A stretch of 64,000 nt of DNA from Campylobacterales bacterium (lineage in GTDB: Bacteria; Campylobacterota; Campylobacteria; Campylobacterales; Sulfurimonadaceae): contig JAJRQV010000087.1 of assembly GCA_024280035.1 (NCBI GenBank), forward strand, positions 1 through 64,000, written 5' to 3'. Below, piece by piece: positions 1 to 64,000 of this stretch. Made by a program: the position numbers and the translations under genes. The notes under the pieces were generated by a model, which ran no database searches, was not told the origin of the DNA, and saw nothing but the letters and a program-made list of their open reading frames with translations. How positions within the stretch are numbered: position 1 is the first letter of the stretch; the number at the start of each line of letters is the position of its first letter.

Positions 1-324
1 AAGTTCATCCATATCAAAAGGTTTTTTAATATATTCATCACCACCTACCGCGTAACCACGTTTAAGGTCTTTAGTCGTATTTAAAGAGGTAACAAAGACT
101 GCTGGAGTTTTTATTCCATTGTCTCGAATGCTCTCTACTAAAGAGAATCCATCAATAAAAGGAACATTAACATCTAAAAGAAGAAGGTCATACGTATTTT
201 TAAAAATAAGGTCTTCGGCTTCTTGCCCATCTTCACAACCTGTCACCTTATGCCCGGAGTCTCTAAGATGTTCAAGTAAAATCTCAAGTAAGACTAAATC
301 ATCTTCCATTAGCAATATTTTCAA
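1..324 (-). CDS. Response regulator receiver domain (partial, C-terminus outside window)
   Basis: This is the first 108 residues of a two-component response regulator, cut by the window edge. The receiver fold is clear: acidic pair E7/D8/D9 near the start, the LLLLDVNVPF strand with phospho-acceptor D51, the T79/S80 switch position and the KKP lysine at about 100-101. I place the start at a TTG (324) because an AAAGG Shine-Dalgarno lies a few bases upstream; a later in-frame ATG (309) falls inside the first beta-strand. It lies 13 bp after dgkA on the same strand, so the two are probably co-transcribed. The output domain, if there is one, is not visible, so the target is unknown. Confidence 0.85.
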   Translation of the reverse strand, partial: MKILLMEDDLVLLEILLEHLRDSGHKVTGCEDGQEAEDLIFKNTYDLLLLDVNVPFIDGFSLVESIRDNGIKTPAVFVTSLNTTKDLKRGYAVGGDEYIKKPFDMDEL

Positions 325-337
325 TACAATGCCTTTG

Positions 338-706
338 TTATAGGACAAATCCAATATATAAAACAGCTGCCCAGATACATGCTGTTAAAATCAAACTCAG
401 AAAAACAAGGGTTGCCCCTGCATCTTTAGCCCGTTTTGCTAACTCATGATAATCAAGTGTTACTAAGTCAACCACACGTTCAATAGAAGAGTTTGTCACC
501 TCTGCCATAATAGGTATAAACAGAGACAGAGATAAAATCACCTGAAGGTGAAAAGGTAGCGCTAAGAACCACGCCACTATATTCATAACGACAAAAAGCA
601 AAATTTGTAATTTAAAAGAAGATTCATTTTTAGTAATATCTACTAAACCTTCTAAAGCATATGTTGTATTTTTAAAAAGTGTATATTTGGGTTTATTTAA
701 AGCCAC
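338..706 (-). CDS. dgkA: Diacylglycerol/undecaprenol kinase
   Basis: Small (122 aa) integral-membrane kinase of the DgkA family. It phosphorylates diacylglycerol, or undecaprenol in some bacteria, on the inner membrane and so recycles lipid by-products of envelope synthesis. Three hydrophobic helices can be seen (about 33-50, 54-68 and 98-120). The family active-site block EVTNSSIERVVD gives E69, N72 and E76, and the conserved KRAKDAGA segment follows at about 91-98. Length is typical. A response regulator follows closely downstream. Function is assigned from the motif; the lipid substrate cannot be told from sequence. Confidence 0.93.
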   Translation of the reverse strand: MALNKPKYTLFKNTTYALEGLVDITKNESSFKLQILLFVVMNIVAWFLALPFHLQVILSLSLFIPIMAEVTNSSIERVVDLVTLDYHELAKRAKDAGATLVFLSLILTACIWAAVLYIGFVL

Positions 707-790
707 TGTTTTTCCTGTGAGAATAGTATAGTTAATAAGATGTGTAATTATAGTGTATTTTAAAGGCAGTGCTTAATAAAGAGGAAAACT

Positions 791-808
791 CCTCTCAAAA
801 AAGAGAGG
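791..808 (-). terminator. Hairpin downstream of the five-haem cytochrome gene
   Basis: CCTCTC and GAGAGG arms separated by six A residues form a short perfect stem 18 bp after the cytochrome stop codon on the minus strand. The following U-tract is weak, so termination efficiency is uncertain. Confidence 0.4.
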
Positions 809-825
809 GAAAATAAGGGTCTGAT

Positions 826-1938
826 CTATTTAATAGTAAAATTCTTATTTTGTAAAACAGTGAACTCTTTTAAAGACTTTTCATTTTCAAGACCTAATTT
901 TTTAAGTACCTTAGGGTTCACAACATAAAAACCAAGAACAACTTCTAACTGGTCACCTGATTTAAGTTCTTTATCAAAAGAGATTAAACGTTTTTCTTTT
1001 GCTTTAATCATTGTGTTTTTAATAACCTCAGTAGCTAACCATGGCATATCAGGTTTGCCTTCGTGTCCAATGACTCTTACAAAGGTATGTGTTTTAAGAT
1101 TTGTGTGTATACCATTTCTTGTATGTATCACACATAACTGAACAACTCTAAGAGGATGACTCATCAGGTCATGAGGGGCTTGGTTATCAATAATAATATT
1201 AAACTTATCTGCCTCTTTGATATAAGAGAGTGTAAGATACTTGCTTAACATTTTTGTAGACACATGCGCACCTGCAAAACCATGATAAGCGTGCTGTGCA
1301 CTCTGTCTTACTGTTGTTGCTGTTCCATCAATTTTGGGCATATGGCAAGTAATACAGTTCTGTTTTGTATTTTTTGCACCAGCATCTGCTGTTTCACATA
1401 CGGCAAACTTATGAGAATTTTGTTTATGAGAGTGACAACCCATACACATCTCACCCGTATAAAACTGTTCATTGGTATAATCAATATCATGATACGCAGA
1501 ACCTACCGTTGTTTTATTCATCCCAAACCAAGAGCTGACAGTTTTATATTTAACAACCTCTGTTTCTCTTCCTTGTTCTGCAGAGAAAAAGGTCTTTGGC
1601 TTAGTGGTATACACATTTTTATTTGATTGGGCATGTTTTTCAACATTAGAAATAGTATGACAACTTAAACATGTGATCCCCTCACGTGCTTGCTCTTGTG
1701 TTGTTGCATTGGGTGTATGACACTTTGCACATTTATAATTACCCTTAGCTTTTGCAGGATGTTTATCCCAAATAGCCTTATGGATTTTATCCTCATAAAT
1801 TGACGCATGTTTGTGCATAGAACTTTCAAACTCAGTCGTAATGGTAGGGTGACATTTTTTACACGAGGCAGTATCTGCAAACTCGGAAGAAGCAAAGAGT
1901 GTAAAAACAAGTACTAAAAGAGAAAATAAACTTTTCAT
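826..1938 (-). CDS. Periplasmic pentahaem cytochrome c (cytochrome c554-like)
   Basis: 370-aa exported multihaem cytochrome. A signal peptide (first ~20 residues, ending ASSEFA) is followed by five CxxCH haem-attachment motifs: CKKCH, CAKCH, CLSCH, CMGCH and CITCH, all in the first ~205 residues. Many additional His residues could be distal ligands. The C-terminal ~160 residues have no haem motif and look like a beta-rich domain. The arrangement resembles the cytochrome c554/nitrite-reductase-like multihaem group, which carries electrons in the periplasm. The gene stands alone, with a hairpin after it, so the redox partner is not indicated. Substrate or partner is unassigned. Confidence 0.85.
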   Translation of the reverse strand: MKSLFSLLVLVFTLFASSEFADTASCKKCHPTITTEFESSMHKHASIYEDKIHKAIWDKHPAKAKGNYKCAKCHTPNATTQEQAREGITCLSCHTISNVEKHAQSNKNVYTTKPKTFFSAEQGRETEVVKYKTVSSWFGMNKTTVGSAYHDIDYTNEQFYTGEMCMGCHSHKQNSHKFAVCETADAGAKNTKQNCITCHMPKIDGTATTVRQSAQHAYHGFAGAHVSTKMLSKYLTLSYIKEADKFNIIIDNQAPHDLMSHPLRVVQLCVIHTRNGIHTNLKTHTFVRVIGHEGKPDMPWLATEVIKNTMIKAKEKRLISFDKELKSGDQLEVVLGFYVVNPKVLKKLGLENEKSLKEFTVLQNKNFTIK

Positions 1939-2085
1939 AATTGGGAGTCCTTTTTATTTATTAGACTGAATTTTATCAGGCTAAAAATAAGAAGTCTTGA
2001 CAGCTGTCAATTATTAGGAATTAGCGGTTTTATGAGATTAAATTGTGATAAATAATTAGAATTTACAAGAAGAAGGAGAGGAGAC

Positions 2086-3252
2086 TTAAATCCCATCTAC
2101 TCTTAAAGGCTGTGTTTTACCCACCATAAGTTCAATAGTCATGTAAGCCCGTTTAAATACGCTTTCTTGTCTATATTCAAGATTATGTTTTTTACACACC
2201 TCTTTTACAATAGGTTGCATTTTTTGATAAAAAGAGTGTGGAATATTAGGAAACAGATGATGTTCAATTTGATAATTTAAAAAACCGTGTGCAAAATCAA
2301 TAAGGTCTGAACCTGTATTGTAGTTAACAGAACCCATAATCTGTCTTAGATAAAACTCACCTGTACTTTGGTGTGGTTCACTAAACATATAAATATCGTC
2401 TGCTGAGTGGTTAGGTACAATTACTAAAAATGAGTGTAAGTTAGCAACAAATTCAGAAATTACTAAAATAATAAAGGCATTTAACACTGCCGTTGTGCCT
2501 AAAGGTAAGAACAACAGTGGGAAAAATACAAACTTTACAAGCCCATAAGGAAGCATATATTTTGTCCAGAGTTCATACCCATTTTTAGTAAAAGGAGACC
2601 ACTCGTAATCAGAAACCTCTTCTAAATTTTTCTTTCTACGCTCTTTGTTTTCTAAGATACGAAGCGTATTGGGTGCATAATAGAGGTATTTCCACATTCC
2701 GGCAAAAGCATATACAATAACATAACGAATAGCCATAGGAATTTTAGAATTCACTAACCATTGCATATTACGTTCAACATTATCAGGATCATCTGCCTCA
2801 CCTAAATGATAATGGTGCATAATATTATGTTCATATTCCCAGGCCTCAGGCTTAATCCAATCTAACCAATGAAAATAACGGTTAAGACCGCGTGCATAAC
2901 CTGATTTTGTATATTTATGAGGAATATTAGGCACCTTATCATAAGCACCATGTAAAATAGGATGTGTTACATCTGCCCAACGTGCTACATTTCCCACACC
3001 AATCATTACCGCAGAAATAAGGGCTAAAAACCAGAAAGCAAAACCACTTAAACCATAAGAAAGTTCAAGAGCACTAATGATATAAATAAGGAAAAAGCCC
3101 CCGTACGTCAGGATTTTTTGCCATCTTTCTAACTTAAGTAAATGCTCAAAATCTTCTTGCCCTACTGGACCTAAATTTTTTTTAATCTCTTCAATATCAA
3201 TTTGTAATTGTTCTTTATCTATATCTTCATATCGTGCATATTCGTGACTCAC
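2086..3252 (-). CDS. Membrane fatty acid desaturase
   Basis: 388-aa di-iron fatty acid desaturase, introducing a double bond into acyl chains in the inner membrane. The three histidine boxes are present: HPILH (H97-H101), HNIMHH (H142-H147) and QIEHH near residue 332, the Gln-variant third box typical of front-end and delta-6-like desaturases. Four or so hydrophobic helices lie at about 50-68, 70-92 and 225-260. There is no fused cytochrome b5 domain, so an external electron donor is needed. The gene is monocistronic, with 147 bp before the upstream cytochrome gene. Regiospecificity cannot be read from sequence. Confidence 0.9.
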   Translation of the reverse strand: MSHEYARYEDIDKEQLQIDIEEIKKNLGPVGQEDFEHLLKLERWQKILTYGGFFLIYIISALELSYGLSGFAFWFLALISAVMIGVGNVARWADVTHPILHGAYDKVPNIPHKYTKSGYARGLNRYFHWLDWIKPEAWEYEHNIMHHYHLGEADDPDNVERNMQWLVNSKIPMAIRYVIVYAFAGMWKYLYYAPNTLRILENKERRKKNLEEVSDYEWSPFTKNGYELWTKYMLPYGLVKFVFFPLLFLPLGTTAVLNAFIILVISEFVANLHSFLVIVPNHSADDIYMFSEPHQSTGEFYLRQIMGSVNYNTGSDLIDFAHGFLNYQIEHHLFPNIPHSFYQKMQPIVKEVCKKHNLEYRQESVFKRAYMTIELMVGKTQPLRVDGI

Positions 3253-3344
3253 GGCTTTCCCCTATATTAAATATTAACCGCGATTATACAAAACATTAGT
3301 TAAAAAGAAGATTGATGCGTATCAAGCCTAAAAAAGAGCCCCTT

Positions 3345-4292
3345 TTATTCTAACTTCCAAAACATGAGTTTGTTACGTTCGTCTGCACTAATCAACTCAT
3401 TTTCATTAAAAAAATCTATCTTTATTATCGTCTGATTATGCCCTTTAAGAAGATACTTTTCTTGCATAGTATTAATATCTACAACTGAAATATCATTCTC
3501 TTCATTTTTCATAAATGCAGCCAATGTTGCCTGAGGATTTAAAGCAACACTATAGATAAAAAACTGTCCCTTAGTCATCGTGTATTCTTCTAAACTTCTG
3601 TAAACAATCACACGTTTATCTTTTCCCCCACTGAGTAATATTTCATTTTTAAAATCAATAGAAACAATATCTCTTTTGTTGGCTTTATTGTACTCTTTTA
3701 AAATTTTAAATGTTTTAACATCCATTTTTGTAATCATAGGTGTTTCATCTGCTGTATAAATGTATTTATGTTCCTCATCTAGGGTTAAATCAGAAAAGCT
3801 TGAGTAGTTCAACTGCTTAGATAAGATTCTTTTTTTAGCTTTAATATCAAATAATATAATCTCATTTCCCATACTCTGAATCAAGGCAATATTATCATCT
3901 ACAAACATCACCTTTTGCACCGTAGTTTTTTCTTTTATTCCAATCAGAGTTGTTAAGATTTTATTCTCATAAAGATACAGCTCTCTATAGCCATCAATCA
4001 CCCTAGCTATAAATAAAATCCTTCCCTTACGGTAATCTACACTAAGAATTAAAGAGCGCATATCATCACCCAATATATCCTTATATTTAGGAAGTGAAAC
4101 CTTATCTATTAAGGTGTCTGTTGTAAGGTCATAGACTTCAACTGTACCCTCTTCTGTTCCAACAACTAAAATATCTTTTACCTTTATAAAATCAGAAACG
4201 GCTTCACTGGCACTAAGATAGCGATAAGGCTTTATCTCTTCAGATAAAAGCCCTGTTACTAATAAAAATATCAATACTACTGTTTTAATCAT
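3345..4292 (-). CDS. napL: NapL-like beta-propeller protein
   Basis: 315-aa exported protein with repeated short WD40-like blades (for example VEVYDL, IILFDIKAKK, IVYRSLEE, LMFWKLE at the C-terminus) after a signal peptide (residues 1-17). Campylobacterota nap operons encode an accessory protein of this size and fold, NapL, whose exact role is unsettled. Its start overlaps the napH stop (ATGA type), so it is translationally coupled to napGH. The name is inferred from this context plus the beta-propeller look; without napA in view it could equally be a general WD40 periplasmic protein. Confidence 0.65.
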   Translation of the reverse strand: MIKTVVLIFLLVTGLLSEEIKPYRYLSASEAVSDFIKVKDILVVGTEEGTVEVYDLTTDTLIDKVSLPKYKDILGDDMRSLILSVDYRKGRILFIARVIDGYRELYLYENKILTTLIGIKEKTTVQKVMFVDDNIALIQSMGNEIILFDIKAKKRILSKQLNYSSFSDLTLDEEHKYIYTADETPMITKMDVKTFKILKEYNKANKRDIVSIDFKNEILLSGGKDKRVIVYRSLEEYTMTKGQFFIYSVALNPQATLAAFMKNEENDISVVDINTMQEKYLLKGHNQTIIKIDFFNENELISADERNKLMFWKLE

Positions 4293-5116
4293 TTATCATC
4301 CCTCAATTGTTTGGTTATGCCCACTACAGAAAATTCAAAAGCACCTGTTTCACACACCTCTATACAGCGTGCACATTTAAGACAAGATGAGCCGGTTATG
4401 GTTGCAGACTTATGCCCCACCATATTTAATATCTGTACTTCTGGGCAGGCTTTAAAACACTCTAATGAATTAACACATTTATCTTTATCATGAACAACCT
4501 TGATTAATGAATATTTTCCAAGAAGGGCATTAAATTTACCTACAGGGCAGATATGCCCACACCAAGCATATTCTTGAGAAAAAAGGTCAAATAAGAATAT
4601 GGCCAAAAGAAGTACCCAGCCCATACCAAAACCAAATATTATTCCTCTGTGTGCTATTCCAATGGGGTTAATCATCTCATACGCGGCTAAAGAGAAAATA
4701 TACGAAAGCACAAAAGATATGATTATCATCCATGTACGTGTACTTTGAGGAAGTGGTGAACAGACATCAACGGTATTAAAGGGTAAAATATTTCTTACCC
4801 AAGTCGCCGTTTCAGTTACAATATTAATAGGGCACACCCAAGAACAGAAAAAACGTCCACCTATTACCGAATAAAAAAAGACTACAACTCCCACTCCCAT
4901 CATTATATCAACTGTAATAACAGCACCTGCAAAAAACATTTGTAAGGTAGAAAAAGGGTCAGATAAAGGGATAGTTCCAAAAACAAGAGCCGTAGAGAGA
5001 TTTCCAACAATAGTATTCCACCCAAAATAATTTGAACCAAAGTATGCCAATAAAATAAGTGTTTGTGTCATCCTGCGTGCTATATAAAAACGATGATGAA
5101 AGAACCAATTAATCAT
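4289..5116 (-). CDS. napH: NapH-type membrane ferredoxin (quinol oxidation partner)
   Basis: Polytopic inner-membrane iron-sulphur protein of the NapH/NosR-C family, which with NapG passes electrons from menaquinol to a periplasmic reductase. About four hydrophobic helices are followed by two C-terminal [4Fe-4S] motifs (CVNSLECFKACP and CLKCARCIEVCE). The two family CxxxCP motifs on the membrane part are present (CSWVCP, CGHICP). I choose the ATG at 5116 (275 aa): a GGAGGGG Shine-Dalgarno lies just upstream, and the longer ORF to 5146 would overlap napG by 38 bp. It overlaps napG by 8 bp. No napA, napB or nosZ is visible nearby. Confidence 0.88.
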   Translation of the reverse strand: MINWFFHHRFYIARRMTQTLILLAYFGSNYFGWNTIVGNLSTALVFGTIPLSDPFSTLQMFFAGAVITVDIMMGVGVVVFFYSVIGGRFFCSWVCPINIVTETATWVRNILPFNTVDVCSPLPQSTRTWMIIISFVLSYIFSLAAYEMINPIGIAHRGIIFGFGMGWVLLLAIFLFDLFSQEYAWCGHICPVGKFNALLGKYSLIKVVHDKDKCVNSLECFKACPEVQILNMVGHKSATITGSSCLKCARCIEVCETGAFEFSVVGITKQLRDDK

Positions 5117-5918
5117 ATAACCCCTCCAAAATCCCATCAACATCATTCACATTATCTAAGGCTGACTTTTCATTTCTAGGGGTTTTTTTCATATTTGAGT
5201 CTCCTGCACTTTCACGTGCCCTGCTCTCATCTTGTTTTTCCCAACCCACAATATAATGTGAACCAATATCTCCTGAAATAGAGGACAGAGGTTTTACAAA
5301 AATTGAAGGATAGGTGGTAGGACAGGCATGTTCACGCATTCCACAGCCTGTACACACATCTGGGTGTACCACAGGCTTTAAAAAAGCATGCATATCTGTG
5401 CGTGTATTTCGCTCTTTAAACAGACTAATAGCATCACCCGTGAGAGGGCAGGCTTGAAAACATAAGGTACATTGCAAACCTAAATAAGCAAGACAGGTCT
5501 GTGTATTAATCAGAGCCAGCCCCATTTTTGCATTATTAATAGATAAAACATCATCTCGAATAAGGTTTTTAAGTTCAAGTGCCCTTGTTGGACAAGAAGA
5601 GGCACAAGGAATATCAATACACATCTGACATGGATCTTTACGAGGTTCATAAAAAGGAGTGCCCAAAGAGACATGGTCAGTAATTTTAGAAAGTTTTAAG
5701 GCATCATAAGGACAGACTTCTACACAAATTCCACAACGAATACAGGTTTTGACAAAGTCCGCCTCACTTAATGCCCCAGGGGGACGTAAAACGTCTGAAT
5801 TGGCTTGAGACTGCTTAAGATAAACACCCCAAGCCACAGTACCAAAGGCATAATATCCTACCCCATGGATAACTTTTAATAAAAAGTTTCTTCTTTTAGT
5901 AGTATTTGGAGTTTCCAT
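5109..5918 (-). CDS. napG: NapG-type periplasmic ferredoxin
   Basis: 269-aa Tat-exported polyferredoxin. The N-terminus carries a twin-arginine signal (TKRRNFLLK at about 7-15, then a hydrophobic helix). Four cysteine clusters follow: CIRCGICVEVCP, CQMCIDIPCASSCP, CTLCFQACP and CTGCGMREHACP, enough for four [4Fe-4S] centres. This is the NapG pattern. The protein forms a quinol dehydrogenase with NapH. It is the first gene of a napG-napH-napL group with overlapping ends. Its dedicated reductase is not in this window, so it may serve a nitrate, nitrous oxide or other periplasmic reductase elsewhere. Confidence 0.9.
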   Translation of the reverse strand: METPNTTKRRNFLLKVIHGVGYYAFGTVAWGVYLKQSQANSDVLRPPGALSEADFVKTCIRCGICVEVCPYDALKLSKITDHVSLGTPFYEPRKDPCQMCIDIPCASSCPTRALELKNLIRDDVLSINNAKMGLALINTQTCLAYLGLQCTLCFQACPLTGDAISLFKERNTRTDMHAFLKPVVHPDVCTGCGMREHACPTTYPSIFVKPLSSISGDIGSHYIVGWEKQDESRARESAGDSNMKKTPRNEKSALDNVNDVDGILEGLYD

Positions 5919-6104
5919 AACCTTCCTAAAAACCCATTATTAATAAGTGATAACAACTTATTTTCACATTTAGCTTATTCGATAAGCTTAGTTAATAATA
6001 GTACTCCTAATTTTTCACTTTGTCAATGAAAGAAAGATAATCTTTTATTATACTTATATATTACTATAAATAAGTAATAGTATATGCACACATATAAGTT
6101 ATTT

Positions 6105-7178
6105 TTATTTATCTATACAGCTATAAACATCCACATTCCCATTTTTAGGCTGCATGAAAACCCATTGTGCTGTCTCATAATTTAAAATTGGAACCTCTTT
6201 ATATAATGAGATTAGAGAGGTCTGAATATCTTCTTCTTGAGGTTTGGACAGACTCTGTTTAAAGATTTTTTCTCGTTTTTGAGAATTTTTAAGTAACTCA
6301 GATTCATACCACTGCTTTTCACGCATCTCTTTCATATAGGGTTTTTCATTATGTTCCACAAAAGGGGAAGTTTCTAAATCATAATGATTGGTCTGAATTA
6401 AAAAGTTTTTCTCTCCCATTGTACGAATATGTACTTTTTTACTTCCCAATTCAATCACACAGGCTTCTCCTTTTTTCACACCACACAAACTAATAAAACA
6501 AGGAGAACCCAACTCCCAAGACTCTATATTTTTCATCGCTTTTTCATAACTATTTATATTCTCATCTTCAAGCAGTTGACGAATTAAAAATGTAGGGTCA
6601 GACTTAAATTTAGCCGAACGTTTCTTTGGCGCATAATTGATGGCAACAGAAAAACCTTTTTTAGCTCCCGTTAAAACACCTACCATACCCGTAATACCTG
6701 CAATTTGTGCTATTTCAGAGCCCTCTTTATTAATAAATGAAAAATGTCTTGTAGACCAAGCAATATCATCAGCACCCTTCCAGTCTAAGGATCTAAAACA
6801 GACCATCTCTTCTTTTTTCGAATCCCAAATCATCACGACAGAGCACCCCATATGTGATAAGGTGTACTGTCTTTGCAAAAAAGCCATTAGTGAGTTTGAC
6901 ATAAAAGAGCATTGTGAGGCTAAATAATCACTCTCTTTCACATAATGCCCCCACCATCTGTATACAAGGTTATACAGTAGTTTCGCACTAAAATGAACTA
7001 AAACCTTAGATACACCTACTTCATATACCAGTTGACTCATTGCCGTACACAACTCTTTTATAGACTTAAGATCTTTTTCTACAACATCTTTCCAAATCTC
7101 TTGAGGATGAGAAGCCTGTATATATATTTTTCTATTTTGGGTAACTTTAGTAATATTTTTATAAGGATTACTTAGCAC
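6105..7178 (-). CDS. Acid-ceramidase/NAAA-like linear amide hydrolase
   Basis: 357-aa protein that resembles the Ntn-hydrolase branch containing acid ceramidase and N-acylethanolamine amidase. The block GCSVVMIWD...FRSLDWKG (C112 onward) matches the family pattern Cys-Thr/Ser-x-Val...Arg-Asn/Ser-x-Asp. GMVGVLTGAKKGFSVAIN at about 165-182 matches the conserved Gly-rich strand. C112 would be the nucleophile exposed by autocleavage. There is no clear signal peptide. It overlaps the Aas-like gene by 11 bp and is the last gene of the MerR-Aas unit, which suggests it releases a fatty acid from an N-acyl lipid for re-use by Aas. Substrate is inference. Confidence 0.65.
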   Translation of the reverse strand: MLSNPYKNITKVTQNRKIYIQASHPQEIWKDVVEKDLKSIKELCTAMSQLVYEVGVSKVLVHFSAKLLYNLVYRWWGHYVKESDYLASQCSFMSNSLMAFLQRQYTLSHMGCSVVMIWDSKKEEMVCFRSLDWKGADDIAWSTRHFSFINKEGSEIAQIAGITGMVGVLTGAKKGFSVAINYAPKKRSAKFKSDPTFLIRQLLEDENINSYEKAMKNIESWELGSPCFISLCGVKKGEACVIELGSKKVHIRTMGEKNFLIQTNHYDLETSPFVEHNEKPYMKEMREKQWYESELLKNSQKREKIFKQSLSKPQEEDIQTSLISLYKEVPILNYETAQWVFMQPKNGNVDVYSCIDK

Positions 7179-10100
7179 CTGTTAACTCCATCGCTAATTT
7201 TTTAGCTCCTGCAAAATCACTCTTACCTGAACCCAGTTTAGGTACATTTTCAACTTCAAAAATCTCAGAAGGAATCGTTAATGAACTCATGCCTGAATCA
7301 ACAAGGGCTTTTTTCAGCTCAGATACCTTATCATAACCTTGAATCAGTAAAATCACCTTTTCTCCTTTTTTCTCATCAGGAAGATTCACTGCAATTAACT
7401 CCACATCAGCATTATTAATTACCTTGTGAATTTCGGATTCTACACTGCCTAAAGAAACCATTTCTCCTGCTAATTTTGCAAAACGTGAATAACGATCAAC
7501 GATATATAAATAACCATCTTCATCAATATGCCCCTTATCTCCTGTTTTATACCAGTGCGAACCTTTTATTTCTGCCATCACCTCTTGTGTTTTATGTTCA
7601 TCTTTTAAATAACCCTTCATTACCTGAGGACCACCAATAAGAATCAAACCATCTTCATTAGCACTTAACTCGTGTAGCGTAGAGGGGTCAACAATTTTAA
7701 AGGCAGTACCCGGCAGCGGCATACCAACACTTCCATCTTTATTACCCACTTGAATACTAAAACTGTCTGTTTCTAAAACATCAGGAAGATTTACACTCGC
7801 TACTGGTGCAGACTCTGTTACCCCATACCCTTCTAAAATGGTTTTATGATACTTCGATTGAAATGCTTCTTTAACCTCAGGGCTTAGTTTTTCAGCCCCT
7901 GAAACAGCCATTCTAATAGAGTCAAACATTAATGGATGCACCTTTTTATTTTTTGTATACAATCTAAAAAATGTTGATGTACCAAACATAACCGTGGCTT
8001 GAAATTTTGCCACTGCCTTACCAACACCAACAGCGTCAGTGGGATCAGGATGGCAGACCATTGGAACACCTTCAATCAGAGGTAACCATGTTGTTGCCGT
8101 AAGACCAAAGGCATGAAAAAGAGGCAGTGAAGCCAAAACAACATCCTCATCTCTCATATTTAAAATATCAGAAATCTGTTTAACATTTGACATAAAATTT
8201 TGATGGGTTAGCATCACACCCTTGGGTTCTCCCTCAGAACCTGATGAGAACAAGATTGCAGCAACACTGTCATTAGGAACTTTTTTGATATACAAGAGCT
8301 TAATTAACCATGCCGGTAAGATTTTTATTAAGATCAAAATACTTATGGCAGAAAACTTAGATATTTTCTCTTTTAACTCTTCAAGATAAACAACATTTAC
8401 CCCCTCAAGTAAGGCCTTGGTATCAAACCCTTTTGCATCTAACTTCGTCATAAACTGTTTAGCCGTATATACTGTTTTAATCTCTGCTTTTTCAATTGCT
8501 GAAGCAACAGAACTTACAGGAGCCGTATAGTTTAAGTTAACCACCGTTTTTCCTCTCATCAGCGTTGCCATATTAATAATAGCTCCTGCCGTTGTTGTTG
8601 GCATTAATATACCAATATTATCTTCTGTATTTTTCTTAACAAATCGAGAAAACAAAATCGTTGCACTTAAGGCTCTGGTATAAGAGAGACTGGCTCCCTT
8701 AGAATCAGCCATACAAAACTCCGAACTTAACTTAGATGCTGTGTCTACCCAAGATTCTTGCATTGAAGGCAACTCTTGAGTATATTTTTCCCATGAAGTA
8801 AAAGAGAGTTCAAAAACCTTCTGTTTTACTTCTGCTGTTGAACTACTAATATCAATAGCCTCTGAAAAAGCAACAATCACCTCACGACGACGTGTTTTTT
8901 TAGCCTCTTTAAATTTTGAGGATGATCGAGAAAGTTTTGAGCCCCACATTCCACGAAGGAAAAAAGGAACAATCACCGCATCTGCATCCTTAGCCATCAG
9001 TTCAAAACCACGTTTAAATTCACCTAACTGCCCATTTCTACTGATACTTCCTTCAGGAAAGATACAAACAACCTCACCTGCATTTAGAAGTTCATTCACC
9101 TTTGAAGCAGCTTCTTTAACCCCACGGCTTGACACTGGAATAACCTGAAAAAAATCTAAAAAGATTTTAAGATACCACTTCTCATAAATGGCTCTGTCCA
9201 TTACATAACGAACCCGTCTAGGCATTGTCATTTGAATAATTGCCCAATCTAACCATGAGATATGATTACCTAAAAGAAGAACCCCTCCACTTTGAGGAAT
9301 ATTATTAAAACCAAGTACCTCCAATTTAATACGTCGAGAAATCAAAGAGGCCATTAGAAAAATCACCAAAGATTGAGGAATTTCTCTTAATACATAAATA
9401 GAGCCAAGAACAGACACTATAAGCATCATATAAAACAAGCCAATGCTGTTAATACCCCAAACGGCAAAAGCAACTGTAAGCCCTAAGAAGAAGGTCATTG
9501 TCACGTTTTGAACAAAGTTATTACCTGCAATAATTAAACCTAACTCATTTTTTGGTGCATTAAATTGAATAAGTGCATTCAAGGGCACAATAAAAAGCCC
9601 TGCAAAAAAACCAAAAAGAAAGAAGTTAAAACCATGCACAGATATACTTTCAATATTTGGTAAAAAGAAAAGTGTTGCTGAAATACCTAAGGCACCTAAG
9701 GGAATTGTTCCTGTTTCGATATAGTTTCGAGAGACCTTACCTGCAATTATAGAACCCAGTACAATACCAAACCCCGCTAATGCCATCATCCCTTGAACAA
9801 CAATAGTATTACTAATATCTAAACTCTCTTTTGCGTAAGCAGGAAAACTTGCTAATACCACTTGAGAGACTGACCAAAAGAGGGAGAGTCCAATAATAGA
9901 ATGAAAGATAAGACTGTCTTTAGAGATGATTTTTATATTCTCTTTGAGATACGTTGCTGTGTAATATTTTTTAATATCAAAACGACGTTCAGAACCTATA
10001 TTGGTGATAGGAAGGGTATAAGCTAAAATTAATTCAATAATAGAACCCACTACTAAAGCCCAGCCAATAGGTGCGATATGTTCAAGTATCTCTTTGCTAG

Positions 10101-10617
10101 AGCTATAAGTCTTTTCATCTAAAAAACCTTCAAAAAAGACTGAATAAACAAAAATTCCAAGAAGAATTGCTACCGTTGTAACAGCTTGCACCACACCATT
10201 TCCAAGGGTAAGATGTTTATTTCCTACCAATTCTTTAATATAACCATATTTTGCAGGTGAATAAATTGCTGATTGAACTGCCAAAATAAAGGTGAGAAAA
10301 AAGGCTAACTCAAAAGCGCCCATATAATACGAAGCCGTAATACCTAAGGTGATAATAACAGCGGCAATAGCAGCCACACGCATCACTTTGGCCTTTGAAA
10401 AGCGATCAGATATAAAACCAGACGGTGAAAAGAGTAAAATAAAAGGAATTAAAATAAGAGCATTTATAATAGCCGTTAATATAATCTGTGTTTGACCATC
10501 ATAAATCTTAAAGACTGTGTTTTGTATAATAATCTTATGACCTAAGTCTGTAAATGCATTTAAAAATACAACAACTATATAAGGAATAAACCCCGTGACT
10601 TTCCAGATACTAGACAT
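7168..10617 (-). CDS. aas: Aas-type fusion: LplT-like MFS flippase + PlsC acyltransferase + acyl-ACP synthetase
   Basis: 1149-aa three-domain enzyme for lysophospholipid recycling. Residues ~1-415 are an MFS transporter like LplT (about 12 helices), flipping lysophospholipid inward. Residues ~430-640 are a PlsC acyltransferase with NHISWLD (HxxxxD) and FPEGS. The rest is an AMP-forming acyl-ACP synthetase with SSGSEGEPKG, GYGVTES and WYKTGD. The start at 10617 is chosen because AAAGGAG lies 5-6 bases upstream; an ATG at 10638 gives a longer overlap with merR. It overlaps merR by 8 bp and the amidase gene by 11 bp, so all three are one operon. Fusions of this kind are known in several phyla. 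Confidence 0.9.
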   Translation of the reverse strand: MSSIWKVTGFIPYIVVVFLNAFTDLGHKIIIQNTVFKIYDGQTQIILTAIINALILIPFILLFSPSGFISDRFSKAKVMRVAAIAAVIITLGITASYYMGAFELAFFLTFILAVQSAIYSPAKYGYIKELVGNKHLTLGNGVVQAVTTVAILLGIFVYSVFFEGFLDEKTYSSSKEILEHIAPIGWALVVGSIIELILAYTLPITNIGSERRFDIKKYYTATYLKENIKIISKDSLIFHSIIGLSLFWSVSQVVLASFPAYAKESLDISNTIVVQGMMALAGFGIVLGSIIAGKVSRNYIETGTIPLGALGISATLFFLPNIESISVHGFNFFLFGFFAGLFIVPLNALIQFNAPKNELGLIIAGNNFVQNVTMTFFLGLTVAFAVWGINSIGLFYMMLIVSVLGSIYVLREIPQSLVIFLMASLISRRIKLEVLGFNNIPQSGGVLLLGNHISWLDWAIIQMTMPRRVRYVMDRAIYEKWYLKIFLDFFQVIPVSSRGVKEAASKVNELLNAGEVVCIFPEGSISRNGQLGEFKRGFELMAKDADAVIVPFFLRGMWGSKLSRSSSKFKEAKKTRRREVIVAFSEAIDISSSTAEVKQKVFELSFTSWEKYTQELPSMQESWVDTASKLSSEFCMADSKGASLSYTRALSATILFSRFVKKNTEDNIGILMPTTTAGAIINMATLMRGKTVVNLNYTAPVSSVASAIEKAEIKTVYTAKQFMTKLDAKGFDTKALLEGVNVVYLEELKEKISKFSAISILILIKILPAWLIKLLYIKKVPNDSVAAILFSSGSEGEPKGVMLTHQNFMSNVKQISDILNMRDEDVVLASLPLFHAFGLTATTWLPLIEGVPMVCHPDPTDAVGVGKAVAKFQATVMFGTSTFFRLYTKNKKVHPLMFDSIRMAVSGAEKLSPEVKEAFQSKYHKTILEGYGVTESAPVASVNLPDVLETDSFSIQVGNKDGSVGMPLPGTAFKIVDPSTLHELSANEDGLILIGGPQVMKGYLKDEHKTQEVMAEIKGSHWYKTGDKGHIDEDGYLYIVDRYSRFAKLAGEMVSLGSVESEIHKVINNADVELIAVNLPDEKKGEKVILLIQGYDKVSELKKALVDSGMSSLTIPSEIFEVENVPKLGSGKSDFAGAKKLAMELTGAK

Positions 10618-11260
10618 CTGTTCTCCTTTTGTGCTCATTTTTAGTTTGTAAGTTAAAGATATAAGGTTTTAGGGTAAGAATAAGATCTAAAAACAATTCC
10701 TGTGCATTATTTGTCTTATCTTTTTCTATCAGCTCACGTCCAAGTTTAAATTCAAGCACAGCTAAATCTTTTGCACATTTGAGATAGTTTTTAAGCAGTT
10801 TAGGTGATTTCGAACATTTTTGAAGATCATTTAAGATTTGTAGACTTTTCCACGATTCATCAGAAAAATACCCCTCATGCATCTCAAGCAGTCCTGTCTC
10901 TACATAACTAAGAAGCGTTTTTTTATCTAAGTCATATACCTCAAGAGCATTACCAAGGCTTTTATAATGGCGTTCACGCACCCCTGTAAAAAGATCTAAT
11001 TTTTGCACTAAACCCTCTACTCCTGCACTAAAATCAAAATGATTATCATCAAAAATCTGCTTAATTTGGGTAATGGAGTAATGAAGTTGATTCTGAAGTG
11101 TTTTAATTAAACGCACCCGTTCAATGGAGTCATCATCATAAAGATGTACATTAGGTTTAGGCTTTTGAGGTTCACGCAATAAACCCTCTTTAATATAAAA
11201 AAGAAGTGTCGAACGGGTTTCTCCCGTTTCCTTCATTAAACTTGCCATTTTTATTGACAT
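10610..11260 (-). CDS. MerR-family transcriptional regulator
   Basis: 216-aa regulator with an N-terminal MerR winged helix (residues ~1-70: SIKMASLMKETGETRSTLLFYIKEGLL, then a coiled coil starting near YSITQIKQIF). The C-terminal part looks like a second helical domain with YETGLLE-like repeats, not the Cys-rich metal-binding loop of MerR/CueR, so the effector is probably not a metal. It is first in the operon with aas and the amidase. A near-perfect 25-bp palindrome sits over its -35 box, so autoregulation of the whole operon is likely. The inducer is unknown; a fatty acid or lysolipid would fit the context. Confidence 0.82.
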   Translation of the reverse strand: MSIKMASLMKETGETRSTLLFYIKEGLLREPQKPKPNVHLYDDDSIERVRLIKTLQNQLHYSITQIKQIFDDNHFDFSAGVEGLVQKLDLFTGVRERHYKSLGNALEVYDLDKKTLLSYVETGLLEMHEGYFSDESWKSLQILNDLQKCSKSPKLLKNYLKCAKDLAVLEFKLGRELIEKDKTNNAQELFLDLILTLKPYIFNLQTKNEHKRRTDV

Positions 11261-11288
11261 AAGGCTCTCCTAAATAATTAATATTTAG

Positions 11289-11319
11289 AAAGTATGCCAA
11301 ATTATTCAATAAGTGTCAA
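11289..11319 (-). promoter_or_regulatory. Putative sigma70 promoter of the merR-aas-amidase operon
   Basis: On the minus strand TTGACA (11319-11314) is followed 17 bp later by CATACT (11296-11291), or 19 bp later by TACTTT (11294-11289). A 19-bp spacer is typical of MerR-activated promoters. It lies about 30-55 bp upstream of the merR start codon. Confidence 0.5.
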
Positions 11320-11335
11320 GTGTCACTTTACACTT
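11311..11335. promoter_or_regulatory. Imperfect 25-bp palindrome, candidate MerR operator
   Basis: The sequence begins AAGTGTCAAGTG and ends CACTTTACACTT. Comparing it with its reverse complement leaves only two symmetric mismatched pairs and the central base. It overlaps the -35 hexamer of the operon promoter and is the strongest dyad in this intergenic gap. Confidence 0.55.
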
Positions 11336-11572
11336 TTATGTATTAGATACCTGTCTTATTAGTTCAAAATCGGTATCTTCTTCTACTAAAAGCCTATATA
11401 TGAGCTTATAAAGTAAATTTTATTTTTTTCTACCTCTTTATTTTTTTATATTTAGACTGAATATTTTCTAGAAATAGTATTTTATCACCATAAATATATC
11501 CATTTATTAGTAAATAAAAGATTTTATGATGTTTTTTCATCTATTTACAGATGCTACTTTAGAGTCTTGTTC
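11336..11572. other. AT-rich intergenic stretch with one hairpin
   Basis: The 312-bp gap between merR and the DUF695-RraB gene holds the merR promoter and operator at its left end. The rest has a 7-bp stem (AGATACC 11345-11351 with GGTATCT 11372-11378, 20-nt loop) and otherwise A/T-rich sequence without a supported gene. Confidence 0.4.
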
Positions 11573-12280
11573 TTACTCTTTTACCTCTTCAACGAAATCT
11601 GTTCCCCAGCCTTCATATCTTCCATGTTCTCTTTCAATGATAGGAAAAAACATCTTTGTCTGTTCATTAAGTAATTCAACATTAACTGCAGATAATTTTG
11701 TAAATACAAGCCCATATACATAATCATCTTCAGCCTTCTCATCTAAAAAGTCATTTAAAAAACTAAAACCATCCTCTTCTATAGAGCTAATAAAACGTTT
11801 TCTTTGAGAAGAGGTCATAAACATAACATGATATTCGATACGATGTTCAAGACTTAAGTTATCCCCTGCTTCTTCTAAATCATTAATAATCTCTTCACTT
11901 TGGATATTATGATATTCTTGAGTATTGGGCATTAACATCTTATAATAGGTTTCATACTTTTTATCTTTTCTATTACCTGTTTCAAATTGATACTGAGGTT
12001 TTAAAGCCTCATTTACAGCATTTTCAAAACCCTTAGCAATCTCAGCATAAAAATAAAATTCTAACCAGCCCTCATTCAATTGCCAACCTACATAATCAAC
12101 ATTTAATTTTTTTAATGAATCTAATAGTTTTTGCTCAATAATAAGTAACTCTTCATCATCTCCATCAAACTTAATAAATGTGTATAAGAGGATCTCTTTA
12201 CTCTCATATATGTTCTCTTCAGGGTAAAAATCGTTGACACAGACACGTCCACCCTCTTCATTGCTATAAAATAGTGACAT
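11573..12280 (-). CDS. DUF695 + RraB-like protein
   Basis: 235-aa cytoplasmic protein. The N-terminal ~125 residues resemble DUF695 (acidic, FDGDDEELL, GWQLNEGWLEFYFY). The C-terminal ~105 residues resemble RraB, the RNase E activity regulator: GDNLSLEHRIEYHVMF, KRFISSIEEDGF, and the terminal EREHGRYEGWGTDFV, which matches the RraB EHGGxYDGWGT ending. RraB binds RNase E in gammaproteobacteria, but Campylobacterota studied so far use RNase J and RNase Y, so the partner here must differ. The gene is single and diverges from the membrane protein at 12312. Confidence 0.75.
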   Translation of the reverse strand: MSLFYSNEEGGRVCVNDFYPEENIYESKEILLYTFIKFDGDDEELLIIEQKLLDSLKKLNVDYVGWQLNEGWLEFYFYAEIAKGFENAVNEALKPQYQFETGNRKDKKYETYYKMLMPNTQEYHNIQSEEIINDLEEAGDNLSLEHRIEYHVMFMTSSQRKRFISSIEEDGFSFLNDFLDEKAEDDYVYGLVFTKLSAVNVELLNEQTKMFFPIIEREHGRYEGWGTDFVEEVKE

Positions 12281-12311
12281 TAATTTCCTTTAATATGGAA
12301 TTATACTATCA

Positions 12312-12704
12312 TTGTGCATGCAAACAGAACTTTTACTTTTTATTCTTTTTTTACTCTCAGAGCTTTTTGAACTCATTTGGCAAAAATCAGCCACTCTTTT
12401 AGCCATGATGGAAAAAATATATGCGTATTATCAGAAGAGCCCTTATCTTTTGTATATGATGCATCCTAGTTATATTTTAAGTATCTATCTCTTTTATCTA
12501 ACCCACTACAACCCTTGGATTCTGAGTATACTTATTATTAAGAGTATAGATATTATTATAAAAATTATTTTTATTCAAAAACTTTTTATTAGCCAAGATA
12601 TTTCTGATGAGATACATGTTATGCTAAAACAACCTCTTCATCCTGTTATGCTGACTATGGGTATTATGCTCTATCCTTACCTTCTATATATGGCACTTTT
12701 CTAA
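12312..12704 (+). CDS. Small inner-membrane protein of unknown function
   Basis: 130-aa hydrophobic protein with about four membrane segments (residues ~7-28, 45-65, 70-92 and 108-128). I do not recognise a family. An amphipathic stretch ISDEIHVMLKQPLHP lies before the last helix. It is divergent from the DUF695-RraB gene with a 31-bp gap and lies just upstream of the Fur-box promoter of the porin. It may belong with that cassette or be independent; an ATG at 12318 is an alternative start. Confidence 0.55.
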   Translation: MCMQTELLLFILFLLSELFELIWQKSATLLAMMEKIYAYYQKSPYLLYMMHPSYILSIYLFYLTHYNPWILSILIIKSIDIIIKIIFIQKLFISQDISDEIHVMLKQPLHPVMLTMGIMLYPYLLYMALF

Positions 12705-12755
12705 ACAGGACCATTTACATTCAACTTCTTTTACTCACTTTACAAAGCTAAATTA

Positions 12756-12770
12756 TAATAATAATTATCA
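12756..12770. promoter_or_regulatory. Fur box A
   Basis: TAATAATAATTATCA differs at one base from the 7-1-7 Fur motif TGATAATnATTATCA. It sits immediately upstream of the porin -35 hexamer. Confidence 0.6.
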
Positions 12771-12776
12771 TTACTC

Positions 12777-12805
12777 TTGACATTGATTATAAATATCAGT
12801 AAGAT
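12777..12805 (+). promoter_or_regulatory. Porin promoter
   Basis: TTGACA (12777-12782) and TAAGAT (12800-12805) are separated by exactly 17 bp, a good sigma70-type promoter, with Fur-like boxes on both sides. Transcription would start near 12812. Confidence 0.65.
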
Positions 12806-12824
12806 TCGCCTATAAAATAGATAC

Positions 12825-12839
12825 TGATAATAATTATCA
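12825..12839. promoter_or_regulatory. Fur box B
   Basis: TGATAATAATTATCA is a perfect 7-1-7 Fur motif, located just after the expected transcription start and 22 bp before the porin start codon. Occupancy would block transcription under iron-replete conditions. Confidence 0.75.
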
Positions 12840-12861
12840 GTTGTAATTGGGAGATTGCATT

Positions 12862-14253
12862 ATGAAAAAAACACTACTATCTTTAGCTGTCGTTTCAGCT
12901 ATATCAACAAGTCTGTTCGCAGACACACAAACGGATGCTTTAAAAGCACAACTCAAGGTATTAACACAACGTTTAGACGCAATGGAAAATAAGAGTTCTG
13001 CTTATGAGGAGAAAACAGCTGTAAATGAAAAAAATATTCAAAGTAATTCTGAAAAAGCAGATACCCTACTTGAAGAGACCGCAAACCTTCAAACAGGTTT
13101 TAACTTTAATGTTGTTGATACTGACTTCTCACACAACGGTATGGGAGCTGCAGCATCAAAGGTATACACATCTAAATCACCTTTATCAATTGGTGGATAC
13201 GGAGAGATGTTTTATGCTAATAAAGAAGATGCTGATAATATTGCTGATGTTTACCGTTTTGTTCCTTATATCGGTTACCGTTTTAATGACAATATTGTTC
13301 TAAATGTTGAACTTGAGTTTGAGCATGGTGGCGCAACAGGTGGAGACAATACAGGTGAGGCTAAGATTGAATTTATGTACCTTGATTTCATGTTAAGTGA
13401 TAGCTTTAATCTCCAGATTGGAAATATTTTAGTGCCTATGGGTATTACCAATCTCCAACATGAACCTACTTTATTTAACACAGTACAGCGTCCTAATGTT
13501 GAAAAATACTTAATTCCTTCAACATGGAATGCAAACGGGTTTCTTAGCTATGGTAGTATTGGTCAGAGTGGCTTTACCTATAATGCGGGTATTATTCAAG
13601 CCCTTGATTTAAATAATGATCAAAGTGGTAATAAAAAACAGATTCGCCAAGCACGTACAAGTTCATCAAAAGAATCAACCTTTAATAATGCTGCCTTTGT
13701 AGGTCGTATAGATTATCGTGGTACACCGGGGCTTCTAATAGGAGCTTCTTTATACTACGGTTCAGCTACACAAGGTTCTGTTTCAGGTGCAACAATAAGT
13801 ATGTATGACCTCCATACCACCTATGAACATTCTGGTTTTAAGTTCAAAGCAATGTACACAGCAACTAAAATTAATGATGCCAATAAAATTGCTGGAGCAG
13901 TATTTCTTCAAGATGGAATAACTCCAGCAACATCAAAATCCATTGATAAGGCTGACGGTTATTATGTAAATGTAGAGTACAACGTGCTTAATCTTGTAAA
14001 TTCTGAATATAAGATGCCTGTATTTATTCAATATGATTATATTAATCCAACAGATTCTGTTGTTGATGCTAACAATAACTCTATTGGTGTAGATGTTAAT
14101 GCAGAAAGTACGACCACTACCTTTGGTATTAACTTCTACCCTCATGAACAAGTTGTGCTTAAAGCCGATTATGCAATGACACAATATAAAGACTCTGCTG
14201 CAACAAACAAAGATCAAGATATTTTTAGTCTAAGCCTAGGATTTATCTTTTAA
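12862..14253 (+). CDS. Outer-membrane porin (OprO/P-like), iron-regulated
   Basis: 463-aa outer-membrane protein. It has a signal peptide (residues 1-20, ending SLFA), a short coiled coil (about 22-75, as in trimeric porins with an N-terminal helix) and then a beta-barrel-like region that begins LSIGGYGEMFY and shows alternating aromatic strands, ending with FSLSLGFIF (terminal Phe, typical of outer-membrane proteins). The pattern recalls the phosphate-selective porin O/P fold. The ATG at 12862 follows a GGGAG Shine-Dalgarno; a TTG 15 bases upstream is less likely. The Fur-flanked promoter predicts expression in low iron, so the cargo may be an iron compound. Substrate is not shown by sequence. 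Confidence 0.8.
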   Translation: MKKTLLSLAVVSAISTSLFADTQTDALKAQLKVLTQRLDAMENKSSAYEEKTAVNEKNIQSNSEKADTLLEETANLQTGFNFNVVDTDFSHNGMGAAASKVYTSKSPLSIGGYGEMFYANKEDADNIADVYRFVPYIGYRFNDNIVLNVELEFEHGGATGGDNTGEAKIEFMYLDFMLSDSFNLQIGNILVPMGITNLQHEPTLFNTVQRPNVEKYLIPSTWNANGFLSYGSIGQSGFTYNAGIIQALDLNNDQSGNKKQIRQARTSSSKESTFNNAAFVGRIDYRGTPGLLIGASLYYGSATQGSVSGATISMYDLHTTYEHSGFKFKAMYTATKINDANKIAGAVFLQDGITPATSKSIDKADGYYVNVEYNVLNLVNSEYKMPVFIQYDYINPTDSVVDANNNSIGVDVNAESTTTTFGINFYPHEQVVLKADYAMTQYKDSAATNKDQDIFSLSLGFIF

Positions 14254-14278
14254 TAAAGATATTTATTTTGTCCATCAT

Positions 14279-14301
14279 CAAGACAGGCTCACTCTGTCTT
14301 G
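14279..14301 (+). terminator. Hairpin between porin and FMN-binding gene
   Basis: CAAGACAG, a 7-nt loop, then CTGTCTTG form an 8-bp perfect stem 26 bp after the porin stop. No U-tract follows, so it may act as an attenuator or mRNA stabiliser that sets porin above the downstream genes. A TATAAT follows at 14305-14310. Confidence 0.5.
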
Positions 14302-14330
14302 TGATATAATTCACAAAAAAGTAAAACACA

Positions 14331-14846
14331 ATGAAATATTTTCTACTTATACTTCTCTCTTTAAGCCTACAAGCAAAGCTTTTAATTTCACCCTTTGAGG
14401 CGATGAAACTGCACTTTGGTGAAGGCATTAAGATTGAAAAAAAGAGTATCTTACTCACTTCAGATGAAGCAAAAAAAGTCACTCAACTGGCACAACATAA
14501 ACTCAAAACAAAAATCTACAAAACCTTTCGTATTACTAAGAATGGGGAACTTTTAGCTTACGGTATTTTGGTTTTATCAAAGGTTCGTTCTAAAGATACG
14601 GCTATTCTTTCTATTATTAATACCAAGGGTATTTTACAAACCATTGAGATTATTGCCTTTAATGAGCCTATGGAATACCTGCCTTCTAAGAGTTGGATAC
14701 AGGTTTTAAATAATAAAACACTTAAGCCTACTCTTACGGTAGGAAAAGAGATTCCTTCCATTACAGCAGCAACAATGTCAGCAAGAGCCGCTACCAACTC
14801 TGCTCGTATAGCCTTAGCTATTTATGAAGTCAAGTATAAAAAGTAA
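14331..14846 (+). CDS. Exported FMN-binding-domain protein
   Basis: 171-aa protein with a signal peptide (1-15) and an FMN_bind-type domain. The C-terminal motif VGKEIPSITAATMSARAATNSARIAL corresponds to the flavinylation site of NqrC/RnfG proteins ([S/T]xxAT), where FMN is bound covalently through phosphate to Thr; T146 or T149 is the candidate. In those families ApbE attaches the FMN, and an apbE gene lies 850 bp downstream on the other strand. The protein probably carries electrons in the periplasm. It precedes the two membrane proteins with a 3-bp gap, so the three are one transcript. Confidence 0.72.
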   Translation: MKYFLLILLSLSLQAKLLISPFEAMKLHFGEGIKIEKKSILLTSDEAKKVTQLAQHKLKTKIYKTFRITKNGELLAYGILVLSKVRSKDTAILSIINTKGILQTIEIIAFNEPMEYLPSKSWIQVLNNKTLKPTLTVGKEIPSITAATMSARAATNSARIALAIYEVKYKK

Positions 14847-14849
14847 GAT

Positions 14850-15335
14850 ATGAAATTTCTTGTCTCTAAAAGCTTACGCGCTAATCCAAACTTTGTTTTG
14901 CTTCTTGGTTTTTACTCTTTTTTATTACTCTTTTATTTTACAGGTGATCTCTTTTATTTTACATATTTTTTTGGAGAGAGCCCTGATGCCGTGATTTCAA
15001 CCCTAAAGGGTAATGAAGAAGAGTTTCTAGAACCGCTAAGCCTTCTTTCTTTACTTGAACATTTTCATATTTCACTCTTTTTAGCCATTATGGCACTCTT
15101 TACAAGTATGGCAATTGTTCTTCGTCTTAATTTAAAAAGAACACATAAAAAAATCATTATCATACTTTCCATGAGCTCTCTTCTTTTAGGAAGCTTAGCC
15201 CTCTTAGCTACGTATTTCCTTGCTCAGTTTTTTGTGTATATCTTTTTTTATGGAACTATAATTTGGCACCTTGTAGGTGTGTATGCCCTACTTCTAACCT
15301 TAATTGAGCTTTTTTTGAATCAACATGATTCCTAA
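14850..15335 (+). CDS. Small membrane protein A of the flavin cassette
   Basis: 161-aa protein with about four transmembrane segments (~18-38, 62-88, 103-125 and 130-155). I cannot name a family with confidence. It shares with the next gene an order of features: a helix, FTYFFGES/NE, an acidic loop, then LLEHFHISLF with candidate haem-ligand His, and another His in IIWHLVG. That suggests a duplicated haem- or quinone-binding unit passing electrons to the flavoprotein. It begins 3 bp after the FMN-binding gene and overlaps the next gene by 11 bp. Function is inferred only from context. Confidence 0.6.
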   Translation: MKFLVSKSLRANPNFVLLLGFYSFLLLFYFTGDLFYFTYFFGESPDAVISTLKGNEEEFLEPLSLLSLLEHFHISLFLAIMALFTSMAIVLRLNLKRTHKKIIIILSMSSLLLGSLALLATYFLAQFFVYIFFYGTIIWHLVGVYALLLTLIELFLNQHDS

Positions 15336-15807
15336 ACAGCTGTACTACCTGCTCTTAGTTCTCGCCATTGGGCTCATAAGCTTACAACTAAGTACGGGTA
15401 TTTGGCTTTTTATTTTAAAATATGGACTGAGCCCTTCAGAAGTTTTTACATATTTTTTTGGAAATGAAGAACTTTTTATTATGAAAAAGAGTTTTGAAGG
15501 TCTGCTTGAAACAGCAGTGCCTCATTTTATGGCAATCTCTTTAACCATCTTTGTTTACGCACATTTTCTACTTTTTACTAAGATAATTTCTCAAAAGCAG
15601 AAACAATTTATTATCTTTGGGCTCTTCTTTTTTGCAAGTGTAGATATCTTTTCACCTTTTTTAATTATCTACGGTTTTGAAATTTTTGCTTGGTTTAAAG
15701 TCATTGCGTTTTGGAGTTTTGAAATCTTAATGGCAGGACTCTTATATATTCTCTTTCTTGTTGCTTTAAGGGCAAGAATAGCTTCAAGTTCTGCGTCAGT
15801 TTCTTAA
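15325..15807 (+). CDS. Small membrane protein B of the flavin cassette (paralogue of A)
   Basis: 160-aa protein with four predicted membrane segments (~8-28, 55-80, 88-110 and 118-150). It matches protein A in layout, including VFTYFFGNEE and LLETAVPHFMAISL, with His in VPHF and YAHF. The two start/stop ends overlap by 11 bp, so they are translationally coupled. The 3' 107 bp overlap the convergent apbE gene, which is unusual; the tail (about 35 residues: LLYILFL...SSASVS) is still hydrophobic up to residue 150, so it looks genuine. No family name is supported by sequence reading alone. Confidence 0.6.
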   Translation: MIPKQLYYLLLVLAIGLISLQLSTGIWLFILKYGLSPSEVFTYFFGNEELFIMKKSFEGLLETAVPHFMAISLTIFVYAHFLLFTKIISQKQKQFIIFGLFFFASVDIFSPFLIIYGFEIFAWFKVIAFWSFEILMAGLLYILFLVALRARIASSSASVS

Positions 15808-16729
15808 ACTTTTTATTAATAATAAGTCTTTTATCATTAGTAACTAAAAAATAAGCTATATTCATTCGTTTTAAAAATTTCAGTGCTGTAGTTAATGGCA
15901 TAACCGAGGCTGCTGTTGCATAAGCATCTAAATCACTATTAAGATAGGTCTTTGACATTAGTGTTATTGAGGCAAAGGTTCTTTGAGGTTCTCTCTTTTT
16001 AGGATTAATCAAATGATTATATTTTACCTCCTTTATAAAACGACGATAATTACCACTGCTTGAGATCGCCATATCTTCCATCTTAAAATCGGCAAGAACC
16101 TTCTCTTGAAAAGGGTTTTGTATCTGCATTTTGCACACACCAATACAGTAAATATCTCCACTCAAAGCAATAACAGCCTTATGTACACCTTGCAAAACTT
16201 CTACCGCTTTATCCACACCAAAACCCTTTCCCATTCCACCTAGATCAATAACAACATCCTTATCTATCCACGCATCTTCAGAGGTAAAGTGTAAACCCTT
16301 AAAATCAATTTTAGCCCGCTTAAGTTCATCTTTACTGGGTATGCGTTCGTCTTCACCAAAATGAAAAAGCCCCTTAGTAATAGACCCTATAGTAATATCG
16401 AAATAGCCCCCCGTCTGTTTATAATATTTTTGAGAAAGAAGAAGGGCTTCATAAGTATCTTGCACTAAAAAGACTCGGTGCTGATGATTAAGTTGATAAA
16501 TTCTAGCTTCAGGAGCATAAGAGGAGAGGGCTAATTCCACCTCTTTAATCCGTTCAAAAGCATCTTTTGAACGCTTAAGTTGATCAGGGGTCAAAGAGAT
16601 AGAAACATACGTTCCCATCAAAACCTGTGTTCGTTTTACTAAGGACTCTCCACGAAGCGAACTTAGGCATAAAAAAAATAAAGTAAAAAGAAAAAATCCT
16701 TGTATACTTTTGTTCTTTTTTATTAGCAT
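15701..16729 (-). CDS. apbE: FAD:protein FMN transferase ApbE
   Basis: 342-aa exported ApbE. It transfers FMN from FAD onto Thr of periplasmic flavoproteins such as the FMN-binding protein encoded at 14331. Evidence: signal peptide at residues 1-27, MGTYVSISL near the start, DLGGMGKGFGVDKA, the HLINPKKREP segment and DAYATAASVM, the Mg/FAD-binding DALSTA equivalent. The start at 16729 follows an AGGG; longer starts run into the upstream gene. The last ~35 residues are Gln/Arg-rich, look unlike an ApbE end and lie over the tail of the convergent membrane protein, so the true C-terminus may be shorter. It probably shares a promoter with the coiled-coil gene at 16758. Confidence 0.85.
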   Translation of the reverse strand: MLIKKNKSIQGFFLFTLFFLCLSSLRGESLVKRTQVLMGTYVSISLTPDQLKRSKDAFERIKEVELALSSYAPEARIYQLNHQHRVFLVQDTYEALLLSQKYYKQTGGYFDITIGSITKGLFHFGEDERIPSKDELKRAKIDFKGLHFTSEDAWIDKDVVIDLGGMGKGFGVDKAVEVLQGVHKAVIALSGDIYCIGVCKMQIQNPFQEKVLADFKMEDMAISSSGNYRRFIKEVKYNHLINPKKREPQRTFASITLMSKTYLNSDLDAYATAASVMPLTTALKFLKRMNIAYFLVTNDKRLIINKKFKKLTQNLKLFLPLKQQEREYIRVLPLRFQNSKTQ

Positions 16730-16757
16730 TTTATATTTACCCTGCATATACTGAACA

Positions 16758-17990
16758 TTATTCTTCAGTATAACTCTTTTGTAACTGCGCCTTAGCAGCA
16801 AGGGTTTTTACTGTAGAAGTAACATCTTTATCTGCTATATGATAATGCTCTTTTAACTCTTGTAAAGAGGCTTCTATTTTAACATGCATCTTAAGACCTA
16901 AGTCGTCAATCTTTTTATCCATAATGTCAAAATGTCTCTCTTCAGCATTTCCAAGCTCCCCTGCTAAAACATGTAACTCTTTTTTAGCATGTTTATATTC
17001 CGCATAAATGTCCATTAAACGAGAAATCAGTTCATTTAAAGAGTCATATACAGGACGAACCTTTTGTGCTTGAGCATAAGTATCTTCCATACTTTCATGA
17101 ATGGTATCTGACTTTTGAAGTAAAAGACTCGCTTGTTTATGCAATTCTTCTAATTTCATCTCATATTCTTGGGTAGATAGACCCAAATACTCACTTAACT
17201 GTTTTGCATTTTGAAGATCGCTGGACATACTTTCTAAATTTGCTTTAAAAACTTTTGTCATCTCATCAGAAAGAGATAGGGCTCTTTGTTTAAAGCCCTC
17301 TTCCATCTTGTCTAATCTATTAGTAAGTATAACAAGGGCATCTTCAACACCCTCCATACTGTTCATACTATTTAGTATATTTTGCAATTTATTAAAATGG
17401 TCTTGCTCAGAAATTCGTAAGATGTCAATATGCCTATGAACCACCTTATCTAAGTTCATAACATCTTGTTCCAAGAACTTTTGAATATTCATTAAAGCAC
17501 CCTCTTCTTGGTTATACATATCTTCTAGTTTTTTAGAAATAAGTTCTTGTCGTACAGACAGTGCAGAAAAAGAGACCAATTCATTTTTAACAGCAAGTCC
17601 AAGCGCTTCTAAAGTTTTTTCTTCTGCATTAGAAATCGAGGATAGTTTTTCATCTAAGACACCAAAATAACCATGAATATCTGCCATTAAAGTAGAAAGC
17701 ATCTGTTCTTGAGCATTATGTTGAATCCGTACATCATGCACTTTAAACTGATACATAATATACATCAACATATAAAAAATTAATGACAAAAGAAGGGGCA
17801 TTAACGCGTACTGAATATCGCTTTTTAGTTCACCCGAAGAGAAGATAAACAGAGATAAAGAGGAGATAGAACCAATTATAAGCACTAAGGGTGCATAATT
17901 AATCTTCCCTTGTATCTTAAATACCGCAAGCTGACGCCAAAACAGAAAAAGAATAATAAGGCCAGTAACGGCTATCCACACTTGAGGCAT
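16758..17990 (-). CDS. Membrane-anchored coiled-coil protein of unknown function
   Basis: 410-aa protein with three N-terminal membrane segments (about 3-19, 32-52 and 60-82) followed by ~320 residues that are almost entirely heptad-like coiled coil (many L/M/E repeats, for example LHKQASLLLQKSDTIHES, ELGNAEERHFDIMDKK). No enzyme motif is visible. The layout suggests an inner-membrane tether, scaffold or sensor with a cytoplasmic rod. It lies 28 bp upstream of apbE in the same direction; co-transcription is likely but may be accidental. Confidence 0.6.
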   Translation of the reverse strand: MPQVWIAVTGLIILFLFWRQLAVFKIQGKINYAPLVLIIGSISSLSLFIFSSGELKSDIQYALMPLLLSLIFYMLMYIMYQFKVHDVRIQHNAQEQMLSTLMADIHGYFGVLDEKLSSISNAEEKTLEALGLAVKNELVSFSALSVRQELISKKLEDMYNQEEGALMNIQKFLEQDVMNLDKVVHRHIDILRISEQDHFNKLQNILNSMNSMEGVEDALVILTNRLDKMEEGFKQRALSLSDEMTKVFKANLESMSSDLQNAKQLSEYLGLSTQEYEMKLEELHKQASLLLQKSDTIHESMEDTYAQAQKVRPVYDSLNELISRLMDIYAEYKHAKKELHVLAGELGNAEERHFDIMDKKIDDLGLKMHVKIEASLQELKEHYHIADKDVTSTVKTLAAKAQLQKSYTEE

Positions 17991-18030
17991 AAAACATCCA
18001 TTTTAAAAAGATATTTTATTATGCCATAAC

Positions 18031-18126
18031 TTATTTAATGCGTCTAATGTTTAACTTTACAACAGGGTTATTAAACCTATGTCCTTCACTTAAAATAGAA
18101 CCCACTAAACCATCATCTTTCGTCAC
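18031..18126 (-). CDS. Short uncertain ORF, possible remnant
   Basis: 31-residue reading frame beginning with GTG after a GAGGT and ending IRRIK. The codons read like real protein (VTKDDGLVGSILSEGH) and the frame stays open further 5' into the SNF2 gene end. I do not recognise it; it could be the tail of a decayed gene or a chance ORF. Confidence 0.2.
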   Translation of the reverse strand: MTKDDGLVGSILSEGHRFNNPVVKLNIRRIK

Positions 18127-18157
18127 AATACCTCGGTGAAAAGAGAAAATATTTTGC

Positions 18158-19897
18158 TTATTTAAAGAGTTCAAACAGGTCTTTTTCATTAATTTTAGAA
18201 AAACCTTGTTCTTTTCCTTCATAAATTGCATTGGCTAAGGCTTTTTTATCCTCCTGCATCTTAACAATCTTCTCTTCAACAGAATTTTCAACAATAAGTT
18301 TATAAACAAAAACAGGTTTATCTTGACCAATTCGATAAGCTCTGTCTGTAGCTTGGTCTTGCGCTGCGGGATTCCACCATGGGTCATAATGAATAACGGT
18401 GTCCGCAGTCGTAAGGTTAAGCCCTACTCCACCGGCTTTCAAGCTTATTAAAAAAACATCACACTTACCTTTATTGAAAGCATCTATCTCTTCTTGTCTT
18501 TTAAGGGTAGATCCTGTCAACAACGAGTATGAGATGTTCATTTCAAGCATTTTTGATTCAATAATCTCAAGCATGGAAGTAAACTGAGAAAAAATAAGTA
18601 TTTTCCTACCCTCTTGTTTTAACTCTTCGACCAGTTCCATAAGCATCTGAAGTTTAGCAGATTTTGTAATTTTTTGAGCCTCCTCAATCTTAAGTAAACG
18701 AGGGTCACAACAGACCTGACGAAGTTTAAGAAGTGCCGCTAAAATAGAGATATGTGAAGCCCCAATGCCCATGGTTTTAATCGTTTCACGTACTGACTTT
18801 TCCATACTCACTCGAATCGTCTCATACAAACGTGCCTGTTCACTCTCAAAAGTAATACTTCGTATTATCTCTGTTTTAGGAGGCAACTCTTTGGCTACAA
18901 GGTCTTTTGTTCGTCTAAGCATAAAGGGTTTTATGCGCTTATTAAGCCGTTTTTGAGTTTGTACACATTGACCCTTTTCAATAGGTGTTTGGTACAAGGT
19001 CTTAAAACTCGAAAGTGAACCTAAAAAGCCTGGCATTACCGTATCAAAAATAGAATGAAGTTCACCCAAATGGTTTTCCATAGGTGTTCCACTCAAGGCT
19101 AAAAAGTATTGTGCATTAAGTTCTTTAATGGCTTTGGCAGACTCAGATCTTGCATTTTTTATCTTTTGAGCCTCATCTAAAATAAGATAATAAAACTTCT
19201 GTTTCTTTAACTTTTCACGGTCGAGATTCACAAGCGTGTAGGTCGTAATTACTAAATCATATTTATTAATATTAAGCAAAATATCTTTTCTATTTGAGCC
19301 GTAGTATAGAGCAACACTTAAGGATGGAGTGAATTTTTCAATTTCACTTTTCCAGTTACCCAAAAGAGAGGTGGGAGCAACAATAAGACTTGCTTTATCT
19401 AAACGTTCATACTCTTTTTCTATCAATAAATGCGCTAAGGTTTGAACGGTTTTTCCTAAACCCATATCATCAGCTAAAATGCCACCAAAACCATATTTTC
19501 TAAGAAATTGCATCCATGCAACACCCTCTTTTTGATAATCTCTTAAGTCCGCTTTGAGGCCTTTGGCATGGGTATTAATTTTTTCTTTTTTTCTAATTTC
19601 TTTGTTTATCTTTTTAAGTGTACTGCTGTCGTGAACATCAAAAAAGTCACTTTTAAAATTTTCCATTACATTGGCTTCATAAGGTCGCAATTTAAAGCCT
19701 TCACTATTAGGCTTATCTAATAACTCATAAAAGGTTTTTAAAATAGGTTCTAATAACTTAGAAGGAAGCGTGATATAGGTCTCATTTTCAAGATTAAAAT
19801 AGACCTCTTTGCTCTTTTTTAGGTCAATTCCCTTATTAAGTAGTTGCGACAAGATAGGCAGTAGAGGTAGTTTTTTGTCTTCAAACCTAATATGCAT
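18158..19897 (-). pseudogene. SNF2-family ATPase, C-terminal part of an interrupted gene
   Basis: 579-aa ORF holding the whole SWI2/SNF2 motor: DDMGLGKTVQT (Walker A), LDEAQKIKN (motif II), SGTPMENHLGELHS (motif III) and, in the second RecA lobe, LKAGGVGLNLTTADTV and QATDRAYRIGQ. These bacterial proteins act on nucleic-acid complexes, in cases such as RapA on RNA polymerase. It is preceded in the same frame by HWFDVG, a motif normally internal to the family, then a TAG at 19916-19918 and the SWIM part. So the 1049-codon gene appears split by one nonsense codon. Restart at the ATG at 19897 could still give a motor-only protein; no Shine-Dalgarno is evident there. Confidence 0.8.
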
Positions 19898-19915
19898 ACC
19901 TACATCAAACCAGTG

Positions 19916-21307
19916 CTAGCTCTGTTCAACCTTTACATCAACCTTATTTACATGTGAAAAATTAAGCTTAAAACTAGACTCTTTTATAATTTCAAAACCC
20001 TCTTTTTCCAGTTCATCTAAACCTTCTAAAAAATGCTTCCATAAGTGCATCTCTTTAGTGATAAAAAATGCATTTTTCTTTTCAAAACCAAGCCTAAAAA
20101 TTTTCTCATTATAAAAGTTCTCTATCTCAAGGTTACGCTCTAATTTTATTTTACGTGAAGCATCTATAAAACTACTGTGTTGAGGGGTATATTTGAGATA
20201 AATATCATCATATTTAAAACCTAAGGTAAGCCTATTTTGCCCCTCTAGATTACTTAAATGTAAAAGGGGTCTTATTTCAGAGTTTTCTTTTGTTTCTAAT
20301 TGAATACTTTGAGGTAGTTTGACAAGCAGTTGGGGGAGACTTTTAGCCATATCCAGCACAAAGTCTTCTACTTCATCTTGTTCGATTTTTGGAGCTTTTA
20401 AAATAAGATTTATCTGTTCATGCGTAAGCATACTGTGCAGATACCCTACTGTTTTTTCTTTGGTATTAACATAATATAGAGGATCACTTTGAATTAGATA
20501 GGTTTTCTCATCAAGACAGAAATCTAAACAAGCCCTTTTATCCTCCTCTTTCCACTCCAGCTCTAAGTTCTTATCATCAGCAAAACAGAGGGCATTTTTA
20601 TGCCCTTTTTGCCAAAAACATCGTCCTGTTTCAATCGCCCCTTTTAAGAGCATTGCCCCCAGTTTTCCGTGCAGGCGTGTTGTTGTTTTTTTTCCTTTAC
20701 TCAAAACTTGAAAGATCTCTATAATGCCTTTATCATTTTCACGCAGATAGTCTGGTTTTTTAAAGCTATTAAACAAAGAGTTAGTACGACCACGGTTTAC
20801 TTTTCCATAACCCCCATTTTTAAGCTCTCTTGCCGTAAAGATACTGAGTTCAACCTCTTTTCCTAACTTGCATAAATGAAGCTCATAAAGTACTATAGTG
20901 GAGGTTAAAAACTCTTTTTCAACAGCCTCTTCAAAACTCTTTTTTAAGCTCTGTAACCAATCATGTTTTTCATCTTTACAAGAGCTGACTCTTAGCTCTT
21001 TATTTTGCTCTTTTAAGGCTTCTTTATCTAAATAACATAAGGCAGCAGAAACTACATGTTTACAATTTCTACCCACTTCACACGAGCATTTACCTATAAT
21101 TTTAATGCCCTCTTCTTGAGCATATATATTAATGGCTTGTTTATAAAGTTTTTTACCTTGTGTACGCGCATTAATAAGCATGATTTCATCACTTACCATC
21201 TCTACTGATTGCACCTCACTTAAAGAGGCCTCATTACTATCATATGCGCTAAAAAAGGTTGAACTATCACAAATATGGCGAAGATCACTAAGGCTAAAGT
21301 TTATCAT
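19916..21307 (-). pseudogene. SWIM zinc-finger part of the interrupted SNF2 gene
   Basis: 463-aa ORF with a SWIM zinc finger (CSCEVGRNCKHVVSA, pattern CxCx6CxH, at about 77-91), which in bacterial SNF2 proteins sits N-terminal to the motor and helps bind DNA. The remaining ~370 residues have the low-complexity beta-rich look of the SNF2-associated region and end in EQS before TAG. The next in-frame codons continue into the SNF2 ORF with no other stop, so the join of the two ORFs fits one protein of ordinary length for the family. The lesion may be a sequencing error or a true pseudogene. Confidence 0.8.
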
Positions 21308-21376
21308 TGCGAGATTATACTATAATCATAACTATTAATTGAGCTTAATGACTAAGCAAAGATATCAAGGACTTTT

Positions 21377-21817
21377 ATGGATAATGAACATCTTTTTGTA
21401 ATGTTAGATGAATGTATTGAGTATGCTTCAAAGATTTTAACCTCTGAAAACACCCTAGACTCTTTTGCTATGGTCTTAGATAATGATAACAATATTGGAA
21501 GTATAAACAGTGATGAAACAGATGGTTTTCTTCGTTATGAGTACCTTTTGCAGACACTCAGAGACGAGGCAAAACTCGATAAAATTTCTGCTCTTGCGCT
21601 CTTGTCTAATGTGAGTATTCCTGAAAACTTTAATGCACCTGTTGAGTCAGGCATTAGAATTCATATTGAATAAAAAGCCTTTACTAAAGAGAACAAACTC
21701 AATGCCCGTCTGCTTTATGTACCTTATCAACTCTTTAAAACTAAAGAAGATGACACCATTCAGATAAAACTGCATGACCCTATTCCCGTTGCTTTGGCTT
21801 GTGAAATCTTTGTTTAA
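21377..21817 (+). pseudogene. Unknown acidic protein, interrupted by TAA at 21671
   Basis: The ORF of 98 residues starts at ATG 21377 after AAGGA. Beyond its TAA (21671-21673) the same frame stays open for 47 more codons with good coding character (LLYVPYQLFKTKEDD, HDPIPVALACEIFV), then TAA at 21815. The full product would be 146 aa. It has no signal peptide or recognised domain. It lies upstream of the alpha/beta hydrolase gene on the same strand, whose start overlaps its end. The internal stop may be an error or real decay; function is unassigned. Confidence 0.55.
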
Positions 21818-22778
21818 TCCATCAACTTTTTTAAAAAACCCTCATGTTCAAACCATTCTTCCTCTTTTTCTTCCTACTAAGACAGGGGACTTGTACCAAG
21901 AAGAGTACAGCTTTGAAGATGGAGACTTTACCGAGCTGGTGTGGAATAAAAAACCCAAACAGCCTAAAAATATCGTTATTCTTTTTCATGGTTTAGGTGG
22001 TTCCATTCATTCACACTATATTAGTGGAATGATGAATACTCTTGAAGAGATTGGTTTTAACTCTGTTCTTATGCACTTTAGAGGTTGTGGAATTAAACCC
22101 AATAAAAAAGCACGTATGTACCATGCCGGAGAGATAGAAGATGCAAGCTCCCTTATCCATCATCTACAAAAGAAGTACCCCTTAGCCAAACTGCATGCAA
22201 TAGGTTATTCTTTAGGAGCCAATATGCTCTTAAAACTCGTAGCCTCTTTTAAAAACAAGTCCCCTCTTCATTCAGCAGTTGCCATTAGTGCACCCTTAGA
22301 GTTAGAGAAGTGTACCCGTTATATCGACCAAGGATTTGCCAAGATTTATCAACATTATTTACTTAAAGATTTAAAATCATCTCTTTTAAATAAGGTCAAA
22401 CATTTAGACTTAAAAACAGACTTTGACTTAGATGAGGCACGTGTTAAAAAGATCAAAACCATATATGAGTTTGATGATATTTTCACAGCTCCCGTTCATG
22501 GTTATAAAAACGCAAAAGAATATTATACGCAAAACAGTTCACGTCAATTTTTAAAAGAGATTAAGATTCCCACCCTGCTTATACACTCTAAGGATGACCC
22601 CTTTATGCCCAGTTCTGTATTTCCAGAACCTGATGAAATTTCTAATTCTATACTTTATGAGGTAGGCAATTATGGTGGTCATGTAGGTTTTATTGAAGGT
22701 ACCCTTTTTAAGCCCGAGTTCTGGCTTGAAAAAAGAGTAAAAAGTTTTTTTATACAAGACAATACAGATAACCATTAA
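21774..22778 (+). CDS. YheT-like alpha/beta hydrolase
   Basis: 334-aa hydrolase of the AB-hydrolase-4 (YheT/ABHD) type. Seen: NPHVQTILPLF near residue 23, FHGLGGSIHSHYI (oxyanion block), GYSLGANM (nucleophile Ser, GxSxG), HSKDDPFM (acid) and GGHVGFIEG (His). Such enzymes hydrolyse esters or lipids, substrate unknown. The start is uncertain: the ATG at 21774 has no clear ribosome site and a GTG at 21801 would match family N-termini as well. It overlaps the preceding gene end. Confidence 0.85.
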   Translation: MTLFPLLWLVKSLFNPSTFLKNPHVQTILPLFLPTKTGDLYQEEYSFEDGDFTELVWNKKPKQPKNIVILFHGLGGSIHSHYISGMMNTLEEIGFNSVLMHFRGCGIKPNKKARMYHAGEIEDASSLIHHLQKKYPLAKLHAIGYSLGANMLLKLVASFKNKSPLHSAVAISAPLELEKCTRYIDQGFAKIYQHYLLKDLKSSLLNKVKHLDLKTDFDLDEARVKKIKTIYEFDDIFTAPVHGYKNAKEYYTQNSSRQFLKEIKIPTLLIHSKDDPFMPSSVFPEPDEISNSILYEVGNYGGHVGFIEGTLFKPEFWLEKRVKSFFIQDNTDNH

Positions 22779-22901
22779 AAGCTTTTTAAATGAAAAGTTC
22801 TATCTGTGAATAAAAAATCTTTTTTCTAGGTTGAGTTCATTATAATAAACCACTCTAGCCTAATCAAAACTTCCATTTAAAAAGTCTTTTCTTATCTCTT
22901 T

Positions 22902-23393
22902 CTATTCTTCTTCTTTTGTAGCTTTATTAATCAGACTCCAATAAGCCTGAGCAAGAGGAAGTCTAAGACTGATTTGTCTAAACCATTCTTCTTTATTCTT
23001 ATCATCAGTCTCTAAAAAACCACTGCCTTTAGAGAATAAAAAAAGTGTACCATTATGAATATGCCAGAGTTCTGGATCAGAATTAATCAATTTTTCATCT
23101 GCTAACGCATAAGCACAAAAACCACCAAAGGCAGGAAAATAATTTTGAGGACTTGCTTCAAAAGCATCACGATTTTCTTGTGAAGAAAAATACCAATTTA
23201 CATTTTTATAATGGTATTGAATGCTTTTATTGCCTTTTACGGCTTTGTGCTCTTTAAAATAAGCCACAACATCATAACCATCAATGGCAACCTCATTAAC
23301 ACTCATTACGGGTGCAGGATGTTCCATTGTCGAACATCCACTAAGGGTAAAAAATAGAATCATAACTAAAGATATTTTTATTATTTGTAACAT
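22902..23393 (-). CDS. YHS-domain lipoprotein
   Basis: 163-aa lipoprotein. The signal ends LSGC (lipobox) at about residue 19, followed by a YHS domain: GYDVVAYFKEHKAVKG, HYKNVNWYFSSQENRDAFEASPQNYFPAFGGFCAYALA. YHS domains bind metal, often copper, and this form is common as a periplasmic YHS protein. The start at 23393 follows AGGA seven bases upstream; a longer ORF overlaps the divergent gene start. It lies tail-to-tail with the hydrolase gene. Confidence 0.8.
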   Translation of the reverse strand: MLQIIKISLVMILFFTLSGCSTMEHPAPVMSVNEVAIDGYDVVAYFKEHKAVKGNKSIQYHYKNVNWYFSSQENRDAFEASPQNYFPAFGGFCAYALADEKLINSDPELWHIHNGTLFLFSKGSGFLETDDKNKEEWFRQISLRLPLAQAYWSLINKATKEEE

Positions 23394-23454
23394 AAATTTT
23401 CCTGTTTTCTTTAAAAGTAAGGTGCAATTATACCAATCTTGTCTAAAATACACC

Positions 23455-24342
23455 ATGGAAAATACAAATATTATTAATGGTCTCTTTGCCATCCCTGATG
23501 AAGGAAGTTTTTTAAAGAAACTTATTATTTCTTATCCCACAACCTATAACCCCGATATTATCACTACCTTTAATGCACTGCAAGAGATTCATCCCCATTT
23601 AGAACTTGTACACAAGGATAAATACTTCTCTTTACTCTTACCTACCCAATCAGAAGGTCTTCAACTTGAAGCCATGCTCATTAGTACAAAAGGAGACAAT
23701 GAAGATCTTTTTAGTATCTATCATCGACTTCATTTTGATGCAGACTTATATCCACAAGGACCTCGTGTTATTGAAGCAGATGCTTTTTTACGATTAAGTG
23801 CTGTTGTTATAAATGCTCCGCTTAAAGGAGATGCTAATGCACTGATTAGTTTTTTAAATTACCAAGTCCAAGAGGCATTAAATATTGAAATCACCATGTT
23901 AAGCCTTGCTGATTCAAATACAGATATTGTTGAAGACAATATTAATCCTTTTATTAATAATACAATTGGAAGATATATGCTCGCAAGTACCCTTGATAAC
24001 ACCGCCTATATTCGTCCTATGAATAAGGACGATCTTAGCCGTCTTATTGCAGGATATTGTGACATTCCTTTAGTTAATGTTGCAACAGGCATAGAGAAAC
24101 TTGAAGACTTTATGGATGATATTATCCGCTCAGAAGATGCTTTTATAGCTAACTTTGCCTCTTCAACAATTGCTTTAATGTTTTTATTTATTGAGAAAAA
24201 GACATCTTCAGCAATTTTAGAGAAGGGAAGTTTTAAAGATATTAAAGAATTTTTACTCGATAATGCTGAGATATATAAATTTCAAGACATCACTTCTAAG
24301 GGTGAAAGTCTAGGAAACTTCACCCAGTTACATAACGAATAA
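23455..24342 (+). CDS. Hypothetical cytoplasmic protein
   Basis: 295-aa soluble protein I do not recognise. It contains no signal peptide or membrane helix and no strong motif; it is acidic and mixed alpha/beta, with a repeat-like alternation of short helices. It is divergent from the YHS lipoprotein (61-bp gap) and its 3' end overlaps the convergent DUF420-like gene by 15 bp. An upstream longer ORF exists but overlaps the lipoprotein gene; ATG 23455 is the first that does not. Confidence 0.6.
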   Translation: MENTNIINGLFAIPDEGSFLKKLIISYPTTYNPDIITTFNALQEIHPHLELVHKDKYFSLLLPTQSEGLQLEAMLISTKGDNEDLFSIYHRLHFDADLYPQGPRVIEADAFLRLSAVVINAPLKGDANALISFLNYQVQEALNIEITMLSLADSNTDIVEDNINPFINNTIGRYMLASTLDNTAYIRPMNKDDLSRLIAGYCDIPLVNVATGIEKLEDFMDDIIRSEDAFIANFASSTIALMFLFIEKKTSSAILEKGSFKDIKEFLLDNAEIYKFQDITSKGESLGNFTQLHNE

Positions 24343-24801
24343 AAAATAGTAGATAGAAGTACCCTGAATTAATGTTATAAAAAGCCCTATCAGTAAGATT
24401 TTTGCTAACTTTTTATGACGTAGGGCATTTTTTCCCTTAAGTTCACCATTTTTATACATCTTCATGGATGAGATAATCTGATAAGACCAGAGGTTTACCG
24501 TAAGCACGGCAACAATAATATGAATAATTAAAAAAGTTATAAAATAAGAGTGCGAAATTGTACTGTCTTTAATATACTCTTCATAACCACCCGCAAGACG
24601 CATTCCTACCTCAAATACCACCACCATAATCAAGCTACCTATAAACATAAACAGCTGAGAAATATAATGTTTTTTTATGTCACCTTTAATAGCAAAACGA
24701 ATAGAGATAAACATTAAAAAAGGAAGAAGTGCAAAATAGACACCAACAACATCTAAATACAGGGGTACTCGTGTACCGAAAAAACCTAATTGTGAAAACA
24801 T
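24328..24801 (-). CDS. DUF420-like membrane protein
   Basis: 157-aa protein with about four membrane segments and short N-terminal QLGFFGTR...D of the DUF420 look. DUF420 proteins occur near cytochrome oxidase and SCO genes; here it stands alone, so no role is supported. Conserved His at HSYFITF (about 80) and RHKK (about 128) could be haem or copper ligands. Confidence 0.6.
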   Translation of the reverse strand: MFSQLGFFGTRVPLYLDVVGVYFALLPFLMFISIRFAIKGDIKKHYISQLFMFIGSLIMVVVFEVGMRLAGGYEEYIKDSTISHSYFITFLIIHIIVAVLTVNLWSYQIISSMKMYKNGELKGKNALRHKKLAKILLIGLFITLIQGTSIYYFLFVM

Positions 24802-24883
24802 ATAAAGTCCTTATCTTTTTAGAATAATATCTTAATTAAATATCTATAATTCTATATTATTAAAAATTTAGGTGACAGAAGGT

Positions 24884-24910
24884 GTTTTAGCTCCAAAAAA
24901 GAGCCAAAAC
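24884..24910. terminator. Hairpin after parvulin gene
   Basis: GTTTTAGCTC and GAGCCAAAAC form a 10-bp stem (one G-U pair) around a seven-base A-rich loop, 17 bp after the parvulin stop on the minus strand. No long U-run follows. Confidence 0.5.
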
Positions 24911-24926
24911 ATTGTAGATGTGTTAT

Positions 24927-25202
24927 TTATGAACGTGCAGTAACTTCAACTAAATGGTAACCAAACTGTGTTTGAACAAGGTGAACAACACCCACTGCTT
25001 CATGAAAACATACTTTATCAAATTCAGGAACCATTTGACCAGGACCAAACTCTCCTAGCTCTCCCCCTTGAGCACTTGAGGGACAAGAAGAGTTTTCTTT
25101 TGCTGCTTCAGCAAAATCTTTTCCTGCTTCAATTTCTGCTTTTAGAGCAGTTGCTTTTTCTTCACTATCAACTACAATATGACGTGCGCTTGCTTTTGCC
25201 AT
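24927..25202 (-). CDS. ppiC: Parvulin-type peptidyl-prolyl isomerase (PpiC)
   Basis: 91-aa cytoplasmic stand-alone rotamase, cis-trans isomerising prolyl bonds. The family pattern is complete: ARHIVVDSEEKA, GKDFAEAAKENSSCPS, GGELGEFGPGQMVPEFD and FGYHLVEV. Length is typical of PpiC. Start ATG 25202 is followed by codons typical of the family. Confidence 0.92.
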   Translation of the reverse strand: MAKASARHIVVDSEEKATALKAEIEAGKDFAEAAKENSSCPSSAQGGELGEFGPGQMVPEFDKVCFHEAVGVVHLVQTQFGYHLVEVTARS

Positions 25203-25265
25203 GACTTATCCTTAACATTTTCAGAAATTATACTATAATACTTTAAAAATAATGGATACAATTTA

Positions 25266-25760
25266 ATGAGCCTTCTTTCTTTACTTACTAAAAAAACAAT
25301 CTCCTTCGTATTTAAAACTTCTGAACAGCCCATGCTTTTTAAAGAGTTAATGCATGCCAATAGAGTTTATAACGACAGAATGAACCTTGAATACAATATG
25401 AAAGGCTTTCGAATCCGACTCGGAAGACTCTATCTTGTCTTTTTTATTCTTGCAGTTGCCCTTGCCACACCTATATCTTTTTTACTGCATACCCTATTAG
25501 CAAAAATTGACTGTCATGCCCTCATTCTTATGTCCGTAGGTTTTACTGTTATCTTTTTCTCCGCTTTTGCTCTGTTTAAAAGTTGGTTAATTGAAAAAGT
25601 ATCAAAAAAACTGATTCTAGAAGCATGGAATAATCATTTTCCTCATTTTGATTACAAAAACAATAGAAAAAAAGTATCTCATATTTTTGAAGAGGCAGTA
25701 GAAAGTGGCGTTAAGAATAGAGATTTAAAACATCATATTATTACTAAGATGGTGGATTAG
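25266..25760 (+). CDS. Membrane protein of unknown function
   Basis: 164-aa protein with two hydrophobic helices (about 55-78 and 83-105) between basic soluble ends. No family recognised. It is divergent from ppiC with 63 bp between starts, and is followed by a bidirectional hairpin shared with the cytochrome gene. Confidence 0.55.
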   Translation: MSLLSLLTKKTISFVFKTSEQPMLFKELMHANRVYNDRMNLEYNMKGFRIRLGRLYLVFFILAVALATPISFLLHTLLAKIDCHALILMSVGFTVIFFSAFALFKSWLIEKVSKKLILEAWNNHFPHFDYKNNRKKVSHIFEEAVESGVKNRDLKHHIITKMVD

Positions 25761-25835
25761 AACAAAAAGGTTTAAGTATATTAACTTGAATGAACATCGG
25801 TTTTATAAATACAGAGGAATAAGTTTAAAGAAGAA

Positions 25836-25862
25836 ATTAACAAACCCAAAAGGTTTGTTAAT
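25836..25862. terminator. Bidirectional terminator hairpin
   Basis: TTAACAAACC, loop CAAAA, GGTTTGTTAA: a 10-bp perfect stem lying between convergent genes 25266-25760 and 25872-26153. Confidence 0.75.
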
Positions 25863-25871
25863 AAGGTAAAT

Positions 25872-26153
25872 CTATTTTCCGATTTTCTCAGAAATAGCAG
25901 TAATGTCAGCATCAGATAGACCAGCTACTTGACCTTTCATAAGGCCTTTCATTGGACCACCATAAGTACCATCTTTGTAGCCGTGAAGCGCTGCAACAAT
26001 GTCTGCTTTAGACATGTCTTTGATAATTTTACTTTTACCAAGTGCTTTTTTCTCACCGTTTGCACCATGACAACCAGCACATTTCTGGAATGCGTCTGCC
26101 ATAGCTACTGAAGATAAACCTAATAATGCTACTAATACGATTGCTTTTTTCAT
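25872..26153 (-). CDS. Periplasmic monohaem cytochrome c553
   Basis: 93-aa cytochrome c of the c553 type: signal peptide (residues 1-19), FQKCAGCHGANGEKKALGKS with one CxxCH haem site, and M near GGPMKGLMKGQ as distal ligand. Carries electrons in the periplasm, in Campylobacterota between bc1-type or other dehydrogenases and terminal oxidases or reductases. Shares its terminator with the gene at 25266. Confidence 0.92.
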   Translation of the reverse strand: MKKAIVLVALLGLSSVAMADAFQKCAGCHGANGEKKALGKSKIIKDMSKADIVAALHGYKDGTYGGPMKGLMKGQVAGLSDADITAISEKIGK

Positions 26154-26337
26154 ACAATTCTCCTAAATTTAGAATACGATATTGTATAGTTTTAAGTTTA
26201 AGAAAATCTTGTTTTTAATCATGTTGTATTAAAATTCTTTTATTTTGTAACATTAATTATAGTAAATACGAAAAACTTAAAGAAAGACCTCAAGCAATAC
26301 AAAGATTACTTGAAGTTAAAAAAGAAGGCTGTAAATT

Positions 26338-26592
26338 TTATGGATGATGTCGACATGGCCAATGTCTCTTACACATACTACACCAACCTTGACCACCACT
26401 TAGGCTTGAAGAAGAACTTCCCCCACCATTATGCCCACAACCTGCAAAATGTCTATGACGACTACCGCCCCAAGCATCTACATCTGCTGTAAAAGTCATG
26501 GATCCTAATGCAATTACTACAGGTGCAGTATATGCCTTCTTTAACAGTTTACGACGTGAAACATCAATATCTGCATCTAACTTTACATCCAA
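26338..26592 (-). CDS. Gly/Ser/His/Cys-rich small peptide, candidate modified-peptide precursor
   Basis: 84-residue protein. An acidic start is followed by SRRKLLKKAYTAPVVIALGS, a basic-hydrophobic stretch, and then a low-complexity C-terminal ~46 residues: DAWGGSRHRHF, a run of five Ser after GGG, and WCSMCKRHWPCRHHP, with four Cys and six His in total. I choose TTG 26592 because an AAAGGGG site lies 6 nt before it; an ATG at 26625 would add 11 residues without a ribosome site. It diverges from a kinase/PqqD/nucleotidyltransferase set 90 bp away. PqqD-like proteins present substrate peptides to enzymes in RiPP pathways, so it is a candidate substrate. Not a known family. Confidence 0.6.
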   Translation of the reverse strand: MDVKLDADIDVSRRKLLKKAYTAPVVIALGSMTFTADVDAWGGSRHRHFAGCGHNGGGSSSSSLSGGQGWCSMCKRHWPCRHHP

Positions 26593-26681
26593 CCTATCCC
26601 CTTTAATGAAAATATTAGTTAGCATTATATAACATTCGTTATTAAAATTAATTTAATTAGTAAACAAAAAGTAAACATATT

Positions 26682-27628
26682 ATGAAAATAACTGATACAC
26701 AAGCATTTGCCCACAATATATTTTTTAATCAAGACTTCATCGAACATAAAAATGCACAAGCCAAGCTTCCCTCTTTACATATCCTAGCCAAACAAATACC
26801 TTCTGAGTTTTATAAGGAAACCTTAAAATATAATCATAATCAAGGAAGAGATGTTTTTTTATCTACGGATAAGAACTTTGATAAAAACAGTTCTGAGCAA
26901 AAATGGATGTTTAAGGTAGATGATGTTCTTAGCTTTTTTGGGAGAAAGGAAGTTCTACCATCTATTATGATTTACATAAAAATGGAAATGCAAAACTTTT
27001 AAAGTACTGGCTTTTACACACCTTAATGCCTATCTATTTAACAATTGAAAATAAATATGAACTCATTCATGCAGGAGGTGTTGAGATTAATAAACAAGCA
27101 GTACTGTTTATCGCCCCCTCTTTTGGTGGAAAATCAACGCTAAGTAATTATTTTATTCAAAAACAGCATGCGATGTTAAGTGATGACCGAGTTGCTTTAA
27201 AAGAAGAGAATGAAACGATTATGACTGTCTCTTCTTATCCCTACCATAGACCTTACCGTCAAACGGAGGACTTAGGCATATCTGTAGAGAATTTTATAAA
27301 AGAGAAGATGCCCCTTCACTGTATTTATGTTTTACAAGCCGTAGAAGCCAAACATGAGATCAACTTCGTCTTATTAAAGGGGATTAATAAGTTCAAAGCC
27401 TTACAATATAATTTTGACTTTAATCTACCCCTAAATAAAGCCAACTCTTTTCAATTAATTGCTAAAATTGCAGCAATTGTTCCTGTTTATAAGATCTCTA
27501 TTCCATGGGATTTAAACAGATTAGAAGAAGTTTACCAAAGTATATGTACGCATTCCAAACATGTTTTAAACATCAGCAAAGAAGATATTTTTAACAAATC
27601 TATTACAAAGAGTCTTTATGAACTTTAA
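26682..27628 (+). pseudogene. HPr-kinase-like protein (HprK-related), frameshifted
   Basis: Two ORFs (26682-27002 and 27026-27628) join into one 315-aa protein if one base is added at the T6/G3 run 26934-26942 (SFF-WEKGSS...). The second part carries the P-loop APSFGGKSTL and, in order, SDDRVAL, the usual HprK kinase layout: HAGGVEI, the Walker A and an Asp-rich Walker B. The restored length equals that of HprK-related kinase A. In lasso-peptide clusters such as paeninodin, related kinases phosphorylate the precursor peptide. Downstream PqqD-like and nucleotidyltransferase genes overlap or abut, so one operon is likely. The shift could be real decay, phase variation or sequencing error. Confidence 0.7.
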
Positions 27629-27890
27629 TCAAGTTATTAGTTTTCCCTCTTACATTATGTTTCAAGAATTTGACAATGAAAGTATTCTTTTAGACATTCG
27701 ATCACAAGAACATTTTGCCTTAGACGCAATAGGAAGTCTTTTTTTTTCACAAATACATAAAGACTCTGGTACACAAGAGAGTTTTGAGAAAATTCTTGAT
27801 CTTTATGAAGTTTCAAAAGAGCAGTTAGAAAAAGACTTAGATAATTTACTTCAACAACTGCTTAAATATGAACTTATAGAGGTGAAATAA
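27618..27890 (+). CDS. PqqD-like peptide-binding protein
   Basis: 90-aa protein with the PqqD fold: ILLDIRSQEHFALDAIGSLFF, then a helical C-terminus QLEKDLDNLLQQLLKYELIEV. PqqD-type RiPP-recognition proteins bind the leader of a precursor peptide and deliver it to a modifying enzyme. Its ATG overlaps the kinase stop by 11 bp, so the two are coupled. It pairs with the kinase and nucleotidyltransferase in a three-gene operon that, by memory, matches the HPr-rel-A-type gene sets. The peptide partner is not proven. Confidence 0.75.
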   Translation: MNFNQVISFPSYIMFQEFDNESILLDIRSQEHFALDAIGSLFFSQIHKDSGTQESFEKILDLYEVSKEQLEKDLDNLLQQLLKYELIEVK

Positions 27891-27893
27891 CCC

Positions 27894-29033
27894 TTGCAAA
27901 ACTTATCTAAAGAACTTTTATTTTTATTAGATTATTCTCAAGATTACTTTAATCATACTCTCCATGAAAGTAGTTTAGACAAACAACTTAATCTTGATTA
28001 CCTTTTTTCTTTGGCCTTAGCTAACGGAGTGCTTCCTTTATTAAACAAGACAAATTTACCTACCATATTTGCACAAGAAAATAGTATTATTCAAAAACGA
28101 AACTTTCTTATGAGTGCACAACTTTTACATCTTGTTTATCTATTAAAACAAAAAGATATTAATATTTTACCAATAAAAGGGCCTCTCTTAGGTCAGCATG
28201 CCTATAAAAACATCTCAATAAGACCCTTTAGTGATCTAGATATTCTCGTACAAAGAGAAGACTTACACGAGGTGAGTCAAACCCTACTGTCCTTAGGCTA
28301 TCAAAGTAAACATCTTATTGACAGTATTAAACATCCTTATGTTCTAAAAAAATTCTCTGACATCTCTTTTACTCATCCTCAAACGGGTGTAATTATTGAG
28401 CTACACTGGAAATTAATTAAAACAGCTTCTGCTGAACTTAGTAATATAAAGGCTCTTTTTAAGAATAGTCATACGGTATTTCTTCAAAACATGAAGCTAA
28501 AAAGTCTACCCTTAGAAGAGGAGTTTTTATACTTATGTATACATGCGGCCAAACATAGGTTTGAACGTATTGAGTGGATGAATGATTTATATTTTCTTTT
28601 AAAAGAACATAAGAGAGACTACAATTGGCAAAAACTCCTAATGATGGCAAAAAATGAGAAAGCCTTAATGCACTATCTCTTAGGTCTTAAAATTCTAGAA
28701 AGTGATTATAAAAAAGAGATACCCCATCTCAAAACTAAGGAATTATTAACTCAGAAAAAAATCACCACCTTATATCAGAAGGTATGGGACTTACATGCAC
28801 AAGACTATGTTTTAAAAGAGAAAAAACAAGGCATTCGTTATATGGAGATTTTCTTTTCTATTCAATTAGAAGAGAGTTATTTACGAAAATTATCTATCTT
28901 AAAAACAGTTATTTTTCCTCTGTACATAGATGATATATTATCAATAAAACAACTCCCTGCTTCATTAAGTTTTTTATACTATTTTGCACGACTCAAACGT
29001 ATCTTTAAAAAAGCTATAATAAACGCTGAATAA
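27894..29033 (+). CDS. Nucleotidyltransferase (NTP_transf_5-like)
   Basis: 379-aa protein with the nucleotidyltransferase block IKGPLLGQHAYKNISIRPFSDLDILV, where the S-D-L-D-I motif supplies the two metal-binding Asp. Relatives of this family sit in lasso-peptide and other RiPP clusters with HprK-like kinases, where they extend a phosphate on the peptide. Start TTG 27894 follows GAGGTG about nine bases upstream, 3 bp after the PqqD-like gene. The 3' end overlaps by 20 bp the repaired end of the convergent acyltransferase-hydrolase gene. Confidence 0.75.
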   Translation: MQNLSKELLFLLDYSQDYFNHTLHESSLDKQLNLDYLFSLALANGVLPLLNKTNLPTIFAQENSIIQKRNFLMSAQLLHLVYLLKQKDINILPIKGPLLGQHAYKNISIRPFSDLDILVQREDLHEVSQTLLSLGYQSKHLIDSIKHPYVLKKFSDISFTHPQTGVIIELHWKLIKTASAELSNIKALFKNSHTVFLQNMKLKSLPLEEEFLYLCIHAAKHRFERIEWMNDLYFLLKEHKRDYNWQKLLMMAKNEKALMHYLLGLKILESDYKKEIPHLKTKELLTQKKITTLYQKVWDLHAQDYVLKEKKQGIRYMEIFFSIQLEESYLRKLSILKTVIFPLYIDDILSIKQLPASLSFLYYFARLKRIFKKAIINAE

Positions 29034-29141
29034 AATTATATACAGCTTGAAAAACTTTCTCTTTTCCTTCGCCTAAAACAATCACATGTCTAGAAAAATC
29101 GAACTCTTTTAACTCTTTATCAGTTGAACTTATCTCATCTA

Positions 29142-31172
29142 TTATTTTTTTGCACTTTCAGCCTTAACAACAGGATCCTCTTTTCCCTGAATAACTAAGG
29201 TCGGCACTACAATTTGGGCTAAGGAAGATTGACACTCTTGCATCAATAATCGAAGTTGGTTCAAGGATTTTATGTAATTACGTTTATAATTAAATTCAGG
29301 AAACTCAGCTTCTGTTTCAACATAATCTAAATCAGCATGAAAGATTGATAAAAAATTATTGAGTTTATTTAATGTAGGAACAAGATAATTCACCCGTATA
29401 TCTTGAAGTTCTAACGCCGCATTAATAACAATTAAACCATCTACCTTATTTAACTTTCTTTGTGCTGCTAAAATTGCAAGTAATCCTCCCGTAGAAAAAC
29501 CTAATAAAAACAGTTTTTCACTTACCTGTTGCATAGCAGCAAAACCCCTATTAAAACTGTCGTACCACATCTCCCATGTACTGTCTCGAAGGTCTTCGCT
29601 TACCGTACCGTGTCCACTTAAACGAACCCCATAAACATTAACACCTAAGGCATGAAGGTACTCAGCTAACACTCTGATTTCACTAGGAGATGATTTATAA
29701 CCATGAGAGATAACAATACCTGTTGTAAATTCAGCCTTATAAAAGACAAAAGGTTCTCCTATCTCTTTTGGTTTAGACAAGATTACCGAATAAAACTTAT
29801 TATAATCAGCCTTATACCTTTTTTTATCTCGATTAAAAATGATATGAAAAATATCTTCTTTAATGGTATGTGAACTACGTTTTAGATTTTTTTGTACACT
29901 TTGACTTACATCATGAAACATAGCAATTTCATTTAAAATTACACGAAAGGTATTTTTAATTCGTATCGTATGAAAGTCATGCGTATCCTCTAATCTCTTT
30001 TTATCTATTTCATAACGTTCATCTTCTATGGGTATTAATATTTTCTGCTGTAATGCCAATTCAAGAGCACTCTCAAACCAAGGGTCTTTTTCATATGTCA
30101 GCAACTTATAAAGTTCATCAGTAATGCTGTGGTGTACAGAATGATTTTTCAGACCAACAACATCTCTTGCGACTAAAAAGATAGCACGTTTAAGCGCATG
30201 GATATCAATGAACTTCTCTTGATAATATTCTAAAACTAAGGCAAAGATATGATCAAAGTTAATTAAAGTGTTTTTATAAATTGCATCCATAAATTTATTT
30301 GTAAGTTCATGTCGACAGTAAGCAATAAGTTCTTTATTTTCAACCTCAGTACAGGTTATATCTGAAGAGATATTATGCTCACACTCTAACTCTTTTTTTG
30401 CATAATAAAGATATTGTGCGATATCAATAGGTTCATCAAAATGAATATGGATTTCAGAACTCAGTAAAATATTACCCTCAATTTCGAGTTCTTCTTTAAT
30501 TCTTTCATCCATAGTCTGCACAAATTTATCTCCAATACTCATCAAAGGATTTGTTCCTGGACGAAGTGGTGTATAGGTAATATTAACAGGGACAATAACT
30601 GTATTTTTATAAGCAAGTTCTTCATCTGCTTCTATATAATACTTTTCACGCATTTTTCGCACCTTAAGTACATCACCCAGTTTTTGTGCTTTTAAATACT
30701 TCTGTTTTAAAAGTTCAGCTTGCATAGCTAACACTGCTGAACCTGTTTTAACCCTTGCTTTTTTGTTTTCTAAGTGTAAAATAAAGTCTCCATTTTTAGA
30801 AACATTTTTATTTTTAATCATCGCACCTTCAGGATAAATCATCCAGTTTTTTCTTCCCGTCATTAAGTCACCAAGTATCACCTCGTTTCTATCTTTTTTA
30901 TGTGTTGAGAGGGCCCCTGCCTTAGAAAGAAATTTACCAAAGTAACCAACAAAAATAGAGTGGTCCGCTAAAGAACGAACTTGCATATCTGTATGCGAAG
31001 AGATAATATAAGGCATAACAAAGGTTTCAAAACGGGTAAAATGGTTAGCAACAAAAAGTGTTGGGGAATCATGAAGAAGATGTTCTTTCCCATGTATATG
31101 AATATTTGCATCAAGAACAGACTCTATCATTTTGATAGCATAATGACCTGATTTATAAAATATATTTTCCAT
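29142..31172 (-). CDS. Acyltransferase + alpha/beta hydrolase fusion (3' end frameshifted)
   Basis: 676-aa ORF. Residues ~1-340 are a PlsC-like acyltransferase (FVANHFTRFE, with H-x4-E in place of H-x4-D, and YPEGAMI). Residues ~470-676 are an alpha/beta hydrolase like monoacylglycerol lipase: ISHGYKSSPSE, GVRLSGHGT, FGFSTGG (nucleophile Ser) and IQGKEDPVV (acid). It stops early at an A7 run (29145-29151). Adding one A restores KKIIDEISS...VIVLGEGKEKV and 43 codons more, to TAG at 29014 (719 aa). The catalytic His normally lies in this lost tail. It ends the beta-oxidation operon, where it may move acyl groups between glycerolipids and CoA. Confidence 0.75.
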   Translation of the reverse strand: MENIFYKSGHYAIKMIESVLDANIHIHGKEHLLHDSPTLFVANHFTRFETFVMPYIISSHTDMQVRSLADHSIFVGYFGKFLSKAGALSTHKKDRNEVILGDLMTGRKNWMIYPEGAMIKNKNVSKNGDFILHLENKKARVKTGSAVLAMQAELLKQKYLKAQKLGDVLKVRKMREKYYIEADEELAYKNTVIVPVNITYTPLRPGTNPLMSIGDKFVQTMDERIKEELEIEGNILLSSEIHIHFDEPIDIAQYLYYAKKELECEHNISSDITCTEVENKELIAYCRHELTNKFMDAIYKNTLINFDHIFALVLEYYQEKFIDIHALKRAIFLVARDVVGLKNHSVHHSITDELYKLLTYEKDPWFESALELALQQKILIPIEDERYEIDKKRLEDTHDFHTIRIKNTFRVILNEIAMFHDVSQSVQKNLKRSSHTIKEDIFHIIFNRDKKRYKADYNKFYSVILSKPKEIGEPFVFYKAEFTTGIVISHGYKSSPSEIRVLAEYLHALGVNVYGVRLSGHGTVSEDLRDSTWEMWYDSFNRGFAAMQQVSEKLFLLGFSTGGLLAILAAQRKLNKVDGLIVINAALELQDIRVNYLVPTLNKLNNFLSIFHADLDYVETEAEFPEFNYKRNYIKSLNQLRLLMQECQSSLAQIVVPTLVIQGKEDPVVKAESAKK

Positions 31173-31307
31173 TATGCACCCTTTACTACTCTCCTATTTT
31201 CTTTTCAAATAGTCTGCTGTTTTATATTCATCCACCATAATAGTATCTTCTTTCAGTGCCTTAGCTTTATTTAATAAGGCATGCTCTTGTTGTGTAATGA
31301 CTTCTAA

Positions 31308-33587
31308 TTATAAAGCATCTTCATATAAAGAAACACCTTTTTGTAATCTCCCTGAATGTATCTCTTGTTTCACTTTACTTATGATAGAGTCAGCCTGTGT
31401 GGAGAATAAAAAAGCCTCTTCTAATCGTCCCAAAGACTCTGTTGTACGGTGAGGAATATAAATTCCTTCCGTTAAAGAGTCTCTCTCTTGCCCTGGTACG
31501 GTTAATTTTTTAGCCAAAGATTTTGAATACACATCTTTAGGTTTTTTACCCATAGAATTTAAACGTACATACCAATACACAGAATAAGCAAAGAATTTTC
31601 CGATAATAGAGTTATCAATATTTAAACAAATTTGTTCAAATGCCTCTTGAATCTCATTAAGTGCATAATCTCCAATCCATTGAACATAAATCCTATCTTC
31701 TGCCCTTTTACCCTCAGACTCATAACGTTTTAGTGTTGCTGAAAGAAGATACATCCATGATAAAATATCTCCAAAACGTGCTGTTATTTTCTCTTTTTGT
31801 TTTAAACTTCCCCCATAATACGCCATTACAAAATCCGTTAAAAATGCAAAACTTGCGGATGCCCACACTAACTTTCTCTCATATTTAGCCGTTAAAGAAG
31901 AGCGTGAAGACAGATGTAAGTACCCACGACTTAGACTAAGAAGTGTCATTCTTACCATATTTCTTAGAGTAAAACCAAGATGCTTAAAAAAGTACTCATC
32001 AAAGGCTTTTATATCACCCTTTTCTAAAGCCTCTATCTCTTTATACGCATAAGGGTGACATCGAATAACGCCTTGACCAAACTGAATCAAGGTACGTGTC
32101 ATAATGTTTGCACCCTCAACCGTAATCGCCACAGGCGCACCAAAATAAGCATGGGCTAAAAGATTTCTTTCTCCTAAAGAGATAGCAGCGCCACCTTGAA
32201 TATCCATCGCATGATTAATCACTTCTCTAAACTTTTCTGTAGAGTGATATTTCATTACGGCATTAATTACAGCAGGTTTTTTGCCCGCATCAATCGCACC
32301 AATAGTAAATTTTCTTGAGGCATCTAACATATAGGTAAAACCTGCTATTTTTGCAAGTTCTATCTCAATACCCTCAAATTTTGCAATACTTATACCAAAC
32401 TGTTCACGTACCTGAGCATAAGCACCTGCAACTCTAGCACCTAATTTCACCCCACCTGTACTTGTTGAAGGAAGTGATATCCCCCGTCCAACTGCGAGTG
32501 ATTCCATAAGCATTAACCAGCCTTGACCAATACCTTCTTCTGCACCAATAATATCATCTAAACCAATAACAACATTTTTTCCACTTAAGGGAGAGTTAAT
32601 AAAAGGAACACCTAGAGGATCATGTTGCCTACCCTGTTTAACCCCTCTTTTATTAGATGTTACAAGGGCACAGGTTATGCCTAAGTCTTCACCTTTACCC
32701 AAGATGTTTTCAGGATCTTTAAGAACAAAAGCCAGTCCAATAACCGTGGCAATAGCACCTAAGGTAATATAACGTTTTTCAAACTGAAGACGAATTTTTA
32801 TATTTCCACTTTTATCTTTAAATATCTCTCCAGACGAGGAGATGGACGTTGCATCTGAACCCGCAAGAGGTTCAGTAAGGGCGAAACAAGGGATATCTCT
32901 TCCGTCTGCAAGTCGAGGTAAATAATAATCTTTTTGTGACTGTGTTCCATAATGTAAAAGCAGTTCTGCCGGCCCGAGTGAATTAGGAACCATTGTCGTA
33001 ATGGCTAAAACCTGAGAACGTGATGCCATCTTTTGAATAACAGCAGAGTGCCCCAAAGCAGAAAAGCCTACACCTCCATAAGACTTAGGAATAATCATTC
33101 CAAAAAACTTCTCATCTTTTAGATATTGCCAAACCTCTGCACTCAGGTCTCTTTGTTTAAAGACATCCCAGTCATTTGTCATTTCACACACAGTATCGGT
33201 CTCATTATCTAAAAAGTCTTGCTCTTCTTCACTAAGATGAGGATAAACTTCTTTAAAAATAGCATCAAAATTTGGTTTACCCGAAAAAAATTCACCATCT
33301 ACCCAGATAGTTCCTGCTCTTAAGGCTGTTTTTTCAGTATCTGAAATGCGTGGCATTAGTCCTAGCTTATTAATAAGACCCACAAGTGGACGACTAAGTA
33401 GGTCTTGCCGTAATGAAGGAAGTAGTATTAAGATATTAAGAGGAATATAAAACATCCAAAAAATAAGCCCTAAATCAAAACTAAAAAAGAGGACAAGCGC
33501 TAATAAAGGCATCCAAACCATAGCTTTTACCCCCACAAACCATAAAGAGAGTAAAACAACAACTAATATAAAAATTATATATTCCAT
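31308..33587 (-). CDS. fadE: FadE-type acyl-CoA dehydrogenase (nonsense codon before last 37 codons)
   Basis: 759-aa membrane-anchored acyl-CoA dehydrogenase for the first step of beta-oxidation. Two or three N-terminal helices (about 1-55) are followed by the FadE core: ALTEPLAGSDATSI, TVEGANIMTRT and GIRCHPYAYK-like end of the FAD fold. This is the long FadE type, not the short medium-chain type. It ends at TAA 31308-31310, but the frame continues LEVITQQEHALLNKAKA...ADYLKRK to TAG 31194, which would give 797 aa, near the 814 of E. coli FadE. So the stop probably removes a short C-terminal helix. It lies 3 bp after fadJ in the operon. Confidence 0.9.
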   Translation of the reverse strand: MEYIIFILVVVLLSLWFVGVKAMVWMPLLALVLFFSFDLGLIFWMFYIPLNILILLPSLRQDLLSRPLVGLINKLGLMPRISDTEKTALRAGTIWVDGEFFSGKPNFDAIFKEVYPHLSEEEQDFLDNETDTVCEMTNDWDVFKQRDLSAEVWQYLKDEKFFGMIIPKSYGGVGFSALGHSAVIQKMASRSQVLAITTMVPNSLGPAELLLHYGTQSQKDYYLPRLADGRDIPCFALTEPLAGSDATSISSSGEIFKDKSGNIKIRLQFEKRYITLGAIATVIGLAFVLKDPENILGKGEDLGITCALVTSNKRGVKQGRQHDPLGVPFINSPLSGKNVVIGLDDIIGAEEGIGQGWLMLMESLAVGRGISLPSTSTGGVKLGARVAGAYAQVREQFGISIAKFEGIEIELAKIAGFTYMLDASRKFTIGAIDAGKKPAVINAVMKYHSTEKFREVINHAMDIQGGAAISLGERNLLAHAYFGAPVAITVEGANIMTRTLIQFGQGVIRCHPYAYKEIEALEKGDIKAFDEYFFKHLGFTLRNMVRMTLLSLSRGYLHLSSRSSLTAKYERKLVWASASFAFLTDFVMAYYGGSLKQKEKITARFGDILSWMYLLSATLKRYESEGKRAEDRIYVQWIGDYALNEIQEAFEQICLNIDNSIIGKFFAYSVYWYVRLNSMGKKPKDVYSKSLAKKLTVPGQERDSLTEGIYIPHRTTESLGRLEEAFLFSTQADSIISKVKQEIHSGRLQKGVSLYEDAL

Positions 33588-33590
33588 AAC

Positions 33591-35693
33591 TTATCCTTCT
33601 TTATAAAAAGTTTCACCATTTTTAGCCATATCAAGGAGTAGTTTTGCAGGTTCAAAACGTTCACCCTGTTGCTGAGAAAGGCTCTGAAGACTTACAACAA
33701 CACTCTGTATTCCAAGAGAATCTGCATATTTTAAAAGCCCTCCTCTAAAAGGAGGAAAACCCGTACCCATGACCATCGCCATATCAAGATACTGAGCATT
33801 AGCAACAATTGACTCTTCTAAACACAAGGCAGCTTCATTTACCATAATAAGTATGGCTCTATCAATAATCTCTTTTTCATCAAAACTACGTTTAGAAAAG
33901 ACTAAGGCTTTGACCTCTTCATTTACCTCTCGTTTTTGACCCTTGTGCAGATAAAAGCCCTTACCTGCTTTTTTACCCAGAAGTTGCATCTGATGATAAA
34001 CCTTATCTAAGATTCCCGATATTTTCATCCTTTGACCATAAGTGTCTTCAAGTACCTTTGAAACCTTATAGCCAACATCAAGCCCAACTTCATCGGCTAA
34101 CACAAAGGGACCCATAGGCATTCCAAAATCAGAAATGAGTTTATCTATTTTCTCAAAGTCTTCACCCTCTTCAAACATTCGAATAGACTCATTAATATAA
34201 GGAATTAAAATACGGTTCACTAAAAAACCTGCACAGTCTCCCACTACAATAGGTGTTCTACCCGCCTCTTTTGCTAAGGCAACTGCCGTTACAATTGTTT
34301 TATCAGATGTTTTTTTACCTGGAATAATTTCAACCAAAGGCATCCTTGCAACAGGATTAAAAAAGTGCATACCAATAAAACGTTCAGGATGACGCATTTT
34401 TTCACTTAAGATGCTGATAGACAAAGAGGATGTATTACTTGCAATAATGGCTTTATTATCCATTACTTTTTCTAACTCACTATAGAGTTCTTGTTTAGCC
34501 TCTTGATTTTCAACAATAGCTTCTATACTCAGTTCAACCTGAGAAAAACCATTAAAACCTGTGGTGTACGAAATATGTGCTAATTTATTTTCAACTTCAT
34601 TTTTAGTTAATCTATGACGTTTAATAAACCCCTTATAAACCTTTAAAATACTGTTTATAGCCTCACCTGCTTGGGTATATCTACGTAATTTCATACGTAC
34701 AAGTTTATCTATTTTTGAAAAGAGAAAAACTATACCCGAGCCCATTACACCGCCGCCAACAACCGATATGATATTAATTGATATTGGATTAACTTTACGT
34801 TTAACTCCTTTCTCTTTTTTCAGAGCTTCTGCACTATAAAAAAGCCCTATAAGGTTTTTACTTGTTTGGGTAATAGAAAGTTTAGAAAAAGCCCGTGCCT
34901 CATCTTCTAAACTCGCATTAACATCTTTATCTTGTGTTTTTTCAAAAAGGTCTAAAATAGCTAAGGCAGCAGGATATTTACCCTTAGTCTTTTGCATAAC
35001 CTTTTTTCTTGCATAATAAAATACAAGCTTAGGCAGATACTGGTCTAATAAAGAGCCTACTCTTTTCTTTTTACGAACAGGAGACTTTAAAATCTGCTCT
35101 ATAAAACTTTTTTCTTTAAATTCTAAATAACCCTGAGGAACGCAGGCATCCACAAGCCCTAATTTTTCCGCTTTTTTACCATTTAGTATTTTCCCTGCTA
35201 AAATCAGTTCTAAAGCCTTAGATAGACCGGTAAGACGTTTTAAACGTTGGGTTCCACCAAAACCAGGCAATATGCCTAAGTTCACCTCAGGAAGTCCAAT
35301 TTTTGTTTTTGGACTCTGCGTTACTAATCGATAGTCACAACATAAGGCTAACTCAAAACCACCTCCTAAACATGCCCCATTAATAACAACTAAGGTAGGA
35401 AAAGGAAGGGTAGAAATCTTAGAAAGTATTCTCTGCCCTTCACGAACCAACTCATAAGCACGCTGCTCATCCTTTAAACCTTGAATATCTGAAATATCTG
35501 CACCTGCAATAAAAATACCCTCTTTTGCTGAAGTGAATTTTAGAAGCTTTACCCCCTCTATCTCTTTTAACTCATCCAGTTTTTTATCTAAGCTACGAAG
35601 CACATCAAAGGAGAGAATATTTACCGATGTATATTCTAAGTCAAAACATAAATTAGCGATACCCTCCTCTATACTAAAATCAAAAGCTTTCAT
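33591..35693 (-). CDS. fadJ: FadJ-type enoyl-CoA hydratase / 3-hydroxyacyl-CoA dehydrogenase
   Basis: 700-aa bifunctional beta-oxidation enzyme. The N-terminal crotonase domain has GACLGGGFELALCCDYRL and GLPEVNLGILPGFGGTQRL, with the two active-site Glu. The C-terminal NAD-dependent dehydrogenase has VVGGGVMGSGI and HFFNPVARMPLVEI with its catalytic His. Length and order match the FadB/FadJ family. The start at 35693 overlaps the thiolase stop (TAATG), so translation is coupled; a longer ORF reaches 35741 but lies inside the thiolase gene. Confidence 0.93.
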   Translation of the reverse strand: MKAFDFSIEEGIANLCFDLEYTSVNILSFDVLRSLDKKLDELKEIEGVKLLKFTSAKEGIFIAGADISDIQGLKDEQRAYELVREGQRILSKISTLPFPTLVVINGACLGGGFELALCCDYRLVTQSPKTKIGLPEVNLGILPGFGGTQRLKRLTGLSKALELILAGKILNGKKAEKLGLVDACVPQGYLEFKEKSFIEQILKSPVRKKKRVGSLLDQYLPKLVFYYARKKVMQKTKGKYPAALAILDLFEKTQDKDVNASLEDEARAFSKLSITQTSKNLIGLFYSAEALKKEKGVKRKVNPISINIISVVGGGVMGSGIVFLFSKIDKLVRMKLRRYTQAGEAINSILKVYKGFIKRHRLTKNEVENKLAHISYTTGFNGFSQVELSIEAIVENQEAKQELYSELEKVMDNKAIIASNTSSLSISILSEKMRHPERFIGMHFFNPVARMPLVEIIPGKKTSDKTIVTAVALAKEAGRTPIVVGDCAGFLVNRILIPYINESIRMFEEGEDFEKIDKLISDFGMPMGPFVLADEVGLDVGYKVSKVLEDTYGQRMKISGILDKVYHQMQLLGKKAGKGFYLHKGQKREVNEEVKALVFSKRSFDEKEIIDRAILIMVNEAALCLEESIVANAQYLDMAMVMGTGFPPFRGGLLKYADSLGIQSVVVSLQSLSQQQGERFEPAKLLLDMAKNGETFYKEG

Positions 35694-36976
35694 TATTCTA
35701 CCTCCAATATCAGTGAAGCACCCTGTCCACCACCTATACACAAGGTAGCCAAACCTCTATTTTTACCACGACGGCGAAGTTCTTTTAGCGTATGAATAAC
35801 CAGACGGGTTCCTGTCATACCAACAGGATGACCCATAGCAACTGCACCACCATTAACATTTAATATACTCTCATCTATACATCCCAAAGCCTTTGTTCTA
35901 TTAAGATGTTCTTTCGCATAACTGTCTGACTCAAAGGCTCTAATATTAGCTAAGGCTTGTACCGCAAATGCCTCATTCATCTCAATAAGGTCAATATCTT
36001 TTAGATGAAGTCTGTGTTTTTGAAACAGTTTGGCTGTTGCAAAAGCAGGCCCCATACCCATACGTTTTGGATCAAGCCCGGCATAAGCAAAATGAGAAAG
36101 GTAACCAAGAGGTTCTAAACCCATAGCCTTTGCCTTTTTCTCACTCATTAACACTACCGCAGCTGCTGCATCTGAGATTTGTGAAGAGTTTCCTGCGGTA
36201 ACCGTCCCATTTTTTCTATCAAAAAAAGGACGTAATTTACCAAGTGCTTCCATGTTTTGCCCAAACCTTACCCCATCATCAGCTTCCATTACCTTTGAGT
36301 GAGCATAAACAATGGGTGCAATTTCATCTTTAAAAACACCCGCTTTAATTGAGTCTTCCGCTTTTTTATGACTCATTAATGCAAATTCATCTTGTTCTTT
36401 TCGACTAATGCCAAAATCTTGGGCAAGAATTTCAGCTGTTGAGCCCATCATTAAACCCGATACAGGATCTTTTAAACCTTGCATTAAACCTATTATAGGT
36501 TTTAGATACCGCGGTCTAAACTGCGTTAAGGTATAAAGTTTTTCTGAAATACTTTTTGCTATAAAAAGTGCAGCAAAAAGTTCAGTCATCTGTTCACCAT
36601 ACATTAAAGGAACATTAGACATTGACTCTACCCCACCACTTAAAAAAATCTCTCCATCACCTGCTAATATTTTTGAGGCTGCCGAGGTAATAGACTCCAT
36701 TCCTGAAGCACAATTTCTATGTACAGTATAAGCAATGGTTTTATCAGGAAAACCTGCTTGCAAGGCGATAACCCGTGCTACATTAGCGGCATGCCCAGGT
36801 TGAGAAACATTTCCCATAATCACTTCATCATAATCTTTAAAAGCAATTCCTACACGAAGAACAAGTTCTTGAACAATAAAGGCACCCAGTTTTTCAGCCT
36901 GATACTCTTTGAGTTTTCCACCTGCTTTAGCAATAGGTGTACGAAGACCATCTATAATTGCGATGCGCTCTTTCAT
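35693..36976 (-). CDS. fadI: Acetyl-CoA acyltransferase (FadI-like thiolase)
   Basis: 427-aa thiolase, last step of the beta-oxidation cycle. Seen: HRNCASGMESI (acyl-accepting Cys), NVNGGAVAMGHPVGMTG (His) and LCIGGGQGA near the end (second Cys). Length and the GLRTPIAKAG start fit the FadI type, which pairs with FadJ. It overlaps the acyl-CoA ligase gene by 4 bp. Confidence 0.93.
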   Translation of the reverse strand: MKERIAIIDGLRTPIAKAGGKLKEYQAEKLGAFIVQELVLRVGIAFKDYDEVIMGNVSQPGHAANVARVIALQAGFPDKTIAYTVHRNCASGMESITSAASKILAGDGEIFLSGGVESMSNVPLMYGEQMTELFAALFIAKSISEKLYTLTQFRPRYLKPIIGLMQGLKDPVSGLMMGSTAEILAQDFGISRKEQDEFALMSHKKAEDSIKAGVFKDEIAPIVYAHSKVMEADDGVRFGQNMEALGKLRPFFDRKNGTVTAGNSSQISDAAAAVVLMSEKKAKAMGLEPLGYLSHFAYAGLDPKRMGMGPAFATAKLFQKHRLHLKDIDLIEMNEAFAVQALANIRAFESDSYAKEHLNRTKALGCIDESILNVNGGAVAMGHPVGMTGTRLVIHTLKELRRRGKNRGLATLCIGGGQGASLILEVE

Positions 36977-38712
36977 TCTTCATCCTTTCCATAAAAATTT
37001 TCTATTTCAAGTTTATAAATCTCTTCTACCTTATGCCGAGAGACCTTCATTGAAGGGGTTAAAATTCCTGATTCTATACTGGCTTCATCCGTAATAATAT
37101 GAAATTTCTGAATCTTCTCCCACTCATTTAGTTTGTCATTAAGTTTTTTAATAATATTAAAAACAATACTCTGCACACGTCTGTTTTGAACCAGGTCATC
37201 AAAACTTAGATGTTTAAGGTTCTTACGCTGAGCAAAAGACTGCAAAAGGGTCTCATCCATAAAAATAAGAGCACAAACATAAGGTCTATTATCTGCAATT
37301 ACAACAGCATAATCAATCCATTTATTTGCTGTTATCTTCTGCTCCATTGCAATAGCTGAAACATATTTTCCTGTTGATGTTTTAAAAAGCTCTTTTTTAC
37401 GGCTGGCAATCGTAATATAACCTTCTTTATCCATACTGGCTAAATCCCCCGTATGAAACCACCCTTCTTCATCAAGCACTTCAGCCGTTTTTTCTGGATT
37501 TTTATGATAACCCAACATCACACTGTCCCCTCGCGTAAATAGCTCATTATCTTTTGCTAACTTTACTTCCACACCATACAGTGCTTTACCACAGGTACCA
37601 ATCTTATTATTTAAAGGAGTATTTACAGAAATAACAGGAGAGGTTTCAGTTAAACCATAACCTTGATAAAGAGGTATTCCAATATTATGAAAAAACTTAT
37701 ACACAGGTATGGATAGCGGTGCACCTCCAGTAATAAGGTATTTTAAATTATCCCCTAAAGCCTCTTGAAGTTTTGTATATACAAGTTTCTCAAAGAGCCC
37801 ATCAAAAAGACAAAAAGAGGGATGATTAGGATCTTTACGATTGGCTCGCATAAAAGCTAAAGAACCAATAATCCATTTAATTCCTTTGGCTGAGGCAACA
37901 TTTTCATGCATTTTGGTATAAATTTTATCTAGAAGTCTAGGTACCACTGTCATAACATCAGGTTTTAAAGATTTTAGTAAGTTGGCAACATTTTTAACAT
38001 CATCTGCAAAATAGACAGAAACACCTGAGCTTAGATAAAAACTCATCACCATTCTTTCAAAAATATGTGCCAAGGGTAAAAAAGTTAAAATTTTAAAATG
38101 TGGCTCTAAAACAATACATTTTTGCGTACCTATAATCTGAGAAATAAGATTTTTATGAGAAAGTTCCACCCCTTTAGGTCTGCCTGTTGAACCGCTGGTA
38201 TAGATAATCGTAGACAGATCATTTTCATTAATATCAGCCTTAACATAAGTGTTGTCTTCTCCTATAAAACGCTCAAAACTTTGAATATTATCACCCTTAG
38301 CAATCACATCTTTTATTATGACTAAGTCCATAGACTCTAAAAATGAGGCCAACAATTGGTATTTCTCTTGTGAAGCAATATAAACATACTTAATCTCAGC
38401 ATCTTCAAGTTCAAAAGTAAGGTTTGTTGAGGAGATATTTGCAAAAATTGGAACAGAAACCGCACCCAAGCACTGAAGGGCATAATCTATCATTAACCAA
38501 AAAGGAGAAGAGTCCGAAATAATAGCAACACTTGTACCTTTTTTTACTCCCTTACTTTGAAAAGAGTGCGCCAAACAACGTACCGTATGTACAAACTCTT
38601 GAGATGAAATTTCCATCCACTCTTGCTCGTGTAGATAGTTAAGAAAGGTCGGATTATTTATTTCATCTTCTATGTAATCAACAAGTTCTGATAAATTAGT
38701 AGGCGTAAACAT
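36973..38712 (-). CDS. fadD: Long-chain acyl-CoA synthetase (FadD-like)
   Basis: 579-aa AMP-forming ligase that activates free fatty acids to acyl-CoA. Motifs: IIYTSGSTGRPKGVELSHKNL (P-loop), YQGYGLTETSPVISVN, HTGDLASMDKEGY and the terminal KxxxSxG area SRKKELFKTSTGKYVS. First gene of a five-gene operon that gives a complete beta-oxidation cycle. A 148-bp gap to yeaD probably holds its promoter; I see no clear FadR-like site. Confidence 0.9.
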   Translation of the reverse strand: MFTPTNLSELVDYIEDEINNPTFLNYLHEQEWMEISSQEFVHTVRCLAHSFQSKGVKKGTSVAIISDSSPFWLMIDYALQCLGAVSVPIFANISSTNLTFELEDAEIKYVYIASQEKYQLLASFLESMDLVIIKDVIAKGDNIQSFERFIGEDNTYVKADINENDLSTIIYTSGSTGRPKGVELSHKNLISQIIGTQKCIVLEPHFKILTFLPLAHIFERMVMSFYLSSGVSVYFADDVKNVANLLKSLKPDVMTVVPRLLDKIYTKMHENVASAKGIKWIIGSLAFMRANRKDPNHPSFCLFDGLFEKLVYTKLQEALGDNLKYLITGGAPLSIPVYKFFHNIGIPLYQGYGLTETSPVISVNTPLNNKIGTCGKALYGVEVKLAKDNELFTRGDSVMLGYHKNPEKTAEVLDEEGWFHTGDLASMDKEGYITIASRKKELFKTSTGKYVSAIAMEQKITANKWIDYAVVIADNRPYVCALIFMDETLLQSFAQRKNLKHLSFDDLVQNRRVQSIVFNIIKKLNDKLNEWEKIQKFHIITDEASIESGILTPSMKVSRHKVEEIYKLEIENFYGKDEE

Positions 38713-38860
38713 AGCTTTTCCTTATATGTCCTATACTAATATTTAAACATTTTATAACTTTATTAAATACTGTTTCAAAAATTGATTAATTTCTTTAAGC
38801 TTTATGTCAAAAAGTTGATAATGAAAACACACTTGGTTTCTAATAAGATATGACTTAACC

Positions 38861-39694
38861 TTATATATGTGTTTGTGAAAGGGATGTTCTAAGTTCATAC
38901 TTAGTATTAGGTTCAAGTTCTATAGTCTCATTTAAGGTGTTTACACTCTCGATACAGAGCATGGTTTTATAATCACTTAAATCAGGCATCTTTTTTACAC
39001 GCTCTTTTCCTGGATTCCAGACAACAAGGGTAGATGATCCCCTGGTTTCAACACTTAGTTTTTCATTTTTATTTTTAAAACTGACTCTTTTTTTAACATT
39101 AGTATAAACCCTGTCTAGCTCTTGAAAAAACTGAACAGAACCTTCTTGAATATTAGAATGACTCTTATCCAACTTATTAAAATATTTACAATTTTGTAAA
39201 CCTTCTAAGCTTAACTTACGCACATCATCAACCTTCAAGTAACTATGAAGAGCTTGGCTAAGCATAAAAGTTTTTGTACCTGTGTTTTTAGTAATTAAGG
39301 CTATCTCTAAAATATCACTCATAACTATTTCAAGCCTTAGTTCAAAGGCATATTCCCAATACTTCAAACTTTCACTAGAATTTTTTAAACCCAAGCTTAT
39401 TTTTGTTTTATCAGGACTAAGCACTTTTGTATCAAGATGCTCCCACTGCAAAATTCTTGCAAAACCATGATTAGGTAAACTTTTATCTTCAGGATGCTCG
39501 CCAAACCAAGGCCAGCAGATAGGAATACCTCCACGAATAGCTATGTCTTTTTTAAAATTTCTCTTTTCACTTAAAAAGAGCAAGGGAGCTTTTCCCTTCA
39601 CTTGAAAATCAAAAATATGAGCGCCTTGAAGGGTGAGTTTTAAAGAGCTTTGATGATTACTAAATTCTAAATATTCAAGTTCATCTTTTTGCAT
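38861..39694 (-). CDS. yeaD: Glucose-6-phosphate 1-epimerase (YeaD-like)
   Basis: 277-aa aldose-1-epimerase-fold protein, interconverting alpha and beta anomers of hexose 6-phosphate. Seen: IRGGIPICWPWFGEHPEDKSLPNHGFARILQWE (active-site Arg and His) and SQALHSYLKV with His, ending EPNTKYELRTSL. Length is typical. Stands alone between two transcription units. Confidence 0.88.
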   Translation of the reverse strand: MQKDELEYLEFSNHQSSLKLTLQGAHIFDFQVKGKAPLLFLSEKRNFKKDIAIRGGIPICWPWFGEHPEDKSLPNHGFARILQWEHLDTKVLSPDKTKISLGLKNSSESLKYWEYAFELRLEIVMSDILEIALITKNTGTKTFMLSQALHSYLKVDDVRKLSLEGLQNCKYFNKLDKSHSNIQEGSVQFFQELDRVYTNVKKRVSFKNKNEKLSVETRGSSTLVVWNPGKERVKKMPDLSDYKTMLCIESVNTLNETIELEPNTKYELRTSLSQTHI

Positions 39695-39791
39695 AAGATT
39701 GCCTTTACACGTAACTATCTTACCGCTCCAAGAAGATCACAGTTGTTCAGAGCTTTCAAATATTGTACAATACAAACAATAAGGATATTCT

Positions 39792-40535
39792 GTGATTCAA
39801 GACCCCCATTTTTATGCTGTTATTATTGGAAGCGAGATACTTAATCGCCGACGTGAAGACAAACATTTTGATTTTTTAACAAAGGCTTTAAAAAAAAGAG
39901 GATTTGAACTCTTTGCCTCTTTTGTTATTAAAGACGATGTCACCTTAATTGAGAACACCTACAAACTCATTAAAAATGATCCCCAAGCGATGATGTTCTC
40001 TTTTGGAGGCATCGGTTCGACTCCTGATGATCTCACCCGTCAGCTCAGTTCAAATATTTTTGGTGATGCTAAACTCTATAGACATGCTCAATTTGAAAAA
40101 GATATTATTTCTCGTTTACAAGAGCAGGCTTATCCTCACCCGATTAAAATGGCTGACTTACCTAAAGATGCAGGTTTACTCTTTAATCCTATCAATAATA
40201 TGTCCGGTTTTCATCTTAACAAAAGGTTCTTTTTTATGCCAGGTTTTCCAGAGATGGCACATCCTATGATTAATGAGATTCTTTCTAAATATACTCCCAC
40301 CCCAATAAAAAGCTTTACGCAAACACTTATTGCCCAGTGTGCAGAAGGAAAATTAACCCATCTTATGATAGATATTCCTCAAGAAATAGAACTCTCTTCC
40401 TTGCCTATGATAAATAATGGTTCTCCCCGTGTTGAGTTTTCACTTAACTCAAGAAATGAAAAGCTTATGCAAAGGCACTTTAAAATGATTACTGACTTTT
40501 TAGATGCTTCCGATATAGAGTACAAACGCTTATGA
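39792..40535 (+). CDS. MoaB/CinA-N-like molybdopterin-binding-fold protein
   Basis: 247-aa protein with the CinA N-terminal/MoaB fold: YAVIIGSEILNRRREDKHF, MFSFGGIGSTPDDLTRQ and FMPGFPEMAHPMI. Lacks the C-terminal amidase of true CinA. Role is probably nucleotide or cofactor processing; not assigned. Start GTG 39792 follows AAGGA. Its stop overlaps a candidate ATG for the phosphoesterase. Confidence 0.72.
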   Translation: MIQDPHFYAVIIGSEILNRRREDKHFDFLTKALKKRGFELFASFVIKDDVTLIENTYKLIKNDPQAMMFSFGGIGSTPDDLTRQLSSNIFGDAKLYRHAQFEKDIISRLQEQAYPHPIKMADLPKDAGLLFNPINNMSGFHLNKRFFFMPGFPEMAHPMINEILSKYTPTPIKSFTQTLIAQCAEGKLTHLMIDIPQEIELSSLPMINNGSPRVEFSLNSRNEKLMQRHFKMITDFLDASDIEYKRL

Positions 40536-40569
40536 AAATGTCTTTTTTTTTATTGCTTTTGCCTTTGGA

Positions 40570-41655
40570 ATGGCTCTTTTAAATTTTTATATTTATCTTC
40601 GTTTTTTTAAAAGACTGCATCCTCCATTTAACCGTTTTTCAGCACTTATTCCTTCTGTTTTAATGTTTGGTGAAATTCTTTTTGTAGCCGAAGCTATTAG
40701 CCATAATTTGGTTCACAGTTCAAGCCTGTATTATATTCTAGCTTCTTCAATAGGCATCACTTTTTTACTCTTTGTTGTTTCCCTCTTTTATGACCTTAAT
40801 TTAACCCTATTTAAAAAAGTCCCTTATCAAGAAAGTCGCCGAAAATTCATTAAACTAGTTTTTGATGTCACTATACTAATCTTAGCTTTAAGTTACTTAT
40901 TTAAGGGCTTAAAGGGTGGTTTGTCTGAACCTATATTAAATACTATTAATGTTAATATCAAGGGGTTTCCAGATAAGGTTTATACTATAATTCAGCTCTC
41001 TGATGTGCATGTAGGTCGTACCCTACAAAAAAGTTTTGTAGAAGATTTAGTCAAAAGAACAAATGCTCAAAATCCCGACATTGTTGTGATTACCGGTGAC
41101 CTTATTGATCAAGACATTCATAAAATAAAAGAAGATTTAAAGCCTCTACAAAAGATACATGCACCCACATTCTTTACCCTAGGAAATCATGAGTTTTTTC
41201 ATAATGTAGATGAGATTATACCTTTTATAAAAAGCCTTGGGATTAGAGTTTTAATTAATGAGAACCTAGAGATAAAAAAAGATGATTTTAGTTTTAACCT
41301 TATTGGGCTTAGTGATGAGATGGGTTCACGCTTAGGACATTTTCCTATTGAAGTCAAAAAAGCCTATACGGGCATTAATAAAGAGATTCCTACTCTGGTA
41401 TTAGCCCACCAACCCAAATCAATTTTAAGACTTAAAAACAGAGCCTGCGACCTCATGCTTAGTGGGCATACCCACGGGGGTCAAATATTTCCTTTTGGAA
41501 TTTTAGTGATGGTTGACCAGCCCTATTTAGCCGGTCTGTACCAGCATAAAAAGAAACAACAGATTTTTGTTTCTCGAGGCGCAGGATATTGGGGACCCCC
41601 TATTCGTGTACTTGCCCCTTCTGAGATTTCTAAGATCCTTATCAAAGGCTCATAA
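40570..41655 (+). CDS. Membrane metallophosphoesterase (YkuE-like)
   Basis: 361-aa protein with N-terminal hydrophobic helices (about 20-70 and 90-110) and a calcineurin-like phosphoesterase domain: LSDVHVGRTLQ, GDLIDQD, LGNHEFF and SGHTHGGQ, all metal ligands present. YkuE relatives act on lipid pyrophosphates such as UDP-diacylglucosamine. A frame starting at ATG 40532, overlapping the stop of the previous gene (TTATGA), would join if the T9 run 40543-40551 had one more T, giving 374 aa and an extra helix start. Amidase gene follows with 1-bp overlap. Confidence 0.85.
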   Translation: MALLNFYIYLRFFKRLHPPFNRFSALIPSVLMFGEILFVAEAISHNLVHSSSLYYILASSIGITFLLFVVSLFYDLNLTLFKKVPYQESRRKFIKLVFDVTILILALSYLFKGLKGGLSEPILNTINVNIKGFPDKVYTIIQLSDVHVGRTLQKSFVEDLVKRTNAQNPDIVVITGDLIDQDIHKIKEDLKPLQKIHAPTFFTLGNHEFFHNVDEIIPFIKSLGIRVLINENLEIKKDDFSFNLIGLSDEMGSRLGHFPIEVKKAYTGINKEIPTLVLAHQPKSILRLKNRACDLMLSGHTHGGQIFPFGILVMVDQPYLAGLYQHKKKQQIFVSRGAGYWGPPIRVLAPSEISKILIKGS

Positions 41656-42290
41656 TGAAGTACTTTTTTTTAGTCTTGAGTCTAAATCTTTTTGCTATTG
41701 AAATTATAGATAAACCTCTTATCTTTAATGAATTACGTAAACAGCTAACAAAAGAGTATATTCACTCACATTATGGGATTAAAGTAAAAAAAATAGATAT
41801 TGTTCCAAAAATCATTGTTATTCATTGGACGGCTATTGACAATTTTGAAGACTCTTATGCACGCTTTAAAGAACCTATTCTGCCCTCAGACAGACCTGAT
41901 ATTAAAAAAGCATCAGCCTTAAATGTATCTACGCATTTTATGATTAAAAGAGATGGAACAATTTATAGACTTATGGATGAGACAACTATGGCAAGACATG
42001 TTATTGGACTTAATTACAGCTCTATTGGCATAGAAAATGTAGGTGGGCAAAACAATATAAACAATTTAACAAACAAACAGTTAAAAGCCAATATTGAACT
42101 TATTCATTATCTAACAAAAAAATACCCCAGTATAAACTACCTTATTGGTCATTATGAGTACGCAAACTTTGTTAATCATACCCTTTGGTTAGAAAAAAAT
42201 CCTCTTTACAGAACAGTTAAATATGATCCCGGAAAAAAATTCTTAAATCGCTTACGCCAAGTCATTACTGATTTAAAAGTTGCACCATGA
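41655..42290 (+). CDS. N-acetylmuramoyl-L-alanine amidase (AmiD-like)
   Basis: 211-aa Zn amidase (Amidase_2/PGRP fold) with a signal peptide (1-15). It cleaves the lactyl-L-Ala bond of muropeptides. Seen: IVIHWTAIDNFEDS (Zn-binding His), NVSTHFMIKRDGTIYRLMDE, ARHVIGLNYSSIGIENVGG and IGHYEYANF (second His). Followed by DUF819 and a dipeptide epimerase with 4-bp overlaps, so this is a murein-recycling operon. Confidence 0.85.
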   Translation: MKYFFLVLSLNLFAIEIIDKPLIFNELRKQLTKEYIHSHYGIKVKKIDIVPKIIVIHWTAIDNFEDSYARFKEPILPSDRPDIKKASALNVSTHFMIKRDGTIYRLMDETTMARHVIGLNYSSIGIENVGGQNNINNLTNKQLKANIELIHYLTKKYPSINYLIGHYEYANFVNHTLWLEKNPLYRTVKYDPGKKFLNRLRQVITDLKVAP

Positions 42291-43420
42291 TTAGCCTTGC
42301 TTTTGTTTACATTAGTTTTCTTTCTCTCTTTGCAGCTATGGCTTTGATGCTGTCTAAAAAAGAGTTTAAAGCCCTCCAATACATACCTCCCATAGTGCTT
42401 TTATATCTATTTATTATGATTCTCTCTTCTAATGGTTTTTTTGAAAAAAATGAAGAAATTACTAGTTTGTATAAAACAATTAAGTCAAATATGCTTCCGG
42501 CGATGCTTTTTTTAATGCTACTTCCTCATAAGATAACAACTATAGTTAAACTCGGTCCCAAAATGCTCATCTCTTTTGCAGGAGCAAGCCTTAGCCTTTT
42601 TCTTTCTTTTATGCTTATCTTTTTTCTTTTTGGCTCAGGAAGTTTTGATATTGAAGTACTCGCTCCCCTTGCTGGTTCATGGATGGGAGGAACTGCTAAT
42701 ATGCTTGCGGTCTCTTCTGCACTCAACAGCAGTGAAAATGCCATAGGCATTACTATGCTCATTGATTCTGTTGATTATGCCTTATGGGTAATGCTTTTAC
42801 TTATACTTGTACCTTTCGCCACTATCTTTAACCGTTTTACTCAGGCAAAAGACTCCGTTAAAGACATTACAATAGATACCGCCTGTGCCCTACGTTTTTC
42901 ACTTCGAGGCTATATTTTGCTTATTGTTTCAGCACTATTTGTCTCCTTATTTTCTCAGGTTTTAGCCATTTACTTAAGTAAGTTTATGGGTTCCGTTTCT
43001 ATGTACCAAATCATTTTAGCCACCCTTGCAGGTATGATTTATTCATTTACACCCTTGGCAAACATTAAAGGCATACAAACAACGGCGTCAGGGATGCTCT
43101 ACTTACTCATTGCCCTGATTGCCTCACGTGCTGATCTTAGTTTTGATATGTATCTACTTAATTACTTATTAATGGGAATAGGTATTTTACTCTTTCATGC
43201 CCTCTTTATGGTGCTTTTCGCCAAACTTTTTAAACTTGATCTTTTTAGTATTTGTGTTGCTTCTTTAGCTAACATTGGCGGTATTGCTTCTGCCCCTATT
43301 CTTTCAGCAGCCTATTCACAATCTTTAGTCGGCGTAGGTGTTTTAATGGCAACCTTAGGTTATGTTATTGGAACATTTGCTGCCCTCTTTTTAGCCCAAG
43401 TGCTTAGTTGGCTTGTATGA
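42287..43420 (+). CDS. DUF819 membrane protein
   Basis: 377-aa polytopic protein with 10 or so helices of the DUF819 family (SWMGGTANMLAVSSAL, ANIGGIASAPILSAAY). No enzyme motif; the two-repeat transporter-like fold suggests transport. It lies between an exported murein amidase and a cytoplasmic dipeptide epimerase, with 4-bp overlaps on both sides, so import of L-Ala-D-Glu-containing peptides is a reasonable guess (inference). Confidence 0.8.
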   Translation: MISLAFVYISFLSLFAAMALMLSKKEFKALQYIPPIVLLYLFIMILSSNGFFEKNEEITSLYKTIKSNMLPAMLFLMLLPHKITTIVKLGPKMLISFAGASLSLFLSFMLIFFLFGSGSFDIEVLAPLAGSWMGGTANMLAVSSALNSSENAIGITMLIDSVDYALWVMLLLILVPFATIFNRFTQAKDSVKDITIDTACALRFSLRGYILLIVSALFVSLFSQVLAIYLSKFMGSVSMYQIILATLAGMIYSFTPLANIKGIQTTASGMLYLLIALIASRADLSFDMYLLNYLLMGIGILLFHALFMVLFAKLFKLDLFSICVASLANIGGIASAPILSAAYSQSLVGVGVLMATLGYVIGTFAALFLAQVLSWLV

Positions 43421-44499
43421 GAATAAAAAATATTCAGATATCAAACCTTAAGATAGAACTAAAAAAGCCTTTTATTACTGCCTTAAGGCGTGTGGATGCT
43501 ATAGATGACATTATCATTAAGATACATACTGACACTAGCCTCGTGGGTTATGGTGAGGCCTGTGCTGTTACGGCTATTACAGGAACAACAAATGAGATTA
43601 TTCTTAATGAGTTAAAAGAGATAGTATTTCCCCTTCTTATTGAACAAGAATTAGACCTCAGTCTTTTAGATAAACTCCACGCTAGTGAACTACATTCAGA
43701 AACAAAGGCATGTATTGATATCGCGTTATATGACCTTTTAGCAAAGCAGAAGAACTTAGCTCTTTTTAGATATTTAGGTGCAAACACAAATGAATTAAAA
43801 ACAGACCTTAGTATTTCAGTTGCCAAACAAGAACAGATGCTTATAGAGACAAAAAAAGCATTAAAGGCTGGCTTTAGTCTCTTAAAAATAAAACTTGATG
43901 GAGATGTTAGTACAAATATTAAAAGACTTAATGCCATCAATATAGTCCTACCAAAAAATGTAAAACTACGACTTGATCCTAACCAAACTTTAGATTTACA
44001 AGGCTGCTTGAAGATGCTTTCTTGTGTTACTACGCACAATATAGAATGTATTGAACAACCCTTTAAAGCCGATAACTTAAAAGAGATGAAACACTTAAAA
44101 GAGAAAAATATTGTACCTGTACTTGCAGATGAATCTATTTTTAGTGTAAAAGATGCTCATACTATATTAAAAAATGAATATGCGGATATGCTTAATATTA
44201 AACTTATGAAAAGTGGCGGTATACATGAGGCTATAAAAATTTCTTCTTTAGCAAAACAATATCATAAAACCTGCATGATTGGCTCTATGCTTGAAGGGCC
44301 TATCTCACTTTTAGCTGCTGCACATTTTGCTCTATCTCAAGATATTTCTATGGCAGATTTAGACTCGCCGCTTTACCTAAAAGAGCATCCCTTATTAGAG
44401 GCTTTTCATATGAAAAAAGATACAATAAAATTAAATGAAGAGTTCGGTTTAGGTCTGGATACTATTTTTGAGAAGTTGAAGCTGTTTCAAACTCAATAG
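43417..44499 (+). CDS. ykfB: L-Ala-D/L-Glu dipeptide epimerase
   Basis: 360-aa enolase-superfamily epimerase (MLE subgroup), converting L-Ala-D-Glu from murein to L-Ala-L-Glu so peptidases can use it. Seen: LLKIKLDGD (KxK base), RLDPNQTLD, ECIEQPFKADN and VLADESIFS (metal Asp/Glu/Asp), NIKLMKSGGI (second Lys). Start ATG 43417 overlaps the DUF819 stop; the longer ORF from TTG 43408 is less likely. 3' end overlaps the convergent EAL-HDOD gene by 38 bp. Related dipeptide epimerases cannot be excluded. Confidence 0.85.
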   Translation: MRIKNIQISNLKIELKKPFITALRRVDAIDDIIIKIHTDTSLVGYGEACAVTAITGTTNEIILNELKEIVFPLLIEQELDLSLLDKLHASELHSETKACIDIALYDLLAKQKNLALFRYLGANTNELKTDLSISVAKQEQMLIETKKALKAGFSLLKIKLDGDVSTNIKRLNAINIVLPKNVKLRLDPNQTLDLQGCLKMLSCVTTHNIECIEQPFKADNLKEMKHLKEKNIVPVLADESIFSVKDAHTILKNEYADMLNIKLMKSGGIHEAIKISSLAKQYHKTCMIGSMLEGPISLLAAAHFALSQDISMADLDSPLYLKEHPLLEAFHMKKDTIKLNEEFGLGLDTIFEKLKLFQTQ

Positions 44500-45712
44500 C
44501 ATCTTTAAAAACATCTAACATTAAGGTCTCAAAATCAGCCTTTGAGACCTGATATTCATCTAAGAATTCGTCTATTACGGTTGTGTCAAACTGTTCTACT
44601 GCAATAGCAACATCATACAGTTTTCCTAAAAAACCTTTATGATCAAACAGAGCATCTTGAACTCTATCATCAACATGGAATTCTATTAAAATATCTCTTA
44701 GAGGAACACCAGAAAGGGCATTCATTAAGGATAAAATACCAACAAAATAAGCCTCTGACTGCTCTTTTTGCGAAGAATTTCTGTATATAAACTTCATTAA
44801 ATTTACCATAATTAAGGTACGCTGCTTCACCATAACAATTAATTGATCTTGATATTTAACCTTATTAGAGAAGTTCTTAGAATACAGTAATAACATCAGC
44901 CATTGAACAAGATGATTACGTCCTAAAAGGGTAATAACTTGATGAATAGAGCTGATAGGGTTTTTAAAATGAAATGCTGCTGAATTAATAAAACGTAAGA
45001 GTTGCATACTAATATTAGGTGACTCTTCAAATACCTGAACCATTTCAGGAATAGAAATACCTGAACGTAAAACATTACAGAGTTTAAATAGAGTGATTTG
45101 GTTTGTATTGAGTTTTTTATCTTTTATAATTTTAGGATGGGCAAAGAAGTACCCCTGATAAGCATCAAATCCGGCTTCTTGACAGATAAGAAAAGTCTCC
45201 TCATCTTCAAGTTTAGAAGCAATAACAATAAGAGGAAACTGTTTTAACTCACGCACAACTATTTTCAGATCTTCTTTTGCAACGGTACTGATATCAACCT
45301 TTACAAAAAAGAGATAAGGGGCTAATACTTTTACCTCTTGTAAGTCTTGTAGTGAGGACATATCTATACTAAATACATATTTTTTATTATGAAGTCTCTC
45401 CACACTTTCTAAAAGACGACCTTTTTTATCTTCTTCTACACTTAACTCAAAGACAAAGGTTTTAGGAGGAATGGATTCAATAAAATCATGCCGTAAAAAA
45501 GAGTAATCTACATTAATAAAAGCAAGGCTTTCCCCTACAATAGAATTAAGCCCTGATTGATTAAGTACATTAACCAGAAGCGAAGAGGTAGCATGACGAG
45601 GATTATCAAAGTTCGACTCTTTTTCACTATTACGGTACAAAAGTTCGTAACCTAAAATTGCCTCATTATTATCAACAATTGCCTGTCGCGCAAGGTAAAA
45701 ATTTTCTGTCAT
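44462..45712 (-). CDS. EAL-HDOD domain signalling protein
   Basis: 416-aa YuxH-like protein. The N-terminal ~200 residues are a degenerate EAL domain (LGYELLYRN at the EAL position, GYFFAHP near the end) without the full catalytic set, so probably a c-di-GMP receiver or protein-binding domain. Residues ~210-400 are HDOD: LLRFINSAAFHFKNPISSIHQVITLLGR. These proteins link regulatory states and motility in other bacteria. Start ATG 45712 is preferred over GTG 45721. Overlaps the epimerase 3' end by 38 bp. Confidence 0.8.
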   Translation of the reverse strand: MTENFYLARQAIVDNNEAILGYELLYRNSEKESNFDNPRHATSSLLVNVLNQSGLNSIVGESLAFINVDYSFLRHDFIESIPPKTFVFELSVEEDKKGRLLESVERLHNKKYVFSIDMSSLQDLQEVKVLAPYLFFVKVDISTVAKEDLKIVVRELKQFPLIVIASKLEDEETFLICQEAGFDAYQGYFFAHPKIIKDKKLNTNQITLFKLCNVLRSGISIPEMVQVFEESPNISMQLLRFINSAAFHFKNPISSIHQVITLLGRNHLVQWLMLLLYSKNFSNKVKYQDQLIVMVKQRTLIMVNLMKFIYRNSSQKEQSEAYFVGILSLMNALSGVPLRDILIEFHVDDRVQDALFDHKGFLGKLYDVAIAVEQFDTTVIDEFLDEYQVSKADFETLMLDVFKDAIEFETASTSQK

Positions 45713-45770
45713 TTTCCACACCCCATTTTTAACAATAATTAATAATAGTAAAACTAAGGTTTAAACAGCC

Positions 45771-46382
45771 TTAAAGCTTACGAACGACAATCACCTGTTT
45801 CTTCATTTTGTACATTTCATAAGGCTCATTATCAAACTCATCATAAAGCACAATCTCATAATTTTCATCAAAACAAGAAGCTATCTCTTTCGTAAAAAGG
45901 GTTTTTAACTCTCCTTTTTGAAGAAGAAAATCAGGATTAGAGTCTTTTTTCTCATTTGAAGGATCGTCCATATAGGTTTCAACAAAAAACAGCCCCTCTT
46001 TTTTTAAACCTACGCAAGCACGTTTAATTAGGTCTGTGTCTAAAAAATTACTTATCACTATAATATCATACAGAGCTATCTCTGGAGAAAAATCATCTAG
46101 GTCTGTATAAGAAGTATTTACCTTAGCTGAAAGCCCCTCTTTTTCAACCCGTTGATCTACAGCATTTAAAGCAACCTTTGAAATATCAAGTGCAAAAACC
46201 TTAAACCCCTGTTGTGCCAAATACAGAGTGTGTCGCCCTGCTCCACAGGCTAAGTCTAAGGCTATTTTATCTTCTCCCTTAAGCTCTAGTTTTTGAAGAT
46301 ACAAACTAGCTTCTCTTGGTTTTAATAGTTCACTTTTTTCACTAAATTTTTTATTCCACTTCTGTTGATCGTATTGTGACAT
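45771..46382 (-). CDS. SAM-dependent methyltransferase (TehB-like)
   Basis: 203-aa class I methyltransferase: ALDLACGAGRHTLYLAQQGF (SAM-binding motif I), VFALDISKVAL (acidic loop), and ISNFLDTDLIKR, KKEGLFFVETY (motif IV/V). The overall look fits the TehB/thiopurine group, substrate unknown. 2 bp upstream of it, on the same strand, ends the DUF808 gene. Confidence 0.8.
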   Translation of the reverse strand: MSQYDQQKWNKKFSEKSELLKPREASLYLQKLELKGEDKIALDLACGAGRHTLYLAQQGFKVFALDISKVALNAVDQRVEKEGLSAKVNTSYTDLDDFSPEIALYDIIVISNFLDTDLIKRACVGLKKEGLFFVETYMDDPSNEKKDSNPDFLLQKGELKTLFTKEIASCFDENYEIVLYDEFDNEPYEMYKMKKQVIVVRKL

Positions 46383-46384
46383 AT

Positions 46385-47245
46385 CTATTTTCCTCTAATT
46401 TTCATTACTATTTTTTCAAGACTTAAAACAAGCATACCAAGAAGTAAACCTAAGAACAGTTCTGCCACAAGACTTGGTAAAAAGTGTAATAAATCATGAA
46501 TTTGATGTACATTATGCAGATAAATTCCCCCCGCAACCATTAACATTGCAAGCGTTCCTACAACCGTTAAAAGTTTAATAACCTTAGGTAAGGCTGCCAC
46601 AAGTAACTTTCCAAAAGATTTTAAAAGCCCACCCTTATCTCCTGCAATCTCTATCAATTTAAAACCCATATCATCCATTCGTACCAAGAGTGCAACCAGA
46701 CCATACACCCCTATCGTTGCTAAAACAGCAATCAGTGAAACTACAATAACTTGAATAGGAAAAGATTGTTCTAATACTGTTCCTAAGGCAATAATAATAA
46801 TTTCAATAGAAAGAATAAAGTCTGTTAAAATTGCCGATTTTACCTTCTTTTTCTCATATTCAATAAACTCTTCTTCGCTTAAAGAACCCAAGACCTCTTT
46901 TTTGTTTGTATGCGGAACAAAGTACTCATAAATTTTTTCTGCACCCTCAAAGGCAAGATACAAACCACCTAACATCAAGACAGGAACAATACTCCACGCA
47001 GCAAAGGCAGAAAGAAGAAAAGCAATAGGTAAAATAATTAATTTATTTCGAAGTGAGCCCTTTGTGATTGCCCATAAAACAGGAAGTTCTCTTGAAGCCG
47101 AGAAACCTGAAGCCTTCTGCGCACCAACGGCTAAATCATCTCCAAGAACACCTGCTGTTTTTTTAGCCGCCACCTGTGACATCGTTGCCGCATCATCTAA
47201 AAGTATAGCAATATCATCAAATACTGCAAAAAAACCTACTGACAT
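46385..47245 (-). CDS. yedI: DUF808 (YedI-like) membrane protein
   Basis: 286-aa protein with 6-7 helices of the DUF808 family: FFAVFDDIAILLDDAATMSQVAAKKTAGVLGDDLAVGAQ at the start and SRELPVLWAITKGSLRNKLIILP. The family function is not known. Two bp ahead of the methyltransferase, so the two are co-transcribed. Divergent from the exporter operon (112-bp gap). Confidence 0.88.
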   Translation of the reverse strand: MSVGFFAVFDDIAILLDDAATMSQVAAKKTAGVLGDDLAVGAQKASGFSASRELPVLWAITKGSLRNKLIILPIAFLLSAFAAWSIVPVLMLGGLYLAFEGAEKIYEYFVPHTNKKEVLGSLSEEEFIEYEKKKVKSAILTDFILSIEIIIIALGTVLEQSFPIQVIVVSLIAVLATIGVYGLVALLVRMDDMGFKLIEIAGDKGGLLKSFGKLLVAALPKVIKLLTVVGTLAMLMVAGGIYLHNVHQIHDLLHFLPSLVAELFLGLLLGMLVLSLEKIVMKIRGK

Positions 47246-47357
47246 ATATTTTCCTCATTTTAATAGACGTATTTTAGCCAAAAATATTAATAAATTTTTA
47301 TTTATAATTTTTATAAATAATAACAATGGCTTAACATTAGTATTGTATTATTACACC

Positions 47358-48608
47358 ATGATAAAAAGAATATTATTAATAAACATAATCTTAAGTTCAC
47401 TACTAGGTGCTCAAAGTTTGACAATGCAAGAGAGTATCAACAAGGCTCTGTCTAATCATCCTGATATTAAATCCTTTGAGTTAAAAATTTATAAGTCTAA
47501 AAAGAGCTATAGGTCAGCATTTTCTGATTATATGCCTCAGATAACAGCGCAAGCAAACTACAACCCAACAGAAACCTTTGTATTTCCATCAAATGGTTCA
47601 TTTCAGACTATTGATGATGATGCTTGGGGTGCAGGCATCTCCTTAAAGCAGATGATTTGGGATTTCAAAAAGACCTCTTCAAAGGTAGAAGCTACACAAC
47701 TTGATGAAGATATCTCTACTCTCTCTTTAAAAGAGGCACAAGCCCTTCTGGTCAATAAGGTTAAATCTTTATATATACAGATGATTTTACAAGAAGAGGC
47801 TATTAAGGTAAGAAAAAAAGATTTAGAAGCGAAAGAGGCTTTTTATGCACAAGCCGAAGCCTTAGTACAACAAGGTTTAAAAACAAATGCTGATGCAAGT
47901 CGATTTTTATCTTCTGTTTATGCCGCAAAATATGACTTAGCTATTGCCTACTCTTTGTATGAAAAAGCCAAAGTATCCCTTTCTCTTTATATGGGAGAAG
48001 AGATTGAAGATAATGTAGAATTAGAAAATGAGCTGATTAAACAAAACTATACAGTTAACAATAAACTTGAAAAAGAGGTAATAAATAATAATTATCAGTT
48101 ATAAATTGAAAATCAAAATATTTATAAAAATATACTTTTACATCAGTCTGCAAAAGCGTCTCATTATGGTTCCATAGATGCCTATGCCTCATATAATCAT
48201 CTAGCTACATTAAACAGTTATGATTCTACTCTTGTTGGTATTACATTAACAGTACCTCTTTACTCGGGAGGAAGAGTAAGCGCACAAGAACAAGAGGCTC
48301 AAATCAGTACACAAATAGCCAAAGAGACACAGGCATCTAAAATATTAGACGTAAAAGAAGAACTTAGTGGTTTAGTCATTGATATCAAACGCTTTGATAA
48401 CACTATTGCGGCTAAACAGGCACAAATCAACTCTGCTAATGAAACCAAACATGTTTTAGAAGCAAGATATAAAGAGGGCTTAACAACTTATATAGAAGTT
48501 TTAGATGCTGTTTCTGTTGTTTTAAATGCAGAACTTGGTCTTCTTCAAACTTACTACTCAAAAAGTTTAGCCATTAATCAAATTGAATACTTAAAAGGAA
48601 ACATATAA
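47358..48608 (+). pseudogene. TolC-like outer-membrane efflux protein, interrupted by TAA
   Basis: Outer-membrane channel of the TolC family for the ABC exporter that follows: signal peptide (1-17), TMQESINKALSNHPDI and the internal repeat with YSGGRVSAQEQEAQI and RYKEGLTTYIEVLDAV. The frame from ATG 47358 is open for 248 codons to TAA 48102-48104 in NNYQL-stop-IENQN, then runs on open to TAA 48606, giving 416 codons if the TAA were AAA (Lys, as is usual in YxLKI of the family). Likely a point mutation or error. Its natural stop overlaps the HlyD start. Confidence 0.8.
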
Positions 48609-49747
48609 TGAAGCCATACTTAAAATATCAAATAATTTTTACTGCGGTAATTACAATTGGGCTTATTTTTTATAATAAAGTTTATATTCCAAAAACAACA
48701 TATGAAACTATTTCTGCTTCAAAAGGAAAGATTGATGTTGAAGTCTTTGGAGTGGGAAACCTTGGGGCAAAAAATATCTATAAAATTAGTGCGCAAACAG
48801 GTGGAAAAATTACTGCTATGTACACAGATGAAGGTAAATGGGTTAAAAAAGGTGATTTAATTGTCACCTTAGATGCAGTCGATTTACCACAACTTATACA
48901 AGAAGCAAAGATATCTGTTAAAAAAGCAGGCACAGAACTAATAGCTTCACAAAAAGAGTTAGACAGTCTAAAGGCACAAGAAGTTTTAGCCCAAGTCACG
49001 TATAAAAGATATGCAAAACTCATTAAACAGTCTTTCGCTTCACAATCAGAGTATGACAAGGCAAAGGCGGACTTAGATGTTGTACAAGCACAAAGTAAGG
49101 CGACTAAGGCTCGTATTAAATCTGCACAAATTGAGATTATACGTGCGAAAAAAGCAGTTGAATCTTTAGAAGTCAAGTATTCTCGTTTTAAGGTATATTC
49201 TCCCGTAGATGGATATGTTATTTCTAAAGATGCTGAAGTTGCACAAAGTGTTACGCCTTCACAAAATATTTATGAGATAGTTGATCCAAAAACAGTCTGG
49301 ATAAAAGCTTTTATAGATGAGAAACTAAGTGGTAATATCAAGCTATCACAAAGGGCAAGTATTGTACTGCGTTCGCAAAAGGACAAACACTTTAAAGGTA
49401 GTGTAAAACGTATTGTTGCCAAAAGTGATGCGGTAACACAAGAAAAAGAGATTGACATCTCTTTTGATACTTTACCTATGCCTTTTTATATTAATGAACA
49501 AGCCGAAGTTTTAATATCAACACAACACTTTTCTGAGATTACAAAAATTCCACTCAGAGCAGTTGTGTATCAAAATGGTGAACCTTGTATATGGATAAAC
49601 AAAGATGCTCAAGCCCACTGTCGTAAAGTAGAAATAATTGCAAAAAACAAAGAACATATTGGGGTAAAAGATTTTGATATTAACAATAAAATAATAATTA
49701 TGTCAAAGAACAACAAAACTCTCTCTGAGGGAATGAGTGTCCGTTAA
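48608..49747 (+). CDS. HlyD/DevB-type membrane fusion protein
   Basis: 379-aa periplasmic adaptor: one N-terminal helix (about 8-25), a biotinyl-lipoyl-like half (AQTGGKITAMYTDEGKWVKKGDLIVTLD), a long coiled coil (about 95-195) and the second half (FKVYSPVDGYVISKDAEVAQSV). Bridges the FtsX-type permease and TolC. Overlaps both neighbours by 1 bp (TAATG), so they are coupled. Confidence 0.88.
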   Translation: MKPYLKYQIIFTAVITIGLIFYNKVYIPKTTYETISASKGKIDVEVFGVGNLGAKNIYKISAQTGGKITAMYTDEGKWVKKGDLIVTLDAVDLPQLIQEAKISVKKAGTELIASQKELDSLKAQEVLAQVTYKRYAKLIKQSFASQSEYDKAKADLDVVQAQSKATKARIKSAQIEIIRAKKAVESLEVKYSRFKVYSPVDGYVISKDAEVAQSVTPSQNIYEIVDPKTVWIKAFIDEKLSGNIKLSQRASIVLRSQKDKHFKGSVKRIVAKSDAVTQEKEIDISFDTLPMPFYINEQAEVLISTQHFSEITKIPLRAVVYQNGEPCIWINKDAQAHCRKVEIIAKNKEHIGVKDFDINNKIIIMSKNNKTLSEGMSVR

Positions 49748-50892
49748 TGATTAATTTAGCACAAAAAGATATTTCACACTCATTAGGAAAATTTCTCGTC
49801 ACTGCGATGGGAGTTGGTCTACTTTTAGGAATTGTAATTGTTATGATTGGTATTTATAGGGGTATGATTGTTGAGTCCGAAATCCTTATAAATGATATTA
49901 ATGCTGACTTATGGATTGTTCAAGAGAGTACACTTGGACCCTTTGCAGAAGCCTCTCGTATACATGAGGATTTAAAAGACAGCGTAAGAGTCATTGATGG
50001 CATTAAAAATGCAGAAGCCCTCACCTTTCAAAATATTCAGCTTCCAAGTCCCCTTAAACCTACACGTGTTGTTGCTGTTGGGTTTGACCCACACGGTACC
50101 TTTAATCCTATTAATCCTGAAAGAATTGTAGAAGGTAGAGATCTACAAAGGAGTCATTATGAGATTGTTATCTCTGATAATGTTGGTTTTTCTCTTGGGG
50201 ACAGTATCCTTTTAGGCAGAGATAATTACAGGGTTGTTGGTATTACACATGGAAGTGTTTCTTCTGGAGGAGATCCTCTTGTATACATTAGTTTAAAAGA
50301 TGCTCAAGAGCTACAATTTTTATATACAAATAATCGTATTAGAAATGATAGAGACAGAGGAATAAAAAACAATGATGCCCATATGGTTAATGCCATTGTT
50401 GCTAGAATACATGAGGGATACAGTGTTGACAATATTGCTAAAGAGTTACGAAGGTTTAAACATAAAAGTGTTTTTACACAGGCACAACAACATGATATAC
50501 TCAGTAAAAATTTAATTGAGAAATCATCTAAACAGATTGGTATGTTTGCTGTAATTTTAATTATAGTATCTACTATTATTATCTCTTTAATTATTTATAC
50601 AATGACACTAGAAAAAATGAAAGAGATAGCTATTATGAAACTCATTGGTATACCTAACAGTATGATTATTAAGATGGTTGTTCAAGAGACTCTCTTACTT
50701 GGTCTGTTAGCCTTTAGTTTTGGAGCAATATTTGCAAACCTAAGCTATGATAAATTTCCAAAAAAAGTTGTATTAGAAATTCCTGATAGTATAGCCCTCT
50801 TTGTTGTTATTTTAATTGCTTCTGTTTTAGCCTCTTTTATTGGGGTTAAAAAAGTAGTAAGTGCAGACCCTACAACGGCGATTGGTGGTTAA
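49747..50892 (+). CDS. ABC exporter permease (FtsX/DevC/MacB-like)
   Basis: 381-aa permease with one N-terminal helix (about 17-37), a ~230-aa periplasmic MacB-type domain and three C-terminal helices (~268-290, 318-340, 350-372), the FtsX layout. Resembles DevC, which with DevA and DevB forms an ABC exporter for lipids or small molecules in other bacteria; MacB relatives export peptides. Substrate unknown. Confidence 0.85.
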   Translation: MINLAQKDISHSLGKFLVTAMGVGLLLGIVIVMIGIYRGMIVESEILINDINADLWIVQESTLGPFAEASRIHEDLKDSVRVIDGIKNAEALTFQNIQLPSPLKPTRVVAVGFDPHGTFNPINPERIVEGRDLQRSHYEIVISDNVGFSLGDSILLGRDNYRVVGITHGSVSSGGDPLVYISLKDAQELQFLYTNNRIRNDRDRGIKNNDAHMVNAIVARIHEGYSVDNIAKELRRFKHKSVFTQAQQHDILSKNLIEKSSKQIGMFAVILIIVSTIIISLIIYTMTLEKMKEIAIMKLIGIPNSMIIKMVVQETLLLGLLAFSFGAIFANLSYDKFPKKVVLEIPDSIALFVVILIASVLASFIGVKKVVSADPTTAIGG

Positions 50893-50893
50893 A

Positions 50894-51613
50894 ATGAGTA
50901 AACAAAGTATTAGAGTAGATAATTTAGTAAAAAGATTTACTAAAGGCGAAGAGGTTGTAAGTATTGTTGAAAATGCCTCTTTTAAAATTGACAAGGGAGA
51001 ACTTGTGGCACTTATCGCCCCAAGTGGTGCTGGAAAAACCACCCTTCTAATGATGATTGGATGTGTTGAAAAACCTACAAGTGGTGTTATTTACCTTGGA
51101 GATGAAAAAGTTTATGATGACAAATGGTTAACTAAACAGACCCGAAAAATAAGACGTGAAAAAATTGGTTTTATTTTTCAAGCACATTATCTTATTCCTT
51201 TTTTAACAGTATTGGAAAACATTATCTTAGTTCCTCAAACCAATGGTGTTTCACCAGAAGAGTCTGAACGGTTTGCGATGGAACTACTTGAGTATTTTGA
51301 TATAGCAGATAAAGCACACTCAATGCCTTCAGAACTTTCTGGTGGGCAAAATCAAAGGGTTGCTATTGCAAGAGCCTTAGCCAATAGACCTCAAATCATC
51401 TTAGCTGATGAACCGACTGCTGCTCTTGATTCACAACGTTCTGTTTCTGTTGTACAGATGCTAAAAAAGATAGCACTGGAACAAGATGTAGCTATTGTTA
51501 TGGTTACTCATGATGAGGCAATGCTACCCCTGTGTGACAGAATATTAAAAATTGAAGATAAAAAAATCATCTCTTCAAAGATAGAAGGAAACACTCAAGA
51601 AACACTAGTTTAA
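50894..51613 (+). CDS. ABC exporter ATPase (DevA/LolD-like)
   Basis: 239-aa ATPase: APSGAGKTTLL (Walker A), LSGGQNQRVAIARAL (signature) and IILADEPTAALD (Walker B), H-loop MVTHDEA. Last gene of the TolC-HlyD-FtsX-ABC operon; start ATG 50894 is one base after the permease stop. A terminator hairpin follows at 51692. Confidence 0.9.
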   Translation: MSKQSIRVDNLVKRFTKGEEVVSIVENASFKIDKGELVALIAPSGAGKTTLLMMIGCVEKPTSGVIYLGDEKVYDDKWLTKQTRKIRREKIGFIFQAHYLIPFLTVLENIILVPQTNGVSPEESERFAMELLEYFDIADKAHSMPSELSGGQNQRVAIARALANRPQIILADEPTAALDSQRSVSVVQMLKKIALEQDVAIVMVTHDEAMLPLCDRILKIEDKKIISSKIEGNTQETLV

Positions 51614-51691
51614 AGTTTAGATTATCAAAATAGATAATTGAGCAATACCTAGAGTTATTTTTTAGCTCCATTAGTAAAATAAGAGTTTTAC

Positions 51692-51725
51692 AAAAAAACA
51701 GTACTCTACAGCAGAGCACTGCTTT
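51692..51725. terminator. Bidirectional terminator between ABC operon and ppsA
   Basis: A7, then CAGT-A-CTCT, loop ACAGC, AGAG-C-ACTG and a TTT: a stem with one mismatched pair, with A/T runs at both sides, between convergent genes. Confidence 0.65.
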
Positions 51726-51755
51726 ATAAACTAGATTGTTCGTCTCTCTAGATAT

Positions 51756-54164
51756 TTAAGAAAGATTTTTCTCAATTTCAAGAATATTTTTAATGGTTTT
51801 AAGCACACTGTCTGGTGTTAAACTAATGGAGTCTATGCCCAGTTTCACTAAAAACTCAGCTACCTCAGGATAATCAGAAGGAGCTTGACCACAAATACCA
51901 CTATGACGACTATTTTTCTTGGCACCAAGAACTGCCATCTCTATCATTTTCATTACCCCCTCATCACGTTCATTATAATCAAAAGAGACAATCTGAGAAT
52001 CACGATCAACTCCTAAGGTCAATTGCGTTAAATCATTACTGCCTATACTAAAACCATCAAAAACCTGACTAAACTCATCAATTAAAATAACATTATTAGG
52101 AATCTCACACATCACATAAACTTCTAAGCCATTTGCACCCTGTTTTAAGCCCTGTTTTTGCATCGCTTCAATTACTCTTTTTCCCTCTTCTACACGTCTA
52201 CAAAAAGGAATCATCAATATAACATTATCAAATCCCATCTCATCACGCACCCGTTTCATCGCCGCACATTCAAGAGCAAACCCTTCCTTATAAGCACTAT
52301 GGGTGTACCGCGAAGCCCCACGAAAACCTATCATAGGGTTATCTTCATCCAGTTCAAACTGCCCGCCTCCAAGTAGACTTGCATACTCATTACTCTTAAA
52401 GTCACTCATTCGTACCACACAAGGTTTAGGATAAACAGAAGCAGCAATAGTTGCCACACCCTCAGAAAGTGTTTTCACAAAAAAATCTTGATTATCCTTA
52501 AAGGCTGATGTGAGTGATTGAATCTTCTCTTGGGTCTTAGCATCTAATTTTTCAGGATGAATTAGTGCCATAGGATGCGCTTTAATGTAGTTATTAATCA
52601 CAAACTCCATACGTGCAAGACCAATTCCATCTACGGGTAAACAAGAGAGTGAAAAGGCGAGGTCAGGGTTTCCTAGGTTCATCATAATATCTGTTTTAGT
52701 TTTACCTAATTGTTGAAGATCAGTTTTTTCAAGTTCAAAATCCAGTATGCCTGCATAAACATAGCCTACCTCGCCCTGGGCACAACTAACGGTCACCTCC
52801 TCACCATTAACAAGAACATCACTTGCATTATCTGCTCCCACTACAGCAGGAACACCTAATTCCCTACTTAAGATAGCAGCATGACAGGTACGTCCACCAC
52901 GATTAGTTACAATAGCTGAGGCTATCTTCATTATAGGTTCCCAATCAGGAGTTGTGGTATCCGCAACAAGGACTTCTCCTTTTATAAAACTACCCAAATC
53001 CTTCACATCTTTAATGTAGTGTATCCTTCCTGTACCTATCTTACTCCCTACTGAATAACCCTTCGTTAAGAGCCTACCTTTCTCTTTAAGATGATACAAT
53101 TCAAGAGTAGAACCTTTTTTCTGTGATTCTACAGTTTCAGGACGGGCTTGTACCATGTAAATATGCCCATCTAAACCATCTTTTGCCCACTCCATATCCA
53201 TAGGTTTATTAAAACCAGCCTCTTTAGAGTAGTGTTGTTCTACCTTAATCGCATAATCAGCTAAAACCATAATATCATCATCACTAATACAAAACTGCGC
53301 TTTCTTTTGTTCTGTAGTGACTCTGTTTTTAGTATATTCAAGAGAAATATTTCCCTCATTTAACACATCATTAAAAACCATTGTCAGCTCTTTTTTACCT
53401 AAACGACGTTTTAAAACAGTTCTATACCCTTTTAAAAAAGTAGGTTTATGCACATAAAAACTATCCGGGTCAATACTTCCTTGAACAATATTTTCACCCA
53501 GACCATAACTTCCATTAATAAACACAACATCTTTAAACCCTGTTTCTGTGTCTATGCTAAACATCACCCCGCTTGCACCAATATCAGAACGAACCATTTT
53601 CATCACAACTACACAAAGATGTACCTTCAAGTAGTCAAAATTATTATCAAATTTATAATGAATAGAACGGTCTGTAAAGTTTGAAGCCACACAACGTTTA
53701 TAAGCATCTAAAAGTGCTTCTTCACCCTTAATATTAAGATAGGTGTCATTTTGCCCTGCAAAAGAAGCCTCAGGTGAATCTTCTGCCGTTGCAGATGAAC
53801 GTACTGCCATACACAAGTCATCTCCATACTCTTTTTTAAGATGGGCATATTCACTCAATATCACCTCTTTTAAATCATCAGGAATTTCACATTTATAGAT
53901 AATTTCACGACAAGCTTTGCCCCTGTCTTGAAGATCACTCACATTATCAGGATTAATATCATCCAGTAAGGCATGCAGTTTATCCCAGGCATCATTAGCA
54001 TCTAAAAGATATTGATAAGCCTGTGTATTGACTGCAAAACCATTAGGAATACGTACACCTTGAGCACTTAGGTTTTGATACATCTCTCCTAAGGAGGCAT
54101 TTTTACCGCCTACCAAAGCAACATCTTCTATACTGATTTCATTAAAACGTTTCACATAATTCAT
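51756..54164 (-). CDS. ppsA: Phosphoenolpyruvate synthase
   Basis: 802-aa enzyme converting pyruvate and ATP to PEP, AMP and phosphate, for gluconeogenesis. The N-terminal ATP-grasp (VRSSATAEDSPEASFAGQNDTYLN) is followed by the phospho-His domain GGRTCHAAILSRELGVPAVVG and the PEP-binding barrel with GFSIGSNDLTQLTLGVDRD and GICGQAPSD. Full length, single gene. It fits an organism that lives on acetate, fatty acids or CO2-derived pyruvate. Confidence 0.95.
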   Translation of the reverse strand: MNYVKRFNEISIEDVALVGGKNASLGEMYQNLSAQGVRIPNGFAVNTQAYQYLLDANDAWDKLHALLDDINPDNVSDLQDRGKACREIIYKCEIPDDLKEVILSEYAHLKKEYGDDLCMAVRSSATAEDSPEASFAGQNDTYLNIKGEEALLDAYKRCVASNFTDRSIHYKFDNNFDYLKVHLCVVVMKMVRSDIGASGVMFSIDTETGFKDVVFINGSYGLGENIVQGSIDPDSFYVHKPTFLKGYRTVLKRRLGKKELTMVFNDVLNEGNISLEYTKNRVTTEQKKAQFCISDDDIMVLADYAIKVEQHYSKEAGFNKPMDMEWAKDGLDGHIYMVQARPETVESQKKGSTLELYHLKEKGRLLTKGYSVGSKIGTGRIHYIKDVKDLGSFIKGEVLVADTTTPDWEPIMKIASAIVTNRGGRTCHAAILSRELGVPAVVGADNASDVLVNGEEVTVSCAQGEVGYVYAGILDFELEKTDLQQLGKTKTDIMMNLGNPDLAFSLSCLPVDGIGLARMEFVINNYIKAHPMALIHPEKLDAKTQEKIQSLTSAFKDNQDFFVKTLSEGVATIAASVYPKPCVVRMSDFKSNEYASLLGGGQFELDEDNPMIGFRGASRYTHSAYKEGFALECAAMKRVRDEMGFDNVILMIPFCRRVEEGKRVIEAMQKQGLKQGANGLEVYVMCEIPNNVILIDEFSQVFDGFSIGSNDLTQLTLGVDRDSQIVSFDYNERDEGVMKMIEMAVLGAKKNSRHSGICGQAPSDYPEVAEFLVKLGIDSISLTPDSVLKTIKNILEIEKNLS

Positions 54165-54278
54165 TACTCATCCTTGAATATATCTTTATCATTGATTTTC
54201 GTAAGATTTTTACTCTTTATTTCATTTTAGAGCATAAGGGCTTGCCACGTAGTACTTATTTCTAATACCTTACGTCAT

Positions 54279-54662
54279 TTAGGCTTTAATCCACTCTTTT
54301 GCCGCGTTTACATCTTCAAAATATTGCATTTCACCCGAAAGAAACCAGTTTGAAATCTTAATCCCATACTCTTCATATTTTTTATTACCCACAAAAGCAA
54401 TCTTCCTAAACTCATCTTTATGCTTCATTCCAAACTTCAGGTCATCCCAAGCAGCTTCAAGACTCCATCCTTCAAAATCAGTAGCATCTATTAAGACTTC
54501 GATTTTTGGTTTTTTTATGCCTTTTATTGCATTCTCAAGCATAGGTACCATCAGCATATAGTCTTCATGTTCAAGTTTACCTGTAATATTCATCTGCATA
54601 TAAATATACTCACCTAAGCTGTTTATACCCACACTTATTACATGTTCTTCATTACTGCTCAT
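54279..54662 (-). CDS. SpoIIAA-like (STAS-fold) protein
   Basis: 127-aa protein of the SpoIIAA-like family: KLEHEDYMLMVPMLENAI, KIEVLIDATDFEGWSLEAAWDDLKFG, KIAFVGNKKYEEYG and the terminal FEDVNAAKEWI. This family is small and soluble, role unknown; the fold is STAS-like. Lies 10 bp after the MBL/beta-CASP gene and is probably co-transcribed. Confidence 0.8.
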   Translation of the reverse strand: MSSNEEHVISVGINSLGEYIYMQMNITGKLEHEDYMLMVPMLENAIKGIKKPKIEVLIDATDFEGWSLEAAWDDLKFGMKHKDEFRKIAFVGNKKYEEYGIKISNWFLSGEMQYFEDVNAAKEWIKA

Positions 54663-54671
54663 AAAACACTC

Positions 54672-56069
54672 CTAAATATAAATCTCTTCTTTAAATTTTA
54701 CAATATGCGATTTTTTAGATAACTTCTGTTTAATTGCTTTTTGAAATAATTTTTGTTTATCTTCTTCTCCATGAATCAGATAAATATGCCCTAGATTTTC
54801 AAACCTTTTCATCCATTTAATTAGTTCATCTTGATCCGCATGTGCAGAAAAACCGTTAATGGTATGAACAGAGGCATTAATCTTGATTTTTTCATTATAG
54901 ATTTCTACCCATTTAGCACCCTCAACAATTTTTCTACCTAAGGTGCCTTCGGCTTGATAACCCACAAAAACAACTGCATTTCTTTTATTCCATAAACGGT
55001 GTTTAAAGTGGTGAAGAATTCTTCCCCCATTACACATACCACTTCCTGAGATAATAATAGCACCACTTTTAATCTGATTTATTTTTTTTGATGCCATAGG
55101 GGTTTTACTAAACTCTAAAAACTCAAAATCAAATATTGAACCATCTTCTTTCTCATACTCTTGGCACATAAGACTTAACTCATCTACATATTTGTTATAC
55201 ACTCGGGTGGCACGAATTGCCATAGGGCTATCTAAAAAGATACTGCACTCAGGGAGTTCACCACTCTTATACATCTGCTTTAATAAACATAAAATCTCTT
55301 GTGTTCTTTCAATAGCAAAAGAGGGAATCAAAACATTTCCTCCTTTTTTGAGTGTTTTTAAAATAACTTTTTTAAACTCTTTTATAGAGGGTTTCATACC
55401 CTTATGTTCTCTATCTCCATAAGTTGATTCTATATATAAATCATTTGCTTCCTTTGCTTGATCAGGAAGGGGTAAAACAAAATCATTTCTATTACCTAAG
55501 TCACCACTAAAAACAAGAATTTTCTCTTTTTTATCATCCACATATCTAATCTCAATAAAAGCAGAACCTAAAATATGACCGGCATTATAAAAAGTTACAC
55601 AAAGGTCTTTGGCTAAATGTAAAGGCTCCCCATACTGAACATATCTCTTTTTTAAATTTAATAAAGAGGTCACATTAACGGCTGTATACAGAGCAGGTTT
55701 AACCTTTTTTTCTCGACCTTGACGCTGTGCTTTTTTAAAAGAGGTATGATAAACCTCTTGCATTAAATGCGCACTATCAAGCATAACAATTTCTGCTAAC
55801 TCAAGGGTTGAATGGGTAGTAATTATCTCACCTCTGAAACCATATTTATACAGTAGCGGTGCCCTTCCCACATGATCAAGATGCGCGTGAGTAAAGAGTA
55901 AAAAATCAATCTCACTCGGGTCAAAATCAAAAGGCAAATGGTTTTTGTCTTCATTTTTTCCTTGAAACATACCACAATCTATCATCAAAGTTTGACCTGA
56001 ATCTAAACGTAAAAGATGGGCAGAACCTGTTACCGTTTTAGCTGCACCATACGACTCAATTATACTCAT
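54672..56069 (-). CDS. MBL-fold beta-CASP exonuclease-like protein
   Basis: 465-aa metallo-beta-lactamase/beta-CASP protein, RNA-processing type. Metal motif THAHLDHVGR, then GSAFIEIRY, FSGDLGNRND, the beta-CASP part with SGSGMCNGGRILHHFKHRL, FVGYQAEGTLGRKI and the terminal HTINGFSAHADQ and LIHGEEDK. Start ATG 56069 follows AAGGA; the longer ORF to 56174 lies within the LOG gene, which it overlaps by 14 bp. Relatives process or degrade RNA (YSH1/CPSF73-like), target unknown. Confidence 0.85.
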   Translation of the reverse strand: MSIIESYGAAKTVTGSAHLLRLDSGQTLMIDCGMFQGKNEDKNHLPFDFDPSEIDFLLFTHAHLDHVGRAPLLYKYGFRGEIITTHSTLELAEIVMLDSAHLMQEVYHTSFKKAQRQGREKKVKPALYTAVNVTSLLNLKKRYVQYGEPLHLAKDLCVTFYNAGHILGSAFIEIRYVDDKKEKILVFSGDLGNRNDFVLPLPDQAKEANDLYIESTYGDREHKGMKPSIKEFKKVILKTLKKGGNVLIPSFAIERTQEILCLLKQMYKSGELPECSIFLDSPMAIRATRVYNKYVDELSLMCQEYEKEDGSIFDFEFLEFSKTPMASKKINQIKSGAIIISGSGMCNGGRILHHFKHRLWNKRNAVVFVGYQAEGTLGRKIVEGAKWVEIYNEKIKINASVHTINGFSAHADQDELIKWMKRFENLGHIYLIHGEEDKQKLFQKAIKQKLSKKSHIVKFKEEIYI

Positions 56070-57018
56070 TTTTTTTCCTTTTATACAGTTTGTCACCCCG
56101 AGACTCGTACCAAGACAAGATACTTCCCCATGCTTCTTGCGCACTTTGTGCATACCAAAACAGATTCCGATCATCAGAAGATATCATGCCCTCTTCTTCA
56201 AGTAAATCAAAATTAATTAAACTGTTCCAATAACTTTTATCAATTAAAATAACAGGCATTAATTCAATCTTTTTTGTCTGCATTAAGGTAATGATTCCAA
56301 AAAGTTCATCCATCGTTCCAAAACCGCCAGGAAAAACAACTAAGGCCTTTGCTCTGAGTAAAAAATGAAGTTTTCTAATGGCAAAATAGTGAAACTGGAA
56401 ACAGAGTTCAGGAGTAATATAAGGATTAGGAAACTGTTCATGAGGAAGAGAGATATTGAGTCCAATTGACTTAGCCCCCACATCAAAAGCACCCCTATTA
56501 GCAGCTTCCATAATACCAGGACCTCCTCCTGTCATAAGTGTAATACGCGAATCACTAGGGCTTTTACCTGCTTTACCAACTAAGGAACCAAATTCCCTAG
56601 CAACTGAATAAAAACGACTCTTCTGAACTATTTTATCAGCTTTTTCTAGGTTTTTTTGATAACTTTTAGATTCTGGATTTTTATTCAATTTTTTTAAAGC
56701 AAGGTCACGCTGCTTTTTGGCGGTCATAGGCTCAAGTATACGGGCACTACCAAAAACGACAATCGTATGTTTTACGCCATGTTCTTGTAAGAGTAGTTCT
56801 GCTTTTTGATAATCTAGTTCAAGCCGAATACCCAGAGTATCGCGTGCAAGTAAAAAAGTCTTGTCTTCTTCTGCAATAATATAACTTTGACTCTTTAGAA
56901 GTTTTTTTACACGCTTGTGCGAGGAGGAATCTTCTTCTAATAATTTAGGATGTTCCCAAGGTAATGTCTCTTTTTTTGTTTCAAAGGCTTTAAAAATTTT
57001 ATTCTTTTTTTTCATCAT
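56056..57018 (-). CDS. LOG-family protein (cytokinin-riboside-phosphohydrolase-like)
   Basis: 320-aa protein with the LOG motif PGGFGTMDELFGIITLMQTKKIELMPVILID and GGGPGIMEAANRGA; these bind nucleotide and may cleave N6-modified AMP or related. The N-terminal ~85 residues are an extra basic region. Length above that of the 190-aa LOG core agrees with the larger TIGR00730-like group. Co-transcribed with the MBL gene. Confidence 0.85.
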   Translation of the reverse strand: MMKKKNKIFKAFETKKETLPWEHPKLLEEDSSSHKRVKKLLKSQSYIIAEEDKTFLLARDTLGIRLELDYQKAELLLQEHGVKHTIVVFGSARILEPMTAKKQRDLALKKLNKNPESKSYQKNLEKADKIVQKSRFYSVAREFGSLVGKAGKSPSDSRITLMTGGGPGIMEAANRGAFDVGAKSIGLNISLPHEQFPNPYITPELCFQFHYFAIRKLHFLLRAKALVVFPGGFGTMDELFGIITLMQTKKIELMPVILIDKSYWNSLINFDLLEEEGMISSDDRNLFWYAQSAQEAWGSILSWYESRGDKLYKRKKNEYN

Positions 57019-57208
57019 AATTTTCCATTAAAAAAATTTATTTACAACTCACCTATCATTCATTATATGCCTTATCGTATTAAGTAAAGATAAACATAAG
57101 TGTATTAACTAGGTAAAGACCATTTTAGCTAAGGAAAATAGAAGAACTCATATTCAAAACAAGAAATAGACTAAGCCCCAACTGAGTAGAATAAGTTATA
57201 ATTTCATT

Positions 57209-57838
57209 ATGAAAAAATATATTTTATTTGATAATGACGGTGTTTTAGTTGAAACAGAACCCTGGTATTTTCTTGCAAATGTAGAGATTCTTAAAAAAAT
57301 GGGACTCGACCTCACCCAAGAGAGATATTTAGAGATTATGGTTAAAGGGCAGAGTGCCTTTCTTTTAGCTCAAGAGCACAATATTGCTTCTGTTGAAATA
57401 GAAAAAGCACGTCAACAACGAGATGAACTTTATCAGCACTACATTAAAACAGAAGATATAGAGATAAAAGGGGTTAAAGAACTCATTTCTCATCTTAAGA
57501 AAAAATATAAGATGGCAATCATCACCTCTGCACGAAGAGAAGATTTTGAACTTATCCATGCAAGACGTGGTATTAGTGAACATATGGATTTTATCTTATG
57601 TTCTAAAGAATACCCTAGAAGTAAACCCCACCCTGACCCTTACCTCAAGGGTTTAGAAAAATTTAATGCTAAAAAGCATGAAACTATTATTGTTGAAGAT
57701 TCTCAAAGAGGTTTAGAGTCAGCGTATAGAGCAGAGATTGAATGTGTTATTGTAGACAACCATTTTACACGTACACATGACTTTTCAAAGGCTAAACACT
57801 TTATTAACTCCCTAGAAGAGCTTGAAAGACTTTTATAA
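57209..57838 (+). CDS. HAD-superfamily phosphatase (beta-phosphoglucomutase-like)
   Basis: 209-aa HAD hydrolase: FDNDGVLVETEP (DxD nucleophile and acid), TSARREDFELI (motif II), SKPHPDPYLKG (Lys, motif III) and IIVEDSQRGLESA (Asp, motif IV). Subtype is the small cap-1 group; substrate sugar phosphate not determinable. Single gene. Confidence 0.88.
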   Translation: MKKYILFDNDGVLVETEPWYFLANVEILKKMGLDLTQERYLEIMVKGQSAFLLAQEHNIASVEIEKARQQRDELYQHYIKTEDIEIKGVKELISHLKKKYKMAIITSARREDFELIHARRGISEHMDFILCSKEYPRSKPHPDPYLKGLEKFNAKKHETIIVEDSQRGLESAYRAEIECVIVDNHFTRTHDFSKAKHFINSLEELERLL

Positions 57839-57957
57839 AACTTTCTACTCATTTATACTAAGCCCCAAGTACTTTGTATATTTACACCCTTACTTTATTC
57901 TGTATTAATGTATATTGTCATATTATCAAGTACCTTTAACCATCAAAGAGAAAATTC

Positions 57958-59124
57958 ATGTGTAAATTCAAAATAGTAGTAACAATGTTTTAATTCCTAG
58001 GGCTAAGTTTATCCTTATTCGCAAGTGATCATAATGATGCGGCTACGCTTTATTATCAAAAATCATATAAAAAAGCAGCTGTTTTGTTTGAGAAGGCAGC
58101 CAAAGCTGGAGATAAAAGGTCACAATATCAACTTGGATATATGTATGAAAATGGAATTGGCGTCCAAAAAAACAGTGATAAATCTGCTTATTGGTATAAA
58201 CAGTCTGCATCACAATTCAAAGATTTACCCAAGGCAATTGAAAAATTTGATATGAACCAAGGTATTACTATGGAATATCAAGTTAACCCTAACATTGATA
58301 AGGGCTTACGACAGTTTGATATTCAGCATTATGACATGCCTTCTGACCCCGAGGAAGAAAAATCTTTAAAATCTAGTATTCTGGATACCTTTGGTTTATA
58401 TCCACATGAAAAAAACTTTTATATACCCCTCTCCTATACCAGCATAAACTATGAAAAGAGTGATCCCGTTCGATATCCTGAATATGAAGATTATAATAAA
58501 AATATAGAGATGGTGTTTCAACTTAGCCTTAAAAAACCTCTGACCTTTAACTTATTAGGTATGAATGAAGTTTTTGCACTTGCTTATACACAAGAGATGT
58601 GGTGGCAATTTTATGCGACTTCTTCAGCTATACGTGAGACAAACTACCGTCCAGAGTTATGGGTAGCAATACCAGCAGAAAATGACTTTTCTAAAAAGAT
58701 TGGTTTAAAAGTTATCAAATATGGTTTGCTTCATGAATCTAACGGGGGTAGAAAGAATCTGTCTCGCGAATGGAACAGAGCCTATGTAGATTTCACTTTT
58801 CAACATAATTCTTTATTTACACAGCTAAGAGCTTGGTATGCTGAAAAAGGAACAGATAATGAAGATATAAGCTCATATCTTGGTTATGGTCACCTAAAAT
58901 TAAGTTATCTAGCGGGTAAAAGTAAGTTTGATCTTACCTGGAGAAATAACCTTCGTTTAAATAAAGACAATCGCGGTTCTATAAAAGCAGAATGGTCTTA
59001 TCCCATAGGGCATTCACAAAGTTCTTTTTGGTACTTAACGCTCTTTAATGGCTATGGAGCCAGTCTCGTTGATTATGAGGTTCAGCAAAACCGAGTAGGT
59101 TTTGGCTTTACTTTCTCACGATAA
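57958..59124 (+). pseudogene. pldA: Sel1-repeat + phospholipase A1 (PldA) outer-membrane enzyme, TAA in signal peptide
   Basis: The frame from ATG 57958 (RBS-poor) has TAA at 57991-57993, so its signal peptide reads KIVVTMF-stop-FLGLSLSLFA; one base change (TTA Leu) restores it. Beyond that a Sel1-like repeat (about 25-70: YYQKSYKKAAVLFEKAAKAG, GYMYENGIGVQKN) precedes a PldA barrel with LLHESNGGRKN...SREWNRAY, the catalytic His, Ser and Asn of outer-membrane phospholipase A. The barrel ends GFTFSR. A restart at TTG 58084 gives only 346 aa without a signal. PldA degrades phospholipids in the outer leaflet. The 388-aa product would be functional if read through. Confidence 0.75.
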
Positions 59125-59135
59125 GCTGCGTATAT

Positions 59136-59678
59136 TTAGTTATATGCAGAGATATCGTACTTCTCAAACAGCTCTTTAAGCCCCTTTGTAAGTTTCCCAC
59201 GAGAAGGATACTTAGGCATAGCTTTTTTCTTTTGCCCTTTTCTTTTAGGCGCAAAGGGCTCTTTATCATACAGCTTTTTTAATTTATTGTAATTACTCTT
59301 ACTAACCTTCGGCTTTTTAGGGACTTCACTCGGATGCACATACATATCACCCTTCTCATCCACATAAGCCCCTTTCTCAAAATAATCTGCTGCATTTCTT
59401 AAAAAGTTAGGCAGGTCAAAGTCTTCTTCATATCCTAAACCCGTTCTCTTAAGTGCATTTTCAAGCTTACCCAAAACTGCATTAGCTCTTTTGTCTAAGG
59501 CTTCTCTTACAACACCTTTCGTAGGCGAGTAAACCTCAGCATTTCTTTTATGGGCATGATCGAGTACCATTTTTTCTAAGGGCATAACCTTTCCTAAGAC
59601 AGGGCACTTTTTATCATTTTTCAACCAAAGTTTCTCTTTTAGAACTCTGATATCTTTTTGTTTCATCTCAATATACAT
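59136..59678 (-). CDS. Recombination endonuclease VII-like protein
   Basis: 180-aa protein resembling phage T4 endonuclease VII, which resolves branched DNA. His-Me-finger region: KCPVLGKVMPLEKMVLDHAHK, then VREALDKRANAVLGKLENAL with the helix Asn. The usual zinc CxxC is reduced to one Cys. The basic C-terminal ~70 residues (KKPKVSKSNYNKLKK) fit the dimer/DNA arm. Start at 59678 follows GGAG five bases upstream. No other phage gene is nearby, so it is a captured gene or part of the host's repair kit. Confidence 0.7.
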   Translation of the reverse strand: MYIEMKQKDIRVLKEKLWLKNDKKCPVLGKVMPLEKMVLDHAHKRNAEVYSPTKGVVREALDKRANAVLGKLENALKRTGLGYEEDFDLPNFLRNAADYFEKGAYVDEKGDMYVHPSEVPKKPKVSKSNYNKLKKLYDKEPFAPKRKGQKKKAMPKYPSRGKLTKGLKELFEKYDISAYN

Positions 59679-59782
59679 ATGGCTCCATCATGATTCTTAA
59701 TTCTTTAAATCCTGACTCATCATTCTGGCAGTTCTTTTGTCCACAGATTTAGCAGATTAAACTGATTTTAAAATCTACTAAA

Positions 59783-62041
59783 TTATTTTAATTTTTCTGC
59801 CACAAGTTTATTTACCACTTGTGGATTTGCTTTACCACCCGTAGCTTTGAGCACTTGTCCAACAAAAAAGCCCAGTAGTTTAGTATTGCCGGCTTTAAAT
59901 TTTTCTACATTCTCTGGATTTTTTGCAATAATTTCATCAATAATAGGTGAAATCTCACTCGGGTCACTTATCTGTATAAGTCCCTTAGCTTTAACTATTT
60001 GAGCAGGATTATCACCACTTTTGAGCATCTCTTCAAAAACCTGTTTAGCAATCTTATTTGAAATGGTTTTATCATCAATCATTTTAGCAAGCTCTGATAC
60101 TTGCTTTGGAGTACATTTAAGTTCATTTTTTTCTTTTAATTCTCTAGCTATTTCATTTGCCACAATATTAGCTAGACTTGTAGGAGCCTGAATATCACCC
60201 ATTTGTACTTTGAAATCATCATAGGCTTCTTTATAAAAGTGAGATAATTTCTCATCACGTGCCAGTGTATTAGCAATTTCATAACTTATCGATAAGCTAA
60301 TATACTGGTCAAATAAGGCTTGTTCACTCTCGCTCATTGCAACGACTTCACCATCTATCTGCTCTTTTTTAAGCTTAGGAGCACTCTGTGTTGGTATTTT
60401 TTTCTTTTTACCCCAAGAATCCTTAAGCCCCACTGTTTTATTAAACACAGGTGTTTCATCTGTGTAATCAATAGGGTCGGCATAAAAATAGCCTTGTCTC
60501 TCAAACTGAAACCTTTCATCAGGTTTTTCATTGATTACCGCAGGTTCAATCAAAGCCTTTTTGATGACCTTTAAAGAGTCTGGATTAACATCTTCTATCC
60601 CTTCAGGAGCCTCCTCTTTAAAGAGTCTGTCATACAGACGTACTTCCACCTCTTTAGCTGTCTTTGCTTCTACCCAGTGGATAGCACTTTTAACTTTAAT
60701 ACCACTGCTATCTGAACCACTTTTTGATGCGAGGTTGTATTCGGCTTTAATCTCAATAATCTTACCCTCAGTATCTTTTATTACTTCCTTACACGTAATG
60801 ATATACGCATGCTTAAGACGAACAGGCTGTTCAGGCGTAAGACGGAAATAACCTTTTGGAGGGGTTTCAATAAAATCATCACGCTCGATATAAATCTCTT
60901 TAGAAAAAGGAAGCTTTCGTGAGCCCTCTTTAGGTACATCTTCGGGGTAATAAGAGGCATCAAGCTCTTCTTTTCCTTCATAATTTACAATCGTAACTTT
61001 TAAAGGCTCAAGTACACACATAACACGGGGTACTTTTGTATTTAAGTCATCTCGAATACAAAACTCAAGTTGGGCAACATCTACCATTGAATTGGCTTTG
61101 GCAATACCGATTTGCTCACAAAAAGTAATGATAGATTCAGCAGTATAACCTCTTCTTTTATATCCAGCAATCGTAGGAAGACGAGGATCATCCCATCCAC
61201 TCACCTGTCCACCTTCAACCAGCTCTAAAAGCTTTCGTTTGCTCATAACAGTGTAGTTAATACCAAGTCGTGCAAACTCATGTTGGTAAGGACGTGGTGG
61301 AGTAAGCTTAAGCGTATCAAGTACCCAGTTATAAATATCACGGTTATTTTCAAACTCAAGTGTACAAATAGAGTGAGACACCCCTTCGATATAGTCTGAA
61401 AGACAGTGAGCAAAGTCGTACATTGGGTAAATTGACCACTTATTCCCTGCTCTGAAGTGATGGGCATGTCGAATACGATATAAGAGAGGATCTCTCATTT
61501 TCATATTCGCCGCAGACATATCTATCTTCGCTCTTAAAACATGCTCACCATCTTTAAATTCACCCTTTTTCATTTTCTCAAAAAGCTCTAAATTTTCTTC
61601 AATACTACGCTCAGCAAATGGACTACGTTTACCCGCTTGTGTTACCGTACCACGAAACTCACGCATCTCTTCTTCATTCGTACTGTCCACATAAGCCTTA
61701 CCCATTTTAATAAGCGCAATCGCATAATCATGAATTTGATCGAAATAGTCTGAAGTAAAACGTACATTACCCTCCCAATTAAACCCAAGCCACTGTACCG
61801 CATCTTTCAGTGCCTCAACATACTTTGTATCTTCGGTAGTAGGGTTTGTATCGTCCATTCTAAGATTACAATGCCCCTTATAATCTTCTGCAATACCAAA
61901 GTTTATACAGATAGATTTAGCGTGTCCAATGTGTGGGAATCCATTCGGCTCAGGAGGGAATCTCGTAGTAATTTTATTAAACTTGCCTGATTTTAAATCC
62001 TCTTCAACGATTGACCGTAAAAAATCTTTGTTCTCACTCAT
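59783..62041 (-). CDS. glnS: Glutaminyl-tRNA synthetase with YqeY/GatB-like C-terminal tail
   Basis: 752-aa class I synthetase charging tRNA-Gln. Seen: PPEPNGFPHIGHAKSI (HIGH), DDTNPTTED, GYKRRGYTAESI and VMSKRKL (KMSKS). After ~560 residues of GlnRS and beta-barrel anticodon binding comes a ~150-aa tail like GatB/YqeY, which helps tRNA binding; fusions of GlnRS with YqeY are known. Complete in one frame. The upstream gene region has a DTW-like fragment. Confidence 0.93.
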   Translation of the reverse strand: MSENKDFLRSIVEEDLKSGKFNKITTRFPPEPNGFPHIGHAKSICINFGIAEDYKGHCNLRMDDTNPTTEDTKYVEALKDAVQWLGFNWEGNVRFTSDYFDQIHDYAIALIKMGKAYVDSTNEEEMREFRGTVTQAGKRSPFAERSIEENLELFEKMKKGEFKDGEHVLRAKIDMSAANMKMRDPLLYRIRHAHHFRAGNKWSIYPMYDFAHCLSDYIEGVSHSICTLEFENNRDIYNWVLDTLKLTPPRPYQHEFARLGINYTVMSKRKLLELVEGGQVSGWDDPRLPTIAGYKRRGYTAESIITFCEQIGIAKANSMVDVAQLEFCIRDDLNTKVPRVMCVLEPLKVTIVNYEGKEELDASYYPEDVPKEGSRKLPFSKEIYIERDDFIETPPKGYFRLTPEQPVRLKHAYIITCKEVIKDTEGKIIEIKAEYNLASKSGSDSSGIKVKSAIHWVEAKTAKEVEVRLYDRLFKEEAPEGIEDVNPDSLKVIKKALIEPAVINEKPDERFQFERQGYFYADPIDYTDETPVFNKTVGLKDSWGKKKKIPTQSAPKLKKEQIDGEVVAMSESEQALFDQYISLSISYEIANTLARDEKLSHFYKEAYDDFKVQMGDIQAPTSLANIVANEIARELKEKNELKCTPKQVSELAKMIDDKTISNKIAKQVFEEMLKSGDNPAQIVKAKGLIQISDPSEISPIIDEIIAKNPENVEKFKAGNTKLLGFFVGQVLKATGGKANPQVVNKLVAEKLK

Positions 62042-62159
62042 TATTATTAAACCTTTTCTAAAAAAACTTCGTTTTGATTATGAAACTATTATATTCGTCG
62101 TATTTTATCAAAATTACTGCCTATTGCTTCTTAGACTAAGTTTTTATTGTTAGATGTTC

Positions 62160-62306
62160 TCGCGCAAATAAAGATTCTTGTAAAAAACTCAATTATCTAA
62201 TTCAAAAAACAACCTCTGCATCATCACCTAAAAGTTCTACCGCTAAAAAGCCTGTATTTGTTTTACGGTACAGTTCTTTTTGGTGCGTAAGAAGAAACAG
62301 TTTCAT
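62160..62306 (-). pseudogene. Fragment resembling the start of a DTW-domain protein
   Basis: From ATG 62306 the frame reads FLLTHQKELYRKTNTGFLAV and ELLGDDAEVVF, then stops. THQxE..R.TNTG is the tRNA-uridine aminocarboxypropyltransferase (DTW) pattern, but the rest of the family is missing and further stops follow. Probably a truncated remnant; weak evidence. Confidence 0.3.
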
Positions 62307-62324
62307 AAATCTTTACAAAAACAA

Positions 62325-63226
62325 CTAATTAACAGTAGTTGTATATAACTTTGCTGGGTTTCCCTCTGCTGTGATATAAAACTGTGTAGACGTATCAAAA
62401 CTTATGGACTCTACTTGCCCTGTGTTTAGGCTATTAGTAATGGTATATTGTGTGATTTTAGCTGAGAAAAAATCATCCGTATTAAAATCCTCTAAAAGAA
62501 TAAGTTTACTGCTAAAGGCAATACTTAATCTGTGGGATTAGAGTAAGCAATAAGAGAGATTTCATTTGTATTTGGATCATAACTTACCCCCGTAATGAGA
62601 ACATCAAAATAATGTTCACCAATAGAAGTCAATGTGTAAGTTCCTGGGGTAGTTGAGAACTTATATATTTTGCTTATTTTTGTTTCCCAGTTTTTACTAA
62701 AAATATAAAGATTGTTTTGTACAACAATTAAGGCTTCTGCATCATAAAGAGTTGTGTTAGTAGAATACGTATAATTAGTTTGGTCTGCATACGAAAAGTT
62801 AATAATCTCTACATTAGCTATAAGTTGCTCAAGTAAATCTGTTTTTAGAAGTTTATACACCTTAAGATCACTTCTATTACCAAGGTTATTTCCAAAGTCA
62901 CCAATATAAACATAAGTCTCATCACTGCTTATATCTTCCCAATCAATATTATCCGCTCCATTAATAATAATAGTACGAAGAACAAGACCTGTATTGGGAC
63001 TAATCTCATAAAGTCAGGCAGTATCTCCACTGTCATTATGCGTAAACAGTCTTCCATTAATGTTAATCAACCACGAACTTTCACTGACTTCAAAAGCAAG
63101 CTCTTTTACTAGAGTTAAACTAAGTATTGTCTCTTCATTGATAGTATTACTGCTTGAATCAGATGAACCTCCGCCACCACAACCAATAAAGAGGACAATC
63201 AAAAGATATTTTAAATATTTTTTCAT
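62325..63226 (-). pseudogene. Lipoprotein with SdiA-regulated/NHL-like domain, nonsense + frameshift
   Basis: Signal peptide ends FIGCGGGG (lipobox, Cys 16). The product resembles esterase-like/WD-type lipoproteins: RLFTHNDSGD, LYEISPNTG, DWEDISSDETYVYIGDFGNN. The 70-aa start ORF ends at TGA 63014-63016; the frame continues open into the next ORF (62525-), where a one-base loss near 62527-62531 (PTD-LSIAF) shifts it to SIAFSSKLILLEDF and TAG 62325. Adding one T and changing the TGA gives 300 aa. The protein would be surface-exposed or periplasmic. Confidence 0.6.
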
Positions 63227-63351
63227 AATTTTCCATTAATTTAGTTTAAAAATTAACTTTACCATAGTAATGATTTATCTTAGGATAAAGGTCAGTCCAT
63301 AAAGTTATTTGAGCCTATTTTTTTCAAGCTTACAACTTTCCCCAAGAAGAA

Positions 63352-64000
63352 CTACGAGGAGCAGCTAACATGAGATATTCCCGCAATTTCAAAGACCTCA
63401 GATGGCTTCAGGCTATAATATTTTTTCTCAATATCTTTAGACTGTTCATCATATGGTTTTATCATGATTGCTTGCATCTCTTTAATCAAAGAATAATCTC
63501 CCGTAGTGGCTTGCTCATATGCGGGTACAAGAAACCACTCTCGTAAACTATATTTTGGATTAACAAGTTTCATAACTCTAGAGAGCTCCTCACGAGATTC
63601 AGGTGAAAAAGCCTTTACTTTTATAAGTGATTTCCATTTTATAAACCACGCTGACCAACTTTTTAGGATTTCTTCATTTACAGCGTTCTTATAGAAGCTT
63701 TTTGTAAGCGCTTTCATATCCTCAGGTATTTCTGATAATTCACGAAAAAAGATAGTGTAATCAACAGAAGTTTGCACCATAAGTGTTTTGAGTGCATTAA
63801 ACAATACTTCGTCAAAACGGTCAAGTCCAAGCTTAGACACCCACATCTTTTTCATTTGTTCTTCCATCACCTTAGAAAAGCCTTTTTTAATCTCCTCTAG
63901 CTCTTGTAGATGCTTCTGATGCGACATTAACAAGGGTTGTAAAGCCATACAAAACGTATGGAAGTTACGTTCCGCTGCAAGGGGTTGATTTAAAAATGCG
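63352..64000 (-). CDS. selO: SelO/YdiU protein adenylyltransferase, C-terminal part (partial)
   Basis: The ORF begins beyond the right window edge; the frame is open to base 64000. Seen here are ~215 C-terminal residues: AAERNFHTFC, NPKYSLREWFLVPAYEQA, GDYSLIKEMQ, PYDEQS and the terminal SCSS that matches the SelO family tail. SelO transfers AMP to Ser/Thr/Tyr of proteins. The catalytic kinase-like core is outside the window. Confidence 0.8.
   Translation of the reverse strand, partial: AFLNQPLAAERNFHTFCMALQPLLMSHQKHLQELEEIKKGFSKVMEEQMKKMWVSKLGLDRFDEVLFNALKTLMVQTSVDYTIFFRELSEIPEDMKALTKSFYKNAVNEEILKSWSAWFIKWKSLIKVKAFSPESREELSRVMKLVNPKYSLREWFLVPAYEQATTGDYSLIKEMQAIMIKPYDEQSKDIEKKYYSLKPSEVFEIAGISHVSCSS

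Follow-up and report, generated by a model that had tools for sequence, protein, structure and literature searches.

Flavinylated proteins have been described with several kinds of partner, namely NQR/RNF, PepSY-like, MsrQ-like, NapH-like, DsbD and DUF4405-type proteins (PMC8238504, PMC11334425). Of these, PepSY-like flavinylation clusters are linked to iron and are Fur-repressed in two species (PMC8238504). Here we analysed a 64,000-nucleotide stretch (the window; GenBank assembly GCA_024280035.1, contig JAJRQV010000087.1, positions 1 to 64,000, forward strand) of a 2.51-Mb genome whose closest kin are Sulfurimonadaceae (Campylobacterota). The window contains a cassette for a porin, an FMN-bind protein, two small membrane proteins (TMA and TMB) and the FMN transferase ApbE. 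On balance, we favour the reading that this cassette encodes a Fur-repressed extracytoplasmic flavin electron-transfer system serving iron assimilation. Literature searches returned no description of it.

With the PepSY-like FMN-bind/ApbE systems (PMC8238504; FoxB structure cited in PMC11334425), the cassette has in common an ApbE, a periplasmic domain that is flavinylated there and predicted to be so here, a small His-bearing membrane protein, a link to iron and, as in some species, Fur control. It differs in that TMA and TMB lack a PepSY match and are two paralogous four-helix chains, and in that the operon is led by a porin, not a TonB receptor. Its mode of action may resemble that of the PepSY/Fur iron systems, although it lies outside that family. 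The comparison with FoxB and with PepSY-like clusters that carry TonB receptors (PMC8238504, PMC11334425) also raises the idea that the same system is aimed at chelated iron (siderophore, citrate) and not at free Fe(III); we regard this as improbable, given a porin as the only such component and no TonB-dependent receptor in the cassettes of the loci viewed.

The remaining systems resemble the cassette in part. RnfG/NqrC share the FMN-bind domain and the Thr flavinylation motif; unlike them, the protein studied here stands alone with its own membrane pair, in a genome without RnfD/NqrB. P19/FTR1 iron systems with FMN-bind proteins also tie flavinylation to iron assimilation (PMC8238504), but neither P19 nor FTR1 is present in the cassette, and its membrane proteins are different ones. 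The DUF4405/FezC cytochromes (PMC11334425) likewise comprise small membrane proteins associated with flavinylation or iron. The His pair in TM2 is spaced H-x13-H in DUF4405 and H-x12-H in TMB, and a similar SGxxLF stretch occurs late in TM1; however, TMB gives no significant match to a profile from a shallow DUF4405 alignment, and TMA is not alike.

Layout and promoter of the cassette

The porin, FMN-bind, TMA and TMB genes form one plus-strand run (12862–15807), with successive intergenic gaps of 77, 3 and −11 bp. Including the convergent ApbE gene, the cassette spans 12862–16729, downstream of two Fur boxes. The first gene of the operon (12862–14253, plus strand) encodes a Porin_O_P-like outer-membrane protein (Pfam, E = 7e-8), with the most plausible start at the ATG at 12862, accompanied by an RBS-like GGGAG. 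The FMN-bind gene (14331–14846, plus strand) encodes an RnfG-like protein with an N-terminal signal-like sequence. TMA (14850–15335, plus strand) and TMB (15325–15807, plus strand) follow, their reading frames overlapping by 11 bp. ApbE, an FAD:protein FMN transferase (15701–16729, minus strand; PF02424, E = 7e-54), is the only ApbE of the genome, and the 3′ end of its gene overlaps TMB tail-to-tail by 107 bp (15701–15807). The five-gene set of the original prediction is therefore present in full, at the positions it gave.

The overlap of TMB and ApbE measures ~90 bp in two same-genus relatives and is shorter or absent elsewhere. At 7168–10638 the window encodes a 1,156-residue protein, an apparent fusion of MFS transporter, acyltransferase and AMP ligase, where relatives have a shorter protein adjoining an RraB-like gene. 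An RraB domain fused to DUF695 is encoded at 11573–12280, and many relatives also have it upstream of their cassette.

The porin promoter is bracketed by two sites of the pattern TGATAATNATTATCA. Box 1, TAATAATAATTATCA (12756–12770), deviates from it by one mismatch; box 2, TGATAATAATTATCA (12825–12839), is a perfect 7-1-7 palindrome, with no other perfect copy genome-wide. The boxes are spaced 69 bp apart, as in relatives. Between them lies a sigma-70-like promoter, TTGACA-17-TAAGAT (12777–12805, plus strand), assigned by consensus match only, with a third, weak Fur-like site inside it (12784–12798, two mismatches). The window holds six sites with at most two mismatches, versus 0.95 expected from shuffled sequence. 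Genome-wide, seven sites have at most one mismatch, versus one for the reversed-pattern control. Two of the seven, including the perfect one, lie at the cassette promoter and two others at a porin–FeoB locus of the same genome; the recurrence of the motif at that locus favours its identification as a Fur box. On C48, locus L085 (4199–8035) has Fur boxes upstream of genes for a porin-like protein and FeoB, the latter split into two frames (5912–7156 and 7169–8035), perhaps by an assembly error.

Among relatives, a Fur-type site with at most two mismatches occurs in 35/38 porin promoters versus 12/176 other upstream regions, a difference whose Fisher values ignore shared ancestry, so that kinship inflates their significance. 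These sites are retained while the flanking DNA diverges. In many relatives they form pairs 63–71 bp apart, often ~68 bp, around the promoter, and a TTGACA...TATAAT-type element lies between the paired boxes in many of them. The genome encodes a Fur closest to the Helicobacter-type model and another member of the Fur family that most resembles PerR. Judged by its promoter and those of its relatives, the cassette is apparently Fur-repressed, which bears out the earlier proposal of Fur boxes and Fur-type control at the porin promoter. We found no expression data in the literature on its response to iron or Fur.

The FMN-bind protein and its membrane pair

The FMN-bind protein of the window matches Pfam FMN_bind with E = 0.04, below the cut-off, but each of the 43 relatives in the alignment reaches E ≤ 0.1 against PF04205, the best 7.5e-8. 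Among solved structures, RnfG is the closest: the FMN-bind profile matches RnfG of 9ERI at E = 1.9e-10, and the flavinylation motif aligns with the TGAT/TGST motif of RnfG. This motif, residues 145–151 (14763–14783, plus strand), reads TAATMSA in the window and mostly TGATLSA in relatives. The predicted FMN site, T148 (codon 14772–14774), is invariant in 80 sequences. The locus combines two features of an ApbE-dependent flavinylation system: an FMN_bind domain with the Thr motif, and a cognate ApbE encoded beside its substrate.

A search with the window's own sequence detected a single FMN-bind protein in the genome, where none exceeds the Pfam cut-off. RnfD/NqrB was not found in this genome, and PF03116 was absent from all 8 genomes tested. 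With one FMN-bind gene and no RnfD/NqrB, the genome offers ApbE no further evident substrate of these types. Membership of the FMN-bind protein in an RNF/NQR complex was considered and rejected because the PF03116 partner is missing. Across 100 genomes, ApbE is found in 44/45 that encode an FMN-bind protein versus 8/55 that do not. We infer that ApbE attaches FMN covalently to Thr148. The flavinylation motif and the pairing of the two proteins had both been predicted, and the invariant T148, the match to RnfG and the position of the sole ApbE agree with this.

AlphaFold2 models of TMA and TMB (mean pLDDT 91.9 and 93.9, respectively) each consist of four long helices, and loop charge suggests that both termini of either protein are cytoplasmic. 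TMA H73 is conserved in 78/78 sequences and H140 in 74/78; R92, F77, G42 and G54 are also invariant. In TMB, H67 and H80 are conserved in 66/66 within the invariant stretch P66-H67-x12-H80, and K125 in 95%. Models and conservation together agree with the predicted pair of coupled four-helix proteins with conserved His. By hhalign, the profiles of TMA and TMB can be aligned over 137 columns (97.6%, E = 4e-12), and whole-genome searches with the TMB profile recover TMA genes too; the two are therefore distant paralogues.

Profile searches placed neither protein in a family. Pfam searches with TMA, TMB and their relatives (54 TMA and 41 TMB members), and NCBIfam searches with the window's own two proteins, gave no match or scattered chance matches. 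The same members gave no match to the PepSY or MsrQ/ferric-reductase Pfam families, nor did TMA or TMB have a Pfam match to any described flavinylation partner type. A sequence-profile search of the PDB returned no match, and Foldseek and VIA-align yielded generic helical-bundle matches only, among which no cytochrome stood out. Kinship of TMB with DUF4405 was not supported, with a non-significant hhalign E of 0.032 and a probability of 1.6%, obtained with a shallow DUF4405 alignment of 8 close sequences; Pfam gave no DUF4405 match for TMA or TMB, and TMA was not alike by hhalign against the same shallow alignment. TMA–TMB is apparently an undescribed membrane pair of no known family.

We read this pair as an electron conduit because it co-occurs strictly with the FMN-bind protein, its genes are coupled, its His residues are invariant, a membrane donor is needed and the cassette offers no other candidate. 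Against this reading, TMA and TMB match no electron-transfer family. The conserved His residues make haem in TMA–TMB plausible, but a fixed four-His di-haem scheme is unproven because H140 is replaced by Asn in 4/78 TMA sequences. As judged from the helix limits of the models, not from coordinates, TMA H73, TMA H140 and TMB H67 would lie in the outer half of the membrane and TMB H80 deep, near the inner face. H80 being the sole deep His, the trans-membrane path is incomplete on paper. It is possible, although we would stop just short of calling it probable, that TMA–TMB form a heteromeric membrane conduit for electrons that belongs to none of the classes described for flavinylated proteins and is dedicated to one flavoprotein for iron reduction in Campylobacterota; in it, TMA H73/H140 and TMB H67/H80 may hold haem that the subunits share.

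TMA–TMB could instead be a permease for Fe(II) or another metal, with the flavoprotein preparing the iron and drawing its electrons from elsewhere. The combination of conserved His with no recognisable electron-transfer family would fit such a role, as would the P19/FTR1 systems, which pair FMN-bind proteins with a permease (PMC8238504), and the gene for MntP, of a manganese exporter family, that follows TMB in several relatives. However, all genomes tested already have FeoB, and TMA and TMB have few conserved acidic residues (TMA D33 and E70) and no conserved Cys. Strict co-occurrence of TMB with the FMN-bind protein does not discriminate between permease and conduit. We consider a permease unlikely.

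Conservation and iron-related neighbours

Synteny outside the source genome, the test set by the original prediction, was found. TMA follows the FMN-bind gene in 38/39 testable named loci, TMB is present in 36/38 with FMN-bind, and the convergent ApbE in 31/35. The porin lies upstream of FMN-bind in 29/34, of which 24 were scored by script and 5 from coordinates (L033, L052, L053, L059 and L066; gaps >100 bp). The core set recurs, more diverged, in five further families, bringing the total to six or more within the order. In the 100 genomes, TMB is present in 42/45 with an FMN-bind protein and in 0/55 without one. A single-sequence contig scan, the only search that reached other phyla, found 44 relatives, which bear Campylobacterota-type names where named (one reads just ‘bacterium’); the 397-genome profile search covered Campylobacterota alone. 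The porin is missing in some relatives, and locus L035 has the FMN-bind gene with neither TMA nor TMB.

Additional genes occur within or beside the cassette in some branches. In one Sulfurimonas branch, a gene for a five-CxxCH cytochrome c lies between TMB and ApbE (L038, 7439–8542; L052, L056, L060, L062 and L064). Another branch has a gene for an MntP-type manganese exporter after TMB (L036, L039, L040, L044, L047, L053, L054 and L058), and MntP-like genes are found near ApbE in L128, L130 and L131.

Neighbouring genes connect the cassette to iron uptake. In L035, L048 and L063, an operon encoding an imelysin, a di-haem oxidoreductase, a second imelysin, a hydroxylase and a porin-like protein runs divergently from the FMN-bind gene, and Fur-like sites lie in the intergenic region that the two share. 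A similar imelysin operon in Pseudomonas aeruginosa is Fur-regulated and has been assigned to iron uptake (PMC3143127). In L129 (6536–11405), a second FMN-bind gene, a short ApbE gene and a gene for a DUF6662 protein adjoin FeoA–FeoB. FeoB is so widespread in the genomes tested that its co-occurrence with the cassette is uninformative. The Fur motif at FeoB and, in relatives, the proximity of the imelysin operon to the cassette gene and of FeoAB to an FMN-bind paralogue nevertheless uphold, independently of one another, the proposed link to iron uptake.

The same neighbourhood bears on another explanation, in which the cassette is an iron-sparing redox module whose flavin carrier replaces haem or iron–sulphur carriers in periplasmic respiration or detoxification, with an acceptor other than iron. 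Fur control alone would be compatible with this, substitution of flavin for iron has been discussed (PMC8238504), and the five-CxxCH cytochrome c downstream in some relatives would suit it. By contrast, the neighbours FeoAB and imelysin are iron-uptake genes, the cassette has no conserved gene for a dedicated terminal reductase, and the porin shares the operon. An iron-sparing role thus appears to have a low probability.

Proposed electron path and implications

Under the favoured reading of a flavin system for iron assimilation, Fur would leave the paired boxes when iron is short, and the porin, FMN-bind protein, TMA and TMB would be made. The secreted RnfG-like protein would receive its FMN from ApbE at Thr148. 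TMA and TMB would form an inner-membrane complex that carries electrons to this periplasmic flavin, the source probably being the quinol pool and the route probably b-type haem on the conserved His. The flavin would then reduce Fe(III), or Fe(III) complexes admitted by the porin, and the resulting Fe(II) would be taken up by FeoB. The route through the helix pair, the ferric acceptor and the porin as entry for iron complexes belonged to the original prediction and stand as proposals, so that this prediction is supported in part.

Sulfurimonas and other chemolithotrophic Campylobacterota play an important part in marine redoxclines and vent plumes (PMC10066037); we found no study of iron reduction for uptake in these organisms. 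The conserved, Fur-boxed cassette, which has a single ApbE, a single substrate and a single membrane pair, is a clean test case for the function of flavinylated proteins and for their electron supply. If TMA–TMB do carry electrons, they would extend the catalogue of transmembrane classes known for flavinylation.

Follow-up and report, generated by a model that had tools for sequence, protein, structure and literature searches.

The locus described in this study raises the question of whether a small peptide, encoded next to genes for an HprK-like kinase, a PqqD-fold protein and an NTP_transf_5 protein, is the substrate of these proteins and, if so, what kind of product would emerge. It is located in a contiguous stretch of 64,000 nucleotides, here termed the window, in the genome of a Campylobacterales bacterium (2.5 Mb on 107 contigs). 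Our analysis suggests that these genes probably constitute a cassette for a phosphopeptide RiPP resembling the linear polyphosphorylated peptides (LPP), with a leader that would at the same time act as a twin-arginine (Tat) signal.

Organization and integrity of the locus

The precursor peptide gene (26338..26592, minus strand) is divergent from three closely packed, co-directional genes on the plus strand that encode an HprK-like kinase (26682..27628), a PqqD-fold protein classified as a discrete RRE (27618..27890) and an NTP_transf_5 protein of 379 residues with a TTG start (27894..29033), in the following termed NTP5. The peptide comprises 84 residues from a TTG start that is preceded by AAAGGGG, with 89 bp between it and the start of the kinase; use of an upstream ATG at 26625 would extend the peptide to 95 residues. 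It consists of a Tat-like leader followed by a Gly/Ser/His/Cys-rich core. The arrangement agrees with a first-pass annotation of this DNA, which had described a three-gene operon and a divergent 84-residue peptide and had placed all four genes correctly. Genes for a cytochrome c, an acyltransferase/hydrolase fusion, a rotamase and other proteins flank the cassette.

The family assignments made in the same annotation are robust for the RRE (PF05402, 1.4e-9) and for NTP5 (PF14907, 2.7e-41), which both score above cut-off. For the kinase, matches to HprK models are weak (PF07475, 5e-5), and although it shares an HprK-like P-loop domain with HprK-related kinase A (NCBIfam TIGR04352), its score of 27.3 bits is far below the cut-off of 200. 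Its assignment agrees with the confident fold model of an intact kinase from a relative (pLDDT 92), whose best match is HPr kinase/phosphorylase, with low TM-scores and only the kinase domain common to both. The catalytic His, Lys-Ser and Asp-Asp correspond to H148, K169-S170 and D186-D187 of BsfK with identical spacings of 21 and 17 residues, and they are required in that enzyme (PMC10368454). Unlike BsfK, most members of this kinase group have Ala in place of the first Gly of the P-loop.

The kinase gene is read in two frames (26682-27002 and 27026-27628), the second of which contains the catalytic residues, with a single break at six consecutive T residues (26934-26939), missed in the first-pass annotation, where relatives read through; in tblastn, intact relatives span both frames and align to the two pieces in order. 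Such a break could indicate that the kinase is a pseudogene and the locus decayed and non-functional in this genome. However, both the RRE gene and that of NTP5 are conserved and unbroken, and relatives carry cassettes with intact kinases. Moreover, a similar break affects the neighboring gene for the acyltransferase/hydrolase fusion (29142-31172, minus strand), which stops about 40 residues early at a run of A, with the lost C-terminus readable in another frame, and which is intact and longer in five relatives. The presence of two homopolymer breaks within 2.3 kb thus points to assembly errors rather than decay, the latter appearing distinctly unlikely, and judging from the sequence the frame break in the kinase is most likely an assembly error of this kind.

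Properties of the RRE and of NTP5

The nearest solved structures of the RRE are the lasso RREs TbiB1, PbaB1 and TfuB1, followed by LppB, which ranks fourth in the profile comparison (4.3e-7 compared to 1.6e-16 for TbiB1). Its Asp73, invariant in 22 of 22 sequences, aligns with Asp70 (D70) of LppB, which forms a hydrogen bond with the leader Tyr (PMC13381572). The pairing of a discrete RRE with a YxxP leader is a lasso-peptide feature that is also present in the cassette. A second PqqD-like small ORF (G000:C94:46331-46519; L096, about 6332-6520) is found near ORFs that read as ATP-grasp-like, PLP decarboxylase-like and transporter/peptidase-like proteins, and this separate locus possibly encodes another peptide pathway. 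Two further loci contain kinase-NTP5 pairs that lack a separate RRE (L030:308-2648 and L031:5269-7598) and whose kinases carry about 100 extra N-terminal residues; a fused PqqD domain in these kinases was considered, but the PqqD profile provides no support for it.

NTP5 contains the invariant residues K95-G96-P97, D114, D116 and E169, and its model (pLDDT 86) displays a nucleotidyltransferase fold that best matches the small nucleotidyltransferases MenT1, LnuA and ANT(2'') and weakly FKRP. A search of its sequence profile against the PDB returned chance matches only (glucocorticoid receptor). In pseudomycoidin, the homologous gene PsmN is needed for the attachment of hexoses to phosphorylated Ser, where PsmN acts on the phosphate (PMC9266682); LppN was without activity in the heterologous expression host (PMC13381572).

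A leader combining a Tat signal with an RRE-binding motif

The leader contains the features of a Tat substrate, with a twin-arginine motif (SRRKLLK, 26539..26559, minus strand) that is kept in relatives, a hydrophobic region and a predicted AxA-like signal peptidase site (VDA, 26473..26481, minus strand). Embedded in the hydrophobic h-region is the sequence YTAPVV (26515..26532, minus strand), which conforms to [Y/W]xxPx[L/V/I/F/A], the motif bound by the discrete RREs of lasso peptides and LPP (PMC13381572). The basic-hydrophobic stretch that the first reading had noticed in the peptide is therefore real, but its nature as a twin-arginine signal (SRRKLLKK...VDA) and the presence of YTAPVV within it had been missed. 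The same layout is found in relatives, where SRRxFLKK is followed by a hydrophobic region enclosing YxAPx[V/I/L] and by AxA. The distance between YxxP and the cleavage site is fixed across the family, with Ala or Gly at Y+19 in 32 of 35 precursors.

Occurrences of YxxP in this set of 35 are circular, as the search pattern demanded the motif. The test was repeated without this demand, by a search that required only a Tat motif and an uncharged hydrophobic region, and [Y/W]xxPx[LVIFA] was present in 31 of 31 Tat-like small ORFs located within 800 bp of a kinase gene. The leader profile, which matches the window at 26473-26562 (E 6.5e-14), identifies 15 genomes with matches of E<1e-6 among 399 from the order, all of them belonging to the 27 kinase-positive genomes (hypergeometric 3e-20), and, counted by genus, all 7 genera with strong matches fall within the 10 kinase-positive of 88 (2e-8), values that, like the other statistics on the precursors, overstate independence owing to the phylogenetic relatedness of the precursors.

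Alternatively, the peptide could simply be a Tat substrate of the ordinary kind, similar to the TAT peptides of formate dehydrogenase regions (TIGR02811), with a different target for kinase, RRE and NTP5. The leader is certainly good as a Tat signal, and the TIGR02811 profile, which describes likewise small proteins with an SRRxFLKK signal, matches it weakly. Yet the TIGR02811 peptides lack YxxP and occur in genomes without the kinase, and the weak leader matches obtained from kinase-negative genomes correspond to Tat peptides of this type, resembling the formate-region family, whereas every kinase-linked peptide contains the motif. The fixed spacing between YxxP and AxA also speaks against this reading, as does the co-occurrence of leader and kinase even when unlinked, since some strong leader matches and kinases reside on different contigs of one genome. 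We thus consider it unlikely that the peptide is unrelated to its neighbors, and the earlier proposal that it is their substrate is well supported, both by its recurrence with a conserved leader beside the same genes in relatives and by the RRE-binding motif.

The leader is best read as both a Tat signal and a docking site for the RRE. TatC is encoded in the genome. In only one relative is the cut-off of the generic Tat profile TIGR01409 reached, and Tat export itself is putative, as a small unfolded peptide could also use Sec. This dual leader is the surprising element of the system, for which we found no earlier description: a literature search on Tat in conjunction with RiPPs or lasso peptides and on RiPPs of Campylobacterota, with most subscription journals outside its reach, returned nothing relevant, and RRE-Finder and a 2025 RRE survey mention neither kinases nor Tat.

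Conservation of the cassette in relatives

Besides the window, two genomes of its genus, other genera of its family (Sulfurimonadaceae) and Arcobacter-type genomes from a different family carry complete cassettes of peptide, kinase, RRE and NTP5. In most of them the peptide gene leads the operon, its divergent orientation being confined to the genus of the window, and the order peptide-kinase-RRE-NTP5 is kept in several genera. Sulfurovum-type genomes and a few deltaproteobacterial/Thermodesulfobacteriota MAGs contain peptide and kinase, usually with the RRE, but no NTP5 nearby. Among 65 distinct kinase genes, 28 have a peptide within 400 bp, and in 12 cases peptide, RRE and NTP5 are all close by; NTP5 accompanies only a minority of kinase loci. 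A contig scan with a single NTP5 protein as query returned no matches, whereas the kinase alignment did find relatives. As the same genes and leader recur in many relatives, the gene set is beyond chance. According to the first-pass annotation, its assignment would be wrong if relatives had no peptide, or an arbitrary one, next to these genes; instead, one with a conserved leader is present where kinase, RRE and NTP5 adjoin.

An Asn-synthase-like gene is found near 21 of the 65 kinase genes, those without a peptide, while 29 of the 31 kinase genes with a Tat-leader peptide have no such gene within 3 kb, and we therefore distinguish two architectures. L067, L074, L078, L080, L109 and other loci combine kinase, Asn-synthase-like gene and RRE in the absence of a Tat peptide and are possibly phosphorylated lasso-type clusters of Campylobacterota.

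Variability of the core and candidate phosphorylation sites

The run of five Ser in the core (26404..26418, minus strand), which the first-pass annotation had proposed as the phosphorylation target, is absent in relatives, whose tails differ from that in the window, as exemplified by L006, where the core is just RRSWGHKK with a single Ser at position 3. The run is consequently not supported as target, and the recurrent feature is instead a Ser near the N-terminus of the core, found among positions 1-4 in 29 of 35 precursors (13.5 in shuffled sequences) and most enriched at position 3 just after AxA (16 of 35 compared to 3.8). Compared with 41 signal-peptide-like controls, a small set chosen heuristically and only from retrieved loci, core Ser is commoner in precursors (Fisher 8e-4 for positions 1-4, 5e-3 for position 3). 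Both BsfK and LppK modify Ser3 of the core (PMC10368454, PMC13381572). The precursor in the window has its Ser at position 4 (WGGS, 26461..26463, minus strand), which we regard as the candidate site on the basis of this enrichment, and the spacing from the motif Tyr to this Ser is about 22 residues, compared to 18-19 in LppA and BsfA. Six of the 35 precursors, and most of the additional precursors, contain no Ser in positions 1-4, and in a Sulfurovum-type subgroup with GPPPSDP-like cores it is located at about 7-8. The site of phosphorylation may thus vary between precursors.

The four Cys and many His of the core in the window might suggest a metal-binding periplasmic peptide, whose modification would serve metal handling. 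The cores of relatives, however, are mostly not His/Cys-rich but Pro-rich, Asn/Gly-rich or Asp-rich, which leaves such a role highly improbable and at most lineage-specific.

Certain core types are shared between loci. Four tails (L005:10748-11017, L024:7858-8250, L026:6188-6643 and L027:6574-7014) have the motif G[FWY]GNGDQxAPGNS...N.AEN in common, which is repeated in some, and a Pfam search of two of them gave no match. Precursors at L024:5078-5419, L026:9034-9441 and L021:5303-5617 share an aromatic amphipathic C-terminal end (GLFSWAKAFFGNILG-like), and at the Sulfurovum-type loci L083, L112, L115, L116, L120 and L121 the core is about 10 residues long (xxSVPxPPxW), which may make these precursors the simplest of such substrates.

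Relationship to known phosphopeptide systems

The closest counterpart is the lpp cluster of Paenibacillus alginolyticus, a cyclase-free cassette for LPP (Popov et al. 2026; PMC13381572). Both contain an HprK-like kinase, a discrete RRE and an NTP transferase beside a precursor, no macrolactam cyclase and variable cores, and both leaders contain YxxPx[V/L]. We nevertheless set the cassette apart from strict LPP, because the extended motif, the SipW-like signal peptidase and the MsbA-like exporter are missing. The extended motif of LPP, YxxPxVLxHQxIxFETxxS, is not retained in the leader of the window, which reads IALGSMTFTADVDA and lacks HQxIxFETxxS. There is no SipW-like peptidase beside the cassette, and a match to TIGR02228 in the genome scores 20.7 bits against a cut-off of 51.85 and lies on another contig; an MsbA-like exporter is absent from the flanking genes. 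While LPP is phosphorylated at Ser3 of the core, here the evidence consists of the enrichment of Ser at positions 1-4. Finally, LPP was reported as restricted to Bacillota (PMC13381572), in contrast to the Campylobacterota and some deltaproteobacterial lineages found here, where a Tat signal with an AxA site serves as leader.

Phosphorylated lasso peptides such as Bsf, paeninodin and pseudomycoidin also share RRE, HprK-like kinase, NTP transferase and a YxxPxL-type leader with the cassette, which could accordingly make such a peptide if cyclase and B2 protease were encoded elsewhere. The occurrence of Asn-synthase-like genes near related kinases might be taken in support, but these genes and the Tat-leader peptides are nearly exclusive. 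Besides, the genome contains no Transglut_core3 B2 protease, its sole Asn-synthase match is unlinked and below the lasso-cyclase cut-off (204 compared to 525 bits), cores such as RRSWGHKK offer no Asp or Glu for a ring, and lasso clusters, which contain cyclase and B2 protease, differ by the Tat signal found here. A lasso product is thus largely refuted and, in our view, extremely doubtful.

Proposed mechanism and implications

Returning to the reading as an LPP-like cassette, the PqqD-fold protein would bind YxxPx[V/I/L] in the hydrophobic region of the leader, as suggested by the conservation of motif and pocket residue. The kinase, assisted by the RRE, would then place at least one phosphate on a Ser near the start of the core, as expected from its homology to BsfK and LppK, known to be RRE-assisted in case of BsfK (PMC10368454), and from the enrichment of Ser. 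In the weakest step of the scheme, NTP5 might add a further group to the phosphate, possibly a sugar or nucleotide, by analogy to PsmN. Tat would presumably export the peptide, and a general signal peptidase would cut after AxA, so that neither a dedicated protease nor an ABC exporter would be needed. The earlier observation that both are absent beside the cassette holds, but the leader being a Tat signal explains it better than a minimal arrangement. Since the leader contains the RRE-binding motif within its Tat signal, the RRE may also delay export of the precursor until phosphorylation has taken place, a quality control within the Tat signal by which a broad clade of Campylobacterota would deliver phospho- or glycophospho-peptides to the periplasm, although we propose this only tentatively.

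If correct, our assignment would extend peptide systems of kinase, RRE and NTP transferase from Bacillota to chemolithoautotrophs living in vents and sediments, and it would describe the first RiPP leader that also acts as a Tat signal, none having been found in the literature searched. Many marine and sulfur bacteria related to this one share the combination of leader and cassette, which would offer dozens of candidate substrates, some with cores of 8-12 residues, for learning what these kinases and NTP_transf_5 enzymes attach.
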